A stretch of DNA of 64,000 nt, from the NCBI GenBank assembly GCA_012730105.1, contig JAAYBJ010000063.1, forward strand, positions 1 through 64,000, read 5' to 3'. The notes beneath the pieces are model-generated. The model was not told the DNA's origin. It was given only the letters and a program-made list of their open reading frames with translations, and made no database searches. Each line of letters begins with the position of its first letter. Position 1 is the first letter of the stretch. Source of the stretch: Candidatus Hydrogenedentota bacterium (GTDB lineage: Bacteria > Hydrogenedentota > Hydrogenedentia > Hydrogenedentales > CAITNO01). Positions 1 to 64,000 of this stretch are shown in pieces. Made by a program: the position numbers and the translations under genes.

Positions 1-110
1 AAAAAGCAATTTGGAAAAGCAATATGTCGCGGTTCAACAACATATGTCAGACCTCTTTAAGACTCTGGGAATTGCCGCATGAACTCATAATTAATTGTCA
101 GCAAAATGGC

Positions 111-127
111 CTTAAGCGCTTAAGCGC
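111..127. repeat. Overlapping palindromes downstream of the macrodomain gene
   Basis: The octamer CTTAAGCG occurs twice in tandem, creating two overlapping perfect palindromes: CTTAAGCGCTTAAG at 111-124 and GCGCTTAAGCGC at 116-127. It lies 25 bases beyond the stop of the minus-strand macrodomain gene, so it could fold in the 3' end of that transcript or be a protein-binding site. No T tract follows it that would mark an ordinary intrinsic terminator. Confidence 0.4.
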
Positions 128-151
128 CTAACAGGTTGCGGTTTACGTTTT

Positions 152-694
152 TCATGAAGGTTCGCTGGTTGACCGGGCAAGGGCATTGTTGAAAACGTCG
201 TAAATATCGCGTCCAAACAGTACGAAGCGCACCAGGGTCAGACCTTCGCACTCATTCAGAAAGTCCTTCACGGTCTTTACCGCTATCGCCGCGGCGTCCC
301 CATGAGGATACCCGTACACCCCGCAGCTGATGGCCGGAAAAGCGATGCTCTGGACAGCATTCTCCAGGGCAACTTCCAGGCTGCGCCGGTAGCAGGATGC
401 CAGTAACGCCGGTTCACCATGATTGCCGTCTCGATATACCGGGCCCACGGTGTGAATCACGTATTTCGCCGGCAGGTTGCCGCCGGTCGTGATTTTCGCT
501 TCGCCCGTATCGCAGCCATTCAACTTGCGGCAAGCCTCCAGGATAGCCGGCCCGCCCGCGCGGTGTATGGCGCCATCCACCCCGCCCCCGCCCAGCAAGC
601 TGCGGTTGGCCGCGTTCACGATGGCGTCCACCCGCTCCCGGGTAATATCGCCCTGCACCACTTCCACTTGTGTGCCATTCACTAGGGTTGCCAT
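152..694 (-). CDS. Macrodomain protein, O-acetyl-ADP-ribose deacetylase type
   Basis: This 180-residue single-domain protein binds ADP-ribose and is expected to hydrolyse O-acetyl-ADP-ribose or remove mono-ADP-ribose from proteins in the cytoplasm. The YmdB/MacroD signature is clear: GDIT at residues 15-18, NAAN at 27-30, and [10 protein letters not shown] at 35-44 carrying the conserved Asn and Asp of the active site. A second glycine loop, [13 protein letters not shown], is present in the C-terminal half. The frame is open further upstream, but the ATG at 694 is preferred because AGGAG lies about 10 bases before it. No ADP-ribosyltransferase partner is visible nearby, so a DarTG-like toxin-antitoxin role is not supported. 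Confidence 0.9.
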
Positions 695-777
695 TTTTCC
701 CGCTCCTTTTTTTTCTACTGAGGTCAAGTTCTTTTTCAATCCATCAGAACGCATGCGACAAGACTACCATGGCCTTT

Positions 778-1338
778 TCAAGAACGCCATATATCAAAGA
801 ATAACAGGCGCTTGGTCCCTACCAGATACCATATCTGTATGTCCCAACCTCCTGCCCCGCAAAGTCTGGCAAGATGATACTCGTAATAACTGGCAACCAC
901 AAAGGGCACTATTGGTGCCGCGGCGAAGGTTTCGATATGAGGCAGATTGATGCTTGAAAGCAATGTATTTTCTTCCTGGTGGATTTCTCGCCACTGTTCC
1001 AAAGCCCTTTGCGTGTTCATGGATTGGACCATAGGCGCCCCTGCCGCCCACGTGACCAGATACAAAACCACAAATATCAAGGCCGCGATTTTTGTTTTAC
1101 GACCGAAATGCCAAGTAATTCCAGCACTCTGGGAATGCCACCGGGAAATGAACAATCCAAGCAATATTCCTGCGGCCAAAGCCAACCAAGGCGCCACAAT
1201 CAGCGGCCAGAAAGGATAGTCCGCGTCGGTATATTCTTCAAGCAAAAAAGTAACCAACCCCATGGCTACAAGCACAACGATAAAACCCAGGAAGAATCCA
1301 CTCAGACCGAGAACAAAACAGATATATTTCTTCTTCAT
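778..1338 (-). CDS. Small membrane protein of unknown function
   Basis: I do not recognise the family of this 186-residue protein. The N terminus (MKKKY) is basic and is followed by three hydrophobic stretches at roughly residues 6-30, 42-64 and 82-101. A more polar C-terminal half then contains several Trp and Tyr residues. The ATG at 1338 is chosen because GGAGAGG stands just upstream; an ATG six codons earlier lies before that Shine-Dalgarno sequence. It is read in the same direction as the macrodomain gene, about 80 bases away, so the two may share a transcript. Base composition is lower in GC than the glycosidase genes to the right, in keeping with an accessory region. Confidence 0.65.
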   Translation of the reverse strand: MKKKYICFVLGLSGFFLGFIVVLVAMGLVTFLLEEYTDADYPFWPLIVAPWLALAAGILLGLFISRWHSQSAGITWHFGRKTKIAALIFVVLYLVTWAAGAPMVQSMNTQRALEQWREIHQEENTLLSSINLPHIETFAAAPIVPFVVASYYEYHLARLCGAGGWDIQIWYLVGTKRLLFFDIWRS

Positions 1339-1377
1339 GCGATCCTCTCCATACAATAGTGTACTCTGACTGTGAAT

Positions 1378-1407
1378 TTGCTCTCATACAACAACCTCTT
1401 ATATCAT
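1378..1407 (+). promoter_or_regulatory. Possible sigma-70-like promoter for the broken CPBP gene
   Basis: TTGCTC and TATCAT are separated by 18 bases, followed by an A/T-rich stretch, 60 bases upstream of the ATG at 1468. The match is moderate and such boxes occur by chance in A/T-rich DNA. Confidence 0.25.
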
Positions 1408-1467
1408 AATACTATAAATAATCCATCCGCATTCTCCTGGTAGCATTGGCAACAAGGGGAAACACCA

Positions 1468-2157
1468 ATGAGCGTGCCAACTGCAAGTGACAAGGAAAAC
1501 ACCGTCAATTCGTCGATTGACTGGGTAGACATAAAGTTCATTCTGGTCTTGGGAATCGTTACGGCGGCGGTCAAGGTAGCCGAATATAAGATACCAGGCT
1601 AGCACCTCACCCGCCACACAACGGATATCATCGCGTGCCTGCTGACTGTGGGGTATATCCTCGGGCGGGGGCGCCGCAATCCAGAGAAACTGGACACCTG
1701 GGGCATAACCCGTCCCCTTTCGGCAACGGCTTGGGGGACCGGGTTGCTCCTGCTCGCACTTTCTGCGGCACTGCTCGCCACAACCGGTTATCTGCTGGCC
1801 GGAACCCTTTCTTTTGAATCCCGCTACATAACGGAAATGGTGGAATACATTCCGGCGGCGTTCCCCCAGCAATTTGTTCTTTGTTCCGTGGTGCTGACAT
1901 CCCTGGCAACGCTCCCCGTATTCCAGGGCAAGTGGCGACTGTCTATTGTGGTGGGTGTCGCCTTCAGCCTGGCCCATTTCTGGACGCCCGCCAGAATTCC
2001 GGGAACCTTTATTCCCGTCCAGATGCTTATAACGCTTCCGGCCGGATTTGGCGCCGCGCTGTACTTTCTGACGTACCGGAACATCCTTCCCCTTACGGCG
2101 ATTCACGCCGTTTTTTACCCCTTGATGCACCACTGGATCGAACAGCAACTCGGGTAG
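1468..2157 (+). pseudogene. CPBP-like integral membrane protein, interrupted by in-frame TAG
   Basis: Reading from the ATG at 1468, 44 sense codons are followed by TAG at 1600-1602. The same frame then continues without another stop to TAG TAG at 2155-2160. The product on both sides of the TAG aligns with the intact paralogue at 10834-11511: DIK near residue 21, PEKLDxWGIT after the stop, VEYIPAAFPQQF, AHFWTP, then NILPLT with a His a few residues later. A GTG at 1648 could start a shortened product, but it would lack the first membrane segment. The fold is that of CPBP intramembrane proteases (Abi family), but the usual EExxxR motif reads as PQQF, so proteolytic activity is doubtful. It is most simply a pseudogene; readthrough or a base-call error cannot be excluded. 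Confidence 0.75.
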
Positions 2158-2294
2158 TAGTGCCGCAGGATTCCGGAGATTCCGTCCTACATATCGGCGC
2201 TATGCGGCCCGTGCCGCATTCATGGTTTTGTCTACGGACCCGACGGACAGTTACAATGTCTCTGAACCAAAAACTTCCAACAAGGAGACCGCCC

Positions 2295-5200
2295 ATGATC
2301 TCAGCACGGACCCTCTTAATTTTGGCACTCACCGCAATAACCGGCCTGGCCACCGCCGATGACCTGGAAAACCTCTTTTCGAACCCGCCGGACGCGACCA
2401 AGCCCCGGTGCTACTGGTACTGGATGGACGGGCACATCACGAAAGAGGGCATCACAAACGACCTCGAGGCCATGCGCCGTTTCGGCATCGGCGAGGGCTA
2501 CATCGGCATCATCAGCGGCCAGAGCGGGATGGACCCGAAACCGGAACCGATGGCGCTCACGGACGGGTGGTGGGACTTCATCGTCCATGCCGTACGCGAG
2601 GGACGCCGTCTGGGCGTGGACATAGGCTTTTTCAACTCCCCCGGCTGGAGCCAGTCGGGCGGTCCCTGGGTACAACCGGACCAGGCCATGCGCTATGTCG
2701 TCCTTCCCGAAACGCGCCTGAACGGTCCCCAACACTTCGAAGGGAAACTGCCGACGCCGGAAGCGCCCTTCCAGGACGTCGCCGTGCTGGCTTTCCCGGC
2801 GCCCCAGGGCGAAGACGTTCTCGCCCCGGAAAAGGGCCGCTCACCGCGCAAAATCGATTTTGAATCGGCGGAACCCTTCACCGCGCGCAGCATAACAATC
2901 GTACCCGTGAAAGCTGTCAAGGTGGAAGCGGAACTGCTGTCCTCGGACGATGGTAAGGAATACCGCACCGTGAAGACTTTTACCGTGGACCGGCACAATC
3001 TCAATATCAATGTCGGCCCCGTGCCCCTTGCCCCGGTGACCGCCGCCTTTCCTGCGGTGACGGCCCGGTATTTCCGGCTGGCCTTCTCGGGACCCTGCGA
3101 GGTGGGCGAGGTGCGTATCTCCCCTGCGGCCCGCGTGGAGTCCCACGCAGAGAAGTCGCTCCTGAAGATGTTCCAGGATCCCCTGCCGCCTTTTGACTTT
3201 TATACCTGGCCGCTCCAGGCGGAACCGGACTCCCCGGACCTGGCGGTGGCGCCGGAAGCGGTACTCAACCTTTCCTCGATGATGGCGGCGGATGGCACGC
3301 TGCGCTGGGACGTGCCGGAGGGCGAATGGGTGGTCCTGCGCGCCGTCATGACGCCGACAGGCACCAAGAACAGCCCGTCGCCGGAGGAGGCTACGGGCCT
3401 GGAAGTGGACAAGATGAACCGTGTGCCCCTTAAAGCGCACTTCGACGCCTATATCGGCGACCTGCTCGGCCGCCTGACGCCGGAAGAACGCAAGGCCTTG
3501 AAGCATGTCGTGGCAGACAGCTACGAAATGGGGCCACAAAACTGGACCGACGATTTCGCGGCCACCTTCCAGGATTGTTATGGCTATGATCCACTTCCCT
3601 GGCTGCCCGCCATGACCGGGCGCGTCGTGGGCAGCGCGGACCAAACCGACCGCTTCCTGTGGGATCTGCGCCGCCTGGTGGCCGACCTGGTCGCACGCGA
3701 ATATGTCGGCGGCCTGCGCGACCTGTGCAATGAGCAGGGGCTCAAGATGTGGCTGGAAAATTACGGGCACTGGGGATATCCCGGCGAGTTCCTGCAGTAC
3801 GGCGGCGAATGCGACGAAATCAGCGGCGAATTCTGGGTGAACGGCGACCTGGGCAGCGTCGAACTGCGCGACGCGGCGTCGTGCGCCCACATCTACGGCA
3901 AGCCTATCGTGTGGGCGGAAGCCTTTACCGGCGGCATCCCCTTCGCCAATTCGCCCCGCAACCTCAAAGCGCGCGGCGACTGGGCCTTCTGCGAGGGCAT
4001 CAACCAGTTTGTCCTCCATGTCGTCATCCACCAGCCTTGGGAGGACAAGCGCCCCGGCGTCAACGCCTGGTTCGGCACGGAGTTTAACCGGCAGAACACC
4101 TGGTACGACCACGCCGGGCCCTGGGTGGACTACCAGCGCCGCTGCAGCGTCATGCTCCAGCGCGGCCTGTCCGTCGTCGATGCGGCCTATTTCATCGGCG
4201 AGGACGCACCCAAAATGACCGGCCTGCGCCGGCCCGAACTGCCCGCGGGATACGATTTCGATTATATCAACGCCGAGGTCATCGAGCAGCGACTCCAGGT
4301 AGAGGACGGCCGTTTCGTCCTGCCCGACGGCGTTTCCTACCGGATTCTCGTGCTGCCCCCGTCCGAAACCATGCGGCCCGCGCTGCTGGCGAAAATCAGG
4401 AATCTCGTGGAAGCCGGGGGCGCGGTCTTCGGCCCCGCGCCGAAACGCTCCCCCAGCATGGAAAACTATCCCGCCTGCGACGATGTGGTCAAGGGCCTCG
4501 CCGCCGACCTGTGGGACGGCGGACTCATCTTGACCGGCGACAGTTTGGACGAATCCTTCGCGAAACTGCAGCTCACCCCCGATGTTAGCTGCCCGGAGGA
4601 TATCCTCTGGAAACACCGCCGCGACGGCGACACGGAGATTTACTTTCTTTCGAACCAGAAGGATGCCGCACGCACCGAAACGATTTCCTTCCGCGTGGCA
4701 GGCAAAACTCCTGAACTGTGGTGGCCCGAAACCGGCCGCATAGACCAGGCCCCCCCCTTCACCGCCGCCGACGGACGCGTGTCCGTGCCCGTGGACTTTG
4801 ATGTTCACACCTCGGTTTTCGTGGTGTTCCGCAAGGCCGCCGATATTCAGGAGCGCAAGGCCCCCGAACGCAAGCCTCCTGCGGTCCTTGCGCAGATTGA
4901 CGGACCGTGGACCGTCACGTTCCCCTTCGGCGAGGAAACGTTCCAGCAGCTCGCGTGCTGGACGGAACATGCGAACGACGATGTGAAATACTTCTCCGGC
5001 GAAGCGGTATACCGTGCCGCCTTTACGGCGCCCGAGGCCCGCGAAGGTGTCGTGCTGCACCTGGGCGAACTGAACGATATCGCGGTGGTCCGGGTCAACG
5101 GCCAGGACATGGGGACCTTGTGGATGTATCCCTACAAGGTTGATATCTCCGCCGCCTTGAAAGACGGGGAGAACAGCCTTGAGATCATCGTGGTCAATCC

Positions 5201-5339
5201 CTGGAAAAACCGGCTCGCCGGCGACGCCCGGCCGGACGTTAAAAACGCCGGCACCTTCACCAGCCAGAGCGTCATCAAAGCCGACGCGACCCTCAAGCCC
5301 GCCGGCCTCCTGGGGCCCGTGCAACTCCTGGTGGAATGA
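2295..5339 (+). CDS. Secreted GH106-like glycoside hydrolase (alpha-L-rhamnosidase type)
   Basis: This 1014-residue exported enzyme begins with a signal peptide (MISARTLLILALTAITGLATA). The GH106-style opening comes next: CYWYWMDG at residue 39, then HITKEGITNDLEAM and a GIGEGYIGI stretch. A large barrel follows, and the C terminus has a beta-sandwich with LGELNDIAVVRVNGQDMGTLW and NPWKNRLAGDARP, the lectin-like end module typical of the family. It probably releases terminal rhamnose from plant or microbial polysaccharides outside the cytoplasm; the substrate is inferred from the family only. The start is fixed by AAGGAG 8 bases before the ATG, although the frame is open well upstream. The enolase-superfamily gene downstream could act on the released sugar acid. 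Confidence 0.85.
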   Translation: MISARTLLILALTAITGLATADDLENLFSNPPDATKPRCYWYWMDGHITKEGITNDLEAMRRFGIGEGYIGIISGQSGMDPKPEPMALTDGWWDFIVHAVREGRRLGVDIGFFNSPGWSQSGGPWVQPDQAMRYVVLPETRLNGPQHFEGKLPTPEAPFQDVAVLAFPAPQGEDVLAPEKGRSPRKIDFESAEPFTARSITIVPVKAVKVEAELLSSDDGKEYRTVKTFTVDRHNLNINVGPVPLAPVTAAFPAVTARYFRLAFSGPCEVGEVRISPAARVESHAEKSLLKMFQDPLPPFDFYTWPLQAEPDSPDLAVAPEAVLNLSSMMAADGTLRWDVPEGEWVVLRAVMTPTGTKNSPSPEEATGLEVDKMNRVPLKAHFDAYIGDLLGRLTPEERKALKHVVADSYEMGPQNWTDDFAATFQDCYGYDPLPWLPAMTGRVVGSADQTDRFLWDLRRLVADLVAREYVGGLRDLCNEQGLKMWLENYGHWGYPGEFLQYGGECDEISGEFWVNGDLGSVELRDAASCAHIYGKPIVWAEAFTGGIPFANSPRNLKARGDWAFCEGINQFVLHVVIHQPWEDKRPGVNAWFGTEFNRQNTWYDHAGPWVDYQRRCSVMLQRGLSVVDAAYFIGEDAPKMTGLRRPELPAGYDFDYINAEVIEQRLQVEDGRFVLPDGVSYRILVLPPSETMRPALLAKIRNLVEAGGAVFGPAPKRSPSMENYPACDDVVKGLAADLWDGGLILTGDSLDESFAKLQLTPDVSCPEDILWKHRRDGDTEIYFLSNQKDAARTETISFRVAGKTPELWWPETGRIDQAPPFTAADGRVSVPVDFDVHTSVFVVFRKAADIQERKAPERKPPAVLAQIDGPWTVTFPFGEETFQQLACWTEHANDDVKYFSGEAVYRAAFTAPEAREGVVLHLGELNDIAVVRVNGQDMGTLWMYPYKVDISAALKDGENSLEIIVVNPWKNRLAGDARPDVKNAGTFTSQSVIKADATLKPAGLLGPVQLLVE

Positions 5340-5365
5340 TTGTTTCCTTTTCACGCTTTGAAAGA

Positions 5366-5413
5366 ACATGGACGGTATGGACTTTATGGACAGTATGGAC
5401 AACTAGGTTGGAC
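5366..5413. repeat. ATGGAC nonamer tandem repeat, locus 1
   Basis: Four ATGGAC hexamers occur at exact 9-base spacing from 5368, so the segment also reads as a 12-codon frame of MDG-like triplets ending in TAG at 5404. A fifth, degenerate copy (TTGGAC) follows. The same motif recurs at 5936-5996 on both strands and at 62703-62732. Confidence 0.75.
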
Positions 5414-5465
5414 GTATTCATAATAGGTGCTGTGGACAGGTGTTCTAAATCAAAAAGGGAAACCA

Positions 5466-6155
5466 ATGCCGGAGAAGCGGCAACATCAGGAGGAAACCCC
5501 GGGTCAGGCACCATCTACCCGGGGCGGGGAATCATTGTTTCCGAAGTACGGGGGCTACAAAAACCTGCTGACCTTCAAACTGGCCGAACTGATCTATGAT
5601 GTGACGGTGCGTTTCTGTAACCGCAACATATCCATCCGAAGTCGCACCCACGACCAGATGGTGCAGTCGGCGCGGTCGGGTGTGCAGAATATTGTCGAGG
5701 GCAGCCTGGACAGTGGCACGTCGAAAAAGATGGAACTGAAACTGACGAAGGTGGCCCATGGCAGTCTTGGCGAACTGAAACGGGATTATCAGGATTTCCT
5801 GCGCCAGCGTAACCTGGCCGAATGGGCGGCAGACGATCCGCGACGCCAGGCCCTGGTCGACCGCCGATGCAAGACGGCGGACGAGGTGGCTGCGTGGGTC
5901 AAAGAGACCTACTGGCACTATAAAAAGAACGAACCGGATGGACACAATGGACAAGATAAACCGTCCATGAAGTCCATACCGTCCATACCGTCCATCTACT
6001 CCGAAACTTCGGCAAATACTGCCCTGGTGCTGATCGGGGTAGCCATGGCGCTGTTGACGCGTCAACTTGAAGCACAGGGCACGACCTTTGTCGAGGAAGG
6101 CGGCTTTACGGAACGGCTCTATCGGGTTCGGATAAAACGCCGGGAACAGTCATGA
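5466..6155 (+). CDS. Four-helix-bundle (S23/suffix-domain type) protein
   Basis: This 229-residue protein resembles the four helix bundle suffix domain, relatives of the S23 proteins encoded in 23S rRNA intervening sequences. The conserved run begins YKNLLTFKLAELIYD near residue 30, followed by RSRTHDQMVQSARSGVQNI and SGTSKKMELKLT, and it ends with EEGGFTERLYRVR. Its biochemical role is unknown; related bundles are thought to be RNA- or protein-binding scaffolds. Between the third and fourth helices it carries a low-complexity insert (IPSIPSI) written by the nonamer repeat at 5936-5996. The ATG at 5466 is preferred to an upstream in-frame start because the family homology begins after it. The stop overlaps the upstream ATG of the next gene as ATGA. 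Confidence 0.75.
   Translation: MPEKRQHQEETPGQAPSTRGGESLFPKYGGYKNLLTFKLAELIYDVTVRFCNRNISIRSRTHDQMVQSARSGVQNIVEGSLDSGTSKKMELKLTKVAHGSLGELKRDYQDFLRQRNLAEWAADDPRRQALVDRRCKTADEVAAWVKETYWHYKKNEPDGHNGQDKPSMKSIPSIPSIYSETSANTALVLIGVAMALLTRQLEAQGTTFVEEGGFTERLYRVRIKRREQS
5936..5996. repeat. Inverted nonamer repeats inside the four-helix-bundle gene
   Basis: Two ATGGAC units at 9-base spacing are followed by four GTCCAT units (the reverse complement), three of them separated by ACC. The block can fold back on itself and is also complementary to the array at 5366-5413. It lies inside the coding frame and encodes the MKSIPSIPSI insert. Confidence 0.7.
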
Positions 6156-6172
6156 CCGTCGGAGATTTCACA

Positions 6173-7393
6173 TTGAAACAGACTCGTAGACAATTCCTGA
6201 GCACCTGCGCGATCAGCGCGACCAGCCTGGCCTTCAGCACAGACGTACAGGCGCAGGCGGAACAAAAGAAACGCACCATCGCGCGCATCGAACTGTTTCC
6301 CGTGCGCTTTCCCACCGTGATGCGCTTCAAGTTCCTCGAAAGCCCGAAAGGCGCCACGGGACGCGCGTCCGTCATGATTAAGGTAACGGCCGATGACGGG
6401 ACGGTGGGATGGGGCGAGAGCATTCCCAGCCAGCGGTGGAGCTATGAGACGCTCGAGAGCGCGGTCAGCACGCTGGACCACTACCTGATTCCCGTGCTCA
6501 TCGGCATGGACCCCTTCGATCTGGACGCCATTCACGCGGCCATGAACCGAGAGATCGGCCCTGGGTTCTCGACCGGTGCGCCCATCACCAAAGCGGGCAT
6601 CGACTTCGCCCTCCACGACCTTATTGGGAAAGCCCTGGGACGCAACCTGGCCGAACTGTGGGACCGGACCACGCCCGACACATTGACGCTGAGTTGGACG
6701 CTCAATCCCGTGACGCTGGACGACCTCGAACCGCTCATCGAAAAAGGACAGGCCCAAGGCTTCCGTCATTTCAACGTCAAAGTCGGCCCCGACCCCGAAT
6801 TCGACATCGAAATGTGCCGCATCGTCAAGCGGCTCGTGCCCGACGGGTTCCTCTGGGGCGACGCAAACGGCGGGTATGATCTGGAGACGGCCCTTACCGT
6901 GGCCCCGAAATACGCCGACCTCGGGATGGATGTGTTCGAACAGCCCCTCCCGGCCAATCAACTGACGGGCTACCAGGCGCTAAAACGCCAGGGGGCCCTC
7001 CCCATCATCCTGGACGAAGGCGTCGTGTCGCCTGAAGACCTGACCGAATTCATCGCGCTGGGCTGTTGCGACGGCGTGGCCATGAAGCCTTGCCGTTGCG
7101 GGGGATTGGTTTCCGCACGCCGGCAGATTGAGATACTCCGGGACAAGGGATTGCTATTCCTCGGCAGCGGCTTGACCGAACCCGACATTTCCCTGGCCGC
7201 GTCACTTATTCTCTACGGCGCCTACGACCTGAACTACCCGGCCGCCTTGAACGGCCCGCAGTTTTTGGGCGCAAGCGTCATCACCGAACCTTTCAAGCCC
7301 GTGGACGGTACCGTCAAAATCCCCAAAGGCCCCGGCCTCGGCATCCAGGTGGACGAATCCGCGGTCACGGCGCTGGTCGAACAGTCAAAGTAA
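6173..7393 (+). CDS. Mandelate racemase/muconate lactonizing enzyme family protein with Tat-like leader
   Basis: This enolase-superfamily enzyme of 406 residues abstracts a proton alpha to a carboxylate, as a dehydratase, epimerase or cycloisomerase. The metal-binding residues are visible in DANGGY, FEQPL and LDEGV. The base Lys is in NVKVG, where the first Lys of the usual KxK pair is replaced by Asn, and a second Lys is in MKPCRCGG. The N terminus, TRRQFLSTCAISATSLAFS, resembles a twin-arginine signal, so it may act in the periplasm. I prefer the TTG at 6173, with GGAG 8 bases upstream; an ATG at 6152 overlaps the preceding stop and is the alternative. Its place behind a GH106-like gene suggests sugar-acid metabolism; the exact substrate is unknown. 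Confidence 0.8.
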   Translation: MKQTRRQFLSTCAISATSLAFSTDVQAQAEQKKRTIARIELFPVRFPTVMRFKFLESPKGATGRASVMIKVTADDGTVGWGESIPSQRWSYETLESAVSTLDHYLIPVLIGMDPFDLDAIHAAMNREIGPGFSTGAPITKAGIDFALHDLIGKALGRNLAELWDRTTPDTLTLSWTLNPVTLDDLEPLIEKGQAQGFRHFNVKVGPDPEFDIEMCRIVKRLVPDGFLWGDANGGYDLETALTVAPKYADLGMDVFEQPLPANQLTGYQALKRQGALPIILDEGVVSPEDLTEFIALGCCDGVAMKPCRCGGLVSARRQIEILRDKGLLFLGSGLTEPDISLAASLILYGAYDLNYPAALNGPQFLGASVITEPFKPVDGTVKIPKGPGLGIQVDESAVTALVEQSK

Positions 7394-8509
7394 GGCCTTC
7401 CGCGCTTCTGAAACGTGATTGGCAGCTGCAGTCCGAAACCATTTTTTCGCAATGCCCCTGTTCCTTGGAACGCCCTCTCCGTCGCGATAACACATTCCAA
7501 GGCAATACTGCGCCCAGGAATCGCCGTTCCTGGCCGCTTTCCGATACCACTTGACCGCCACCGTGAAATTGCGCCTTACCCCTCTCCCGTCGTGATAGCA
7601 GATGCCCAGTTCACGCATTCCCTCCGCATCTCCGCGTAATGCCGCTTTGCGATACCAGTATGCCATCTTCTTCAGATCTTTGGGAACACCTTCGCCTTCT
7701 TCATATGCGGACGCCAAAGAGAGACACGCCTTGGCATTACCGCCTTCAGCCGCCTTCAGGAACCACATATGCGCTTTATGCAGGTTTCTCTCAATCCCAT
7801 GGCCATTCTTGTAGCAGCGGCCTATATTGGCCTGGGCATTGCACTCCCCTTTTCTCGAAGCCTTTCTGTACCAGGTAAGCGCCTTTTCCCTGTCTTTCTT
7901 TATGCCCTGTCCATAGAACAAATGCACTCCAAACGTGGTCTGAGCCCCTTCATGGCCCCCTTCAGCAGCCATTTTAAACCATCTCACTGCTTCCTTGTTA
8001 TTCTTTCGTATGCCGTCAAGCCCACTGGAATAGATATCGCCCAATTCAAACTGCGCGTCGAGAGCACCCTGCAATGCCGCTTGCTTGTACCACTTCACGG
8101 CTTCGCGTATATTCTTGCGAATACCGTTGCCCCAATAATACTTGTCGGCAAGATTATACTGGGCGGCTTCGTTTCCGCCTTCAGCCGCCTTTCGATACCA
8201 GAACACAGCACGACGCATACTCTTCCTGACGCCGTCCCCTTGCGCAAACAGTCTGGCCAGATTGTTCTGCGCCCGGGTATCACCTTTCCTTGCGGCAAGG
8301 TAATACCACCGGCAGGCCTCCTTTGCATTCCTGCGTAGACCATTTTCAGGGTAATCATACATAAGGCCCATTGCAGTCAGTGCACGGACATTCCCAGAAA
8401 CCGCCGCGCGCTTAAAGCAGGCAAGCGCCAGACGCGGCTTTCCCGCGTCCACAAACCGCCATCCTAGACGAATTTCTCTATCAGAGTCATATTTTTCAGC
8501 AGCGGCCAT
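7385..8509 (-). CDS. Sel1-like repeat (SLR/TPR) protein
   Basis: This protein of 374 residues is built almost wholly from about nine Sel1-like repeats of 36 residues. Their signature is A(Q)xxLGxxYxxGxGVxxxxxxAxxWYxKAA, for example AQYNLADKYYWGNGIRKN and AQYCLGMCYRDGEGVPRN. Such solenoids bind partner proteins; no catalytic domain and no signal peptide are present. Start choice: ATG 8509 has AGGAAG six bases upstream, while a GTG at 8569 would add 20 residues and has GGAG close by. Its 3' end overlaps that of the convergent enolase-superfamily gene by nine bases. The gene is lower in GC than its neighbours. Confidence 0.85.
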   Translation of the reverse strand: MAAAEKYDSDREIRLGWRFVDAGKPRLALACFKRAAVSGNVRALTAMGLMYDYPENGLRRNAKEACRWYYLAARKGDTRAQNNLARLFAQGDGVRKSMRRAVFWYRKAAEGGNEAAQYNLADKYYWGNGIRKNIREAVKWYKQAALQGALDAQFELGDIYSSGLDGIRKNNKEAVRWFKMAAEGGHEGAQTTFGVHLFYGQGIKKDREKALTWYRKASRKGECNAQANIGRCYKNGHGIERNLHKAHMWFLKAAEGGNAKACLSLASAYEEGEGVPKDLKKMAYWYRKAALRGDAEGMRELGICYHDGRGVRRNFTVAVKWYRKAARNGDSWAQYCLGMCYRDGEGVPRNRGIAKKWFRTAAANHVSEARKALL

Positions 8510-8789
8510 TACCTGCTTCCTATCAAATCTCCTCGTTAACAAATGTATGCCACTATCGATCAACACCACTGCTCCGCCTTACTCCGGGAACGTCGATGGC
8601 TGATCCCGACACATATATTATACAGAAATTTGGGTGGGTAAAATCAGATCGCGAGGATAGTCCGGCATTTCATGGTTCGTATTAACGGCCAGAAATAGCA
8701 TGGCCGTATTCCCCCTTTTCATTTTAAAAAGGTGTTTGTAACGCTAACAAAAACGGCCCAGGAACACAAAAATGTGCGAATAAAGCAGT

Positions 8790-8837
8790 TGGTGGGTGAG
8801 GCGGGAATCGAACCCGCATCCCCTCGCAGGGAACGAA
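8790..8837 (-). other. Decayed 3' half of a tRNA-Leu gene (candidate attachment-site remnant)
   Basis: About 48 bases match the 3' half of the intact tRNA-Leu at 11748-11835 with about four differences: the CCA end, the 3' acceptor strand, the T arm, the variable arm and part of the anticodon stem. The 5' half is missing and the acceptor strand is mutated, so it cannot make a tRNA. Orientation is the same as the intact gene. A partial 3' end at the far side of a short segment is what site-specific integration into a tRNA leaves. Confidence 0.75.
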
Positions 8838-8907
8838 TTAAATTGGGGTGCAAAAAACTTCTTGCCTAAATAGGGAGTCAAATCCAGAAAAGTTCTGGAG
8901 TTTCAGT

Positions 8908-10764
8908 ATGATATTCATCTCGCTTTTTCTCAACATAATTTCGGCGGCAGTATCCGCCTCCGGTCTGCCTTCCTTCGAAGCAGGGGCCCCTATGGTCGTC
9001 ACTGCAGGGAATGATGTGGGTTGGCAGGTGGCAAGCCCCGAAGACGCGCGCGCAGCCTTCCAGGAACGCGGTGAGCTTCGCTGCGGCCCGGAAAAGATGC
9101 GCGCGCATTGGGAAAAACATGGCCCCCGCTACACGGAACACGGCGTGACCGCCTTTGAACCCTATGTTAAATGGATGCTGCTTGAGCCCGAGGAAGGCGT
9201 GTGGGATCCCGCTTTCTACGATGCCGAAGTAGCGGCCTTCAAGGAACATGGGCTGAAGTGGGTGCCATTTCTCATTGCGGGCCCGGCATACGCGACGCCG
9301 CCGTGGTTTAAAGAATCCGAAGAATCGGTGTTCGCCGTGGATCTCAGGACCGGCCACGTGACCCGGGACCAGTCGATCTGGAATCCTCATCTCAAAGCAC
9401 GTATCCGCGCCTGGCTGGAGCGGTTCTTCGAACACTATGACCACAAAGACATGCAGGCGGTACTCCTTGGCATCAGCGGCGTGTTTGGCGAATCCATCTA
9501 CACGGCGGGCGGCAATGTATGGACGCAGATTTGGGACGGTGAATATCCCCAACATCTCGGCTGGTGGTCCGGCGACGCTTACGCAAAGGCCGACTTTGTC
9601 AAGGCCATGCGCGAGAAGTACGAGAACGTGGCGTCCCTCAACAAGGCATGGCAGACCGATTGGGACTCCTTCGACGAAATGGCGCCGTTTGTTCCCGATA
9701 AGAGCCACACCATGCGCGCCCGGCTGGACCTGATACGCTGGTACATGGGGTCCATGACCGACTACGCGGAATGGTGGGTCGCGACGACTCGCGAACTGGC
9801 GCCCGATGTCCCCATTTTGCTCTGCACGGGCGGTAGCGCGTCTTCCGAACTGGGCGCGGACATGACCGCCCAGTCGAAGATGGCCGCCAGGCATGGTGCT
9901 GGTATGCGCATCACGAATGAGGCGTCGGATTATGCCAGGAACTTTCACCTCACCCGTATCATCGGCACGGCCTGCCGTCATTATGAAACGTATTTCGGCT
10001 ATGAGCCGGCCGGGACGGTGGACACCCATGGCATCGTCGCGCGTATCTATAACGCCGTGGCATCGGGCGCGTGGGAACTTTTTCATTACGATAATCCGCC
10101 ACAAGGCGAACGCGGAGAGCAATACAAGCGCTACCGCGGCCTGATGCAAATACGTGAACCCGTCATTGAAGTCGGCTTCTTCTGGTCGCGAACCTCCACC
10201 GACCTGAACCGGCAGCGTGGTCTTGAGGAAGCGGCCCGTGCTGTCCGCGACATGGTTGATGTGGCCTATATTGATGAACAACTTATCACCGATGGTGCGC
10301 TTGACGGGCTGAAGGTGTTCGTGTGGGCGTCGGGGTCTTTAACCGAAGCCAATACCGCGCAGGCTATCCAGCGGGCCGTAGAGAAGGGACTCACACTTAT
10401 CGTGCAGGAAGGCTGGCAGGCAGAGAGCCCTGAAGGCGACACGCTCTTCCCCTCCGGGCTTACGACACGCCCCGGCAACGCCGGGGCCATACACATCGGT
10501 GATGGCGCCGTCATCCAGAGCGCAAGCCCCAAGGCGGAGTCTGTGGCAACCCTGCTGGCGAAGGTTATTCAGGATCCCGCGTCCTTTGGTGTTTACGGAC
10601 TATCGCCCGAAACATCCATAGACGCACAGCCGGATAATGTCTATGTGACTGTCACGACCCGGGATATCCTGCTCTATAACCGCGGCGACACGGCGCACAC
10701 CGTGACCACGCCCGCGAAAACGGTAGAAGTACCCGCCAACACGATCGTTTCTGTCCCGCGGTAA
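8908..10764 (+). CDS. Secreted glycoside hydrolase, clan GH-A-like (GH42/GH14-type barrel)
   Basis: This exported protein of 618 residues has an N-terminal signal (MIFISLFLNIISAAVSASG). It continues with a (beta/alpha)8-barrel-like sequence that resembles beta-galactosidase or beta-amylase-like proteins of uncultured PVC-type bacteria: FEPYVKWMLLEPEEGVWD, WVPFLIAGPAYATPPWF and GISGVFGESIY, where the Glu is a candidate acid/base. The region after about residue 430 looks like a trimerisation-type or Rossmann-like domain and a small beta domain. The family call is tentative and the substrate unknown. ATG 8908 is chosen because GGAG lies 9 bases upstream and the signal peptide begins there. It lies just inside the tRNA-Leu remnant and so would be cargo of the putative island. 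Confidence 0.65.
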   Translation: MIFISLFLNIISAAVSASGLPSFEAGAPMVVTAGNDVGWQVASPEDARAAFQERGELRCGPEKMRAHWEKHGPRYTEHGVTAFEPYVKWMLLEPEEGVWDPAFYDAEVAAFKEHGLKWVPFLIAGPAYATPPWFKESEESVFAVDLRTGHVTRDQSIWNPHLKARIRAWLERFFEHYDHKDMQAVLLGISGVFGESIYTAGGNVWTQIWDGEYPQHLGWWSGDAYAKADFVKAMREKYENVASLNKAWQTDWDSFDEMAPFVPDKSHTMRARLDLIRWYMGSMTDYAEWWVATTRELAPDVPILLCTGGSASSELGADMTAQSKMAARHGAGMRITNEASDYARNFHLTRIIGTACRHYETYFGYEPAGTVDTHGIVARIYNAVASGAWELFHYDNPPQGERGEQYKRYRGLMQIREPVIEVGFFWSRTSTDLNRQRGLEEAARAVRDMVDVAYIDEQLITDGALDGLKVFVWASGSLTEANTAQAIQRAVEKGLTLIVQEGWQAESPEGDTLFPSGLTTRPGNAGAIHIGDGAVIQSASPKAESVATLLAKVIQDPASFGVYGLSPETSIDAQPDNVYVTVTTRDILLYNRGDTAHTVTTPAKTVEVPANTIVSVPR

Positions 10765-10833
10765 GGGGAAACCGCATGAATACTACCCGGCCTATTATTG
10801 GCGAGGGACAGGTTACTGCAGGCGACCCGAATA

Positions 10834-11511
10834 TTACAGATATACCTCTACCCAGTTATGCAGAAGAACATAAATCATTACGTGAGACAGTGTGAGTGGA
10901 AGAATGTTCCGGAATCGCAAAAAGTACCATGCTGCCAGAAAACCGGCCGGAAAGGTTCCGATGACCTGCAGAGGAATTCTTGTGCCGGGAATATGAAAAG
11001 GGGTCCAGAAATGTGCCAGTGCAAAAAAAAGCCCAATGACAATTGGTAATCGCCAGTTCCCATGAAATATCTTCATTTTAGAAAAGCTGACCAGGCCCAC
11101 AGAACATAAGAAAAACTGTTGTGGAAAGGCAGCCGGAATATATTCAACCATATTTTTTACGTAACGAAATTCAAAAGACAAACTGTCCGAAAGAAGTAAC
11201 CCGAATGCAGCAAGGCCTCCAATGCCCATTCCTGTTATCAGAACAAAAACAAATGCGGCTGACATATTGACAGGCTTAGTGATACCCCATTCATCCAGTT
11301 TTTCAGGATCACGGCGGGCGCGAAAAACAATATATAAGATGCAGACAAGGAAAGGAATAAGTGTGTCAAGATTTCCCAAGTTTAAACCGTACTTTAATTT
11401 AAGAAATTTTATAATTGCAAAAGCAACCCCAACAAAGATCCCCACTTTGATGTCTTTCAAATCCGGTTTATCAGATGAAGCAGGAAAATTGTCATTACCT
11501 TGCATAATCAT
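10834..11511 (-). CDS. CPBP-like integral membrane protein
   Basis: This membrane protein of 225 residues has about six to seven hydrophobic segments and is the intact paralogue of the TAG-broken gene at 1468-2157. Conserved blocks are RRDPEKLDEWGITKP near residue 65, NMVEYIPAAFPQQFFL, ALAHFWTPFHIPGT and NILPLTLSHVMIYVLLHNW. The two His residues fit motifs 2 and 3 of CPBP intramembrane proteases, but the EExxxR glutamates are replaced by QQ, so it may be a non-proteolytic relative. Start ATG 11511 has AGGA just upstream. The gene is clearly AT-richer than its surroundings and sits between the tRNA-Leu remnant and tRNA-Leu, which points to horizontal acquisition. It converges with the glycosidase gene. 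Confidence 0.75.
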   Translation of the reverse strand: MIMQGNDNFPASSDKPDLKDIKVGIFVGVAFAIIKFLKLKYGLNLGNLDTLIPFLVCILYIVFRARRDPEKLDEWGITKPVNMSAAFVFVLITGMGIGGLAAFGLLLSDSLSFEFRYVKNMVEYIPAAFPQQFFLCSVGLVSFSKMKIFHGNWRLPIVIGLFFALAHFWTPFHIPGTRIPLQVIGTFPAGFLAAWYFLRFRNILPLTLSHVMIYVLLHNWVEVYL

Positions 11512-11747
11512 GCTTATCCTTTGTCACAAAAAAGTATTTTCCGGCTTCATGTTATTTGCAGGATTAACCCGTTACTGTTAGATCGCTTATACTTCCGGCA
11601 AAAGGGCTGCATGAATTACTCCATCTATGCGGACCTGTACTTCAGTACTGTGGGTAAGCATAACTTCCTTAACCCTCAGGGAAGCAAGTTTTTCAACAGG
11701 CCACCGCTAGCCCCGCCAAATTTTAATGCGTCCAAAGGGAGATGAAA

Positions 11748-11835
11748 TGGTGGGCGAGGCGGGAATCGAACCCGCATCCCCTCACGGGGAACGGATTTTA
11801 AGTCCGTCGTGTATGCCTATTCCACCACTCGCCCT
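11748..11835 (-). tRNA. tRNA-Leu (anticodon TAA)
   Basis: Read on the minus strand, the gene starts GGGCGAG and ends CTCGCCC, then A and an encoded CCA. It has a class II long variable arm (CCCCGTGAGGGG), a T loop GTTCGATTC, and an anticodon stem ACGGA/TCCGT around CTTAAAA, giving anticodon UAA. It is 88 bases long including CCA. A degenerate copy of its 3' half lies at 8790-8837. Confidence 0.95.
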
Positions 11836-11908
11836 GGAAAACGCCGGATTCCCCCGCGGAAACCTTTATAAGCCTGAGGTTGCGGTCAGGCGTGCCGGTA
11901 AAAAGAAT

Positions 11909-11983
11909 TGGAGGCGGCACACGGATTCGAACCGTGGTATAAAGGCTTTGCAGGCCTCTGCCTTACCACTTGGCTATGCCGCC
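11909..11983 (-). tRNA. tRNA-Cys (anticodon GCA)
   Basis: On the minus strand the gene runs from GGCGGCA to TGCCGCC, with discriminator T (expected for Cys) and an encoded CCA. The anticodon loop is CTGCAAA, giving GCA, and the T loop is GGTTCGAATCC. It lies 73 bases upstream of tRNA-Leu in the same direction, so the two are probably co-transcribed. Confidence 0.95.
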
Positions 11984-12158
11984 TCAAAACGGCACCATTG
12001 TAGAGGTATGGGCCGTCTTATGTCAAGTTCATTTTCACCTATAAAAACAAACAAAAGCGCGCGCGTATTCTCACGGGGGAATGAAGAGAAACAAAGCGCT
12101 GCTTTTACCGAATGCCGGGTGCCCTGTGGGCCGTCCTGGCAGGGGACAACCAAACCGA

Positions 12159-13046
12159 TTACCCACGCCGGAGCAGGCGCTTCACAAAGGAACGAAAACG
12201 CTGCCAGGGCGAAATTTTCGGTTCGGGTTTTCTTTCCACGCTGGTCTGCGCGTTGCGATACAAGGCAAGGAGAGCCTCGCGAAATTCAAATGCGGACTGG
12301 AAGCGCTTGTCGGGATCAGGCGCCATGGCTTTTTCCGCGAAGGCATCCACACCGGGCGGCAGGCCGGGACACATCACAGAGAGTTTCTGGCCCGGCGCGG
12401 GCGCACGCCCGCTCAGCAGTTCATAGAACATGACGCCCAGGGAATAGAGGTCCGCGCGGAAGTCCACCCCGGCGGGGTCGGCCTGCTGTTCCGGCGCCAT
12501 GTATTGCAGTTTGCCCAGATTGGCGCCGACCACGGTCAGACCTTTGAACTGGTCATCCAGTTTGGCGAGCCCGAAATCCAAAAGCCGGATGGATCCGTCC
12601 TTCAGCACCATAATATTCTCCGGGGACAGGTCGCGGTGAATGGTAATCTGGTGGGCATGGCTTAAGGCATCCGCCACCAGGCACAACACCCGCACCACGG
12701 ATTGGAACTCAAGCCGCTGGCGCGCCTGCAACCACCGGCGCAGTGTTTTCCCCTCCACATATTCCATGGTGTAAAAGAGTATGTTATCCGCCTTGCAGGC
12801 ATCCAGTATTTTGACGATACCCGGGTGGTTGAGGCTGCGCGCCGTGGTCACTTCCCGGACAAAACGCGCAACAGCATGCCTGCTTCCAGCATATTTGGAA
12901 TGCAGCATTTTCAGGGCCACCAGTTGGTCGGTCTTCTTGTCCAGCGCCAGAAACACGGACCCCATGCCTCCGCGGCCGATTTTGTCACGGATCACATATC
13001 GCCCGGCAATAGTCTTCCCGGTTTCAAAAGTTGTTTGCTGCACCAC
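12159..13046 (-). CDS. Serine/threonine protein kinase (Hanks type)
   Basis: This eukaryotic-like kinase of 295 residues has all the hallmark motifs: glycine loop [13 protein letters not shown] with the ATP-anchoring Lys, catalytic loop [15 protein letters not shown], and the APEQ activation-segment end. It has no transmembrane segment or extracellular sensor. The C-terminal tail ([15 protein letters not shown]) is basic and amphipathic and could touch the membrane. The GTG at 13046 is preferred because GGAG lies eight bases upstream; a TTG at 13082 extends the frame but lacks a ribosome-binding site. No phosphatase or FHA partner is adjacent. The gene lies between the tRNA pair and a cluster of simple repeats, alone in its transcription unit as far as can be seen. 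Confidence 0.9.
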
Positions 13047-13177
13047 GCGCGCCACTCCATAGGCTTTTAAGACTTTCCACAAAGGCGTGTCTAGTATATA
13101 CCATTTTCCGTGTTCAAGATAATCTCGCCTCCCTGATTGCCGTATACGGAAAAGGGAAAGAGGAGCCTTGTTGGCAA

Positions 13178-13303
13178 ATTTAGGGATTAGGGTTTAGGGG
13201 CTGAGGGCTGAAGAAGAAGCACCTATAGGACTTATAGGACTTATAGGACCTATAGGACCTATAGTATCTGTAGTGCGCCCCGCCTTCCGCCTTCCGCCTT
13301 CCG
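13178..13303. repeat. Composite simple-repeat region
   Basis: Three kinds of short tandem repeat lie end to end between the kinase and ispE. First is a degenerate TTAGGG-like run (13180-13207). It is followed by five 9-base units of C(C/T)TATAGGA at 13222-13266, whose core CCTATAGG is palindromic, and then three exact CCTTCCG heptamers at 13283-13303. No spacers separate the units, so it is not a CRISPR array. Confidence 0.8.
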
Positions 13304-13306
13304 CAT

Positions 13307-14227
13307 TCAGCGGACCCACTCGATACCATTGGGCACAGGGGCAGCGATATGGGTGCGGCAATCGAAGTTTTTTCCCTTGAGTGATTCTCCGATGCGAAGG
13401 GCGTCCCGCATGGAGGAGCACACCCCGAAGAGGGTGGGGCCGCTGCCGCTCATGGCCGCGGCGACACAGCCAGCCTCCAGCAGGGCGTTCTTGATTTCCG
13501 CCAACGTCTGATGCTCCGCGAACACGGGGCGTTCCATACGGTTAAATACCACGCGAGCGTAATCGCTTTCTTGAAGCCCCAGAAGCGCTTTCCGGAACGA
13601 TGGCGTTCTTCCGGCAAAGGGCCGTTCCGTGTTCATGCCGAGCAGGGGATGGTTGTATACGTGCGCGGCACTGACCGCGGCCGGGGGATGGACCAGGATG
13701 AACCACACGCTCTTTAACGGTGTTAGTGGATGCATGTTTTCCCCGCGCAGGGTGCCGGCCATGGCGCCGCCGTGCAGGCAATAGGGCACGTCCGCGCCCA
13801 GCATGCGCGCGTAGCGTTCCAGGCGAGGGAGAGGCAGGCGCAAATCCCAGAGTTTGTTCAGAGCGGCCAGGGTGGCGGCGGCGTTGCCGCTTCCACCGGC
13901 AAGCCCGGCGGCGATGGGAATCTTCTTCTCCAGGTGAATACGCGCGCCCCGGGTGCAGCCGGTCTGTTCCTGGAGCAGCGAGGCGGCCCGATACACCAGG
14001 TTCGACGTTCCCCCATCCAGGTCCGCGCCGGAACAGGTCATGGACAGATGCTTGTCATCCAAAAAAGTCATCTCGTCGAAGAGGTTGACCGTCTGAAAAA
14101 TGGTTTCAATATTGTGATACCCGTCACGCCTTTTGCACACCACATCGAGGTACAAATTCACCTTGGCATAGGAACGCCAGACCATGGGTGCGTACACCGG
14201 GGGCCGGTCATGTGCCGTCAACGGCAT
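13307..14227 (-). CDS. ispE: 4-(cytidine 5'-diphospho)-2-C-methyl-D-erythritol kinase
   Basis: This is a GHMP kinase of 306 residues in the non-mevalonate isoprenoid pathway. It phosphorylates the 2-hydroxyl of CDP-ME with ATP in the cytoplasm. The N-terminal SYAKVNLYLDV carries the conserved Lys. The ATP-binding motif reads PIAAGLAGGSGNAAAT, and the C-terminal AMSGSGPTLFGV is the third GHMP motif. ATG 14227 is chosen since AGGAA lies seven bases upstream; an in-frame ATG nine codons earlier has no such signal. The other pathway genes are not in the window. Isoprenoid precursors would feed the menaquinone side chain, which fits menE and menC nearby, although the genes are not one operon. Confidence 0.93.
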   Translation of the reverse strand: MPLTAHDRPPVYAPMVWRSYAKVNLYLDVVCKRRDGYHNIETIFQTVNLFDEMTFLDDKHLSMTCSGADLDGGTSNLVYRAASLLQEQTGCTRGARIHLEKKIPIAAGLAGGSGNAAATLAALNKLWDLRLPLPRLERYARMLGADVPYCLHGGAMAGTLRGENMHPLTPLKSVWFILVHPPAAVSAAHVYNHPLLGMNTERPFAGRTPSFRKALLGLQESDYARVVFNRMERPVFAEHQTLAEIKNALLEAGCVAAAMSGSGPTLFGVCSSMRDALRIGESLKGKNFDCRTHIAAPVPNGIEWVR

Positions 14228-14286
14228 GTGGGTATTCCTTTCCGCATCTTCCAACCGCCATCCAAAAGCAAAAACTTCTCGTATTT

Positions 14287-16812
14287 TCAGTGTAGCAGAT
14301 TCCGGATATCCTCGTACAGCAAGGGGTACAGGTCAGTACCCCGGGCTTTCAGCGCGTCCATTTCCGCCAACGTTTTTTCCAGGTTCCGCTCCCGCAACAG
14401 GGCATTAAAGAAAACACCAAACTCCCGGGCATAGGCCTCATCCATGGCAAACGCCCGGTCAACGTATTCCAGGGCTTTTTCCGGTTCCCCTCGCGCAATA
14501 TAAATGACCGCCATCAGCCCGAAGGCGCCGGGTGAAGGCGTGTTGTCGGCGGTGAAATAGGCGTCCAAGGCCTGCCGCGCTTCCTCGATCTTACGCTGAA
14601 CAATCAATACAAAAGTCAACGAAGTCCAGGCGTCATCGAGCCGGGGATCCGCCGCCGTCGCCTCCCGCAGTAGTGCCACCGCTGCGTCGTAGTCCCGCCG
14701 GCTCTGCGCCAGGATACCCTTACGATAAGACTGCACCGCGGCAAGGGCCCCATCAACATCGTCGTGATTCCGCAGCGCATGGATCAAATTCCCCAGGAAC
14801 CGGTAACGCCCGTCCGCCTCCGACGCGCCACTGAAAGCATCCGCGGCTTCCATGTGCCTGCCCAAGGCCAGGCATTCATAGCCCAATTCCAGACAGGCGA
14901 CGGCATGGCCGGGATCCAGGGCAACCGCCTTCTCAAAAGCGCGGCACGCGAACCCTGTCTGGCCGTTATCACGGAAGCCATAGCCCTGCCAAAGCGCCTT
15001 AACGGCATCGATATGATTTTCCGGGGGGCGACCTTCTCTTAAAGCGTCGTACAGGCTGCCAAAAAGCTGTCGGGAATAATCATCCCGGGCGAAAAGGCCT
15101 TCCAACACTTCCATCGCCATCACCGTACGGCCTTTTCCCGCCAGGGCCATGGCAAGGTCGCCAAACGCTTCTTTCGTGTAAGCATCCAATTCCCCGGCGC
15201 CGAATGGCATTTCCGTTTCCACCGTATCCCACCGCTCGAACAGGGCGGCCGGGGAATCAGGGAAGGTTCCGGCTTCGGGCATCTTTAACTTATAGACATA
15301 AACCTCGCGGATAGCGGGAAAAAACCAGCGCTCAAAGTCGATGCCCCACCGTTTCAGATACTGTTCGTAGATTACGGGAGGCCCGGGGTCAAAATAGCGG
15401 AGGGCGATCACCACCCATACATCGCCGGGGGGATGTTTCCCGAGCATACCCAGGCACAGGATGCTTTGCGCCGCCAACAAGGGCGTCTTCTCCGCCGCCG
15501 CCACAGGCACGATAAGCGGACCGGGAGTCATGTGAACCAGATTGTGCTCAAACACATCACGCCAGAGCAGACTTTCCACGAGCACAATATCATTTTCTGA
15601 AGTCTTTTCATGCAGCAGCAGACCCGCGGAACGCCAGTCGGTGCGCTGCGGTCCCGGCTGCAGCCAGAGCCATTGCAGAAACATGCCCGCAACCAACAAG
15701 ATCATCACCGCAGTTCTCAGACGTTTTCGTCTGAAAGATGCCACGGCAATACCTAGAGTCAGGTAGAGGGGCACAATGCAGTGCACCGTATAACGGGGAA
15801 ACATACATGGACGCACGGTCCAGGAGAGGACGAAGAGCATCAGGGGCGGCAATAGCAGCCAGAGGGCAAGCAACACGCCGGATTCCCGGGAAGATTCCCC
15901 GGGCGGATGTGCGCCGCGCCGAAAAAGAAGGAAACCCGAATAAAGGAGCACTACCCCTATCACGACCGCGAAAGCGACATCGATGCCCATTCGCAGGCCG
16001 CCCAAGCGCTGTGCGAAATCCCCCATCCGGAATTGCCAATGAAAGGCGGCGATATCGTCAAAAAACAAATCCGCGCCGAGCGATGCCAGGGAAGGTTTTT
16101 CTATCCACTGGCTCGTGGAGCCCGCGGGCCAGAACCGAACGGTGGACAAATAAATCACCGTGGGCAGGAACAGGATCCCCTGAAGACAGGTCCAGCACCA
16201 GAAGAGTCGGGTTCTACGACAATACGTCAGTAAAAGAAATGCGCCCAATACGGCAGGCACCAGGCCGGCGAAAGGATGCGTCCAATAGAGGAGCAGGGAG
16301 ACGAAGCCATGAAGCAGCCACAGGCGCGGGTTGTTCCGTTCGAGGAGGCGTAGGAAAGACCATATCACCGCAACGGTGAGAAAGATAAAAACCACATACA
16401 TCCGGATACCCTGTGAATGATGGATATGCACGGGTGAAAGCGCCAACAGGGCAACCGCCATATACCCCGCAGTGCGACCATAAAGCCTTTTCCCCAGCAG
16501 GTAGGCCAGGGGCAGTGTTGCCAGGCCGATACCAATACTCATCAACCGCAGCGCGAATACGGAATCATGCACATAGCGGGTAAACAGGTATTCGAAGGTG
16601 TAGTAAACAGGAAGCGTGAGGGGATCCAAACTTCGATTCAACGCCAGAAAATCGAACAGAGACGGCGCGTTGAGATAGACGTGACTCGTGTATTCATCCC
16701 ACCACAGCGATTCCCCGGTAATCCGGAATAGGCGCAAGGCGAGCGCGATCACCATCCAGAAACCCACCACCAGCGCCGGGTGTAAAGGCTTATGTAAACG
16801 TTCCCTGTTCAT
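14287..16812 (-). CDS. GT-C family membrane glycosyltransferase with C-terminal TPR region
   Basis: The N-terminal half of this 841-residue protein is a polytopic membrane domain of the ArnT/PMT (GT39-like) kind. The first periplasmic loop contains WWDEYTSH, with the acidic pair that coordinates metal and lipid-phosphate sugar. LSPVHIHHSQGIRMY follows, shared with the paralogue at 25570-27228. After about residue 430 the chain is soluble, and from about 600 it forms TPR-like helices (ACRAFEKAVALDPGHAVACL, ALEYVDRAFAMDEAYA). It probably transfers a sugar from a polyprenyl carrier to a protein or glycan at the outer face of the inner membrane. The TPR portion may recruit the acceptor. Sugar and acceptor are unknown. 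Confidence 0.75.
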   Translation of the reverse strand: MNRERLHKPLHPALVVGFWMVIALALRLFRITGESLWWDEYTSHVYLNAPSLFDFLALNRSLDPLTLPVYYTFEYLFTRYVHDSVFALRLMSIGIGLATLPLAYLLGKRLYGRTAGYMAVALLALSPVHIHHSQGIRMYVVFIFLTVAVIWSFLRLLERNNPRLWLLHGFVSLLLYWTHPFAGLVPAVLGAFLLLTYCRRTRLFWCWTCLQGILFLPTVIYLSTVRFWPAGSTSQWIEKPSLASLGADLFFDDIAAFHWQFRMGDFAQRLGGLRMGIDVAFAVVIGVVLLYSGFLLFRRGAHPPGESSRESGVLLALWLLLPPLMLFVLSWTVRPCMFPRYTVHCIVPLYLTLGIAVASFRRKRLRTAVMILLVAGMFLQWLWLQPGPQRTDWRSAGLLLHEKTSENDIVLVESLLWRDVFEHNLVHMTPGPLIVPVAAAEKTPLLAAQSILCLGMLGKHPPGDVWVVIALRYFDPGPPVIYEQYLKRWGIDFERWFFPAIREVYVYKLKMPEAGTFPDSPAALFERWDTVETEMPFGAGELDAYTKEAFGDLAMALAGKGRTVMAMEVLEGLFARDDYSRQLFGSLYDALREGRPPENHIDAVKALWQGYGFRDNGQTGFACRAFEKAVALDPGHAVACLELGYECLALGRHMEAADAFSGASEADGRYRFLGNLIHALRNHDDVDGALAAVQSYRKGILAQSRRDYDAAVALLREATAADPRLDDAWTSLTFVLIVQRKIEEARQALDAYFTADNTPSPGAFGLMAVIYIARGEPEKALEYVDRAFAMDEAYAREFGVFFNALLRERNLEKTLAEMDALKARGTDLYPLLYEDIRNLLH

Positions 16813-16854
16813 ACCGCCATGATATATAAAAGCGCTTTCTGGAAGCGAATCCCC

Positions 16855-18315
16855 TCATGCGTCGGCAGCGGCCTGTTTCGCGGCCAGGGCACCCAAATAA
16901 GCGCGATCAGGCTTTATTCCATTGGGAGCGTTTTCCGGCCATGGGATAAAAGCGCGCGGCATCTTGTAGCGGGGCAATTCTGAGAGCAGCCGCGCCCGCA
17001 GCGCGGCTTCCTCCAATGGGACGCTGCCCACCCAGCGGATAAAGGCTGCCGGCAAAGAACCATACTCAGGATCAGGCACCGCCACCACCACTGCCTCTTC
17101 CACTCCCGGCATTCCTTTCAGGACCCGCTCTATCTCTTCCGGATAAACATTTTCTCCACCTGAAACAAACATGGTATCCGTTCTGCCTTGGACATGCAGT
17201 CTGCCTTCCTCATCAAAGCATCCCCGGTCCCCGGTGCGGAACCAGCCGTCCCCGGTTTCGGGCCGGATCACCCCCCCCCCGGTCTGGTAATACCCGGCAA
17301 AAATCGTGGAGCCCCGGACTTCAATGACACCGTCCTCCGCAATACGCAGCGAATCCGGGTCAAAAGGCCGGCCGCTGCTATACAGATCGGCAAGGGGGGC
17401 GCCGGGTTTCGTCGCGCACAGTTGGGCCGATGTTTCAGTCATGCCGTAACTGCGCACCAGGGGTATCTGCGCTTCCCAGGCCCGTTGTATCAAGGTATCC
17501 TCTGCGGACGCGCCGCCGAGCAATACGCCTTTCATATCCCGCAACACTTCGACGCCCCGGTCAGACGCCAGCAGCCGGGACAACTGGGTGGGCACGAGCG
17601 ACACATGGGTCGCTCCTAAACGCGCCAGTTCTTCCTCGAGAGCGGCCCCGGGCTCCGGCAACGCCAATGTTGCGCCAGCCTGGGCACATCGGAACACCAA
17701 CGACATCCCGGAGACATGATAAAGCGGCAGGGAAAGCAGCCAGACATCGCCGGGGACGAGGGGGAGATTCGCATTTGCCCGGCCTGCGGCGTACAGGTGG
17801 TTATCCAGTGTATGCACCGCGATTTTGGGCGTCCCGGAACTGCCGGAGGTACAAATGGCGGTGGCATGCGCCATACTGTCCAATAGGGGCAGCGGTTTGG
17901 TGTTTCCGGAACCGTCCGCAAGGCCTGGCAGATCCGACATGGCTATACGCCGCGCGGCAATCCCAAGCGCCTGTTCTTCCTCAGACCCATCGTAAAGAAT
18001 GCATGCCGGCCGCAAACGGTCCACCAAGTCTTCCAGCACACGCTTTGGAAATGCGGGATTCACCGGGCAGACCATACTGGAGTTGTGAAAAAGGGCCCAT
18101 AAGGCAATGCAAAATTTCCCGGAGGGAGAGGCTATCACCATGATCCGATCGCCTGTGGCGAAATTAAGTCCCTGAAAAAACTCTATGTACCGTTTAATTT
18201 GCCTTGACATGGCGGCATAAGACCATGCCACGTCGCCCACAAGCCCGACAGCGCCGGGGTGCGCCATGGCCGCGCCGGTAATCGGACTGGTTATCGGCCG
18301 TTTTGTTTCAGACAT
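16855..18315 (-). CDS. menE: o-Succinylbenzoate-CoA ligase (MenE-like acyl-adenylating enzyme)
   Basis: This AMP-binding enzyme of 486 residues activates a carboxylate as acyl-AMP and transfers it to CoA. Motifs are TSGSSGTPK (phosphate loop), RSYGMTETSAQ, GWFRTGDRG (ribose-binding Asp), GRTDTMFVSGGENVYPEEIE (hinge) and a C-terminal NGIKPDR with the catalytic Lys. The MenE assignment rests on the gene just upstream, an o-succinylbenzoate synthase, whose stop is one base before this ATG; together they perform consecutive steps of menaquinone synthesis. Taken alone, the sequence could be another acyl-CoA ligase. Confidence 0.82.
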   Translation of the reverse strand: MSETKRPITSPITGAAMAHPGAVGLVGDVAWSYAAMSRQIKRYIEFFQGLNFATGDRIMVIASPSGKFCIALWALFHNSSMVCPVNPAFPKRVLEDLVDRLRPACILYDGSEEEQALGIAARRIAMSDLPGLADGSGNTKPLPLLDSMAHATAICTSGSSGTPKIAVHTLDNHLYAAGRANANLPLVPGDVWLLSLPLYHVSGMSLVFRCAQAGATLALPEPGAALEEELARLGATHVSLVPTQLSRLLASDRGVEVLRDMKGVLLGGASAEDTLIQRAWEAQIPLVRSYGMTETSAQLCATKPGAPLADLYSSGRPFDPDSLRIAEDGVIEVRGSTIFAGYYQTGGGVIRPETGDGWFRTGDRGCFDEEGRLHVQGRTDTMFVSGGENVYPEEIERVLKGMPGVEEAVVVAVPDPEYGSLPAAFIRWVGSVPLEEAALRARLLSELPRYKMPRAFIPWPENAPNGIKPDRAYLGALAAKQAAADA

Positions 18316-18316
18316 G

Positions 18317-19414
18317 TCACAGCCTCTTCAGTCTGGCGGTTTGAACGGTGGCCCGCGCCTGCTCCATAACCACCAGGGAAACTTCGGAACAGGATAATGA
18401 CAGGGGAACATCCAGCACATCCGATGCCAGCCTCGAATAGGTGTCGACCCCGGCGGCGACATTCCGGCCGGAAAGTGCGGCGGCATAGGAGAGAATGGCT
18501 GCGGTGCCAACCCCGGATTCATAGGCACCACTTAGCACAAGCGGGGCGCGGGTGTTGATATTCAGCAAGCGCGGAGGCAGGCACAGGGACGGTTTCCAAA
18601 CCAGCGCTCCCGCCCGCTCTACAACTGATCTCAGTGCATTCTCCTCGGGATCGGAAGCTCCTGCCGCCTTTAATTCTGCACAACGGCCCAATTGTTGCAG
18701 CGTTTCGTCCACAGCGCAAGCGATGCCGGTCGCATCCTGGATGACAGGAATCTGGCGATAGTCTTTGACCGGTTCCTCCAGATACTCTACACAAGCTGGC
18801 GGAAGGGCCCGACAGAACTGAAGGGCATCGTCCAAGATCCACGCCCGGTTGGCATCCAGTCGTAACCGGCTGCCCGGGGGCAGTAGTCCGGTAATCTCAC
18901 CCACTACATCAATGTCCGTTTCAAGAGTCCCCCTGCCGACTTTCAGTTTCACAACGAGACATCCGGAAGCGACCGCTTGGCGAACCCCGTCAATCCGGGT
19001 TGCAGCATCACCGTCCAGGAGCCTGCACAACCGCACCATGTCCGGCGCTCCCGGATGAAGGAATTCATGCACGAGCAGGCCTGTTTCCCGGGCGGCCAGG
19101 GCGTCCAGCGCGCTTTGCAGTGCGAAATACAGGGAAGGCGGGATGGCCTTGCCCGGTCCCAGATAGCGCCGGACCTGTCCCAGGGGCTTTCCCCGCAACT
19201 CCGCCGCCAGGCCATGCGCCCTGTCCGCTACACTATCCAGTAATTCATTGGAAAATCCCGGCAGGGGGGACGCCTCCCCCCAGGCGATTTGCCCGTCCCC
19301 GGCATGCACTGCAACCAACATCCCCTCCCGATGAGTCAAAATACCACCGGGAAGCGCCACAGGCGCCGAAAAAGGCAGGCGATAAGAAAATAATTCGATT
19401 TCTTTAAGAAGCAT
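18317..19414 (-). CDS. menC: o-Succinylbenzoate synthase
   Basis: This enolase-superfamily enzyme of 365 residues dehydrates SHCHC to o-succinylbenzoate in menaquinone synthesis. The catalytic KxK is in VKLKVG. Metal ligands are in LDANRAW, EYLEEPV and AVDET, and the second Lys is in VWKPS. The N-terminal domain begins KEIELFSYRLPFSAPV and contains GWGEAS-like IAWGEASPLPGFS. Start: ATG 19414 has GGAAAA upstream; in-frame starts at 19432 and 19477 lack ribosome-binding sites. It is translationally coupled to menE. The pair implies quinone-linked anaerobic or facultative respiration; menD, menB and menA are not in the window. Confidence 0.85.
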   Translation of the reverse strand: MLLKEIELFSYRLPFSAPVALPGGILTHREGMLVAVHAGDGQIAWGEASPLPGFSNELLDSVADRAHGLAAELRGKPLGQVRRYLGPGKAIPPSLYFALQSALDALAARETGLLVHEFLHPGAPDMVRLCRLLDGDAATRIDGVRQAVASGCLVVKLKVGRGTLETDIDVVGEITGLLPPGSRLRLDANRAWILDDALQFCRALPPACVEYLEEPVKDYRQIPVIQDATGIACAVDETLQQLGRCAELKAAGASDPEENALRSVVERAGALVWKPSLCLPPRLLNINTRAPLVLSGAYESGVGTAAILSYAAALSGRNVAAGVDTYSRLASDVLDVPLSLSCSEVSLVVMEQARATVQTARLKRL

Positions 19415-19579
19415 GGGAAGTTTTCCGGTCATGCCGCACAACGATGGCGCATGACGAAAAAAAATAGTATCATACAAAGACGAGGAAAGATTAACAGGGG
19501 CCGGTTATGCGCGAAGACGCGCTGTCCGACTGGAAGAGACCGGAACCACAAACGCCGGTAAAATCACAAGGTTGAAACT

Positions 19580-20464
19580 ATGCGCTGCAGAACAAAACTT
19601 CTCTTAGGATTTGGTAGTGTTTTACTGGTTCTTCTCCTCCTTACAGGAGCCTTCTTATATCTGTTGTTACACCGCGCAGGAGGACACTATTTCGATTCCA
19701 ACGGCGCCCGGATCTTCTACACGGTGGAGGGGTCCGGCCCGCCGGTAATCCTGATCCATGGGGTTGCCGCGAACGCGGACCTGAATTGGCGGCGTCCGGG
19801 AGTCGTGCGCGCGCTGGCCAAACATTTTCAGGTAATTACCTTTGACCTTCGCGGGCATGGATTAAGCGACAAGCCCGAAGAACCCGAAAAATATGGCATT
19901 CAGATGGTGGAAGACATTACCCGGCTCATGGACCATCTGAAGTTACCGAAAGCCCATATCGCAGGGTATTCCCTGGGCGGATTCATCGCGCTGAAGGCAA
20001 CCACCCTGCATCCTGACCGCTTTATGAGCGTCGCCATATGCGCAGCCGGCTGGAAAAACCCGGAAGACCCCTCCCCCATTCCCAGTCCGTACCGGCCGCC
20101 GGAGCCCAACCCGGAAAACCTTGTTCAGCGGGCATCCGTATTCGCTTTCGCGGCTCCCAAGCCTCTTTTTAACCGCATCCGCAACCGTATCGGCGACTGG
20201 ATCATGGATCCTGAAGCCAAGAGGGCGATCAAAAAAAGCTACATGGATTTGGCCGTACAGCGTCCCGCTCTTGAAGGGAACCAGGTTCCCGTGCTTTGCA
20301 TTATCGGCACCCAAGACGGGTTTCTTTACCTGGCACGCGACCTCGCCGCCGTTACCAGTAACATCGAATCACAAGAAATACCCGGGGTAAACCATTTCAC
20401 CATGCCCTTCTCTTCCTCCTTCAAGGATGCCTTGCGGGCATTTTTCAGCAAACACGCCGCATAA
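19580..20464 (+). CDS. Membrane-anchored alpha/beta hydrolase
   Basis: This protein of 294 residues starts with one hydrophobic anchor (about residues 5-31) and continues with an alpha/beta-hydrolase fold. The oxyanion region is LIHGVAANAD, the nucleophile elbow is GYSLGG, the acid Asp is in GTQDGF, and the catalytic His is in GVNHFTMP. It should be an esterase, lipase or similar hydrolase facing the periplasm; no substrate can be read from the sequence. It is divergent from menC with a 165-base shared upstream region, so it might be thought a MenH-like enzyme, but the membrane anchor argues against that. Confidence 0.8.
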   Translation: MRCRTKLLLGFGSVLLVLLLLTGAFLYLLLHRAGGHYFDSNGARIFYTVEGSGPPVILIHGVAANADLNWRRPGVVRALAKHFQVITFDLRGHGLSDKPEEPEKYGIQMVEDITRLMDHLKLPKAHIAGYSLGGFIALKATTLHPDRFMSVAICAAGWKNPEDPSPIPSPYRPPEPNPENLVQRASVFAFAAPKPLFNRIRNRIGDWIMDPEAKRAIKKSYMDLAVQRPALEGNQVPVLCIIGTQDGFLYLARDLAAVTSNIESQEIPGVNHFTMPFSSSFKDALRAFFSKHAA

Positions 20465-20513
20465 ATCCACAAAGGAGGACGGGCGTCACAATCCTCTTTA
20501 GCCGCGCATCCAT

Positions 20514-20553
20514 AAAAAAACGCGAAGAACAGCCGTTAAACCGTTCTCCGCGT
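20514..20553 (-). terminator. Intrinsic terminator of the nifJ/DHOD-like unit
   Basis: On the minus strand, ACGCGGAGAACGG pairs with CTGTTCTTCGCGT around a short loop (13 positions with two mismatches), followed by seven T residues. It lies 20 bases beyond the stop of the dihydroorotate-dehydrogenase-like gene. Confidence 0.85.
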
Positions 20554-20572
20554 CGATGATGTATTACACCGA

Positions 20573-21571
20573 TCAGAGGGAAGCCGTGTAGTTTGTCAGA
20601 ATCTTGAGGTAGTTCGCACGCTCAAAGGCGGCGGGCTCCTCACACTTGCGCTGGCTCAGACTTCCCTGCATCTGCTTGATGGACTCGTATTCCTTCTCCT
20701 CCATCCACTTCGCCAGGTCATCGCGCACGACACTGAGATGATCAATGCCATTCTTGAGCAGGGCCGACGTCATCATGGCTACTTTCGCGCCGGCCATCAT
20801 GCACTTCAATACATCGGCGGCCGTATGTACCCCGCCCGTCACTGCCATGTCCGCTTTTATGGCCTCGCACAGGATGGCGACCCAGCGCAGGCGCGGCCGC
20901 AGTTCGACGGAACTGCTCAGCATCAAGTCGGGTTTAACTTCGAGTTTTTCAATATTAAGATCGGGCTGATAGAAACGGTTGAACATGACCAAGGCGTCAG
21001 CGCCCGCATCATCAAGCCGCTTCGCCATATTGGCGAAGGCGCTGAAATAGGGGCCGACCTTAACCGCTACCGGTATGGAAACCGTCGCTTTGACATCCCG
21101 GACAAGGTCCAGGTAGAGGTTCTCAACGGTCTGGCCATCCATGTCGGGATCGGTGGGAATGAAATACACGTTCAATTCAACCGCATCCGCGCCCGCTTCT
21201 TCGATCTGTTTCGCGAATTCATGCCAACCGCCCGAGGAAACGCCGTTCAGGCTGCCGATAATCGGTATGTTCGTGGCTGCCTTTGCCTGACGCACATGCT
21301 CGAGGTACCGGTCCGGACCCATTTTATAGTCGCCGGTATCGGGGAAATAGGTAAGCGCTTCGGCAAAGCTTTCCTCGCCCTGCTGCAAATTGGCGTTCAG
21401 CTCATTGCTGAGAAAAGAAATCTGCTCTTCAAACAGGGAGTGGAGCACGACGGCGGCCGCACCGGCGTCTTCCATGCGCTTGATGTTATCCAGGGAGTCG
21501 CTCTGGGGCGAGGGCGACACGACAAGCGGGTTTTTCAGTTCGAATCCCATGTAATTCGTTGTCAGGTTCAT
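20573..21571 (-). CDS. Dihydroorotate dehydrogenase-like flavoprotein
   Basis: This protein of 332 residues has an FMN-binding TIM barrel of the dihydroorotate dehydrogenase family, recognised by MGFELKNPLVVSPSP, IIGSLNGVSSGGWHEFA, ADAVELNVYFIPTDPD, VAVKVGPYF and AVTGGVHTAADV. The Lys in VAVKVGP and the glycine-rich phosphate site are present. This subgroup is commonly found next to pyruvate:ferredoxin oxidoreductase and annotated as DHOD-like; whether it makes orotate or serves another redox reaction is unknown. AGGAG stands 9 bases before the ATG. It follows nifJ by 78 bases in the same direction and ends at an intrinsic terminator, so the two form one unit. Confidence 0.88.
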   Translation of the reverse strand: MNLTTNYMGFELKNPLVVSPSPQSDSLDNIKRMEDAGAAAVVLHSLFEEQISFLSNELNANLQQGEESFAEALTYFPDTGDYKMGPDRYLEHVRQAKAATNIPIIGSLNGVSSGGWHEFAKQIEEAGADAVELNVYFIPTDPDMDGQTVENLYLDLVRDVKATVSIPVAVKVGPYFSAFANMAKRLDDAGADALVMFNRFYQPDLNIEKLEVKPDLMLSSSVELRPRLRWVAILCEAIKADMAVTGGVHTAADVLKCMMAGAKVAMMTSALLKNGIDHLSVVRDDLAKWMEEKEYESIKQMQGSLSQRKCEEPAAFERANYLKILTNYTASL

Positions 21572-21649
21572 CTGTATCTTCTCCTAAGGCCGGCGCCGGA
21601 CATCCGGCTGGCAACGGTTGTTTTACCTAGACGGAACAGTACTCGTTAT

Positions 21650-25243
<3,594 letters not shown>

Positions 25244-25569
25244 AATCGTATCGACTCCACTTTGCAGTTTAGGGGTAAACAGTACTCAAACGCCGGGAAA
25301 CCGCCCCGCACCTGCACGGCACTTCTGCCGGCAATAAACATCACCGCGCTGCAGCGTGACCGCGCACCCGGAAACGCGCGGTTGTTCACCATCAAAAAAA
25401 GGTTTTGAGCACCTTGGGATTACAGCGTAGGCGGAAAGTTATTATGCGCCATATAACCGCCCGAATCAAGAAGTGATATGATCATTTGTTAAGTATACTA
25501 ATCCACAATTTTACAGAACATGCCTGTTTTCATTGCTTGTAATAGCGACATGTCTTTTAAAACGACCGT
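25244..25569. other. Intergenic region between nifJ and the GT-C gene
   Basis: No gene is visible in these 326 bases. They contain the nifJ promoter candidate at 25441-25469 and the roughly 190-base leader of nifJ. Within the leader is a short stem AAGGT/ACCTT followed by seven T (about 25391-25414, minus strand), which could be a weak attenuator, and GC-rich self-complementary stretches nearer the ATG. Confidence 0.5.
25441..25469 (-). promoter_or_regulatory. Candidate nifJ promoter
   Basis: On the minus strand, TTGATT and CATAAT are separated by 17 bases, matching sigma-70-type boxes at four and five of six positions. Transcription would start about 190 bases before the nifJ ATG. Confidence 0.45.
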
Positions 25570-27228
25570 TCATCGCCGGATGTGATAAGCAAGAAGTAGC
25601 TGAGGTCCGTAAAAGAAGTGCCTTGAGTACTCCACCCCCTTTCCCATAAACAAATGTTCCACGGGCGGCAACATTATGGGGTCTTCCAGTTGCTCTGTCT
25701 CTTCCAGCACAAACCAAACACTTTCCGCATTCATAAGTTCTTTGTCAAGCCAAAGAGAAATCTCCTTAAGAGAATAAACCTGTACAATGCGGTCCGCCGG
25801 CAATGTGCTGTTATAGGCCACCTGGGAAGCAAGCAGGGGAGAATCCCCCAATACGGCAACGGATTGACCGTCATAACCGGTTTCGAGCAGTTGGCCTAAG
25901 GCCAGATAGTTCCCCCGGATAGGCAATATCGTCGTGCTTAAGCCGAAAATCATCATGAGGATAATGATGCCCGCCCCCCACGCCACCATTCTTTTTGGTT
26001 TTCTGATTGCAATCACACTTCCGGCCACCAGCAGATGAAGCGACGGCGACGCGAAGATGGTATAGCGTGGTACTAAGGCCGCCGAGTTAACCAGGACAAC
26101 AGGGACATACAGCATAAGCGCCGGCATCAGGAACCAAAGCAACAGGAACCGCATGGCTGAGGTCTCGCCCTTTTGCTGCTCCGCTTCGGAAAGTGCGGCC
26201 CCTGGAATTGATTTGCGTTCTTCAGAGGTCCTTAGGAACCATGAAGCCCGTTCCGTGACGATTTGTTTTAGCACAGACACCAGGGAAATCAGAAAGAAAA
26301 GGGCGAGCAATAAAGAGGCGACCACCAAGACCCTGGCCAACATGGATTCCCGGACGCTGATTAATCCTGCGTCTATAAGATACGCTGTGGGTAATGCGTT
26401 CATCACATAAGAAGTATCCTTGAAAAAAGGGACTATCATACCCACAAGCAACATGACGGGATTACTCAGCGCTGTGTTGCCGACATCAGGACGGGATTGG
26501 TAATGCATGGTCGTCAGTACCTGGGCCGCCAGGGGCAGCATCGAGAGCGCCTGAAAACCTCCCCAAAGCACTATGGCGGACCATTGACGGCGCAGCCACA
26601 GGAGCGCTCCCACACCCCATACCGCTACAAGCAGGACGCCTCCCAAGTGCGTCCAGACCAGCAACATGCCGGCCGCTGCGTTAATAATCCACCAGCGCAT
26701 ACCGCCGTAATGCAACATGCGCCAGAAGGCATAAGCGGAAACCAGCGCAAAAAACACAACGAAAGAATAGCATCGAATTCCCTGGGCATGATAGATCTGC
26801 TGCGGTGAAAACGCGAACAAGGCCAAGGCGAACAAGGCGCCTTTCCCGCCCAACAGACTCCGGCCGAGTATATACATCATGCAAAGACTGGCCAAACCCA
26901 ATCCAATGGATAAACAGCGAAGCGCCACGGCGCGGGTGCCGACAAGCCGTGCCCACCAGTATAGCGACACATGATACAGGGGAGGCATAAAGGGGTCGTG
27001 CTGCCGGTAGCTAGCCTTGAAATCCGACCACGTGGCGACATCCAGGTAAGCGACACTTACATACTCATCGCTCCAAACGGACTGGGATGGCAGGCAGTAC
27101 ATCCTCAACACACAGGCGGCAAGAATAATCAGGACCGCCGTCGCATGCTCCCAGCATCCCTTGCGGGGCATTCCCGCATATCCGTTCCCAGCCGTCACTT
27201 TCGATAGCGGATTTATCTGGCTGGACAC
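25570..27228 (-). CDS. GT-C family membrane glycosyltransferase (ArnT/PMT-like)
   Basis: This polytopic membrane protein of 552 residues is paralogous to the N-terminal half of the 14287-16812 product: VWSDEYVSVAYLD with the acidic pair in the first loop, MPPLYHVSLYWW, and FSPQQIYHAQGIRCYSF. It should use a polyprenyl-phosphate sugar to glycosylate a periplasmic acceptor. It lacks the TPR extension and ends in a short soluble domain of about 120 residues. GTG 27228 is favoured by AGAGGAAG seven bases upstream; a TTG three bases before and an ATG at 27267 are also open. It is last in a run of minus-strand surface-protein genes, behind the two SGNH-like genes. Confidence 0.75.
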   Translation of the reverse strand: MSSQINPLSKVTAGNGYAGMPRKGCWEHATAVLIILAACVLRMYCLPSQSVWSDEYVSVAYLDVATWSDFKASYRQHDPFMPPLYHVSLYWWARLVGTRAVALRCLSIGLGLASLCMMYILGRSLLGGKGALFALALFAFSPQQIYHAQGIRCYSFVVFFALVSAYAFWRMLHYGGMRWWIINAAAGMLLVWTHLGGVLLVAVWGVGALLWLRRQWSAIVLWGGFQALSMLPLAAQVLTTMHYQSRPDVGNTALSNPVMLLVGMIVPFFKDTSYVMNALPTAYLIDAGLISVRESMLARVLVVASLLLALFFLISLVSVLKQIVTERASWFLRTSEERKSIPGAALSEAEQQKGETSAMRFLLLWFLMPALMLYVPVVLVNSAALVPRYTIFASPSLHLLVAGSVIAIRKPKRMVAWGAGIIILMMIFGLSTTILPIRGNYLALGQLLETGYDGQSVAVLGDSPLLASQVAYNSTLPADRIVQVYSLKEISLWLDKELMNAESVWFVLEETEQLEDPIMLPPVEHLFMGKGVEYSRHFFYGPQLLLAYHIRR

Positions 27229-27358
27229 CAATGAACTTCCTCTCGGTAAATAACAATGACACTGCATTCCCGGATTTGATATAAAACCGGAAATCCTATA
27301 GAAAAAACATTACGCTGCGGTACGCTTCACCGCGCCGGTAAAGAGACTTACAAGTCAT

Positions 27359-29029
27359 TCAGCCTGTACGCTGTATTTCCTGAAACCTTTTCTCCAATAT
27401 CGGTCGGATAGCCTTGAATAGTATTTCCGTCTTGGCCTCGATTCCTGCAGGTGTCATGTGGCAGAAATCCGTAAATAGGGAAACGCCTCCGCGTAGATTT
27501 TCCGCCACAGGGATATATATTCCATCTACGGCAGCGGCGGCATCCTGCAATACCAGGTTGCTTTCCTTGATATACTTCGCATACGTATCCAACTTAAAGG
27601 CCGGAAATTCCCACGTATACTGCCCCTGATAGTTGTAATACTGTCGCTCCTTGGCCGTTATGGTTTCCGGGTGCGGCCAGGCAATGGAAGCAAAAGCGAC
27701 GGCGGCGCCCTGCCGTTGAAACAGGAAAGACATCAGCGCCAGATTACGCCCCATATACTCGCGGTGAAAGTCCTGAAACGTTTCCAGGGAAGGGGCGCCT
27801 ATGGAAGGAAAAAACATTCGGGCGCTGCGGAGATGAGCGGGAAGAAAATTTACCAGCCACATATTGTGTTTTAACAGGGTGTCATTCACGCCCAGATGCA
27901 AGATCACGAGATCGGGCTCCAGCGCCAGATAGTCTGGAAGGCGGAGCAAATGAAGGGGCGTCGCGATACCGGGTACCCCCGCGTTCACGACTTCAATCTC
28001 CTTTCCAGGAAAAACATTCCTCAATCGGGCTTCGAGCAATGCCGGGAAAGTGGATTCATTGGTAGCCCCCTCCTGCGTTGTCGATCCGCCCACACATACG
28101 ATGCGAAACATCCCTTCCGGCTTGGGCACGGCACGTTCGACATCCCGGAATCCCAGGCTGTTCGTTGTAAATCCGGGATGGGTCGACCCGGCATAGTTGG
28201 GCTTAAAACGATAGTGCGGCACCACCCAGCGAGAATCTTCGGGCAGTTGGCCAGCCGGACCTGTAGTGATTTCATCGGGATTCAGGCTTACGAACACGCA
28301 CCCGTTTCCCCCGTTTTCTCCCCCACCCGGAGCCGGAATACAACTTGCCGATAGCACCGCCATGGGTTCAACGGGATTCGGCCAATAGAGGGAAAATGTT
28401 TCAGGCTGGCCGCTTTTCAGCGCTGTGTCCAAGGCGTTATATACGGCACTCACAATACCGGAACTGCAAATGGCAACACGGAACAAAACGTACTGAATCC
28501 CCTCAAAAAAAAACTTGTCGGAACCGTAAACCTTTATAATCTGTTTGTCCGGGCTGAAAACAAGTATCATCTCTTTTCGGAGCCGTGCATACAGTTCCCG
28601 GGCGTCGGGAGAAAGGTTAAAAAAAGCCGCACGATGGGCTTGCCGTTCCTCCCCCCCCCCTGAATGAAGCGGCCCCCAAGCGAGTGCCTGTTCGAGGGAA
28701 GTGTCTATCGCGGAGGGAACCGGCCTCGTATCCCAGCCGCCCACCTCTTCAGGCAAAAAAATATCAACCGCATTTATATCCAACGAACTGTCGGATTCAG
28801 GCAAAGGCTGACCGGCGCGATAAGCGGCAATCAGGGGATTGGAACGTTCCATGCGCAACTGATATACAAGTGCCGCCCCCTCCATAAACACAACAACCGC
28901 CGCACACCACAAGAAGGCAACCAGACACACGTATATGCTTTTAAAGAATCGCCTTTTCATTTGGTACTCATGGGGTCTAAGTTGCAGATTCCTGCCGGTC
29001 TCCATCTCAAGACGCGTCACAGCCTTCAA
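27359..29029 (-). CDS. Membrane-anchored SGNH/GDSL hydrolase-like protein
   Basis: This protein of 556 residues has a basic start, one transmembrane segment (about residues 30-55), an unassigned region, and a C-terminal SGNH domain. The four blocks of that domain are GGSTTQEG (Ser), NAGVPG (Gly), LGVNDT (Asn) and DFCHMTPAG (Asp, His). It probably acts as an esterase or O-acyltransferase-like enzyme on a glycan outside the cytoplasm. The start is uncertain: the TTG at 29029 is listed, GGAGG is 16 bases before it, and an ATG at 28960 (MKRRFFKS) would give a more typical membrane anchor. A tiny frame MEDVFVFD with its own position next to GGAGG overlaps the TTG. It follows another SGNH-like gene by 24 bases. 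Confidence 0.72.
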   Translation of the reverse strand: MKAVTRLEMETGRNLQLRPHEYQMKRRFFKSIYVCLVAFLWCAAVVVFMEGAALVYQLRMERSNPLIAAYRAGQPLPESDSSLDINAVDIFLPEEVGGWDTRPVPSAIDTSLEQALAWGPLHSGGGEERQAHRAAFFNLSPDARELYARLRKEMILVFSPDKQIIKVYGSDKFFFEGIQYVLFRVAICSSGIVSAVYNALDTALKSGQPETFSLYWPNPVEPMAVLSASCIPAPGGGENGGNGCVFVSLNPDEITTGPAGQLPEDSRWVVPHYRFKPNYAGSTHPGFTTNSLGFRDVERAVPKPEGMFRIVCVGGSTTQEGATNESTFPALLEARLRNVFPGKEIEVVNAGVPGIATPLHLLRLPDYLALEPDLVILHLGVNDTLLKHNMWLVNFLPAHLRSARMFFPSIGAPSLETFQDFHREYMGRNLALMSFLFQRQGAAVAFASIAWPHPETITAKERQYYNYQGQYTWEFPAFKLDTYAKYIKESNLVLQDAAAAVDGIYIPVAENLRGGVSLFTDFCHMTPAGIEAKTEILFKAIRPILEKRFQEIQRTG

Positions 29030-29053
29030 TCGAAAACAAATACGTCCTCCATA

Positions 29054-30280
29054 TTAACCGCCAATTTTGGCAATACTCCGAATTTCCGCCTCAAATGCCC
29101 TTAGTACGATTTCGCGACCAGCGTCGGTGAGATGACAATGATCGCTCAACAGGGTTTCGCCAGGCACGCCATGGGGTTCCGCCTCCAGAATCAGTTTTTC
29201 TCCCTCAACCAGGGGCAGGGAAAACTGTTGGGCGACCTCCTTTATAATCCTGTTTTCCGTATCGGACGCCTGGTGGCGGGGGGAACCAGCCAAGGCTTCA
29301 CGGGCAAGGGCCATTCCTTCCTCATAGCGGCCTTCATCGTACAATTGCTGAATTCGTGCTCCTGTGTCCGCAAGGGTCGCGTGAAGACCCGGTTTCCAGT
29401 AGTTCGAGGCAACCGTGCTGATGATGACGGGGATGTCTTCCTCTCTACATTGGGAAACAATGGCTGCAAGATTTTCCCGGTAAAGATTCATATGCGCGGC
29501 GATTTCCTCGGCGGAAAACGCGTACATGCCGGTGCTTGCGTCGATTTCAGGCGGCACGGTTTCGCGCAGTGTCTGGACATCGAGACACGTCATCTGCACG
29601 CTGGCAAGCATGTCCCTTAGCAAACGAAGCATGGCCAGGGAATAGGCGGCCTTCTGGACCGGAATCGACTCCACATTCACCAGGGCTTTGTGGATCATCT
29701 CCTCGAATTCATTGTGGCCAGAATAGATCAACAGCATGTCCGGCTCATAGCTGAGGAGTTCCGGCATCATGATTCTAAGGCGGCTTGTGCCATAGGCGCA
29801 GCCGCCGCAGTTGATAATTTCAAACCGTCGGTTTTCTCCGGGAGTGCGCGTAAGCCTTGAGGACATTTTATACAAATTGTAATTCATGTAATTGACATTT
29901 GAGCCGCCGATAATAATGATGCGGTAAATGTCGGAGGGTTTGGGCATGTCAAAGGACTGTTTGACGAAGGATATGACCTTTTCCGGGCGCGTAATCATCT
30001 TGTTGCGCAACAGGCCACCCGGTTCAAACACCCGGCTGCCTTCGTTAAATCCCCATCCATAGTCCAGCGTTAGCGGAGGTTTCCACAGTTCCAGCAGGCG
30101 CGCCCCCCCCTCTGCCACCCCAAACAGAACCAGGGCTGGAAGCAGAGAATAGAGTATGGTCTTGCCCACGGAAAACTTGGGGGAAGACTCGTTTGGAAGT
30201 CTTTTATCGCGCATCATCTTATTTCTACCCAACCCATCAGAAAAGCCCTCGGGAAGCCCAACCGCCGAAACCTCATGCAT
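29054..30280 (-). CDS. Membrane-anchored SGNH/GDSL hydrolase-like protein
   Basis: This protein of 408 residues has a transmembrane helix at about residues 37-55 (TILYSLLPALVLFGVAEG). An SGNH-type domain follows: IIIIGGSNVNYMNYN (Ser block), NCGGCAYGTSR, YSGHNEFEE (with the GHNEF version of the Asn block) and DHCHLTDAG (Asp/His). This GHNEF subgroup is often found with TPR and surface-polysaccharide genes; the substrate is unknown. ATG 30280 is selected because GGAG lies seven bases upstream. The frame is open much further but then runs into the divergent sulfatase-fold gene. It probably forms an operon with the next two minus-strand genes. Confidence 0.72.
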   Translation of the reverse strand: MHEVSAVGLPEGFSDGLGRNKMMRDKRLPNESSPKFSVGKTILYSLLPALVLFGVAEGGARLLELWKPPLTLDYGWGFNEGSRVFEPGGLLRNKMITRPEKVISFVKQSFDMPKPSDIYRIIIIGGSNVNYMNYNLYKMSSRLTRTPGENRRFEIINCGGCAYGTSRLRIMMPELLSYEPDMLLIYSGHNEFEEMIHKALVNVESIPVQKAAYSLAMLRLLRDMLASVQMTCLDVQTLRETVPPEIDASTGMYAFSAEEIAAHMNLYRENLAAIVSQCREEDIPVIISTVASNYWKPGLHATLADTGARIQQLYDEGRYEEGMALAREALAGSPRHQASDTENRIIKEVAQQFSLPLVEGEKLILEAEPHGVPGETLLSDHCHLTDAGREIVLRAFEAEIRSIAKIGG

Positions 30281-30356
30281 TACCTGGCTCCACCCGGCTC
30301 TATTGCGGGAATCCCGCTGATTGGACATCCTATTCACACCACCATTGCTTGCGAAG

Positions 30357-30385
30357 TTTACCATTACCCTGATTTCTGTTACAAT
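30357..30385 (+). promoter_or_regulatory. Candidate promoter for the sulfatase-fold gene
   Basis: TTTACC and TACAAT are separated by exactly 17 bases, in the 226-base divergent region. The -10 box matches at five of six positions. The leader to the ATG at 30507 would be about 115 bases. Confidence 0.5.
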
Positions 30386-30506
30386 ATTTGCTCCATGTTT
30401 CCAGGCTTCAAAAAATGCGATAGCATCCAGATTACAGACTTTGGTAAAGAATGGAAACATGCCGTAAAGGATTCCCGTTGCATGCCTCCTACAAGGACAA
30501 CAACCG

Positions 30507-32807
30507 ATGACTAAAAGCGTTTGTCCCTTTTTGCCTTTGAATTCATTTGTCTCCATGCTGTCGTTTTGCGTTCTGTTCCTGCTGGTTTCGGGCGCCATTA
30601 GCAACGCGGCTGAAACGCGGCCGGAAGGCGAAGATTCCGCCATAGTCGCGACGGGACGGGTGACTGTTTCCGGAAGTGCCACGGAACCCTTTATTTACAG
30701 GCTGGAGGAGCACCTGGACAAGGCCACCTTGAGCACATCCGCTATGGAGGAGAAAAGTGCACCTTCTGTATTAACGGTATGGCCGCCATCAACGCCGATT
30801 CCGCCCCTTGAATCTGAGAATGGCGAGTTGGTTGTTGTTGATAACATACTCAAATTCGCCTCGAAGGGCGAGGGATACGTAATCCTGCCGGAAGGCCTTG
30901 GCATCTTCTCGTCCGCGGCCGCCTCCGTCGCCTTGGAATTGCGCCTTACAGGCACCGATAAGATCAGGCTTTATTGGCGGCACAGATCCGTTCCCTGGGA
31001 CATAAACGTCCTGGAACTGGACGGCGATTATTTTGACATCCCCGCGAACGCGGACGGCGCCATGCATACCTATGACATACAGGTGCAGGGTATGGATGCA
31101 TTCCGGAAAAACCGCATTGTGGACGGTTTTATGCTGTTCTGCGATGCGGCTTCTTCCGTTGAAATAGTGCGTGTGGAAGTGCGCAATCGAACGGAACTAT
31201 TTTCAGGCGCGGCGGTCGGCGCCCGCGAATACGCCATAGGCGGCGAAATCCGACCGGTACTCTTCATGCACACGCCCGCCCGCGCGGCTTATCGCCTGCG
31301 CCTTCCCGATAATCCCGTTTTTACAGCCGGCCTGGCATCCGTGCAGGATAGCGGTCCAGCGTCATTCAGTCTTTCCGTTTCTCATGACAACCAACGACAG
31401 GTTGTTTTGGTTGAAGACAACGTCGGCTCGGAAAGATGGACGGACTGTCGCGCCGACCTGTCGGTATTCGCAGGCCGCGAAGTCGAAATCGAACTGTCCG
31501 TGAACTCTTCCGTGGCCGGCCAGGTAGGCATGTGGAGCACCCCATGCGTGTACGATGCGGAAGCCGGTCCGCGAACGTTACCAAACATTCTCGTATATCT
31601 CGTGGACGCCCTCCGCGCGGACCGCCTTGACGCTTATGGATACGAACGCATAACGGCACCTACCCTGTCGCTACTGGCCAGGGAAGGTGTCTTATTTCGG
31701 AATTGTTTTTCCCAGGAAACGTGTACTAAACCTTCGGTAATGACGCTCTATTCCGGGGTCGATTCACAAGCCCACGGGTACACGTGCAACAACGGCTACA
31801 CTTACGGTGACGAGTTCCGTTTTTTTTCCACAGTCCTGCACGACTTCGGGTACAGCACGGCGGCGATATCGCAGAACACCTATGCCCCGCCCCCATCGAC
31901 AACGCAAAAGTCTTTTGACCGGCTTGTGGATTTGTTTGACATCAACAAATCCGTCACCGAAGACTCGTACAATGCGGCGGCCGTCTTTCTGGAGCAGCAC
32001 CGCGACCGCCCCTTCTATCTGTATATCCACACCATGGAATGCCATGAATTATGGACGCCACGCCCGGAGGCCTGTCCCTACGCGGTACCCCCGCCCTTCG
32101 ACCAGGTGTACCGGGATCCTGAAAACGCCTTCCCCCCGGACAGGTATGATGGCAGCATTCTGTACGCGGATTATAACTTTAAGCGGGTCCGGGATAAGCT
32201 GGAGGAGCTCGGCCTCCTGAAGGATACCCTGATCATCTTCATTTCAGATCACGGCTTCGCCCTTGGAGAGCGCGGTGAATGGGCTCATGGCAAGGATCCC
32301 TATCAGGACCAGATACATGTTCCGCTGATCATGAGCTGGCCGGCGGGCGGCATCGGAAGTGCCGTGCTGTCCGAGCAGGTACAGGTGGCGGACATTGCCC
32401 CCACCCTGCTCGACCTCCTGAAACTGCCGGCACCTGAAATCTGCCAAGGTGAAAGCCTGTTACCCTTACTGCGCGGGGATAATTCACAGTTTCAAGGCAG
32501 GCCCATCTTTTCCTTTAACGGCTGGACATCGTGCGAAAGCGTCACGCGCGGCGACTGGAGATTTATGCGGAATCAGGACCGGGAAGAATTTCTGTATTCC
32601 ATAGCCGGAGGGGCCCCTGAAACGGAAAACCTGCTGTCGGCCCATCCGGACATCGCCGAGGAACTGCGCCAGAGTTTAAAAGCGCATCTCAAGAAGAATT
32701 CAAAAATTCGTGCGGCCACTACCCCTTCACCGGAAGGAAGCGCGGAAGTACAAGTTGACCCGGTGAAACTTGAAATTTTGAAATCCCTGGGGTATATCAG
32801 TGACTAG
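30507..32807 (+). CDS. Secreted sulfatase-fold (alkaline phosphatase superfamily) enzyme
   Basis: This protein of 766 residues has a signal peptide. Residues from about 45 to 350 look like beta-sandwich modules, and the C-terminal half is a sulfatase/alkaline-phosphatase fold. Metal-site motifs are NILVYLVDALRADRLD and IIFISDHGFALGERGEWAHGK. The nucleophile loop reads CTKPSVMTLYSG, so the position that is Cys or Ser in true sulfatases is Thr, with a Cys directly before it. That favours phosphohydrolase or phospho-transfer chemistry over formylglycine sulfatase. The C terminus LKSLGYISD is common in sulfatases of this kind and shows that its TAG is a real stop. The next gene starts with a GTG eight bases inside this one. 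Confidence 0.82.
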   Translation: MTKSVCPFLPLNSFVSMLSFCVLFLLVSGAISNAAETRPEGEDSAIVATGRVTVSGSATEPFIYRLEEHLDKATLSTSAMEEKSAPSVLTVWPPSTPIPPLESENGELVVVDNILKFASKGEGYVILPEGLGIFSSAAASVALELRLTGTDKIRLYWRHRSVPWDINVLELDGDYFDIPANADGAMHTYDIQVQGMDAFRKNRIVDGFMLFCDAASSVEIVRVEVRNRTELFSGAAVGAREYAIGGEIRPVLFMHTPARAAYRLRLPDNPVFTAGLASVQDSGPASFSLSVSHDNQRQVVLVEDNVGSERWTDCRADLSVFAGREVEIELSVNSSVAGQVGMWSTPCVYDAEAGPRTLPNILVYLVDALRADRLDAYGYERITAPTLSLLAREGVLFRNCFSQETCTKPSVMTLYSGVDSQAHGYTCNNGYTYGDEFRFFSTVLHDFGYSTAAISQNTYAPPPSTTQKSFDRLVDLFDINKSVTEDSYNAAAVFLEQHRDRPFYLYIHTMECHELWTPRPEACPYAVPPPFDQVYRDPENAFPPDRYDGSILYADYNFKRVRDKLEELGLLKDTLIIFISDHGFALGERGEWAHGKDPYQDQIHVPLIMSWPAGGIGSAVLSEQVQVADIAPTLLDLLKLPAPEICQGESLLPLLRGDNSQFQGRPIFSFNGWTSCESVTRGDWRFMRNQDREEFLYSIAGGAPETENLLSAHPDIAEELRQSLKAHLKKNSKIRAATTPSPEGSAEVQVDPVKLEILKSLGYISD

Positions 32808-35800
32808 ACGGTCCCCACACATCCTCCCTGTTTTATTATTCCTGGCTGCTTGTATGGCGGAAATCTGCGCAGCGCCATCACAGGGCCAGAGTCCCGGTGG
32901 TGCGCCGCTTATGGATCCAGGACATACCACGGCACAATGGCTGCAGGACGAGGGTATGTTGCTGCAATCGTTTCTTATGGCTCCCCGACAATCGACCAAT
33001 CGTGTGTGGTTTCCTGTTAAGTTGGACGAGGAAAGTCATGACACTGTTTCCGTAGCGGTGGGAGACATAAACAATGACGGGCAACCCGACATCATTACCG
33101 GCAATTTCAACAGCCCGAACCGGTTGTATGTCAATGAAGGCAGCGGTTCTTTTTCAAAAGGAACGGACCTCTCCGAAGAAAGCCATGCCACCAGTAATGT
33201 TATCCTTGGAGATTTGAACGGGGACGGTTTCCCGGATGTTATCGAATGTAACGCAAATCAAAAAAACCTGGCGTATATCAACAAAGGCGACGGAACTTTC
33301 CATCCCGGGGTCGCCTTTGCGGGAGACGTGCGCGACACGCGCTGCGCCGCCTCAGGCGATTTCAATGCTGACGGCCGCTTGGACATCCTATTCTGCAACT
33401 ACGGCACAACCAGCCTGATCCACCTGAACCGGGGAGGCAGTGAGTTCGGGGAGGGCATTCCCATCTCCGATGAATACTTGAATGTCACCTGCGTCAAGGT
33501 CGCGGACATGAACAAGGACGGCCTGCCAGATATTGTCATGGGACAGTGGGAACAGCCGATCCGCCTGTTCCTCAATAATGGCTTCGGCGCCTTCCATGAG
33601 GGGCTCAATATCACCAATGATGCTGAAAAGACAGCCGCGTTAGCCCTGGGTGACAGTAACGGCGATGGATGGATTGACATCGTCGCCGGAAACGAAGGCT
33701 CGCCGGACCGCCTGTACCTGAATTCGCCCGACCTTTCCTGGAAGGGCATGGACCTTGGCGCGGATAACTATTTGACCGTAGACATCCTTTTTGGCGATAT
33801 GGATGGCAACGGAACGGCTGACATCGTAACGGCGGCCGGTTCACTCGGATATCTTTTTTACGCGAACGGCGGCGGTATGTTCGCCGAAGGAATCACCTTT
33901 GCGGACGGCACACAAAATCCAGCCTCTGCCGCTCTTGGCGATTTTGACGGAGATGGCCGGCTTGATGTGGTGGCGGGAAATTCAGGGGTTCCAAATTATG
34001 TCTTTTTAAACCGCGGGTGCTCGAATCCTTTTTCGGGAGTAACAGGCGCCGCCTTCGGTCTTGAAGACACGAAAACCACCTGTCTGAAAGTGAGCGACAT
34101 CAACAACGATCACCGGCCGGACCTGGTTGTGGGCACCCTGAACCGCGGCCTCCTTACTCATGTCAGCGAACAAGACGGTAGCCTGGCTGAAAGCACTCCC
34201 ATCGCAGATGACATACACCAGGTCACAGCCATATCCGTTGCCGACCTCAACAATGACGGGCTTCAAGATATTATTGCTTGCGCCATGAAACAGGTAAGCA
34301 GGTACTACATCAATACGGAAAACGGCACTTGGACTGGTTATGATCTCGGCGCCGACGCCTATGCCACGACATCCATCAAGACCGGCGACCTGAACAAAGA
34401 CGGATTTGTTGACATTGTTACCGGTAATATGGGTTCGGAGAATCAATATTTTCTGAATAGCGGCAACGGTTCTTTCGCAGCGGGCGTAGACATAACCGAT
34501 GACATCTATGACACCTTTGCCATTGCAGTGGAGGACATGAACGGCGACGGATATCCGGACGTCCTGACTGGTAATTATGGCGGCAAAAACCGGCTGTATT
34601 TAAACACGGGCTGGATCCATCCCTTTTCCGGCGTCAAAGGCATCGAGATAACAGATGACATACATAGCACCCTGTCTCTGGCCGTTGGCGATGTGAACAA
34701 CGACGGCCTTATGGACGTAGTTACAGGCAATTACGCTAACACAAACCGGCTCTACCTGAACAACGGAACCAATTCACCCTTTAAAGGGACAGCGGGCATG
34801 GACATTACCGCAGACAGGGATAAGACTTTTTCGGTCGCGCTGGCCGATATTGACGACGATGGCGATCTGGACCTGATTGCGGGTAATTCTGGCATCCCGA
34901 ACCGTCTTTATCTCAACAACGGTTCAGGGGAGCCTTTCGCGGATGTCATCGGAACGCCGATTTCCGAGGATAACGATGAAACTCTTTCCATAATTGCCGC
35001 CGATGTGGACAAGAACGGAACGAAAGATATCATCGCAGGCATCCGAAACGCCGCCAACCGCCTTTATTACAACCCGGCAAGTCAACCCCGAGGCTATGGT
35101 TTCCTTTGCCGGGAGCAAACCGAAGGCGCCTATGGCGACATTGTTGCGTCTGACGTGATCAACACAGCGGTCCTGGATACCCTCCGCGCGGCATTTGTCC
35201 CGGAAATCACCCGTGATTGCCGGTTCCCTCAATTTGATTTCAACGGCAATACAGCCATATCCCGGCCGATAAACCGGCTGGAGGAATCCTTCACGGCAGT
35301 CACGGTCGGATTAAAAGCCTTTGTTCCCCCCAATACAAACTTCGATTTCTATGTCACCAACAACGGCGGTAAAGAGTGGTTCGGCGCCCGTGACGGCCAG
35401 ACCGTTTTCTTCCGGGAGAAGTCGAACGATCTGCGGTGGAAAACCGTTTTCAGATCGTTAACGCCGGTGCATTCTGCTCGAATATATGAAATCGAATTGA
35501 AGACGCCCCTGTTTACCGTCACATTTGAAACCGACGGCACCCCGGGCGCCCTACTTGAAGGAGAAACGGTGCAACAGGTCAAGGCCGGCGAAAACGCATC
35601 CCCTGTTACCGCCATTGCGCCTGATGGGTATTGCTTTGGCAGGTGGGAGGTGGATGATAAGCACTATACCTTTGAAAATCCCACTGTGGCCAGAAACATA
35701 ACCAAAGAGTTGGTATTGATGGCAGTGTTCGCACAACCGATCCGAAGCCTGGAGGAAATGCAGCGCATCGGCAACGATCCGGCCTATCCCCTCGATGGCC

Positions 35801-37149
35801 GGTATTGCCTAAACGGGGACATTGATGTCTCCCAAACAGGGGATTTTATTCCTATTGGGACGTTGAATGCACCATTTAACGGTTGTTTCATTGGCAACGA
35901 CAATGCTATCAACAGCCTGTCCCTCCAAGGCGCCGGGGAATCCTGCAACGGCCTTTTCGGAGCACTCGGAAAAGAAGCCGAGATTCACGATTTGTTTCTT
36001 CGTAATGTGAACATCTCTGACACCGGCCTCTGCACGGGGGCGTTGGCGGGCAACAATGACGGGCTCATTTCCAATTGCCATGTAACGGGTACCCTGGACT
36101 TTGAGTTTAATTGCGCATTCCGAGGCGCCTTGGCTGGTAAAAACGGTCCGTCGGGACAGATACGTGCATCTTCCGCGACAGCAACAATCCGAGGCCGTGG
36201 CGAATACATAGGCGGATTAGTTGGGGAAAGCAATGGTGCCCTGACCAACTGTTTTTTTCGGGGTGAAGTGGAAGGAAACAACAACATAGGCGGATTGGTT
36301 GGTTTCCAGAATGGCGGTACGATGTTCCGCTGTCGGGCAACGGCGAACGTGCGGGCCCATTTCGGTGAGGCAGGCGGGATAACAGGTGCCGTTTCCAACA
36401 GCATCCTTACGCAATGTTTTGCATCAGGCGCCACGGTTTCTGACAAGGGAGCGGCTGGCGGCCTTGCAGGAAGGGCGTGGACGGCGACAATCCGTCAGTG
36501 TTTCTCCCTGGTGCAAACCGCCTCATCAGAAGGATGCGCGTCTGGATTGGTCGGGATATACAACACTGGCACACTGGACACCTGCTATGCCGCAGGTCCT
36601 GTATCGGGGCCGGTCACTGGGGGCCTGCTGGACTATGTCATCGGCTGGCAGCCTTCCATATACCATTGTTACTGGGATATTGAAAACACAGGACAGGGGG
36701 CGCCAAGCCCCCGTGACACCAGACTGGAAGGCGCATTCGGCAAGGGTACTGTGGAAATGCTGTGCCCGGACACCTACGACGGCTGGCAGATAAACGGCGG
36801 CGGCGCCTTCGATTTATTGGAAGACAAAACCTATCCGTTCCTGCACGGAATGCCTCCCGAGGCACACATCGAAGCCGCAGGAGAGACTTCCGACAATGCC
36901 GTTTCCTTTAACATCTACTTTTCACTGCCGATACCCGGATTTGGCCCGACGGATTTGGTACTAGACTGTGGCGGCACTGAATACGTCCGACATTCCGTGT
37001 CGCCGCTGAATCAGTGTTACCCGTCAGTATGGCGAGCGGTCGTGGAAACAACTGGTAACACAGAGTCTATCTGGGCGACCGTTAACATCGGCGGACTGCT
37101 CGTTTCCAACACTGCGAATACGACCGTATTCTCCGTTACCATCAGATAA
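32800..37149 (+). CDS. Giant secreted FG-GAP/VCBS, List-Bact and GLUG repeat protein
   Basis: This extracellular protein of 1449 residues has a signal with a possible lipobox (LFLAAC, Cys18). Residues about 75-770 carry fourteen FG-GAP/VCBS blades with the calcium loop DxNxDGxxDI, such as DINNDGQPDI and DMNGDGYPDV; two blades read DG as NG or DH. About residues 905-975 are a Listeria-Bacteroides (InlB B) repeat (FETDGTPGALLEG). About 990-1330 hold GLUG motifs, such as IGGLVGESNGALTNC and IGGLVGFQNGGT, which likely form a beta helix. A short domain closes the chain. It should be a calcium-stabilised surface adhesin or polymer-binding protein. GTG 32800 overlaps the upstream stop, so it is coupled to the sulfatase-fold enzyme. 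Confidence 0.85.
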   Translation: MTRRSPHILPVLLFLAACMAEICAAPSQGQSPGGAPLMDPGHTTAQWLQDEGMLLQSFLMAPRQSTNRVWFPVKLDEESHDTVSVAVGDINNDGQPDIITGNFNSPNRLYVNEGSGSFSKGTDLSEESHATSNVILGDLNGDGFPDVIECNANQKNLAYINKGDGTFHPGVAFAGDVRDTRCAASGDFNADGRLDILFCNYGTTSLIHLNRGGSEFGEGIPISDEYLNVTCVKVADMNKDGLPDIVMGQWEQPIRLFLNNGFGAFHEGLNITNDAEKTAALALGDSNGDGWIDIVAGNEGSPDRLYLNSPDLSWKGMDLGADNYLTVDILFGDMDGNGTADIVTAAGSLGYLFYANGGGMFAEGITFADGTQNPASAALGDFDGDGRLDVVAGNSGVPNYVFLNRGCSNPFSGVTGAAFGLEDTKTTCLKVSDINNDHRPDLVVGTLNRGLLTHVSEQDGSLAESTPIADDIHQVTAISVADLNNDGLQDIIACAMKQVSRYYINTENGTWTGYDLGADAYATTSIKTGDLNKDGFVDIVTGNMGSENQYFLNSGNGSFAAGVDITDDIYDTFAIAVEDMNGDGYPDVLTGNYGGKNRLYLNTGWIHPFSGVKGIEITDDIHSTLSLAVGDVNNDGLMDVVTGNYANTNRLYLNNGTNSPFKGTAGMDITADRDKTFSVALADIDDDGDLDLIAGNSGIPNRLYLNNGSGEPFADVIGTPISEDNDETLSIIAADVDKNGTKDIIAGIRNAANRLYYNPASQPRGYGFLCREQTEGAYGDIVASDVINTAVLDTLRAAFVPEITRDCRFPQFDFNGNTAISRPINRLEESFTAVTVGLKAFVPPNTNFDFYVTNNGGKEWFGARDGQTVFFREKSNDLRWKTVFRSLTPVHSARIYEIELKTPLFTVTFETDGTPGALLEGETVQQVKAGENASPVTAIAPDGYCFGRWEVDDKHYTFENPTVARNITKELVLMAVFAQPIRSLEEMQRIGNDPAYPLDGRYCLNGDIDVSQTGDFIPIGTLNAPFNGCFIGNDNAINSLSLQGAGESCNGLFGALGKEAEIHDLFLRNVNISDTGLCTGALAGNNDGLISNCHVTGTLDFEFNCAFRGALAGKNGPSGQIRASSATATIRGRGEYIGGLVGESNGALTNCFFRGEVEGNNNIGGLVGFQNGGTMFRCRATANVRAHFGEAGGITGAVSNSILTQCFASGATVSDKGAAGGLAGRAWTATIRQCFSLVQTASSEGCASGLVGIYNTGTLDTCYAAGPVSGPVTGGLLDYVIGWQPSIYHCYWDIENTGQGAPSPRDTRLEGAFGKGTVEMLCPDTYDGWQINGGGAFDLLEDKTYPFLHGMPPEAHIEAAGETSDNAVSFNIYFSLPIPGFGPTDLVLDCGGTEYVRHSVSPLNQCYPSVWRAVVETTGNTESIWATVNIGGLLVSNTANTTVFSVTIR

Positions 37150-37455
37150 CGCGGTACCAGGTATCACGCAAGCACTACAAAATGAATCGGTAAGGACCAT
37201 TCCGAAATTGAAGTTATGCACACTGCACAAGAAGCACATACGTTCCGAACCGTCATGACCACGATCGGTTGTTGATGTTTTGACTGAAATGGCAGGCAAC
37301 ACTACGCAAAGTGGTATCGGCAGCGCCAAATCGGATAACCTGATCAGGCCGGCAGGCGGTTTTAGTTTCCTGTCGAAAAGTATGCTGATGGGAAATCGTA
37401 CAGGCGAAGCGGCGCCGTTCCCGTTTAAAGTCACTTCCGGAATAGAATCACCATC
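37150..37455. other. Intergenic region with no recognised feature
   Basis: These 306 bases between the FG-GAP protein and the membrane-TPR gene contain no gene I can support on either strand and no clear terminator or repeat. The following ATG has only a weak GGAA upstream. Confidence 0.4.
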
Positions 37456-40449
37456 ATGAACATACGCCCAATGCGTGGGAAAAAGATGCTTGCCTTGGCT
37501 GACGCGATAATCGCCGTTCTTCTCTTCTTTTTCGGCAGTTACGCAGGCCGGCAGCACCTGGCCGATCTGAATCACGGACGTTCCCCCGTGACCAGTATTG
37601 AAATGCTTTACGGGCCGGCGGTAATGCTGGCCTGCGGCCGCGGATTTTATCAGCCTGACCTGGCCTTCTCACCCCCGCTGGGCGAATTTCTGCGTAATGA
37701 GCGGGAAACGTTGTCGCCCGATGTATTGCCAAAACATCTGCCCGAAGCGGAAAACTCGGTAAGTTCCTATCATCGCTACCTGCTTTACACGGTGGCGTTT
37801 TTCTGGCGCATATATGGCATTTCCTGGGCCGGGCTGGAACCTCTTTGCGCCCTTCTTCTCGGAATTTGTGCCTTTGCCGTGTACGGCATTATGAGATTGG
37901 GCATGGGGCGCCTTTTGAGCGCGGGGCTGGCCGTATTTTTTACCCTGTCGCCGCAGATGTTAACGATGATGAACAGTCTGCGCGATTTCAGCAAGGCCCC
38001 TTTCATTCTGCTCCTGATCTTTATACTGGGTGCGATGATCAAATATCGTTTCCGTTTCGGAACCTTGGCCGCCCTGTCCATCGTGCTCGGGTTGCTCAAC
38101 GGCATCGCCATGGGTTTCCGCCAGGATGCCCTGGTGTTTGTCGCGCCAGCGCTGGTGATTGTCCCCATTGCGGCGTTCAGGGCGCGCCATAGCCTCCGGT
38201 GGAGCTGCCTGCTGCCCCCGCTGCTGTTCCTGGCTGCCTTTCTGGCAACTGCCCACCCCATGCTTGGGCGCATGGAAGGCGGGGCGCAACCCTATCACCC
38301 TATGGTCCAGGGATTCTCAATGAAACGTGCGGCTTCGCTCGGCATGGAACCGGGCGCCTATGAACCGCTCGCCTCCGGCAGCGACAACTATACCTTCGCC
38401 ATGTTGCAGGATTACTATCGCCGCGTTAATAACGAACCGGACGCGATTTTCGGATTTAACAGTCCGGGCGCCGAAAAAGCCGGCCGCCAGTTTTTGGCGG
38501 ACATGGCGTTTCACTTCCCCGCCGACCTGCTGGCAAGGGGCTACGCCGCGCTGTTGCGCACACTGCGCTATACCGACGGCATTCCCATCTGGAGCATGGC
38601 CGGTTCTTTCTGGAAAGACTTGTTTGAAACATCACATTTCACGCTAAAAAATCACTTGCACTATTTCGGCATTATTTACGCGGGAATCGCCATCCTGCTG
38701 ATTAGCGGGCACAGCCTTTCACTGGCATTCGGGTTACTTTTCTTTGTCCTGTTCATCTGCGGATATGTCAGCCTTCAATGCGAATTCCGGCACGCGTTCC
38801 ACCTGTCTTTCGTGCCCTTGTGGATACTGGGCTTTCTCTTCCAGCGTTTGATGGCCGCGCCGCTTCTCCTTCGCAAAAAGCCCCTTGAAAATCAAGGACT
38901 AGGGCGAAACAACCTTAAGCGCATGGCGGCGTTCGCCTTGGGCGCGACGATCGTGGTCCTTGCACCGCTCTACCTGCTGCGCGCTTTTCAGTATTATCAG
39001 GTAAAACCCCTGCTGGCGGCCATCGCATCAAGCAAACGCATACCCGTTCCGGTGAAGAAGCACTCCGAACTACAGTGGACCAGGTTCACCCTGCGCGAAT
39101 CGGAACCGCCAATACGTGAAGAAACATCTCCGCAGGCGCAGACGGACCTGGAGGCGCTGTATGTGATTCTTGCGCGAATAGTACAGTCTGTCTATTCAGG
39201 AGATGGGCAGCAGGCCTGGCAGACCAAAGCGCGTTATTTCGCACTGGAGCTTTCCTCGGGAACCCCGCTGGAATGGATCGTACTGCTTTATGATTCACCC
39301 GCCCCCTGGAACAATTTTTCACAGATCATCCGTGTACGGTTGCCCAAGTCCGAAGAAAGCTCCATACTGTATTTATTTCCTGCCTATGAATTAACAATGC
39401 CCTCGCCCATCGGGGTGGTACGAAACCATTTCAAAGGTTTTGCGCTGCCGGAAAACCTGGCCGGCGCCTTTATGAACCTCTATGAAGTCACGGATGTATC
39501 CTGCCTTCGCTTTCTGATGCATGCAATGCTCCCTCCCGATGCCGAAGCGCCCGTTCGTACCTATCAACGCATTCAATTCACCCCCGATCCCTCGGACACG
39601 TTTCGGGTCGACGATGAACCGGTAAGCACAATCGGAATGGCTGAGGCCGCCGCGCGTTTCGGCGAGACGGAACAAGCAGAACTACTGTTTGACGCGGCAC
39701 TCCTGGTCAACCAAGATCCTGTGCAGAGGCTTTATATCGCCAAGTCATTGATCGCCATCGGGAAATACGACGCGGCCACACATGTGGTCCTGAATGAGAT
39801 ACACCTTTCGGGTACGGAAACATCCTTCGCGCAAGAATTGCTTGTTCAAATCATCCAGCGACATATCAGGCGAAACGAAACAGAAAAGGCGGAAGCGCTT
39901 CTTCACACCCTGCACAACCTTTGGGCGAAGGATTCTCCCGATTTGCTGCTCCAGGCGCTGGAAATCGTCAGCCTGACGGCTCCCCCGGAGTTAATCGAGG
40001 AATCATACGCCCGTTTGCTCCTTGCGCATCCGGAACATCAGCCGACGGCGGACTATTGGGAACAATGGACTCATGAACACGGGCTTGAAGAGAGACTCGC
40101 GCTTTTTTGGCAAAGAATATGCAGCGAACGTCCCGATTCCGTTCTGCCTTTTCTGAGACTCGGTCTTGTCCAGGAACAGGACGGCGCAAAGGCCGCGGCG
40201 GAAGCGGCCTATGCGGCCGCCCGCACAAACAACCCATCCCATCCTGAGGCTGCCATCCGACATGCCGTATTTAAACTGGAATCAGCGGATCCCGGAGAGG
40301 CTTTGGAAGAAATTGCGCGGGCCCTCAAAGAAGCGCCCGAATTGAAAAACCTGGTCGCTCAGCTGCTGGAATCCGTTGGCGACCGACTGGCGGCGCGCGG
40401 CGCCCCAAACGCCGCGGAACCAGTCTATGCGCTCGCATTCGCCTGCTAG
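37456..40449 (+). CDS. Giant membrane-TPR protein, part before an in-frame TAG
   Basis: This N-terminal part has 997 codons. Residues about 15-480 form a polytopic membrane domain (IIAVLLFFFGSY, LLGICAFAVYGI, LLLIFILGAMI and others) that resembles GT-C membrane glycosyltransferases in its hydrophobic pattern, though I see no firm DE motif. A periplasmic region follows, and from about residue 720 TPR helices such as AAARFGETEQAELLFDAALL. The frame ends at TAG (40447-40449) after ALAFAC, in the middle of a TPR. The same frame then continues for another 604 codons of TPRs (to 42264). It is therefore either the front part of one 1602-residue protein with a nonsense mutation, a readthrough site, or a base-call error. 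Confidence 0.8.
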   Translation: MNIRPMRGKKMLALADAIIAVLLFFFGSYAGRQHLADLNHGRSPVTSIEMLYGPAVMLACGRGFYQPDLAFSPPLGEFLRNERETLSPDVLPKHLPEAENSVSSYHRYLLYTVAFFWRIYGISWAGLEPLCALLLGICAFAVYGIMRLGMGRLLSAGLAVFFTLSPQMLTMMNSLRDFSKAPFILLLIFILGAMIKYRFRFGTLAALSIVLGLLNGIAMGFRQDALVFVAPALVIVPIAAFRARHSLRWSCLLPPLLFLAAFLATAHPMLGRMEGGAQPYHPMVQGFSMKRAASLGMEPGAYEPLASGSDNYTFAMLQDYYRRVNNEPDAIFGFNSPGAEKAGRQFLADMAFHFPADLLARGYAALLRTLRYTDGIPIWSMAGSFWKDLFETSHFTLKNHLHYFGIIYAGIAILLISGHSLSLAFGLLFFVLFICGYVSLQCEFRHAFHLSFVPLWILGFLFQRLMAAPLLLRKKPLENQGLGRNNLKRMAAFALGATIVVLAPLYLLRAFQYYQVKPLLAAIASSKRIPVPVKKHSELQWTRFTLRESEPPIREETSPQAQTDLEALYVILARIVQSVYSGDGQQAWQTKARYFALELSSGTPLEWIVLLYDSPAPWNNFSQIIRVRLPKSEESSILYLFPAYELTMPSPIGVVRNHFKGFALPENLAGAFMNLYEVTDVSCLRFLMHAMLPPDAEAPVRTYQRIQFTPDPSDTFRVDDEPVSTIGMAEAAARFGETEQAELLFDAALLVNQDPVQRLYIAKSLIAIGKYDAATHVVLNEIHLSGTETSFAQELLVQIIQRHIRRNETEKAEALLHTLHNLWAKDSPDLLLQALEIVSLTAPPELIEESYARLLLAHPEHQPTADYWEQWTHEHGLEERLALFWQRICSERPDSVLPFLRLGLVQEQDGAKAAAEAAYAAARTNNPSHPEAAIRHAVFKLESADPGEALEEIARALKEAPELKNLVAQLLESVGDRLAARGAPNAAEPVYALAFAC

Positions 40450-40488
40450 CCCGAAAAAGGGCTGCTGGGTATCAAACAAGCCAACGCG

Positions 40489-42264
40489 TTGCTTGAAACG
40501 CGCCGTTTCGACGAGGCGCTGTCCGTTATAGAAAAGATTATGCACACCGACAGAAGAGAAGAAGCCCTCGGGCAGCTCGCCCGTGTATGGGAGGCACAGA
40601 AGTCGGAAAATGAACGCGTAGCGTCATGGCGAGATATGGCCGGACGTCATCCAGAGGACGACGCGGTTCGGCGCCTGTATGCCGAAGCATTGTTTTTTTC
40701 CGGAAGATACACCGAAGCGGTGGAGCTTATACAAAACGCGGATACCCCATGGCGCTCAAAACCCGAACAGGAAGCTTTGCTCGCCATTGCGCGCTTTGCC
40801 GCAGGGGAAGAAACACCCGAAAACCTCGCCGGAAACGCGCTTTGGAAGGAACGCGCCGAATTAAAAGCGGAAGTTGTCGGCCTGTTGAACCGGGCGGCGC
40901 AACATATGGAATCTGAATCACGCTTCGAGAACGCGCTGCGACTCGTGAACGCCGCCGCGCTTCTTTCCCCGGAATCTGAAACTGCCCTGCTGGACCTGGG
41001 ACGCGTCCACGAAGCCAATGGCAGGGATGAAGACGCGATGCGCCTCTACTGGCAGGGTTTCAGCTCAGTAAACGACGTCAATCAGACAATTATCGCGGAG
41101 CGGATAGATGCCCTGTATGAACGCCTGGGCAACAATGAGGAACGGCTGAAGCAATGGGAGATAATCCACAGGCAGGACAGCGGCAACCCTGTCGCCGCGT
41201 TCCATTTCGGCCTTGCCTGTGAAGCAAATCGTCAATGGCGGGAAGCCGCTGATGTCTATGGCGGAATCACGTCTCCGGAAATGCTGAAACATAAGGCGAA
41301 TCTTCGTCGCGGCGCGGCGCTGTTGCGTCTTGGAAGCATTGAAGAAGGCGCCGGCCTGATACGGTCCGCAGTCTCCGCCGACCCGCAGGCCCATGCGCTC
41401 GGAGCCATGCTCAGCCTGCAGGCGGGCAATGATTTTCTGTTGGCGGGTCAGGTGGACGAAGCGGAAGTAATCTCACTCCTGGCAGTTGAATTGGTGCCGG
41501 AGGACGCGTTTATACAGTTATTCAGAGGCGATGTCCTGAAAGCGCAAGAGCGGAATGCGGGTGCGGTTCAAGCATGGCAAAACGCGCTTCATTCAGGATG
41601 GAATACCATGGCCGGAGCGGAAGCGGGCAGGCGAATCGACAATCTGCTCACGGTGGAAGAGCGGCTTCAATTCTGGGAAGAACTTGCCGCAGCACACCCG
41701 GAATCCCCCTATCCGAACGCACGCCGCGCACTGGCGCTCCTCCCGGCCGGCAGGGCAGCCGAGGCGCTGGCCTTTTGCCGATCCGTAGCCAATGAGACGA
41801 GCACGGATATGGAAGCCCGGTATGCCTGCGCTTTGACAGAATGCGCGACGGGTGACACGGAACAGGGAATGGCAGCGCTGGATGCCATACTCGGACAGGC
41901 GCCCTACCTGAAAAATGACGCACTGCCCGCCCTGGCTGATTTTGGGCTGAAACAGTTGGAGACAGGCAATGCTGAAGTCGCGGAAAGACTGTTGCGAAAG
42001 GCGGTAGAACTGGGCCCGGGAAACCTGCTCTATTACATCCACCTGGGCAGCGCCCTCTTGGCGCAAAAAAAGTACGAAGAAGCGGCCGCGCAATTCCGGA
42101 AAGTGCTCCTTGAAGTACCGGAATCGCCTAATGCAGCGAAGCTGTTTGACGAGGCCCTGGCTGGTTTAAACAATGATGAAACACGCCTGCGCGAGTGGCA
42201 AACCGTTGTAAATACACACCCTGCCGCTGCTATTCCCCGCAACTACCTGGAAGCGTTGAAGTAG
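40489..42264 (+). CDS. Giant membrane-TPR protein, TPR part after the in-frame TAG
   Basis: This stretch continues in the same frame as the previous entry. Codons 40450-40488 (PEKGLLGIKQAN) are open and complete the interrupted TPR, so the TTG at 40489 is only the first possible start after the TAG, with no ribosome-binding site. The 591 residues are nearly all TPR-like helices (LETRRFDEALSVIEKI, LDLGRVHEANGRDEDAM, LGSALLAQKKYEEAAAQFRK). TPR arrays of this kind dock partner proteins; here they would lie outside the inner membrane if joined to the membrane domain. Separate translation is not supported. It ends with TAG followed by G, while the internal TAG is followed by C. Confidence 0.65.
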   Translation: MLETRRFDEALSVIEKIMHTDRREEALGQLARVWEAQKSENERVASWRDMAGRHPEDDAVRRLYAEALFFSGRYTEAVELIQNADTPWRSKPEQEALLAIARFAAGEETPENLAGNALWKERAELKAEVVGLLNRAAQHMESESRFENALRLVNAAALLSPESETALLDLGRVHEANGRDEDAMRLYWQGFSSVNDVNQTIIAERIDALYERLGNNEERLKQWEIIHRQDSGNPVAAFHFGLACEANRQWREAADVYGGITSPEMLKHKANLRRGAALLRLGSIEEGAGLIRSAVSADPQAHALGAMLSLQAGNDFLLAGQVDEAEVISLLAVELVPEDAFIQLFRGDVLKAQERNAGAVQAWQNALHSGWNTMAGAEAGRRIDNLLTVEERLQFWEELAAAHPESPYPNARRALALLPAGRAAEALAFCRSVANETSTDMEARYACALTECATGDTEQGMAALDAILGQAPYLKNDALPALADFGLKQLETGNAEVAERLLRKAVELGPGNLLYYIHLGSALLAQKKYEEAAAQFRKVLLEVPESPNAAKLFDEALAGLNNDETRLREWQTVVNTHPAAAIPRNYLEALK

Positions 42265-42275
42265 GCCCAGCCGTT

Positions 42276-42305
42276 TTGTACTGTCCATGATCGACCGTGT
42301 ATACT
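42276..42305 (+). promoter_or_regulatory. Possible promoter of the radical SAM gene
   Basis: TTGTAC and TATACT lie 18 bases apart, about 88 bases before the ATG at 42394. The -10 box is good, the -35 weak. It would let the radical SAM gene be expressed apart from the TPR gene. Confidence 0.3.
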
Positions 42306-42393
42306 TGCCCCTGACTTGAGGCGGATACGGCACGAAGCCGGGTCGGCACAGGCGGTACGCATAACCCGTATTATTTCCGTTAGAGGCATAAAG

Positions 42394-43374
42394 ATGCGCC
42401 AAATGTTCGAAACAGGTATGGCCCTCGTGAAACTCCATTTACTGCGGAAAAGGGTACCTCTGTTCGCTTCGTGGAACATCACCTTTCGCTGCAATCTTCG
42501 ATGCCTGTATTGCGCCTCCTGTGATGCTCCGCGCGATGAATTGAATACGGCGGAGGTATGCTCCGGGCTGGACGCATTATGGCGCATGGGCACCCGCTGG
42601 ATTACCTTCGGCGGGGGGGAACCCCTGCTTCGCCAGGACATTGGCGAAATCCTGAACTATTCGAAACGAAAAGGCTTTCAAACCTATCTCAGCTCCAACG
42701 GCTGGCTGCTTCAAAACCGTCTTGCCGAGATACGTCCTTACGTGGACCACCTCAATCTCAGCCTGGACGGCACCCGTGAAGTGCATGACAAGGTCCGGGG
42801 CGAAGGCGCCTACGACAAGGTCCTTGAAGCACTGAATCTGTGTAAAAGTTCCGACATCCACGTGAGCCTGCAGTGCGTTTTGAATCGTTACAACCTGGAC
42901 ACGGTGGATGACGCTGTCGCCACGGCAAAAGAATACGGCGTGCCGATTATGTTTCAACCGGCCACCAAATGGCTCAGCACGTCCACCCGTGAGAATCCCA
43001 TCGCCCCCGACACGGCGGAATACCGCGAGGCCATCGCCCATATTGTACAGTTGAAACGGCAGGGTGCGCCGGTGCGCAACTCCTTCACAGGTCTGCGCCA
43101 CCTGGCCTCCTGGCCGGACCCGCAGTCCATTTTCTGCATCGCCGGGCGTTCCATGATCATCCTGGAAGCGGACGGCTCCATGATCGCCTGCCACCAGTGC
43201 CAAGTCGCCGACTTTCTGAACGGCAAAGCGGGCCGGGGCTCCATGGAAGAAAACTTCAAAAACCTGCGGCTACCAACGCATTGTGTCCAATGCTGGTGCG
43301 CGCCGGTGGTTGAGTTGTGTCTGTTCTTTTCCCTGCGCCCGGAAGCCATGCTGAATGCGTTGCGCCATAAATAA
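42394..43374 (+). CDS. Radical SAM protein with SPASM/twitch-like C-terminal cysteines
   Basis: This protein of 326 residues has the radical SAM cluster CNLRCLYC at Cys33, Cys37 and Cys40, the SAM-binding TFGGGEPLL, and LNLSLDG. The C-terminal part holds more cysteines (FCIAGRS, ACHQCQ, HCVQCWCAPVVELC), suggesting an auxiliary iron-sulfur cluster as in SPASM or twitch domains. Such enzymes modify peptides or small substrates. No short precursor peptide is obvious nearby, and the neighbour is a carbamoyltransferase, so a role in sugar or surface-polymer modification is as likely as a RiPP. ATG 42394 has GAGG eight bases upstream; the frame is open further back, right to the stop of the TPR gene. 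Confidence 0.82.
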   Translation: MRQMFETGMALVKLHLLRKRVPLFASWNITFRCNLRCLYCASCDAPRDELNTAEVCSGLDALWRMGTRWITFGGGEPLLRQDIGEILNYSKRKGFQTYLSSNGWLLQNRLAEIRPYVDHLNLSLDGTREVHDKVRGEGAYDKVLEALNLCKSSDIHVSLQCVLNRYNLDTVDDAVATAKEYGVPIMFQPATKWLSTSTRENPIAPDTAEYREAIAHIVQLKRQGAPVRNSFTGLRHLASWPDPQSIFCIAGRSMIILEADGSMIACHQCQVADFLNGKAGRGSMEENFKNLRLPTHCVQCWCAPVVELCLFFSLRPEAMLNALRHK

Positions 43375-43449
43375 ACCGAAAGCGATAATGTTGCTCGTCC
43401 AGCCTGCCCGTATCGCCAGGCGAAACGATAAACCATCCTGGAAATAATC

Positions 43450-45177
43450 ATGACCCTGTGGCTCGGCATAAATGAAGACTTGTTTGATTCGGGTGTCGCC
43501 CTCGGCGACGGGGAAAAGGTGCTGTTCGCCTCCAATGAAGAACGATACACGCGCCGTAAAAATGAAGGCGGCTTCCCGAAACTTGCCTTGGACTCCCTTT
43601 TCGCCTATACCGGCGCGAACCCGTCGGACGTGGACCACATCTGCATGTCCGGCCTGATGACGCCTCCCCCGCCGGTGCGCCTTCTGCCGCGTTCCCATCT
43701 CTGGCTTTACAACGCACGCCGTGAAAAGAAAGACTCGTTCCTGCGCAAAGTAATGGACGACGCCACGTTCTATCTGCCGGTCTCTCACACATCGGAAACG
43801 TCCCTGCTGCGCCGCATGTGCGTGCCCTTTCTGCCGGCCTTGACCCGCATGGTGCTTCCCCGGGCTTTGAAAGGCAAATCCCTTCACTATGTGGAACATC
43901 ATGTGGGCCACGCGGCCGCGGCCTGGAAACTGTCCGGGTTTGAAGAAGCGCTCGTGCTCTCCATTGATGGCATGGGCGATGGGTTGTCCTTGCTGGTGCT
44001 GCACTGCGTTCCCGGAAAACCCATGAAAAGACTTTGGGCGGTTTCCTCCCGGGACAGCCTGGGACTGTTCTTCCAGGTATTGGCCGAAGCCTTCGGATTT
44101 GTGTCCTGCCGGGACGAGGGCAAGATAACCGGCCTGGCCGCCGGGGGAAATGCCGCAAATGTGGAGACACCCTTCCCCTTCCGCTACGACGAGGGTAGGC
44201 TTGAATTTACCGGCGGCTTCGGTTTCGGACAGCGGGGCATCGACTGGGCAAAACGCACACTGGCGGACAAATACAGCAGGGAAGATCTCGCGGCCTGGGC
44301 GCAGGAAAACCTAGAAAAATATGTGGTCGAAATCGCCCGGACCTGGCTGCGCAACACCGGTCTTCGAAACCTGGCTGTGGCGGGCGGTGTTGTGGCCAAT
44401 GTGAAATTGAACCAGCGTCTTCACGAGCTTCCCGAAGTGGACCACCTGTTTGTCCTGCCAAATATGGGCGATGGCGGGTTGGGACTGGGCGCCTTGTGCG
44501 CTCATGACGGCATCGCGCCGCAACGCGTGCGGAATGTCTTCTGGGGCGAATCCTACACAGACGCGGAGATTGAAACCGAGCTGAAGCGGGCAAATCTTGA
44601 TTACCATCAGACCGAAGACATCGAAGCGGAAACGGCAGTACTCCTCGCGCAGGGTCATATCGTCGCCCGATTCTCCGGACGCATGGAATGGGGGCCGCGC
44701 GCCTTGGGGAACCGCTCCATCCTGGTGCGCACCACGGACCGCGTCGTGGTCAACCGTCTGAACCATTTGCTCCAGCGCAGCGATTTCATGCCTTTCGCCC
44801 CCGCCGTCCTCCAGGAAGACGCTCCTCTATACTGCATTCATCCCGAGCCGGCTCTGCATGCCGCCGAGTTCATGACCGTATGTTTCGATTGCACGGACAA
44901 AATGAAGCGGGAAAACCCCGCCATCGTCCATCTTGACGGCACCGCACGTGCCCAGTTGGTGTATAAGGAGAATAATCCCGGCTTCCATAAAATCCTCTCT
45001 ATCTTCAAGGAGAAAACCGGAAGCAGTGTGCTGCTCAACACCAGTTTCAACATTCATGAAGAACCCATCATACGAACGCCTAAGGAGGCGATCACGGCAT
45101 TTTTAAAAGCACAATTGGACTACCTGGCTCTCGGCGCTTTTCTTGTCAAAAGGCAGGACCATGCCCGCGTACAGTAA
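43450..45177 (+). CDS. Carbamoyltransferase, NodU/CmcH family
   Basis: This protein of 575 residues has a two-domain architecture. The N-terminal Kae1-like domain has the metal motif VEHHVGHAAAA and a SIDGMGDG phosphate loop, and it makes carbamoyl-adenylate from carbamoyl phosphate and ATP. AVAGGVVANVKLNQ and GDGGLGLGA follow. The C-terminal domain contains GRMEWGPRALGNRSIL and NTSFNIHEEPI, typical of the family. The acceptor is usually a hydroxyl of a sugar or natural product; here a surface glycan is the likeliest guess. It lies 75 bases after the radical SAM gene and overlaps the propeller gene by 17 bases, so the three probably work together. Confidence 0.9.
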   Translation: MTLWLGINEDLFDSGVALGDGEKVLFASNEERYTRRKNEGGFPKLALDSLFAYTGANPSDVDHICMSGLMTPPPPVRLLPRSHLWLYNARREKKDSFLRKVMDDATFYLPVSHTSETSLLRRMCVPFLPALTRMVLPRALKGKSLHYVEHHVGHAAAAWKLSGFEEALVLSIDGMGDGLSLLVLHCVPGKPMKRLWAVSSRDSLGLFFQVLAEAFGFVSCRDEGKITGLAAGGNAANVETPFPFRYDEGRLEFTGGFGFGQRGIDWAKRTLADKYSREDLAAWAQENLEKYVVEIARTWLRNTGLRNLAVAGGVVANVKLNQRLHELPEVDHLFVLPNMGDGGLGLGALCAHDGIAPQRVRNVFWGESYTDAEIETELKRANLDYHQTEDIEAETAVLLAQGHIVARFSGRMEWGPRALGNRSILVRTTDRVVVNRLNHLLQRSDFMPFAPAVLQEDAPLYCIHPEPALHAAEFMTVCFDCTDKMKRENPAIVHLDGTARAQLVYKENNPGFHKILSIFKEKTGSSVLLNTSFNIHEEPIIRTPKEAITAFLKAQLDYLALGAFLVKRQDHARVQ

Positions 45178-46714
45178 TATCCCCGAAGGAAGCCGCGTGT
45201 CTTCGCGCAAGTTTGTCCACTTCGCTCTGCTGACCGCCGCGGTCCTGTTTACATTCCTGACCTGTGCATGGTGCCGCGCCGCCGACCAGCCGCAATGGGG
45301 CGAAAAATTCACCCGGAACATGATCTCCCAGGAAACCGGGCTTCCTGTACACTTTAGCCTTGAAACGGGAGAAGGTATCCTTTGGTCCGCACCGCTGGGT
45401 GGCGGGTCTTACGGATCACCCATTATAGCCCGGGGCTGTGTGTTCATCGGCTCTAACAATTTGGAACCCCGCGATGTCCGACGCCAGGGAGATTTGGGCG
45501 TGCTGCTCTGCTTGAACGAAAGGGATGGAAGCCTGCGCTGGCAGCTGGCGGCGCCGCATATCGGGGGGGACGATTTTCTGGATTGGCCGGGAGTGGGCAT
45601 GTGTTCCGAGCCGACCGTGGAAGGCGACCGGGTTTACACGGTGACAAACCGCGGCGAGGTGGTTTGCCTGGATCTCGAGGGCCTGCAAAACGGCAATGAC
45701 GGCCCCTTTGTGGATGAAGGCAGGCACGCTACCCCCGAACATCTGCCGGCCATCGAGGCCATTCCGCCCGACGCGGATATCCTGTGGCTTGTTGACCTGA
45801 GGGAGGAAATCGGCCTCTACCCTCATGATTCCCCCCACACAAGTATTTTGCTCGACGGCGATGTGCTCTATCTGAATACAGGTAACGGAGTGGACAATAC
45901 CCATAAGAAAATCGGCAATCCTGCAGCGCCCAGTTTCATCGCGCTGGACAAGAAAAACGGAAGGCTGCTGGCCAGGGAAGATGAGGGCATTGGTCCGCGC
46001 ATCTTTCATTGCAGTTGGTCACCGCCTTCTCTGGGCGAAATAAAGGACCGGCACCTGATCTTTTTCGGCGGGCCAGATGGCGTATGTTACGCTTTTTCGG
46101 CCTTGTCCGGAACGACAGGAGAAACCGTCACACCCTTTGAGTGCGTGTGGCGCTTCGACTGCGATCCGGCCGGACCTAAAGAGAACATTCATCAGTATTC
46201 CGGCAATACACGGGAAAGTCCCAGCGAAATCATGGGCATGCCTGTTTTTTACAACAACCACGTCTACGTGGTCGCAGGCGGCGACATCTGGTGGGGGAAA
46301 CGGCAGGCATGGCTGAAATGCATCGATGCCGACGGGGAAGGCGACATTACAGGTTCCGGGGAGCGCTGGTCTTATGCGATCCCCCGTCAATCCTGCGCTA
46401 CGCCGGCTATCATCAACGGGCTGGTCTTTGTCACCGACGACGCGGGCGGGGTGCATTGTGTGGACGCTGAAACCGGCGAAGGCCATTGGGTCCATCAGGT
46501 CGGGCGCGGCCTCTGGAGTTCCTGCCTCGGCGCGGACGGCCGGGTATACGTGGGCGCGCGAAACGGAACCTTTTCGATACTCGCCGCGGCTAAAGAAAAA
46601 AATGAACTGTTTGCCACCCGTTTCCCGGATCAGATCCATGGAACGCCCACGGCCGCCAACGGCGTCTTGTACGTAGCGACATTGTCCCGGCTGTATGCCA
46701 TCAAAGCCCAATAA
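45161..46714 (+). CDS. Secreted PQQ-binding-like beta-propeller protein
   Basis: This protein of 517 residues has a hydrophobic signal (FALLTAAVLFTFLTCAWCRA) after a polar start. It then forms an outer-membrane-type seven- or eight-bladed propeller of the PQQ-like/quinoprotein class: SYGSPIIARGCVFIGSNN, VLLCLNERDGSLRWQL, VVCLDLEG, HCVDAETGEGHWVHQVG and TPTAANGVLYVATLSRLYAI. No catalytic cofactor residues can be assigned, so it is probably structural or binding. ATG 45161 lies inside the end of the carbamoyltransferase gene, with AGG nearby; this overlap suggests coupled translation. The gene closes the surface-polymer block before mutS. Confidence 0.8.
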   Translation: MPAYSNIPEGSRVSSRKFVHFALLTAAVLFTFLTCAWCRAADQPQWGEKFTRNMISQETGLPVHFSLETGEGILWSAPLGGGSYGSPIIARGCVFIGSNNLEPRDVRRQGDLGVLLCLNERDGSLRWQLAAPHIGGDDFLDWPGVGMCSEPTVEGDRVYTVTNRGEVVCLDLEGLQNGNDGPFVDEGRHATPEHLPAIEAIPPDADILWLVDLREEIGLYPHDSPHTSILLDGDVLYLNTGNGVDNTHKKIGNPAAPSFIALDKKNGRLLAREDEGIGPRIFHCSWSPPSLGEIKDRHLIFFGGPDGVCYAFSALSGTTGETVTPFECVWRFDCDPAGPKENIHQYSGNTRESPSEIMGMPVFYNNHVYVVAGGDIWWGKRQAWLKCIDADGEGDITGSGERWSYAIPRQSCATPAIINGLVFVTDDAGGVHCVDAETGEGHWVHQVGRGLWSSCLGADGRVYVGARNGTFSILAAAKEKNELFATRFPDQIHGTPTAANGVLYVATLSRLYAIKAQ

Positions 46715-46767
46715 CGGCCGTATCCACACATCGAATGGGGGCGTCCTTCCCGCCGCTTCTGCCAAAG

Positions 46768-46797
46768 ATGACCCACCCCCAAGGCAACCAGTATAAT
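46768..46797 (+). promoter_or_regulatory. Candidate mutS promoter giving an almost leaderless transcript
   Basis: A perfect TATAAT at 46792-46797 ends six bases before the mutS ATG at 46804, with ATGACC 18 bases upstream. Transcription would start at or within a few bases of the ATG. No ribosome-binding site precedes this ATG. Confidence 0.4.
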
Positions 46798-46803
46798 ACC
46801 CCC

Positions 46804-49449
46804 ATGACTGATAAGTGGCTGCATACCGCGGATATCTCCCCCCACCACACCACACCGATGCTGCGCCAGTTTTTACAGGCGAAAGCGGAATGTGGTGATT
46901 CCCTGCTTTTTTTCAGGATGGGCGACTTTTATGAAGTGTTTCTGGATGATGCCATTGAGGCGGCGGAGCTGCTGAATCTTGCCCTCACCTCGCGGGATGG
47001 CACAGAGAAAGATCGGCGCATTCCCATGTGCGGGGTGCCCGTCCGGGCGGTGGACGCCTACATCGCCAAATTGGTCCGCATGGGCCGCTCCGTGACCATT
47101 TGCGAGCAGATGGAGGACCCGCGCGAGGCGAAGGGCATCGTGAAACGGCAGGTGGTGCGCACCGTCACGCCGGGAACCGTCATGGAGCCGGAATTGCTGG
47201 AGGACGGGCGCAACAATTACCTGGCCGCGCTGGTATGCGCTGAAGACATGTCGGGGGCGGCCTTTGTGGACATGACTACCGGCGAATTCCTGACCCTGAC
47301 CGCCCCGGCAAAAAACGGGGTCCTTTTTGACGAATTCGCGCGGCTCGCCCCGGCGGAAACATTGATCGCGGAAGCGGAAAATTCTTCATTCACAACTGCG
47401 CTGAAAAAACGGTTTCCCGATATTGTACTTACACACCGGCCCGAGGCCGCCTTCGATCCCGACTACGCCCGCGACCTGGTCATGAGCACCTTCCAACTGA
47501 GCACCCTGAAAGGACTGGGCGCCCTGGAGGACTCCCGGCTCGCCCTGGCATGCGCGGGCGCCGTGATCGCCTATATCCGCGAAACCCAGCGCGATTCCGT
47601 GCCGCATCTCGCCCTGCCGCGCCATTACCAGCCCTCCGCCTATGTGGCGCTCGACGGCAACACCCAACGCAACCTGGAACTGACGGCGACGATGGGCGAC
47701 AAATCCAAGCGGGGCTCGCTGCTGGGCGTGCTGGACAAGACACTAACCGGCATGGGCGAACGCAAACTGCGCCAGTGGATCCTGCATCCCCTTGTCGACG
47801 CGGATGCCATTAATTCGCGGCTCGATGCCGTGACGGAGTTTTACGAGGACATCACCCTGCGCATGGCCTTTCGTGAGCAGGCCAAAGGGATGCCGGACGT
47901 GGAACGGTTGCTCGGGCGCATCACGGCAAGCGCGGGCAATGCCCGGGATGTAAAGGCGCTGGGGCTCGCCCTCGACCGCATTCCCGAAATACGCGCCGCA
48001 CTAGCGGCATCGCAGAGCGTCCTGCTGAAAACAATGTATGAAACCCTGGATCCCCTGGAGGATGTCACAAAGGCCATATCCGGGGCCTTGGTGGACGAAC
48101 CGCCCGCCACACTCAACGAAGGCAACCTGATCCGGGACGGTTACGACGCGGAATTGGACCGCCTGCGAGAACTGGTGCGCGGCGGGGTAAACTGGATCGC
48201 CGCACTGCAGCAGGAGGAACGGGACCGCACGGGCATCCCGAAACTGAAAGTGGGGTATAACCGTGTTTTCGGCTATTACATTGAAATCAGCCGGGGCCAG
48301 GCCCACCTCGCGCCCGCCGACTATGAACGCAAACAAACCCTGGCGAATGCCGAGCGCTTCGTCACGCCCGCGCTAAAAAAGCGGGAAGAGGAAATTCTCA
48401 ACGCCCGGGAAAAAATGGAGTCTATCGAATACGACCTGTTCCTGACGCTGCGCAGGCAGGTTGCCGATGAAGCGCCCCGCATCCGCCAGACGGCGGACAC
48501 CCTGGCCACGCTGGATGTGCTGGCCTCCCTGGCCGAAGTGGCGGCCACCAACAATTATTGCCGGCCGGACATCAACACCTCCGGCGACATTCACATCAAG
48601 GACGGCCGCCACCCCGTTGTGGAAGCGGTAACCCGGCATGGGGAATTCGTGCCCAATGACACCCATCTCGAATCCACCGGGGCGCGCATGCTGATCATGA
48701 CGGGCCCGAATATGGCGGGCAAGTCCACCTACCTGCGGCAGGTGGCGCTCATCTGTCTCATGGCGCAGATGGGCGGCTACGTTCCCGCGTCAGGCGCATC
48801 CATAGGCGTGGTCGACCGCATTTTCACGCGCGTGGGCGCCTCAGACAATCTTGTGCGCGGAGAAAGTACCTTCATGGTCGAAATGATCGAAACCGCCGCA
48901 ATTCTTAATACCGCTAGTGAGAACAGCCTCCTGGTGCTCGATGAAATCGGCCGCGGCACCTCCACCTATGACGGTATCAGCATCGCGTGGTCGGTCGCGG
49001 AGCATATCCATGACACCATTCGTGCGCGCACACTATTCGCCACCCACTACCATGAACTTACCGAACTCGGCGAAAAATTGGAGCACGCGAAAAACGTTAC
49101 GGTATCCGTGCGCGATTGGCAGGACACCATCGTTTTTCTCTATCGCGTTGTGGACGGGGGTGCGGACCACAGTTACGGCATCCAGGTGGCGAAACTGGCG
49201 GGACTGCCCCCGCTCGTCCTGAAACGGGCGCGGGAAATCCTGCAATCCCTGGAATCCGGCGGGCAGGCGGCCGGCGCGGCCGTGGCCCCGGCGCAGCAGA
49301 TGCTCCTTTTCGCACCCGCACTGGACAACGAACCCAGCCAGGTGGAAAAAGAATTGGAAACGGTGGACCCGGACACCTTGTCGCCTCGGGAAGCCCAGGC
49401 GCTGCTCTATCATCTCAAGCATTTGGCGAATCGGCCGCGCGGCGGTTGA
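46804..49449 (+). CDS. mutS: DNA mismatch repair protein MutS
   Basis: This mismatch-recognition ATPase of 881 residues has the usual MutS1 length. The mismatch-probing Phe-X-Glu is Phe42-Tyr-Glu44 in MGDFYEVF. The connector, lever and clamp regions follow (GSLLGVLDKTLTGMGERKL, VGYNRVFGYYIEISRG). The ATPase has Walker A TGPNMAGKSTYLRQ, Walker B LVLDEIGRGTSTYDG and the signature LVRGESTFMVEM. Further N-terminal in-frame starts exist, but family homology begins at MTDKWLHTADISPHHTTPMLRQF, and TATAAT directly precedes this ATG. No mutL is present in the window. The C terminus is short and may hold a dimerisation helix. Confidence 0.96.
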   Translation: MTDKWLHTADISPHHTTPMLRQFLQAKAECGDSLLFFRMGDFYEVFLDDAIEAAELLNLALTSRDGTEKDRRIPMCGVPVRAVDAYIAKLVRMGRSVTICEQMEDPREAKGIVKRQVVRTVTPGTVMEPELLEDGRNNYLAALVCAEDMSGAAFVDMTTGEFLTLTAPAKNGVLFDEFARLAPAETLIAEAENSSFTTALKKRFPDIVLTHRPEAAFDPDYARDLVMSTFQLSTLKGLGALEDSRLALACAGAVIAYIRETQRDSVPHLALPRHYQPSAYVALDGNTQRNLELTATMGDKSKRGSLLGVLDKTLTGMGERKLRQWILHPLVDADAINSRLDAVTEFYEDITLRMAFREQAKGMPDVERLLGRITASAGNARDVKALGLALDRIPEIRAALAASQSVLLKTMYETLDPLEDVTKAISGALVDEPPATLNEGNLIRDGYDAELDRLRELVRGGVNWIAALQQEERDRTGIPKLKVGYNRVFGYYIEISRGQAHLAPADYERKQTLANAERFVTPALKKREEEILNAREKMESIEYDLFLTLRRQVADEAPRIRQTADTLATLDVLASLAEVAATNNYCRPDINTSGDIHIKDGRHPVVEAVTRHGEFVPNDTHLESTGARMLIMTGPNMAGKSTYLRQVALICLMAQMGGYVPASGASIGVVDRIFTRVGASDNLVRGESTFMVEMIETAAILNTASENSLLVLDEIGRGTSTYDGISIAWSVAEHIHDTIRARTLFATHYHELTELGEKLEHAKNVTVSVRDWQDTIVFLYRVVDGGADHSYGIQVAKLAGLPPLVLKRAREILQSLESGGQAAGAAVAPAQQMLLFAPALDNEPSQVEKELETVDPDTLSPREAQALLYHLKHLANRPRGG

Positions 49450-49799
49450 CCGTGTCCGATAACAGAAATCCGGCCGCAACACGATCAATGACGTTGTTCT
49501 GATAAAATCACTTGATTATGACCGTGTCCGCCGTGCAGAATATGGTCGAGCATTAAAATGCGACGGGACTGACAAGCGGCTGCGCGGCGATCAACGACAA
49601 AGAGAAGAAATTGCCTGGGCAGGAACAGAAACGCTGATATGCTTAACGCTTCCTTTGTCGTGTCGCGGTTGCCAATGGAATTAATACCGTATTTAATGTT
49701 AACCGTCTTTATCGTGCTGTGTTGGAAAGCGGGAAGGGTTTAAGATGATTGCATCGGCCGTGACCGAACACGATCACCGCCGGATGGGAGCATACTATT
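49450..49799. other. Intergenic region between mutS and the phosphoesterase gene
   Basis: These 350 bases hold no gene I can support. A 34-codon frame at 49639-49743 (MLNASFVVSRLPMELIPYL and on) has a hydrophobic middle but no ribosome-binding site. No clear terminator is seen. GGGAG at the end of the region is the ribosome-binding site of the next gene. Confidence 0.4.
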
Positions 49800-50525
49800 T
49801 TGCGATACGCGATTCTGTCAGATGTGCATGCCAATATAGACGCCCTGGAAGCGGTGCTCAGCCGGATCAGCAGCCTCGGCGTCGAGGAAATGGTCTGTCT
49901 CGGCGATGTGGTCGGTTACAACGCGGAACCCAATGCGTGCGTTTCCCTGGTTGCCGAACATAATATCCAGACCATACTGGGCAATCACGACGCGGTGGCC
50001 TGCGCCATAGAGGAACCCTGGGGCTTCAACCCCGTGGCGCTCACCGCAGCGATCTGGACCCGGGAGAAGTTGGACGAATCCTCGCTCGATTGGCTTCGCG
50101 GACTGCCCGACGCCTTGAATTACGGGCCTTTCGTCGCCGTCCACGGCGCCCCGAAAAATCACAATATCTATCTGTTTTCCTGGGACGATGTCGTGCCCCA
50201 CCTCTATTTCATGGAAGAACAGAACTGCAACGTATGTTTTATGGGACACACACATACCCCGGCGGTTTTTTGCATGGACGGCAATTATGTGCTGGAAGAC
50301 AACGACCATATACAACTGGAACCCGAAAAAATCTATTTCATCAACCCGGGCTCGGTCGGCCAACCGCGCGATGAAAATCCAGACGCCGCTTTCGGCCTGT
50401 TCGACTCGGATTCCATGACCTTCGAAATGATCCGTGTTCCCTATGACGTGGAACGCGCCAGCCAGCGGGTGCGGGACGCCCGGTTGCCCCGTTTTCTCGC
50501 AGACCGACTGCTGGTAGGAAGATAA
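49800..50525 (+). CDS. YfcE-type metallophosphoesterase
   Basis: This calcineurin-like phosphoesterase of 241 residues has the full two-metal signature: SDVHAN, LGDVVGYN, GNHD, a VHGAP motif and GHTHTP. Enzymes of this group cleave phosphomonoesters or phosphodiesters such as 2',3'- or 3',5'-cyclic nucleotides in the cytoplasm; the substrate is unknown. The start is TTG 49800 with GGGAG ten bases upstream. hisB follows 17 bases later, but this need not indicate a role in histidine synthesis. Confidence 0.9.
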   Translation: MRYAILSDVHANIDALEAVLSRISSLGVEEMVCLGDVVGYNAEPNACVSLVAEHNIQTILGNHDAVACAIEEPWGFNPVALTAAIWTREKLDESSLDWLRGLPDALNYGPFVAVHGAPKNHNIYLFSWDDVVPHLYFMEEQNCNVCFMGHTHTPAVFCMDGNYVLEDNDHIQLEPEKIYFINPGSVGQPRDENPDAAFGLFDSDSMTFEMIRVPYDVERASQRVRDARLPRFLADRLLVGR

Positions 50526-50542
50526 AGGAATAAGGTGTCATC

Positions 50543-51148
50543 ATGACAAAGCAACCTGAACGAAAAGCCCGCATTGAACGCGCGACAAAAGAAACCCGTG
50601 TGGAAGTGCAGGTCGACCTGGACGGCGCCGGCCGTTCGGACATTCAGACCGGTTCGGGCTTTTTTGACCACATGCTGGACCACATCGCCCGGCACGGGCT
50701 GATCGATCTCACGGTGCGCGCCGCCGGCGATCTGCATGTGGACCTGCACCACACCGTGGAAGATATCGGCATCTGCCTGGGCAAGGCCTTGGTTCAAGCT
50801 GTGGGGGAACCCTCCGGGCTGACCCGTTACGGACACGCAGTGGTCCCCATGGACGAAACGCTTGCGGAAGCCACTGTGGATTTCTCGGGGAGGCCTTTCC
50901 TCGAGTTCAAAGCCGCGTTGCCGGCCGGCAGCCCCGGCGGTTTCGACGCGGAATTGGCCGAGGAATTCTTCCGGGCCGTGGCCGTCAACGGGCGCATCAC
51001 CCTGCACCTGGAACTTCGTTACGGAAAGAACCTGCATCATTGCCTCGAAGGCCTGTTCAAGGCCTTCGGCCGCGCGTTGCGCGAGGCCGTGCAAAAAGAC
51101 CCCCGTGTTACGGGAATACCTTCCACCAAAGGATCGCTTGAATTATGA
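50543..51148 (+). CDS. hisB: Imidazoleglycerol-phosphate dehydratase
   Basis: This is a monofunctional HisB of 201 residues. It dehydrates imidazole glycerol phosphate to imidazole acetol phosphate in histidine synthesis. Metal-binding repeats are GFFDHMLDHIARHG and DLHHTVEDIGICLG in the first half, and YGHAVVPMDE and LRYGKNLHHCLEGLFKAFGRA in the second. No phosphatase domain is fused. AAGGTG stands before the ATG. The stop overlaps the hisH ATG (ATGA), as usual for coupled his genes. Confidence 0.95.
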   Translation: MTKQPERKARIERATKETRVEVQVDLDGAGRSDIQTGSGFFDHMLDHIARHGLIDLTVRAAGDLHVDLHHTVEDIGICLGKALVQAVGEPSGLTRYGHAVVPMDETLAEATVDFSGRPFLEFKAALPAGSPGGFDAELAEEFFRAVAVNGRITLHLELRYGKNLHHCLEGLFKAFGRALREAVQKDPRVTGIPSTKGSLEL

Positions 51149-51768
51149 TAGCCATTATTGATTACGGCATGGGCAACCTGAGAAGCGTGCAAAAAGGCTT
51201 CGAAAAGGTAGGCGTTGCCGCGGAAATAACGGATGACACCAAGGTCATCGAAAAAGCGGAGGGCGTTGTCCTGCCGGGTGTGGGCGCCTTCAAGGACTGC
51301 TACGACGGGCTCGTATCACGGGGCCTTGACGGCCTGGTAAAAGACATTGCCTTAAGCGGCCGCCCCTTCCTGGGTATCTGCGTGGGCCTGCAACTGCTCT
51401 TCGAGTCCAGTGAAGAGGGCGCGGGATCGCCCGGGCTGGGCCTCATGCGGGGGCATGTGCGCCGCTTCGATGACGCCCGGACAACCGGACTCAAGGTGCC
51501 CCACATGGGCTGGAACCGCCTCCAGCCGGTGGAAGGCCGCAACATGACGCTTCTCAAGGGCATAAGCGATGCGCCCTATGCCTACTTTGTACACAGTTAC
51601 TATGCCGATCCAGTGGACGATAGCGTCGTCCTTGCACGATGCACTTATGGCGCCACCTTCCCCGCCATGGTCGGGCAAGGCAATCTGTTTGCCGTGCAGT
51701 TCCACCCGGAAAAAAGCCAGGTGGACGGTATAGCCATGCTGCGTAATTTTGGTGAACTGACCAAATAA
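51145..51768 (+). CDS. hisH: Imidazole glycerol phosphate synthase, glutaminase subunit
   Basis: This class I glutamine amidotransferase of 207 residues makes ammonia for HisF in histidine synthesis. The start IAIIDYGMGNLRSVQKGFE is diagnostic; the nucleophile Cys is in GICVGLQLLFE and the His-Glu pair is in FHPEKSQ. It is translated from an ATG that overlaps the hisB stop. hisA and hisF, the usual partners, are not adjacent, so the pathway is split across the genome. A strong GC-rich hairpin follows. Confidence 0.95.
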   Translation: MIAIIDYGMGNLRSVQKGFEKVGVAAEITDDTKVIEKAEGVVLPGVGAFKDCYDGLVSRGLDGLVKDIALSGRPFLGICVGLQLLFESSEEGAGSPGLGLMRGHVRRFDDARTTGLKVPHMGWNRLQPVEGRNMTLLKGISDAPYAYFVHSYYADPVDDSVVLARCTYGATFPAMVGQGNLFAVQFHPEKSQVDGIAMLRNFGELTK

Positions 51769-51780
51769 CCGGGGCCTCCG

Positions 51781-51801
51781 GCGCCGCGCGACGCGCGGTG
51801 C
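51781..51801 (+). other. GC-rich hairpin after hisH
   Basis: GCGCCGCGCG and CGCGCGGTGC form a near-perfect inverted repeat around one central base. There is no T tract, so it is at best a pausing or RNA-stabilising structure between hisH and the stress-protein gene. Confidence 0.45.
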
Positions 51802-51824
51802 CGCGCCGCAATGAGGGCACTGCC

Positions 51825-52655
51825 ATGATTAAACGCATCCTGGTCACCACAGACGGCAGCGAATCCGCTGAAATCGGTGTGCGATACGCCATTGCGGTCG
51901 CCAAGAAACAGGAGGCTTCCCTGCTCATACTGCATGTCACGGACATCAAACTCCTGGAAGGCCCCTTTCTGCGTGATCTGACCGCCTCACTGGGCGCGGC
52001 GCCCTATGTCAATTACCAGGGCAGCATTTCCATGTTGTTGGACGAGCGGGGCAAAACCGCCTTGTTGCACGCCAGAAAACTGTGCGAAAAACAGGGCCTG
52101 GAATGTGAAACCAGCCTGCAGACCGGCGTCGTGCCCCGGGTCATTTGTGAAAACGCCGAACTGGTGGATATGATCGTGATGGGCCGGGCCGGAGAGCACA
52201 ACCAGTTTCTGGACGGGCTGATCGGTTCCACCACGGAAGCCGTGGTGAGACGCGCGTCGGTACCCGTGCTCGTAACCGGCCACGATACCCCGACGAACGG
52301 AGACATCGTGCTCGCTTATGACGGTTCTCCCCAGGCCAAGAAGGCCCTGCGCGTCTGCGCCGATTTCGCGACGCATAACGCGCGGAAAATGCGGGTGCTG
52401 GTGGTGGGCGGCGAAGAGGATGCCGCGCTGCTGGAGGAAACCCGGAATTACCTGCAGAACCGGGATATCAATGTCGAATACACGCGCCGGGATGGCGAAC
52501 CCGGCGCGGAAATCGTCTCCTTCGCCGCGGACTGCAACGCCGGCATCATCATCATGGGCGCCTACGGCCATAACAAACTGCGTGAACTTGTCCTGGGCAG
52601 CACCACGTCCCATACCATCAATCACGCGCCCTGCCCCGTGTTGCTGATCCGATAA
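51825..52655 (+). CDS. Tandem universal stress protein (two Usp domains)
   Basis: This protein of 276 residues has two UspA domains. The first begins MIKRILVTTDGSESAEI and has GRAGEHNQFLDGLIGST. The second begins NGDIVLAYDGSPQAKKAL and has GAYGHNKLRELVLGST, which fits the ATP-binding G2xG9xG(S/T) pattern; the first domain has one extra residue there. A role in stress or starvation survival is known for the family, but the molecular task is not. ATG 51825 has GAGG seven bases upstream; the frame is open nine codons further. Confidence 0.93.
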   Translation: MIKRILVTTDGSESAEIGVRYAIAVAKKQEASLLILHVTDIKLLEGPFLRDLTASLGAAPYVNYQGSISMLLDERGKTALLHARKLCEKQGLECETSLQTGVVPRVICENAELVDMIVMGRAGEHNQFLDGLIGSTTEAVVRRASVPVLVTGHDTPTNGDIVLAYDGSPQAKKALRVCADFATHNARKMRVLVVGGEEDAALLEETRNYLQNRDINVEYTRRDGEPGAEIVSFAADCNAGIIIMGAYGHNKLRELVLGSTTSHTINHAPCPVLLIR

Positions 52656-52660
52656 TACAG

Positions 52661-52684
52661 GCCCGGCGGCCATTCCGTCCGGGC
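52661..52684 (+). other. Hairpin after the stress-protein gene
   Basis: GCCCGGCGG pairs with CCGTCCGGGC around a five-base loop, with one bulged T. It starts five bases after the stop codon and has no following T run, as with the other hairpins of this region. Confidence 0.45.
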
Positions 52685-52714
52685 GAAGATGTACTGGACA
52701 AAGGACTTTCGGAC

Positions 52715-52918
52715 ATGTCAAGAAAAGACAAGATCACCATCACACGCACGGAAGATTTTTCCGAAATTGAGAGCGAACTGGCCCAGGCCATGGAACAGAT
52801 GGACGAAACGAACCTGAAGATTGAGGCCATGCTCCAGGAACACGCGAAAGTGGACGCGCCGGCCGTAGAAACAACGGGTGGCGCACCCGAAGAAGGCGCC
52901 CCGGAAACAGCAAACTGA
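52715..52918 (+). CDS. Small acidic coiled-coil protein, unknown function
   Basis: I do not recognise this protein of 67 residues. A basic start (MSRKDKITITR) is followed by a predicted coiled coil (EIESELAQAMEQMDETNLKI) and a Pro/Gly/Ala/Glu-rich tail. AAAGGAC lies eight bases before the ATG, which supports translation. It sits between the stress protein and a glycosyltransferase, flanked by GC-rich hairpins, so it may be its own transcription unit. Confidence 0.6.
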   Translation: MSRKDKITITRTEDFSEIESELAQAMEQMDETNLKIEAMLQEHAKVDAPAVETTGGAPEEGAPETAN

Positions 52919-52924
52919 CTTTCC

Positions 52925-52947
52925 CCCGCGGGCCCGGCCGCCGCGGG
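52925..52947 (+). other. GC-rich hairpin after the small coiled-coil gene
   Basis: CCCGCGG and CCGCGGG form a seven-base-pair stem with a nine-base loop directly after the stop. No T tract follows. Confidence 0.4.
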
Positions 52948-52978
52948 CCTGAAAACAGCGGTTGCCGGAACCATTCTC

Positions 52979-54139
52979 ATGACACTGCCCACGCTTCATA
53001 TATTGATAACGGACCCCCACTTGCAGGGAGGGGGACAAGTGCGCTATGTCACGACACTGGCAGCCGGGCTGCATGCCCTGGGGCACCGCGTCACCGTAGG
53101 ATGCCGCAGCGGCAGTGTGCTCGTGGGACAGAACACGGGCATAGCGGAGGCATTGGACCGCTTTCAGTTTCGGGGCGGATTACGCCCGCGTTCCTGGGCA
53201 CACGACCTGCGCGAGGCCAGTCACTTCATCCGCCGGGAAAGGCCCGACATCATCCATGTGAATGGTTCCCAGGATCATTGGACCATGGCTGTGGCGAACG
53301 GGATGTCCGGCCGGGCCGCCCCGCTGCTGCGCACGCGGCACAATACCTATACAGTCGCGGCGAACGGTCCCAACCGGCTGCTGAACCGGCGACTCACCGA
53401 TTTTCAAATCGTGGTCTGTGAAAGCGTGCGCCAAACCCTGGCAAGCCATCCGGCATTTCATGCGGACCGGCTGCGCGCCATCCACAACGGGGTGGACGCT
53501 GACCTGTATCGACCGGACCCGGAGGCCCGGCGCAAAGCGCGGTCCGAATTCGGCTGCGGAGATAGAGACATTGTCTGCGGCATCGTGGCGAGGCTGGTGC
53601 CCGCGAAAGGACATGCCTTTCTCTTCCAGGCAGTGGCCGCGCTGAAAGAAACCCTGCCCGATCTGCGTGTCCTGGCATTCGGACAGGGCGTCCTGGAAAG
53701 CGAGCTCCGGCGCATGGCCGACAGTCTCGGCATTTCTTCCAGGGTCAGGTTCGCGGGTTTCCGTAACGACATGCATTTCTGCGTTCAGGCCTTTGATATC
53801 GGCGCGCAGCCGTCCATCGACTGCGACACTTCCTCTTTCAGCATGAAAGAGCAGATGGCGGCGGGAATCCCCGTGATCGCTTCCGATTACGGCGGCCTCG
53901 GCGAAATCATTGATGACGGTGTGGAAGGCATGCTGCTGCCTGCAGGCACGGTCCCCCCCATGATCGAAGCGCTGCGAAAACTTGCTTCCGACCCCGATCT
54001 GCGGACGACAATGGGCGCACGGGCACGGCAACGGGTCCTGGCGGAATTCAGCCAGGAGGTCTTTGTGCGGCGTACAGCCGAAACGTATCACCATTTGTTG
54101 AAAGAACGGTTGCGCGAACGGACAGGCGAAACACCATGA
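52979..54139 (+). CDS. Family 4 glycosyltransferase
   Basis: This GT-B fold enzyme of 386 residues transfers a sugar from a nucleotide donor. It shows the N-terminal glycine-rich GGGQVRYVTTLAAGL, IIHVNGSQDHWT, CGIVARLVPAKGH at the start of the donor domain, and SFSMKEQMAAGIPVIASDYGGLGEII, the equivalent of the ExFGxxxxE donor motif. It shares the ATGA overlap with the next glycosyltransferase, so the two likely add consecutive sugars to one cell-envelope glycan. The donor is unknown. Confidence 0.87.
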   Translation: MTLPTLHILITDPHLQGGGQVRYVTTLAAGLHALGHRVTVGCRSGSVLVGQNTGIAEALDRFQFRGGLRPRSWAHDLREASHFIRRERPDIIHVNGSQDHWTMAVANGMSGRAAPLLRTRHNTYTVAANGPNRLLNRRLTDFQIVVCESVRQTLASHPAFHADRLRAIHNGVDADLYRPDPEARRKARSEFGCGDRDIVCGIVARLVPAKGHAFLFQAVAALKETLPDLRVLAFGQGVLESELRRMADSLGISSRVRFAGFRNDMHFCVQAFDIGAQPSIDCDTSSFSMKEQMAAGIPVIASDYGGLGEIIDDGVEGMLLPAGTVPPMIEALRKLASDPDLRTTMGARARQRVLAEFSQEVFVRRTAETYHHLLKERLRERTGETP

Positions 54140-55245
54140 TCACCGTGGCCCATCTGGATGAACAAAGCGGCCTGCGCGGCGGGGAACGGCAGGCGTCCTG
54201 GCTGGTGCGCGGACTGGCGGAACACGGCATCAGGAATATCCTTGTCGGCAGGCCCGGCGAACCCTTCGTGGCCATGCATGAGGATATGGATTCACTGATC
54301 CGCCTTCCTCTTCCGCTGCGCGGGGAACTGGACTTCTATTCCGCCGTACGACTCGCTCGCTTCGCACGGCGCCATCATGTCGACATCCTGCACGCCCATT
54401 CAAGTCACGCCCATGGCATCGCGGTTCTTGCGGCGCTCTTCGGCGCCCCCTCCCGTGTCGTGGTGTCCCGCAGGGTGAACTTCATGCCCAAGGGACACGC
54501 GCTTAACCGCTGGAAATATCGCCGGGCGGACCGCATCCTGTGCGTCTCACAGGCGGTGAACGACACGTTGCGCGCGTTCGGGCTGGATGAGGCCGGGCTG
54601 AAAACGGTGCACAGCGCCGTAGACCTGGAACGGGCGCTCATGCCCCCTGTGTCAAGAACCACCCTGGGCATCCCCGAAAAGGCCCCCTTTCTTTTTTCGG
54701 CCGGCGCGCTGGTCCGGCATAAGGACCATGCCAATCTTTTAAACGCCTTTGCCATCGTCCGGACTTCTCTGCCCGAAGCGCGCCTCGCGGTGGCGGGTGA
54801 CGGCCCCCTGCACCCGGAACTTGAGGCCCATGCAAAAGCCCTTGGTCTGGCCGGATGCGTCGATTTTTTGGGATACCGTGACGATGCGCCCGGGATCAGC
54901 CGGGACGCGGATGTCTATGTGTCATCCAGTTGGTCCGAGGGACTGGGCACCTCAATCCTCGAAGCCCTGGCCGCTGGAACACCGGTCGTGGCCGCGGAAG
55001 CGGGTGGCGCGGCGGAAATGGTCCTTCCCGGCAGGACGGGACGGCTGGTACCCGTGCGCGACACGGAAGCGCTCGCCGGGGCCATCCTGTCAACCCTGAC
55101 CGACCGGGAGCAAGCCTTGGCCATGGCTGAAGCGGGAAAGCAACTGGTCCGGGAAAACTTTTCCGTTTCCCGCATGGTCAGCGGTACACTGGAGACCTAC
55201 CGGGAACTGGTCGGTGGAAATTCCGCTGGAAAGCCCCCGCTGTAA
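54136..55245 (+). CDS. Family 4 glycosyltransferase
   Basis: This second GT4 enzyme has 369 residues. Motifs are SGLRGGERQASWLVRGLAE (N-terminal glycine loop), ILHAHSSHAHGIAVLA, SAGALVRHKDHANLLNAF, and the donor-binding SSSWSEGLGTSILEALAAG followed by TPVVAAEAGG. The arrangement resembles lipopolysaccharide-core or exopolysaccharide transferases. It starts inside the stop of its partner. Donor and acceptor cannot be inferred. Confidence 0.87.
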   Translation: MITVAHLDEQSGLRGGERQASWLVRGLAEHGIRNILVGRPGEPFVAMHEDMDSLIRLPLPLRGELDFYSAVRLARFARRHHVDILHAHSSHAHGIAVLAALFGAPSRVVVSRRVNFMPKGHALNRWKYRRADRILCVSQAVNDTLRAFGLDEAGLKTVHSAVDLERALMPPVSRTTLGIPEKAPFLFSAGALVRHKDHANLLNAFAIVRTSLPEARLAVAGDGPLHPELEAHAKALGLAGCVDFLGYRDDAPGISRDADVYVSSSWSEGLGTSILEALAAGTPVVAAEAGGAAEMVLPGRTGRLVPVRDTEALAGAILSTLTDREQALAMAEAGKQLVRENFSVSRMVSGTLETYRELVGGNSAGKPPL

Positions 55246-55314
55246 CCGCAGTACTTTGGCGGCGCATACGCGTTCAAAACACTATGCTATCCTCAATCAT
55301 CAAGGAGACCCTTT

Positions 55315-56301
55315 ATGGCGGCGAAATTACGGATCGGATTCATCGGGGCGGGCGGTATTGCCGTCGGGCACTACCAGCGCCTGCACGAAACTCGTAAAGC
55401 CATCGTCACCGCGCTCACGGAACCTTGTGATGATTCCCGGAAACGTTTCTACGGGCATTGCCCCGGGGCCGAGGCCCTGCCGGTTTACCGAGATTATCGG
55501 GACATGATTAAAAAAGAGGCGTTGGACGGCGTGGTTATCCTGTCCCCCCACACGGTTCATTACGCGCAGATTCACGACGCGCTGAACCGGAAATTGCACG
55601 TGCTTACGGAAAAGCCCATGGTCTGCTCCACCCGGCACGCCAAAGCCCTCATCCGTCAGGCCCGCACTGCGGAACGGGTATTGATGATATCCTACCAGCG
55701 CCATTTCGATCCCCTGTTCCGATACATGCGCGCCCAGATACAAAAAGGCGTCATCGGCGAGGTCGAATTCGTGCAGGCGGTCCTCAGCCAGGAGTGGCTG
55801 CGGCTCACCCAAGGCACCTGGCGGCAGGATCCCGCCCTGTCCGGCGGCGGACAACTGAACGACTCCGGAAGCCATCTCGTCGACATTCTCATGTGGGTTA
55901 CGGGCATGAAGATCCGGGAAGTCTGCGCGTTCAGCGCGAACTTCGACACGAAGGTGGATATCAACTCCTCTCTGGCCATGACTTTTGAGAACGGCGCCCT
56001 GGGCAGTTTGTCCATCATCGGCAACGCACCCGCCTGGCACGAGGATCACACCATCATCGGCAGCAAAGGCGCTTTTTATCTGCGGCAAGGCTCAGGGCTG
56101 ATCCAGCAGGACGCCCTCGGGCGGCAGGTGCCCGTCAAACTGCCGAAATACAACGACAATCCAGATGCCAATTTTGTGAATGTCATACTGGGCAAAGCCG
56201 TGCCCGAGACGCCGCCCGAATGCGGGCTGCGGGTTATTGAACTCACCGAGGCAGCCTGGAAATCCGCCGCGGCGGGCGGCAAGCCCGTGCGGGTGCCGTG
56301 A
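55315..56301 (+). CDS. Gfo/Idh/MocA family oxidoreductase
   Basis: This protein of 328 residues has an N-terminal Rossmann fold (RIGFIGAGGIAVGHYQRL). The conserved HVLTEKPMVCS carries the Lys of the EKP motif. The C-terminal alpha/beta domain includes GGGQLNDSGSHLVDILMW, where the His is a usual catalytic residue. It should be an NAD(P)-dependent sugar or inositol dehydrogenase; the substrate is not clear. AAGGAG stands 7 bases before the ATG. It may make a sugar for the upstream glycosyltransferases. Confidence 0.9.
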   Translation: MAAKLRIGFIGAGGIAVGHYQRLHETRKAIVTALTEPCDDSRKRFYGHCPGAEALPVYRDYRDMIKKEALDGVVILSPHTVHYAQIHDALNRKLHVLTEKPMVCSTRHAKALIRQARTAERVLMISYQRHFDPLFRYMRAQIQKGVIGEVEFVQAVLSQEWLRLTQGTWRQDPALSGGGQLNDSGSHLVDILMWVTGMKIREVCAFSANFDTKVDINSSLAMTFENGALGSLSIIGNAPAWHEDHTIIGSKGAFYLRQGSGLIQQDALGRQVPVKLPKYNDNPDANFVNVILGKAVPETPPECGLRVIELTEAAWKSAAAGGKPVRVP

Positions 56302-56348
56302 CCTGTTTCGCGCACCACCAAACAAAGGAAATACCCGGGAAAACTGTT

Positions 56349-57437
56349 ATGCAGGATCATCACTATGACGAACGCATTGCCGCGCTCAGGCGGCAATTGG
56401 AAACTTGCGGGTGTGACGCGTTTTTCAGCGTTGACCCGGCGGACAACGCCTACCTGACCGGGTTCTTCGGCAGCACCTCGGCGGTACTGGTCACCCCGCA
56501 TACCGCAAGACTCCTTTGTGATTTCCGGTATCAGGAACAGGCGGCAAGCTTGAATTCGGGCATTGAGGTCGTCACGTGCTCGGGCAACCTGGACGCGCGC
56601 CTCGGCGAGCACTTGCGCGATTCAGGCGCGCCAAGGGCCGCCTTCGACCCCGGCGCCATTACCGTGGCGCGACATGACACCGTGAAAACCGCCTTCACGG
56701 GGGAAACGGTTCCGACAGCGGAGATGTGCCGCAAACTCCGGGAAATCAAGGAGCCTTCCGAAGTGGAACGCGTCCGCGCGGCCAGCCAACTGGCGGAAGC
56801 GGCGTTGGAACAGGTGCTTTCCTCGCTGAAGTGCGGCATGTGCGAATATGAACTGGCCGCCTCCCTGGAATACGAATTCCGGAAACGTGGCGCGCAGCGC
56901 GCCTCTTTTGATACAATTGTGCTCTTCGGCGCGCGAAGTTCCCTTCCCCACGGCATGCCGGGACCCAACCCCTTGAAAACAGGCGACATCGTTCTGATTG
57001 ATTGCGGGTGCGTGCTGGACGGATACTGTTCGGACTTGACCCGAACTTTCGTTTTCGGTAGGATACCGGGCGACTGGTTTGCAGACATCTATGAATGTGT
57101 GCGCCAGGCACAGGATAATGCGCTTAAAGCCGTGGCTTCGGGCGTTTCCGCCCGGTCCGTGGACGATGCCGCGCGCGCCTTTATTGCCGCGGCCGGCCAT
57201 GGGGATCAGTTCGGCCATGGCACGGGACACGGGGTGGGTCTTGAGATCCACGAAAGCCCCAGGCTCAGCGCCCTGTCGGAAGCGGTGTTGGAGGCGGGCA
57301 TGGTGGTAACCGTGGAACCCGGCATCTATCTTCCGGGACAAGGCGGTGTGCGCATAGAAGATTTGCTGGTCGTAACCGAAAACGGCTGTGATGTATTAAC
57401 TGAAACCCCAAAGGAATTACGGATTCTCCAAGTATGA
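56349..57437 (+). CDS. pepP: Xaa-Pro aminopeptidase (M24 family)
   Basis: This metallopeptidase of 362 residues cleaves the first residue before proline. A creatinase-like N-terminal domain ([20 protein letters not shown]) precedes a pita-bread domain with all five metal ligands: Asp in LIDCGC and CSDLTRTF, His in [10 protein letters not shown], and Glu in TVEPGIY and VRIEDL. ATG 56349 is chosen since homology begins right after it; an in-frame GTG at 56298 overlaps the previous stop. Its stop overlaps the efp start (ATGA). The order pepP-efp-accB-accC is found in many bacteria. Confidence 0.92.
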
Positions 57438-57991
57438 TATCTACAGCAGACTTCAGGAACGGATTGGTTGTGGAGATGGACGGCGACCTCATGGAAATCG
57501 TCGAGTTTCAGCATGTGAAACCCGGAAAAGGCGGTGCCTTTGTCCGCACTAAGTTCAAGAATTTCTTGACCGGCCGGGTGCTGGAAAAAACATTCCGATC
57601 GGGCGAAAAATTTGAAGAGGCCAGGATCGAGGAACAGCGCTGGCAGTTTTTGTACAGCGACGGCAACCAGTTCCATTTCATGGACCACGACACCTATGAA
57701 CAGCTGGCCGTGAACGCGGATATCGTGGGCGACAAGGCCCTCTGGATGAAGGAAAATTCGGACGTGTCCCTCATGTTCCACGACGGAAAAGTGATCACCG
57801 TGGAGGTGCCCTCCCACGTCGTGCTGACCATCACCAAGTCCGACCCCGGCGTGCAGGGCGACCGCACCAGCGGCGCAAAGAAACCGGCCACCCTGGAAAC
57901 GGGCGCCCTGATTCAGGTGCCGCTTTTCCTCAATGAGGGCGACCAGGTCAAGGTGGACACCCGCACCGGGGACTATGTCGAACGCATGTAA
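57434..57991 (+). CDS. efp: Translation elongation factor P
   Basis: EF-P of 185 residues enters the ribosomal E site and rescues stalls at polyproline. The three OB-like domains are all present. The tip loop is KPGKGGAF, with Lys32 as the residue that is modified in many bacteria. The C-terminal signature GDRTSGAKKPATLETGA is also clear. It shares ATGA with pepP, and its stop overlaps the accB start by one base, so the four genes are tightly coupled. No EpmA/EpmB- or EarP-type modification gene is in the window. Confidence 0.96.
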   Translation: MISTADFRNGLVVEMDGDLMEIVEFQHVKPGKGGAFVRTKFKNFLTGRVLEKTFRSGEKFEEARIEEQRWQFLYSDGNQFHFMDHDTYEQLAVNADIVGDKALWMKENSDVSLMFHDGKVITVEVPSHVVLTITKSDPGVQGDRTSGAKKPATLETGALIQVPLFLNEGDQVKVDTRTGDYVERM

Positions 57992-58491
57992 TGACGGCCG
58001 CGCACAAGGCGGCCGAAGGAGACAGCGCCTTGCTGGATTTTGAGGAACTGCAGGAGTTGATCCGCCTCTTCGAAGCGACGGGACTGTCGGAAATTGAAGT
58101 CGAAGAAAACGGAAAACGCATACGCCTTGCCAAGGCCGTGATTTCCGAAACCCACCTCGTGCCCATGCAGGAGGTAAAGGGCAATGCCGCGCCCAAGGCG
58201 TCCCCGCCCGTCCTGAATGATCTTACGGAATCCCTGCTGGCCGAAGGCCTGGTTACGGTCGATTCCCCCATGGTAGGCACCTATTACGCCTCGTCCGGCC
58301 CGGGGGCATCGCCCTTTGTGCAGGTCGGCGACACGGTGGACGCCAACCAGGTGGTCTGCATCGTCGAAGCCATGAAGATCATGAATGAGGTCGTGAGCAA
58401 GGTGCCGGCCATTGTGGAGCGCATCTTGGTGCGCAACGGCGAGCCCGTTGAATACGGCCAACCGCTGATCGCCGTGCGGCCTCTGGCTTAA
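57991..58491 (+). CDS. accB: Biotin carboxyl carrier protein of acetyl-CoA carboxylase
   Basis: This protein of 166 residues carries biotin between carboxylase and carboxyltransferase in the first step of fatty-acid synthesis. The N-terminal helix region is LDFEELQELIRLFEATGLSE, then a linker, then the biotinyl domain starting VDSPMVGTYY with biotin on Lys129 in EAMKIMNEV. It is translated from TAATG overlapping efp. accC follows after ten bases. Confidence 0.95.
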   Translation: MTAAHKAAEGDSALLDFEELQELIRLFEATGLSEIEVEENGKRIRLAKAVISETHLVPMQEVKGNAAPKASPPVLNDLTESLLAEGLVTVDSPMVGTYYASSGPGASPFVQVGDTVDANQVVCIVEAMKIMNEVVSKVPAIVERILVRNGEPVEYGQPLIAVRPLA

Positions 58492-58501
58492 AAGGGGTAT
58501 C

Positions 58502-59848
58502 GTGTTTAAACGCATTCTCATAGCCAACCGGGGCGAAATCGCCGTACGCATCATCCGCGCCTGCCGCGAAATGGGCATCACCTCCGTGGCGGTTTATTCC
58601 ACCGCCGACCGGGACTCCCTGCATGCGGAACTGGCCGATGAATCCATCTGCATCGGGCCGGCAAGCGCCGCGGACAGCTACCTTAAAATTTCGAGCATCA
58701 TCGCCGCCGCGGAAATCGCCGATGTCGAAGCGATTCATCCGGGATACGGTTTCCTGGCCGAGAGCGCCCGTTTCGCCACCATTTGCCGGGAATCCCGGCT
58801 GGCCTTCATCGGGCCTTCGGTGGAAGCCCTGGCGCTCAGCGGGGACAAGGCGCAGTGCCGCCGCAAGGTGCTTGAAACGGGCGTGCCCGTGGCGCCCGGC
58901 AGCCACGGGGTCCTGCAGGATCCCGGCGAGGCCTGCCGCATCGCCCGGGAGGTCGGCTATCCCGTCCTGGTCAAAGCCTCTGCGGGCGGCGGCGGACGGG
59001 GCATGCGCATCGCCCACAATGAGGCCACCCTGAAACACGCCGTCGCCATGGCAGCGTCGGAGGCGGAAGCGGCCTTCGGCAACGGCGGCGTCTACATCGA
59101 AAAATTCATCGAGCAGGGTCGCCACATCGAATTCCAGGTACTGGGCGACCTCCATGGCAACTTGGTGTGCCTGGGAGAGCGGGAATGCACCATCCAGCGC
59201 AGGCACCAGAAACTGATCGAGGAAACCCCCAGCACGGCGCTGACGCCGGAACTGAGGGAGCGCATGACGAAAGCCGCGCTGGATGTCGCCCGGGCGGCGG
59301 GATACAGCAGCGCCGGCACCGTGGAGTTTCTGCTGGCGCCGGACAGTAACTTTCACTTCATTGAATTGAACGCGCGCATCCAGGTGGAACACCCTGTGAC
59401 CGAGGAGGCCACGGGTATCGACCTGGTGCGTGAGCAGATCCGCCTCGCCGCGGGTGAACCCCTGGGATACGAGGCCCTCCCCGCCTTGTACCACGTCATC
59501 GAGGCGCGCGTTTACGCGGAAGACCCCGCCCTCAACTTTCGTCCCAACCCGGGGATCATCCGGCGCTGCCATATTCCGGGCGGACCGGGAATACGGGTGG
59601 ATACCCACTTGTTTTCGGGGTATGAAGTGCCCCGCTACTACGACTCTCTCCTGGCAAAAGTGATCGCCCGAGGCAATACGCGCACCGAGGCGATAGAACG
59701 CATCAGCGGCGCGCTGGAAGAACTTTTCGTGGAAAACATCGCGACCACGGCAAGCCTGTGCGCCCGCATCATCCGCGGGGAACGTTTCCGCCGGGGCAAT
59801 ATAGGCCCGGATCTGCTGGCTGAATACCTGGAACGGGAAAAGGTCTGA
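58502..59848 (+). CDS. accC: Biotin carboxylase subunit of acetyl-CoA carboxylase
   Basis: This ATP-grasp enzyme of 448 residues carboxylates the biotin of AccB using bicarbonate. It starts MFKRILIANRGEIAVRII and contains AIHPGYGFLAESARFA, the glycine-rich ATP loop KASAGGGGRGM, GERECTIQRRHQKLIEE, and FIELNARIQVEHPVTE with the Mg-binding Glu and catalytic Arg. GTG 58502 has AAAAGGGG upstream. The carboxyltransferase genes are elsewhere. A 61-base gap separates it from the HtrA-like pair. Confidence 0.96.
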   Translation: MFKRILIANRGEIAVRIIRACREMGITSVAVYSTADRDSLHAELADESICIGPASAADSYLKISSIIAAAEIADVEAIHPGYGFLAESARFATICRESRLAFIGPSVEALALSGDKAQCRRKVLETGVPVAPGSHGVLQDPGEACRIAREVGYPVLVKASAGGGGRGMRIAHNEATLKHAVAMAASEAEAAFGNGGVYIEKFIEQGRHIEFQVLGDLHGNLVCLGERECTIQRRHQKLIEETPSTALTPELRERMTKAALDVARAAGYSSAGTVEFLLAPDSNFHFIELNARIQVEHPVTEEATGIDLVREQIRLAAGEPLGYEALPALYHVIEARVYAEDPALNFRPNPGIIRRCHIPGGPGIRVDTHLFSGYEVPRYYDSLLAKVIARGNTRTEAIERISGALEELFVENIATTASLCARIIRGERFRRGNIGPDLLAEYLEREKV

Positions 59849-59909
59849 CGGCTCCCTTCCCCCGGGCGACCGGACCCCATTCCCGTTATGAAAAGAGGAG
59901 AATCTATTT

Positions 59910-61310
59910 ATGAAAGCTGAGTCCCGCCGGACGGACAAGCCCACGCCGAAAGGTGGGCGCCTTGGGTTGCTGCTGTTCCTGCCGCTGCTTCTCGCGGGCT
60001 GCGCCACCCTCTCGGGCAATGTGCAGCAACAGGTGCTCGACGCCAAGAAGACCATGGCCCCGACCCTGGTGCATATCCGCCCCGTAAAAGAAGTGTTCGT
60101 GCAGGGGCAGCGCCAGGAAGTGCTTGCCGTCGGCAGCGGCTTCATCATTTCCGCCGATGGATTCGTGGTCACCAATGAACATGTCGCGGGCGAGAGCAGC
60201 CAGGTGATTTGCGTGCTCAGCGACAACTCGGAACTGGAGGCGCGGGTGGTCGGCACCGATCCGGACACGGACATCGCCGTGCTGAAACTGGAGGCCGGCC
60301 GCGACCTGCCCTACGCGCGCTTCGGCCGCTCCGCTTCCCTGGAATCCGGGGAACTGGTGCTCGCCATGGGCAGCCCCCACGGGCTGACGCGCAGCGCGTC
60401 GCTGGGCATCATCAGCGTCACGGACAGGTATCTCGGTGATTCGGGCGGCATAACCGCCCCCTATAACAACTGGATACAGACCGACGCCGCCATAAACCGG
60501 GGCAACAGCGGCGGCCCCCTGGTCAACCTGCGGGGCGAGGTCATCGGCATCAATACCCTGGCCCTGCTGGGCGCGGAAAACGTGGGCTTCGCCATTCCGG
60601 CGGACATCGCGCGCGAGGTGATCGACGCAATCATCGCAAATGGCCGCGTGCAGCGCAGCTGGCTCGGTCTCAGTTTCCAGGAAATGCGCGCGAAAACCGA
60701 CGACCCGTCCGTACAGGGCGCCGTCATCGCCGATGTTGCTCCTGTCTCTTCGGCCCATGAGGCGGGCGTAAAACCGGGCGACATCCTGGTCGGCGTCAAC
60801 GGCCAGCCCGTCAACGCCCACTATGAGGAAGACCTTCCCGCCGTACGCAAAAGGATTGCGGACCTGCCCGTGGGAGAAAAAGTGACCCTCCAACTGCTCC
60901 GGGGCGACACGGCAATCGAAATCGAGGCGGTTACGGAAGAAAAAATGGCGTCCAAAGGCATGCAGGCCGAATTTCTCGAATGGGGCTTCACCGTGGCCGA
61001 AATGACACCGGAACTGGCGCGGCGTGCCCAGGTGCCCCCAGGCGAGGGCCTGCTGGTTTCGGGTTGCATTCCCGGCGGCCTCGCTAGCGCGTCGGGACTT
61101 GCGGCGGGCGATATTATCCTCAAAATGGATGAGGAGACCATCCGCTCCCTGTCGCAGTTTGACGAATTGTACAACAAGGCTATCGACGAGAAAACAAAAC
61201 TGATCATGCTTTTCGTAAAGCGTGGCGCGGTCACCCGATTTGTGCTGATCAACAGCGAAGGCATGGGCGAGGCCCCCGTGGACAAGGAGATGCTTGAATA
61301 TGTGGATTAA
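59910..61310 (+). CDS. HtrA/DegP-like serine protease, lipoprotein
   Basis: This protein of 466 residues has a lipoprotein signal ending LLLAGC (Cys31). The trypsin-like domain has an intact triad: His91 in TNEHVAG, Asp121 in DTDIAVLKL, and Ser200 in GNSGGPL. Two PDZ domains follow (AHEAGVKPGDILVGVNG; SASGLAAGDIILKMD). It should be an envelope quality-control protease attached to a membrane. GAGGAG is 8 bases upstream. The next gene starts 11 bases before its stop and is a degenerate relative. Confidence 0.92.
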   Translation: MKAESRRTDKPTPKGGRLGLLLFLPLLLAGCATLSGNVQQQVLDAKKTMAPTLVHIRPVKEVFVQGQRQEVLAVGSGFIISADGFVVTNEHVAGESSQVICVLSDNSELEARVVGTDPDTDIAVLKLEAGRDLPYARFGRSASLESGELVLAMGSPHGLTRSASLGIISVTDRYLGDSGGITAPYNNWIQTDAAINRGNSGGPLVNLRGEVIGINTLALLGAENVGFAIPADIAREVIDAIIANGRVQRSWLGLSFQEMRAKTDDPSVQGAVIADVAPVSSAHEAGVKPGDILVGVNGQPVNAHYEEDLPAVRKRIADLPVGEKVTLQLLRGDTAIEIEAVTEEKMASKGMQAEFLEWGFTVAEMTPELARRAQVPPGEGLLVSGCIPGGLASASGLAAGDIILKMDEETIRSLSQFDELYNKAIDEKTKLIMLFVKRGAVTRFVLINSEGMGEAPVDKEMLEYVD

Positions 61311-62691
61311 ACACAAAAGCCGATACCTCCTGCTGGCCATGGCAGTGACAACTTCCGTCGTAAACGCGAACGCCCTCACACAGGAAAGCCTGCAAGCATT
61401 CTTCGAGCAGTGGTCGCCCGCGCTCTGCGTGTTGAAATTCACCCAGGCCGCCATCGACCCGCGCACGGGAGAGGAACAACAGCAGCAGGGCAGCGCTGTG
61501 GCCGTGGTCGTCTCCCCGGACGGCCTGCTCATGTCCAATGGCTATCTGCAGCGGGAGAATGTCACCACCTCCAATTTCCGTGTCGTCGTGTTGCGCGATG
61601 GCGAGGAAACCGAATACAAGGCGACACTCCTGGAAAAACCGAAGGATGTCAACATTTCTTTTCTGCGGATTAAATCCGATGCGCCCCTGAACCTGCCCAG
61701 CGTCCGTTTCACCCGGAACAGCCGCCTGGGACTGGGCGAGGAAGTGGCCATCCTGGGCGTCATGAGTGAAACCATGGACTTTCAGCCCACCCTGTCCGTG
61801 GCGCGCGTATCCGCCATTCTTGAATCACCACGAATTACCTACTGCCTGGACACGCCCCTGAAACTGGGTTCCGTGACCGGCCCCGTCATTAACGACAAGG
61901 GCGAGGTAGTCGGCGTGACCGGGTTTGAACTGTCTTCAACGGAAGGCGGCGACCTGTACACCCGCAGCGGCGTTCCCATGGTTTTCCAGACTGAACTGTT
62001 CATCCCGTACGTGGATTCGCCTCCCGGTGAAAGCGCGGAGGAAGAAGAGGGCGGCGAGGAGGCTTGGCTGGGCGTGTTCACCCAACCCCTCAAGGAAGAT
62101 TACGCGGAGTACTGGGGAATTGACCCCCCCGGAGGCCTGATTGTAAGCACTGTTATGCCGGGTTCCTCCGCCGAGGCCGCCGGGTTCCAGCCCGGGGATA
62201 TCATCCGCGTTTTCGATGGACAGCCCATTCAGGCCACCTTGGATCGCGACGTGCTGGACTTCACCCAGATGATACGGGGCAAACAGCCCGGCGCGGCGGT
62301 CACTGTCGAGCTGCTTCGCGGCGGCGCCCCCCTCACGCTCCAGGTTACCCTGGGCGTCCGGCCCCGCTCCGCCCAGGAAGCCGGGGAATACACCGATGAA
62401 ACCCTGGGCCTCGTAGTCCGTGAAATAACGCAGGATCTGCGAACCGTGCTTAACCTCGGGGAAGACGTGCAGGGCGTCATCGTGCGGCGGGTCATTTCGG
62501 GAAGCCCGGCCCACGTCGCACGCATGCAGCCGGGCGTCATCGTCATGTCCATTGACAACACCCCCGTCACCAGCGTGGAAGACTATGAAAAAGGCAGTGA
62601 CGCGATCCGGGCAGCCAAGCCGGCGGAGGTTTCCATCTTCGCCCGCGCGGGCGCCGCAACTGGCTTCTTCCGCGTCAGGCCCCGCTGGTAG
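61300..62691 (+). CDS. HtrA-like pseudoprotease with two PDZ domains
   Basis: This exported protein of 463 residues has a signal peptide (YLLLAMAVTTSVVNANA). It aligns along its length with the HtrA-like enzyme upstream, but the triad is gone. TNEH of the active enzyme reads SNGY, DTDI reads DVNI and GNSGGP reads GSVTGP, so His, Asp and Ser become Tyr, Asn and Val. The two PDZ domains are kept (AEAAGFQPGDIIRVFDG; ARMQPGVIVMSIDN), and an acidic stretch EEEEGGEE lies before them. It is unlikely to cleave peptides and may be a regulatory or chaperone partner of its neighbour. ATG 61300 has AAGGAG ten bases upstream; a TTG at 61294 is possible. Confidence 0.85.
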   Translation: MWIKHKSRYLLLAMAVTTSVVNANALTQESLQAFFEQWSPALCVLKFTQAAIDPRTGEEQQQQGSAVAVVVSPDGLLMSNGYLQRENVTTSNFRVVVLRDGEETEYKATLLEKPKDVNISFLRIKSDAPLNLPSVRFTRNSRLGLGEEVAILGVMSETMDFQPTLSVARVSAILESPRITYCLDTPLKLGSVTGPVINDKGEVVGVTGFELSSTEGGDLYTRSGVPMVFQTELFIPYVDSPPGESAEEEEGGEEAWLGVFTQPLKEDYAEYWGIDPPGGLIVSTVMPGSSAEAAGFQPGDIIRVFDGQPIQATLDRDVLDFTQMIRGKQPGAAVTVELLRGGAPLTLQVTLGVRPRSAQEAGEYTDETLGLVVREITQDLRTVLNLGEDVQGVIVRRVISGSPAHVARMQPGVIVMSIDNTPVTSVEDYEKGSDAIRAAKPAEVSIFARAGAATGFFRVRPRW

Positions 62692-62702
62692 CCGAAGAAA
62701 CA

Positions 62703-62750
62703 ATGGACGAAATGGACGGGATGGACGGGATGAAAACGCGTACACTATGA
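62703..62750 (+). other. Repeat-encoded leader frame before the lipoprotein gene
   Basis: Four ATGs at 9-base spacing (three of them ATGGAC units) form a 15-codon frame MDEMDGMDGMKTRTL that ends TGA at 62748-62750, overlapping the lipoprotein ATG as ATGA. The lipoprotein gene itself has no good ribosome-binding site, so coupling through this frame is possible. It belongs to the same repeat family as 5366-5413. Confidence 0.45.
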
Positions 62751-63358
62751 TTCGACTTGGTGTCATAAACAGCGCTCGCGCGATCCCGATGCTGCTTGCC
62801 GTCCTTCTGGCGGCGGGATGCCTGGCGGGTTGCCGCAGCGACACGGTGGACGACGCCCGACTTGCGGAGGCCTGGCACCTGTGTGAGGCGGAGAATTTCG
62901 CGGCCGCCTCTCCCCTGTTGCGCGACTACCTCGTCCGTCATCCGGACCACCCGGTGGCCCATTATCTGCTTGGCAAGTGCTTCGCGAACAGAACGCCCGT
63001 CGAACTCACCCGCGCCAAAGGGGAATTCGACATGGCCCGCTATCTCCTGGAAACCGGACACTATACCGGCGTACCGGGCGCGGCCGTCACTTCGGACGCG
63101 TTCCTGGCCGACACCCATTACGAGACCGCCCTGGTGCTGCTGCACACCGCCATGGAAGCCTACAAGGCCGGCATCGCCGTGCAGGCCTCCGTGGGGATCC
63201 TGAAAACCGCCCTCGAACACGCCGACAAAGGCCTGCAGGTCAACCCCGCCTCTCCCCCGCTCACCGAATTGAAAACCACCCTCGAAAGGGCCATCAACCA
63301 GGCAACACAATACTCCCCGCAACAACCCCTGTCCCCACCCGCCGGAAATGCCATTTAA
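62747..63358 (+). CDS. Lipoprotein with TPR-like helices, unknown function
   Basis: This protein of 203 residues has a lipoprotein signal. Two candidate lipoboxes, LLAAGC (Cys25) and CLAGC (Cys29), lie close together. The mature part is helical and TPR-like (AWHLCEAENFAAASPLLRDYL, HPVAHYLLGKCF), with a Pro-rich tail. I do not recognise a specific family. The ATG at 62747 overlaps the stop of the repeat-encoded leader frame; an ATG 14 codons later (MLLAVLLAAGC) is an alternative. Confidence 0.7.
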   Translation: MIRLGVINSARAIPMLLAVLLAAGCLAGCRSDTVDDARLAEAWHLCEAENFAAASPLLRDYLVRHPDHPVAHYLLGKCFANRTPVELTRAKGEFDMARYLLETGHYTGVPGAAVTSDAFLADTHYETALVLLHTAMEAYKAGIAVQASVGILKTALEHADKGLQVNPASPPLTELKTTLERAINQATQYSPQQPLSPPAGNAI

Positions 63359-63436
63359 TCCTGAAGACGGGTAACTGAAACTGGAAAAGCCTACCCGTGA
63401 ATGCGGTGATGTGTGTTACAATCAGATCGGTTCACC

Positions 63437-63478
63437 GTGTCATAAACCTAATACCGTACAACAACGATTCCTCATCCT
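63437..63478 (+). repeat. Imperfect direct repeat, copy A
   Basis: GTGTCATAAACCTAATACCG and the bases after it match copy B at 63748-63789 at about 33 of 42 positions, including the core TACCGTAC. It lies directly upstream of the small basic-protein gene. Confidence 0.55.
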
Positions 63479-63509
63479 GTATGAGGGCAACGACAAGAGA
63501 GGCAGCATA

Positions 63510-63689
63510 TTGGCTAAACAACACTATGGATACGAAAAGCGGCAGAAGGAAATAGCAAAGCAAAAGAAACAGGAAGCAAAGAGACTGCGCAGGCTTGAAA
63601 AAAAGACAGATCCGTCAGAGGAGAGCCAAGAGGAATCTTCCAATGAGACGGGAGCCGACCTTGCCGAAGATCCCGCCGAAATCGAATAG
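63510..63689 (+). CDS. Small highly charged protein, unknown function
   Basis: This protein of 59 residues has a Lys/Arg-rich helical first half (HYGYEKRQKEIAKQKKQEAK) and an acidic tail (EESQEESSNETGADLAED). The start pattern HYGYEKRQKE is one I know from short uncharacterised bacterial proteins; its function is not known, and the basic half may bind nucleic acid. The start is TTG 63510 with AGAGG seven bases upstream; the frame is open to 63411 but without a better start. Confidence 0.6.
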   Translation: MAKQHYGYEKRQKEIAKQKKQEAKRLRRLEKKTDPSEESQEESSNETGADLAEDPAEIE

Positions 63690-63747
63690 CCCACGCGATA
63701 AACCATTTTGTGAACCCGGGGCAAACCAACGTAATGACAGTTTCATT

Positions 63748-63789
63748 GTGTCGTAAGCATATTACCGTACGACACCGATTTCTCCTTCT
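63748..63789 (+). repeat. Imperfect direct repeat, copy B
   Basis: This is the second copy of the repeat at 63437-63478, about 79 percent identical, downstream of the small gene. No gene start follows it inside the window. Confidence 0.55.
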
Positions 63790-63790
63790 T

Positions 63791-63820
63791 CTGGTTTCCA
63801 AATTCCTATTTGGGAACCAG
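63791..63820. other. Long inverted repeat
   Basis: CTGGTTTCCAAAT and ATTTGGGAACCAG form a 13-base-pair stem with one G-T pair and a four-base loop. A T run begins only about 20 bases further on, so it is not a standard terminator on the plus strand. Confidence 0.5.
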
Positions 63821-63936
63821 AGGGCCGGTTATTTATGGATTTTTTTACCCGTGCGCCACAGGATTGCCAATACTTCTTGTCCGTGAATACCCCCCCCTCT
63901 TCTCTCCCTTAACGAAAAACAATAGATCCTGCTTCT

Positions 63937-63972
63937 AAACAAAAGCCCCCGCATCCAGTCGGACGCAGGGGC
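63937..63972 (-). terminator. Intrinsic terminator of a gene beyond the right edge
   Basis: On the minus strand, GCCCCTGCGTCC and GGATGCGGGGGC form a 12-base-pair stem with two G-T pairs, followed by TTTTGTTT. It would end a minus-strand transcript that enters from outside the window. Confidence 0.8.
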
Positions 63973-64000
63973 AATTACATCCTCTTTCTATTCTTTATCT

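Follow-up and report, generated by a model that had tools for sequence, protein, structure and literature searches.

An in-frame TAG in a long gene for a GT-C-like membrane protein with a TPR tail in a Candidatus Hydrogenedentota draft genome: probably a recent, private nonsense substitution

The window (the whole stretch of DNA that was analysed, 64,000 nucleotides) comprises positions 1-64,000 of the forward strand of contig JAAYBJ010000063.1 from the Candidatus Hydrogenedentota bacterium assembly GCA_012730105.1, a draft genome (G000) of 5.63 Mb in 343 contigs, 98.5% complete and 3.2% contaminated. The genus comparison set consisted of four genomes, with one genome per species. The features at the locus are as follows.

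32800..37149, + strand: FG-GAP/GLUG repeat protein, 1449 codons, directly upstream of the membrane-TPR gene
37456..40449, + strand: 5' part of the membrane-TPR gene, 997 codons and TAG; GT-C-like membrane domain at about residues 1-540, linker region, first TPRs at about 900-970
37456..39075, + strand: membrane domain with a GT-C-like predicted fold (AlphaFold2, Foldseek, PMT_2 in two of 13 family members)
40441..40470, + strand: predicted local hairpin that takes in part of the TAG (121-nt fold, z -2.0)
40447..40449, + strand: in-frame TAG, then C; aligned residue in genus relatives A, D, D, Q, F
40450..42264, + strand: 3' part of the same frame, 604 codons, TPRs throughout (TPR_19, 1.2e-21), with coding statistics; ends with TAG followed by G
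42394..43374, + strand: radical SAM protein; the G002 counterpart, 77% identical, is at the corresponding position
43450..45177, + strand: NodU-type carbamoyltransferase; the G002 counterpart, 87% identical, keeps the gene order

Upstream of these, a sulfatase-family protein (30507-32807) has a long N-terminal extension, and its end overlaps the start of the FG-GAP/GLUG gene; the place of the latter gene is not clearly conserved in G002, where repeat matches only were obtained.

The frame that begins at ATG 37456 meets its first stop at TAG 40447-40449 and its next at TAG 42262-42264, with none between. An in-frame TAG within one long frame, open to 42264, had been described in the initial annotation, and this description is confirmed by the frame itself, by G+C content at the codon positions and by comparison of the six frames. 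Codon-position G+C is similar on either side of the TAG (62/42/64% before, 69/44/60% after); 604 codons would stay open by chance at the given composition with a probability of about 1e-10, the other five frames holding 9-23 stops; and under a codon model the gene frame outscores the other five on either side, with margins of 0.11 and 0.12 over 100 codons. The 604 codons downstream of the TAG are coding. The Pro that follows the internal stop stands at its usual TPR position, as had been noted from the window, and is seen there in relatives.

Coding resumes at once after the stop, TTG 40489 or CTG 40462 are possible starts, and TPR tails are able to fold alone; each of these would suit a fission of the gene, in which the tail is a separate protein re-initiated after the stop. 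We regard such a fission as very improbable: the first in-frame ATG lies 30 codons on and is without a Shine-Dalgarno-like stretch, in agreement with the initial annotation, no ATG or GTG with such a stretch was found in the tail start region, the weak AAGG near CTG 40462 is spaced too close, and the relatives described below are single genes.

For residues 1-540 the AlphaFold2 model has a mean pLDDT of 83, and the best solved structures found with Foldseek are ALG3, AglB, yeast OST, ArnT and Pmt4 (probability 0.75-1.0, but E 0.004-0.1 and TM about 0.3-0.4). The top matches are nearly all GT-C enzymes, with probabilities near 1, and the predicted membrane fold is closest to this group (ALG3, AglB/STT3, ArnT, Pmt); it differs from them in that the window protein matches none of the Pfam glycosyltransferase models, PMT_2 being matched by two of 13 family members only (best 2.6e-5). 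The family profile matched no solved structure by sequence. Judged from the model, the product is likely a GT-C-type glycosyltransferase with a TPR tail. TMTC-type proteins consist of a GT-C domain and a TPR tail; the order is the same here, a GT-C-like membrane part and then TPRs, the window protein being bacterial and the likeness one of layout only.

About ten further members of this family are present in the window genome, and 70 of the 96 family frames found have about 1000 codons or fewer, some of them shortened by contig ends. With or without a TPR tail, the family is strongly multiplied in the order (as many as about 15 matches in one genome among G000-G059), with tandem copies in G008:C8 (L050); hardly any Pfam model matches it.

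The orthologue in G002 is split over two contigs: C119 holds the first 995 residues (57% identity), has GCC (Ala) at codon 998 and is open past the TAG site to the contig end; on C132 lies the tail, and after it come the genes for the radical SAM protein and the carbamoyltransferase, just as in the window. It is the only other orthologue that spans the TAG site, and its own tail contains a frameshift. Three long and more distant relatives are single frames: G002:C377 (1594 codons, D at the TAG position), G000:C124 from the window's own genome (1604 codons, Q) and G001:C5 (1610 codons, F). The initial annotation had allowed for orthologues that are two separate genes with their own starts; this was tested, and single frames were found instead. 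It had also proposed comparing orthologues at the stop position, and this gave Ala in the syntenic orthologue, D, Q or F in the other relatives, and no stop; the position is accordingly variable (A, D, Q, F). Since the long relatives are uninterrupted and the orthologue has Ala at the site, the alignments indicate that the gene was ancestrally a single unbroken one and that the TAG is private to the window draft genome.

Following the suggestion of an amber suppressor tRNA or pyl genes, the window genome was searched for such a tRNA and for pylS, and neither was found: the best matches to the PylS model are far below the cut-off, with similarly weak ones in nearly all control genomes, and a UAG-reading tRNA (CUA anticodon) is absent from the 41 typed tRNA genes of a draft set that is incomplete, a dedicated pattern giving no match either. 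Release factor 1 (RF1) is present. In 1.57 Mb sampled from the same genome, TAG is the terminator in 227 of 1127 coding frames (20%), and the same frame continues past a stop in 76 cases, 16 of them after TAG (21%); nearly all continuations after TAG resemble ordinary adjacent genes that have their start nearby, and they are no commoner than after TAA or TGA. TAG is thus neither depleted as a terminator nor enriched inside genes in this sample. That the organism reads TAG as an amino acid, through pyrrolysine or a suppressor tRNA, can be practically dismissed: no point was found in its favour, and the lack of pylS above the cut-off and of a UAG-reading tRNA (in an incomplete tRNA set), the presence of RF1 and the use of TAG as an ordinary stop all count against it.

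Readthrough at this one stop, by misreading with a near-cognate tRNA and giving a short and a long protein, is a separate matter. The initial annotation had correctly recorded C after the internal TAG and G after the final one, and had taken the C as a context that favours readthrough. This does not hold here: among the 227 TAG ends in the 1.57 Mb sampled the +4 base is C in 66 (29%) and G in 78, and in E. coli reporters it is G that raises readthrough and T that lowers it, predicted mRNA structure being without measurable effect (PMC11126739). An older study has +4 T and C favouring termination, and the order with C first comes from mammalian cells (PMC11126739); for the +4 C effect Wei and Xia likewise refer to yeast (PMC5289835). 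The hairpin at 40441..40470 was considered as a readthrough signal and rejected: its z is only -2.0, the region was picked post hoc, the stem contains the stop, and the orthologue shows no conservation of this DNA. Functional readthrough could claim the undiminished constraint on the tail, the lack of any further stop over 604 codons and the local hairpin; we nevertheless hold it to be unlikely, as the stop is missing from every relative checked, which leaves no conserved signal, the +4 C is ordinary, and mRNA structure was ineffective in E. coli (PMC11126739). With a private stop, a residue that is not conserved and decoding machinery that was not found, the programmed readthrough first proposed is unsupported.

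The age of the lesion was addressed by an amino-acid branch comparison; dN/dS was set aside, silent substitutions between orthologues being saturated at 57% identity. Dividing the length of the window branch by that of the G002 branch gives 1.42 for the part before the stop, 1.49 for its TPR portion and 1.23 for the part after the stop; accelerated evolution of the tail after the TAG was not seen in these ratios. A tail long unread would be expected to show a longer window branch after the stop, and none is seen; by this comparison the TAG would be young, unreal or read through. We infer youth, and an undamaged tail is equally compatible with continued production.

Other members of the family carry lesions as well. 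In G003:C23 (L046) one nucleotide is deleted from the TPR tail at about 571-595, the 95-98% identical G002 copy (1594 codons) being intact, and single stops occur at other places in G003:C280 (TGA), G035:C110 and G056:C248 (both TAG). Together with the frameshift in the G002 orthologue, this makes three of six long copies within the genus with a tail lesion of their own. As far as the compared sequences go, private lesions appear not to be rare in the GT-C-like/TPR family among draft genomes.

The interrupted-gene scan used a six-frame comparison, a plain codon-usage scan having been swamped by antisense shadow frames. The TAG of the membrane-TPR gene is the clearest within-gene stop that it found in the roughly 1.57 Mb covered, 28% of this genome, a rarity that an occasional error would also give. 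A wrong or minority-strain base in the draft, with the gene intact in living cells, is a real if lesser possibility; the state of the draft (343 contigs, 98.5% complete, 3.2% contaminated), the tail free of decay and the occurrence, in closely related drafts, of 1-nt lesions in this family where near-copies are intact would all fit it. Against it, the other tail lesions are indels, while this one is a clean substitution that leaves the frame as it was, and genuine nonsense mutations are frequent in bacteria: in-frame stops occur widely in bacterial genes, for the most part as polymorphisms of short duration, and are subject to purifying selection (PMC7918605). The present stop resembles those in being single, private and young within a gene conserved on both sides. 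It differs in that they were counted only if common to at least two species, which limits artefacts, whereas this one is from one genome only, a metagenome draft, and so is possibly not a real mutation. In assembled sequence a real nonsense mutation and a base error look the same.

Of the options in the initial annotation, nonsense mutation and sequencing error are therefore the best two. On balance we favour a nonsense substitution, recent and private, in a single long gene of Candidatus Hydrogenedentota, followed by a draft error or strain mixture, with functional readthrough unlikely. Under a nonsense substitution, the intact gene would have encoded some 1600 residues, with a GT-C-like membrane glycosyltransferase domain and then a long TPR tail; RF1 would now terminate at the TAG to give a product of 997 residues in which the membrane domain is retained and almost all clear TPRs are missing. 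The tail is still coding-like, and the time since the lesion may have been too short for decay. The loss is perhaps tolerable, with some ten other family members in the genome and shorter members common. The truncated protein may still work, because many family members have short tails or none, some of them owing to contig ends.

A single in-frame stop in one metagenome-derived draft, even with faultless coding sequence on both sides, is not in itself evidence of readthrough. That the TAG is a real regulatory stop, at which low-level readthrough in one lineage yields the membrane enzyme in a short form and, rarely, with its long TPR tail, seems to us quite unlikely; if readthrough were true, a membrane enzyme would shed or keep its interaction tail by way of termination efficiency.
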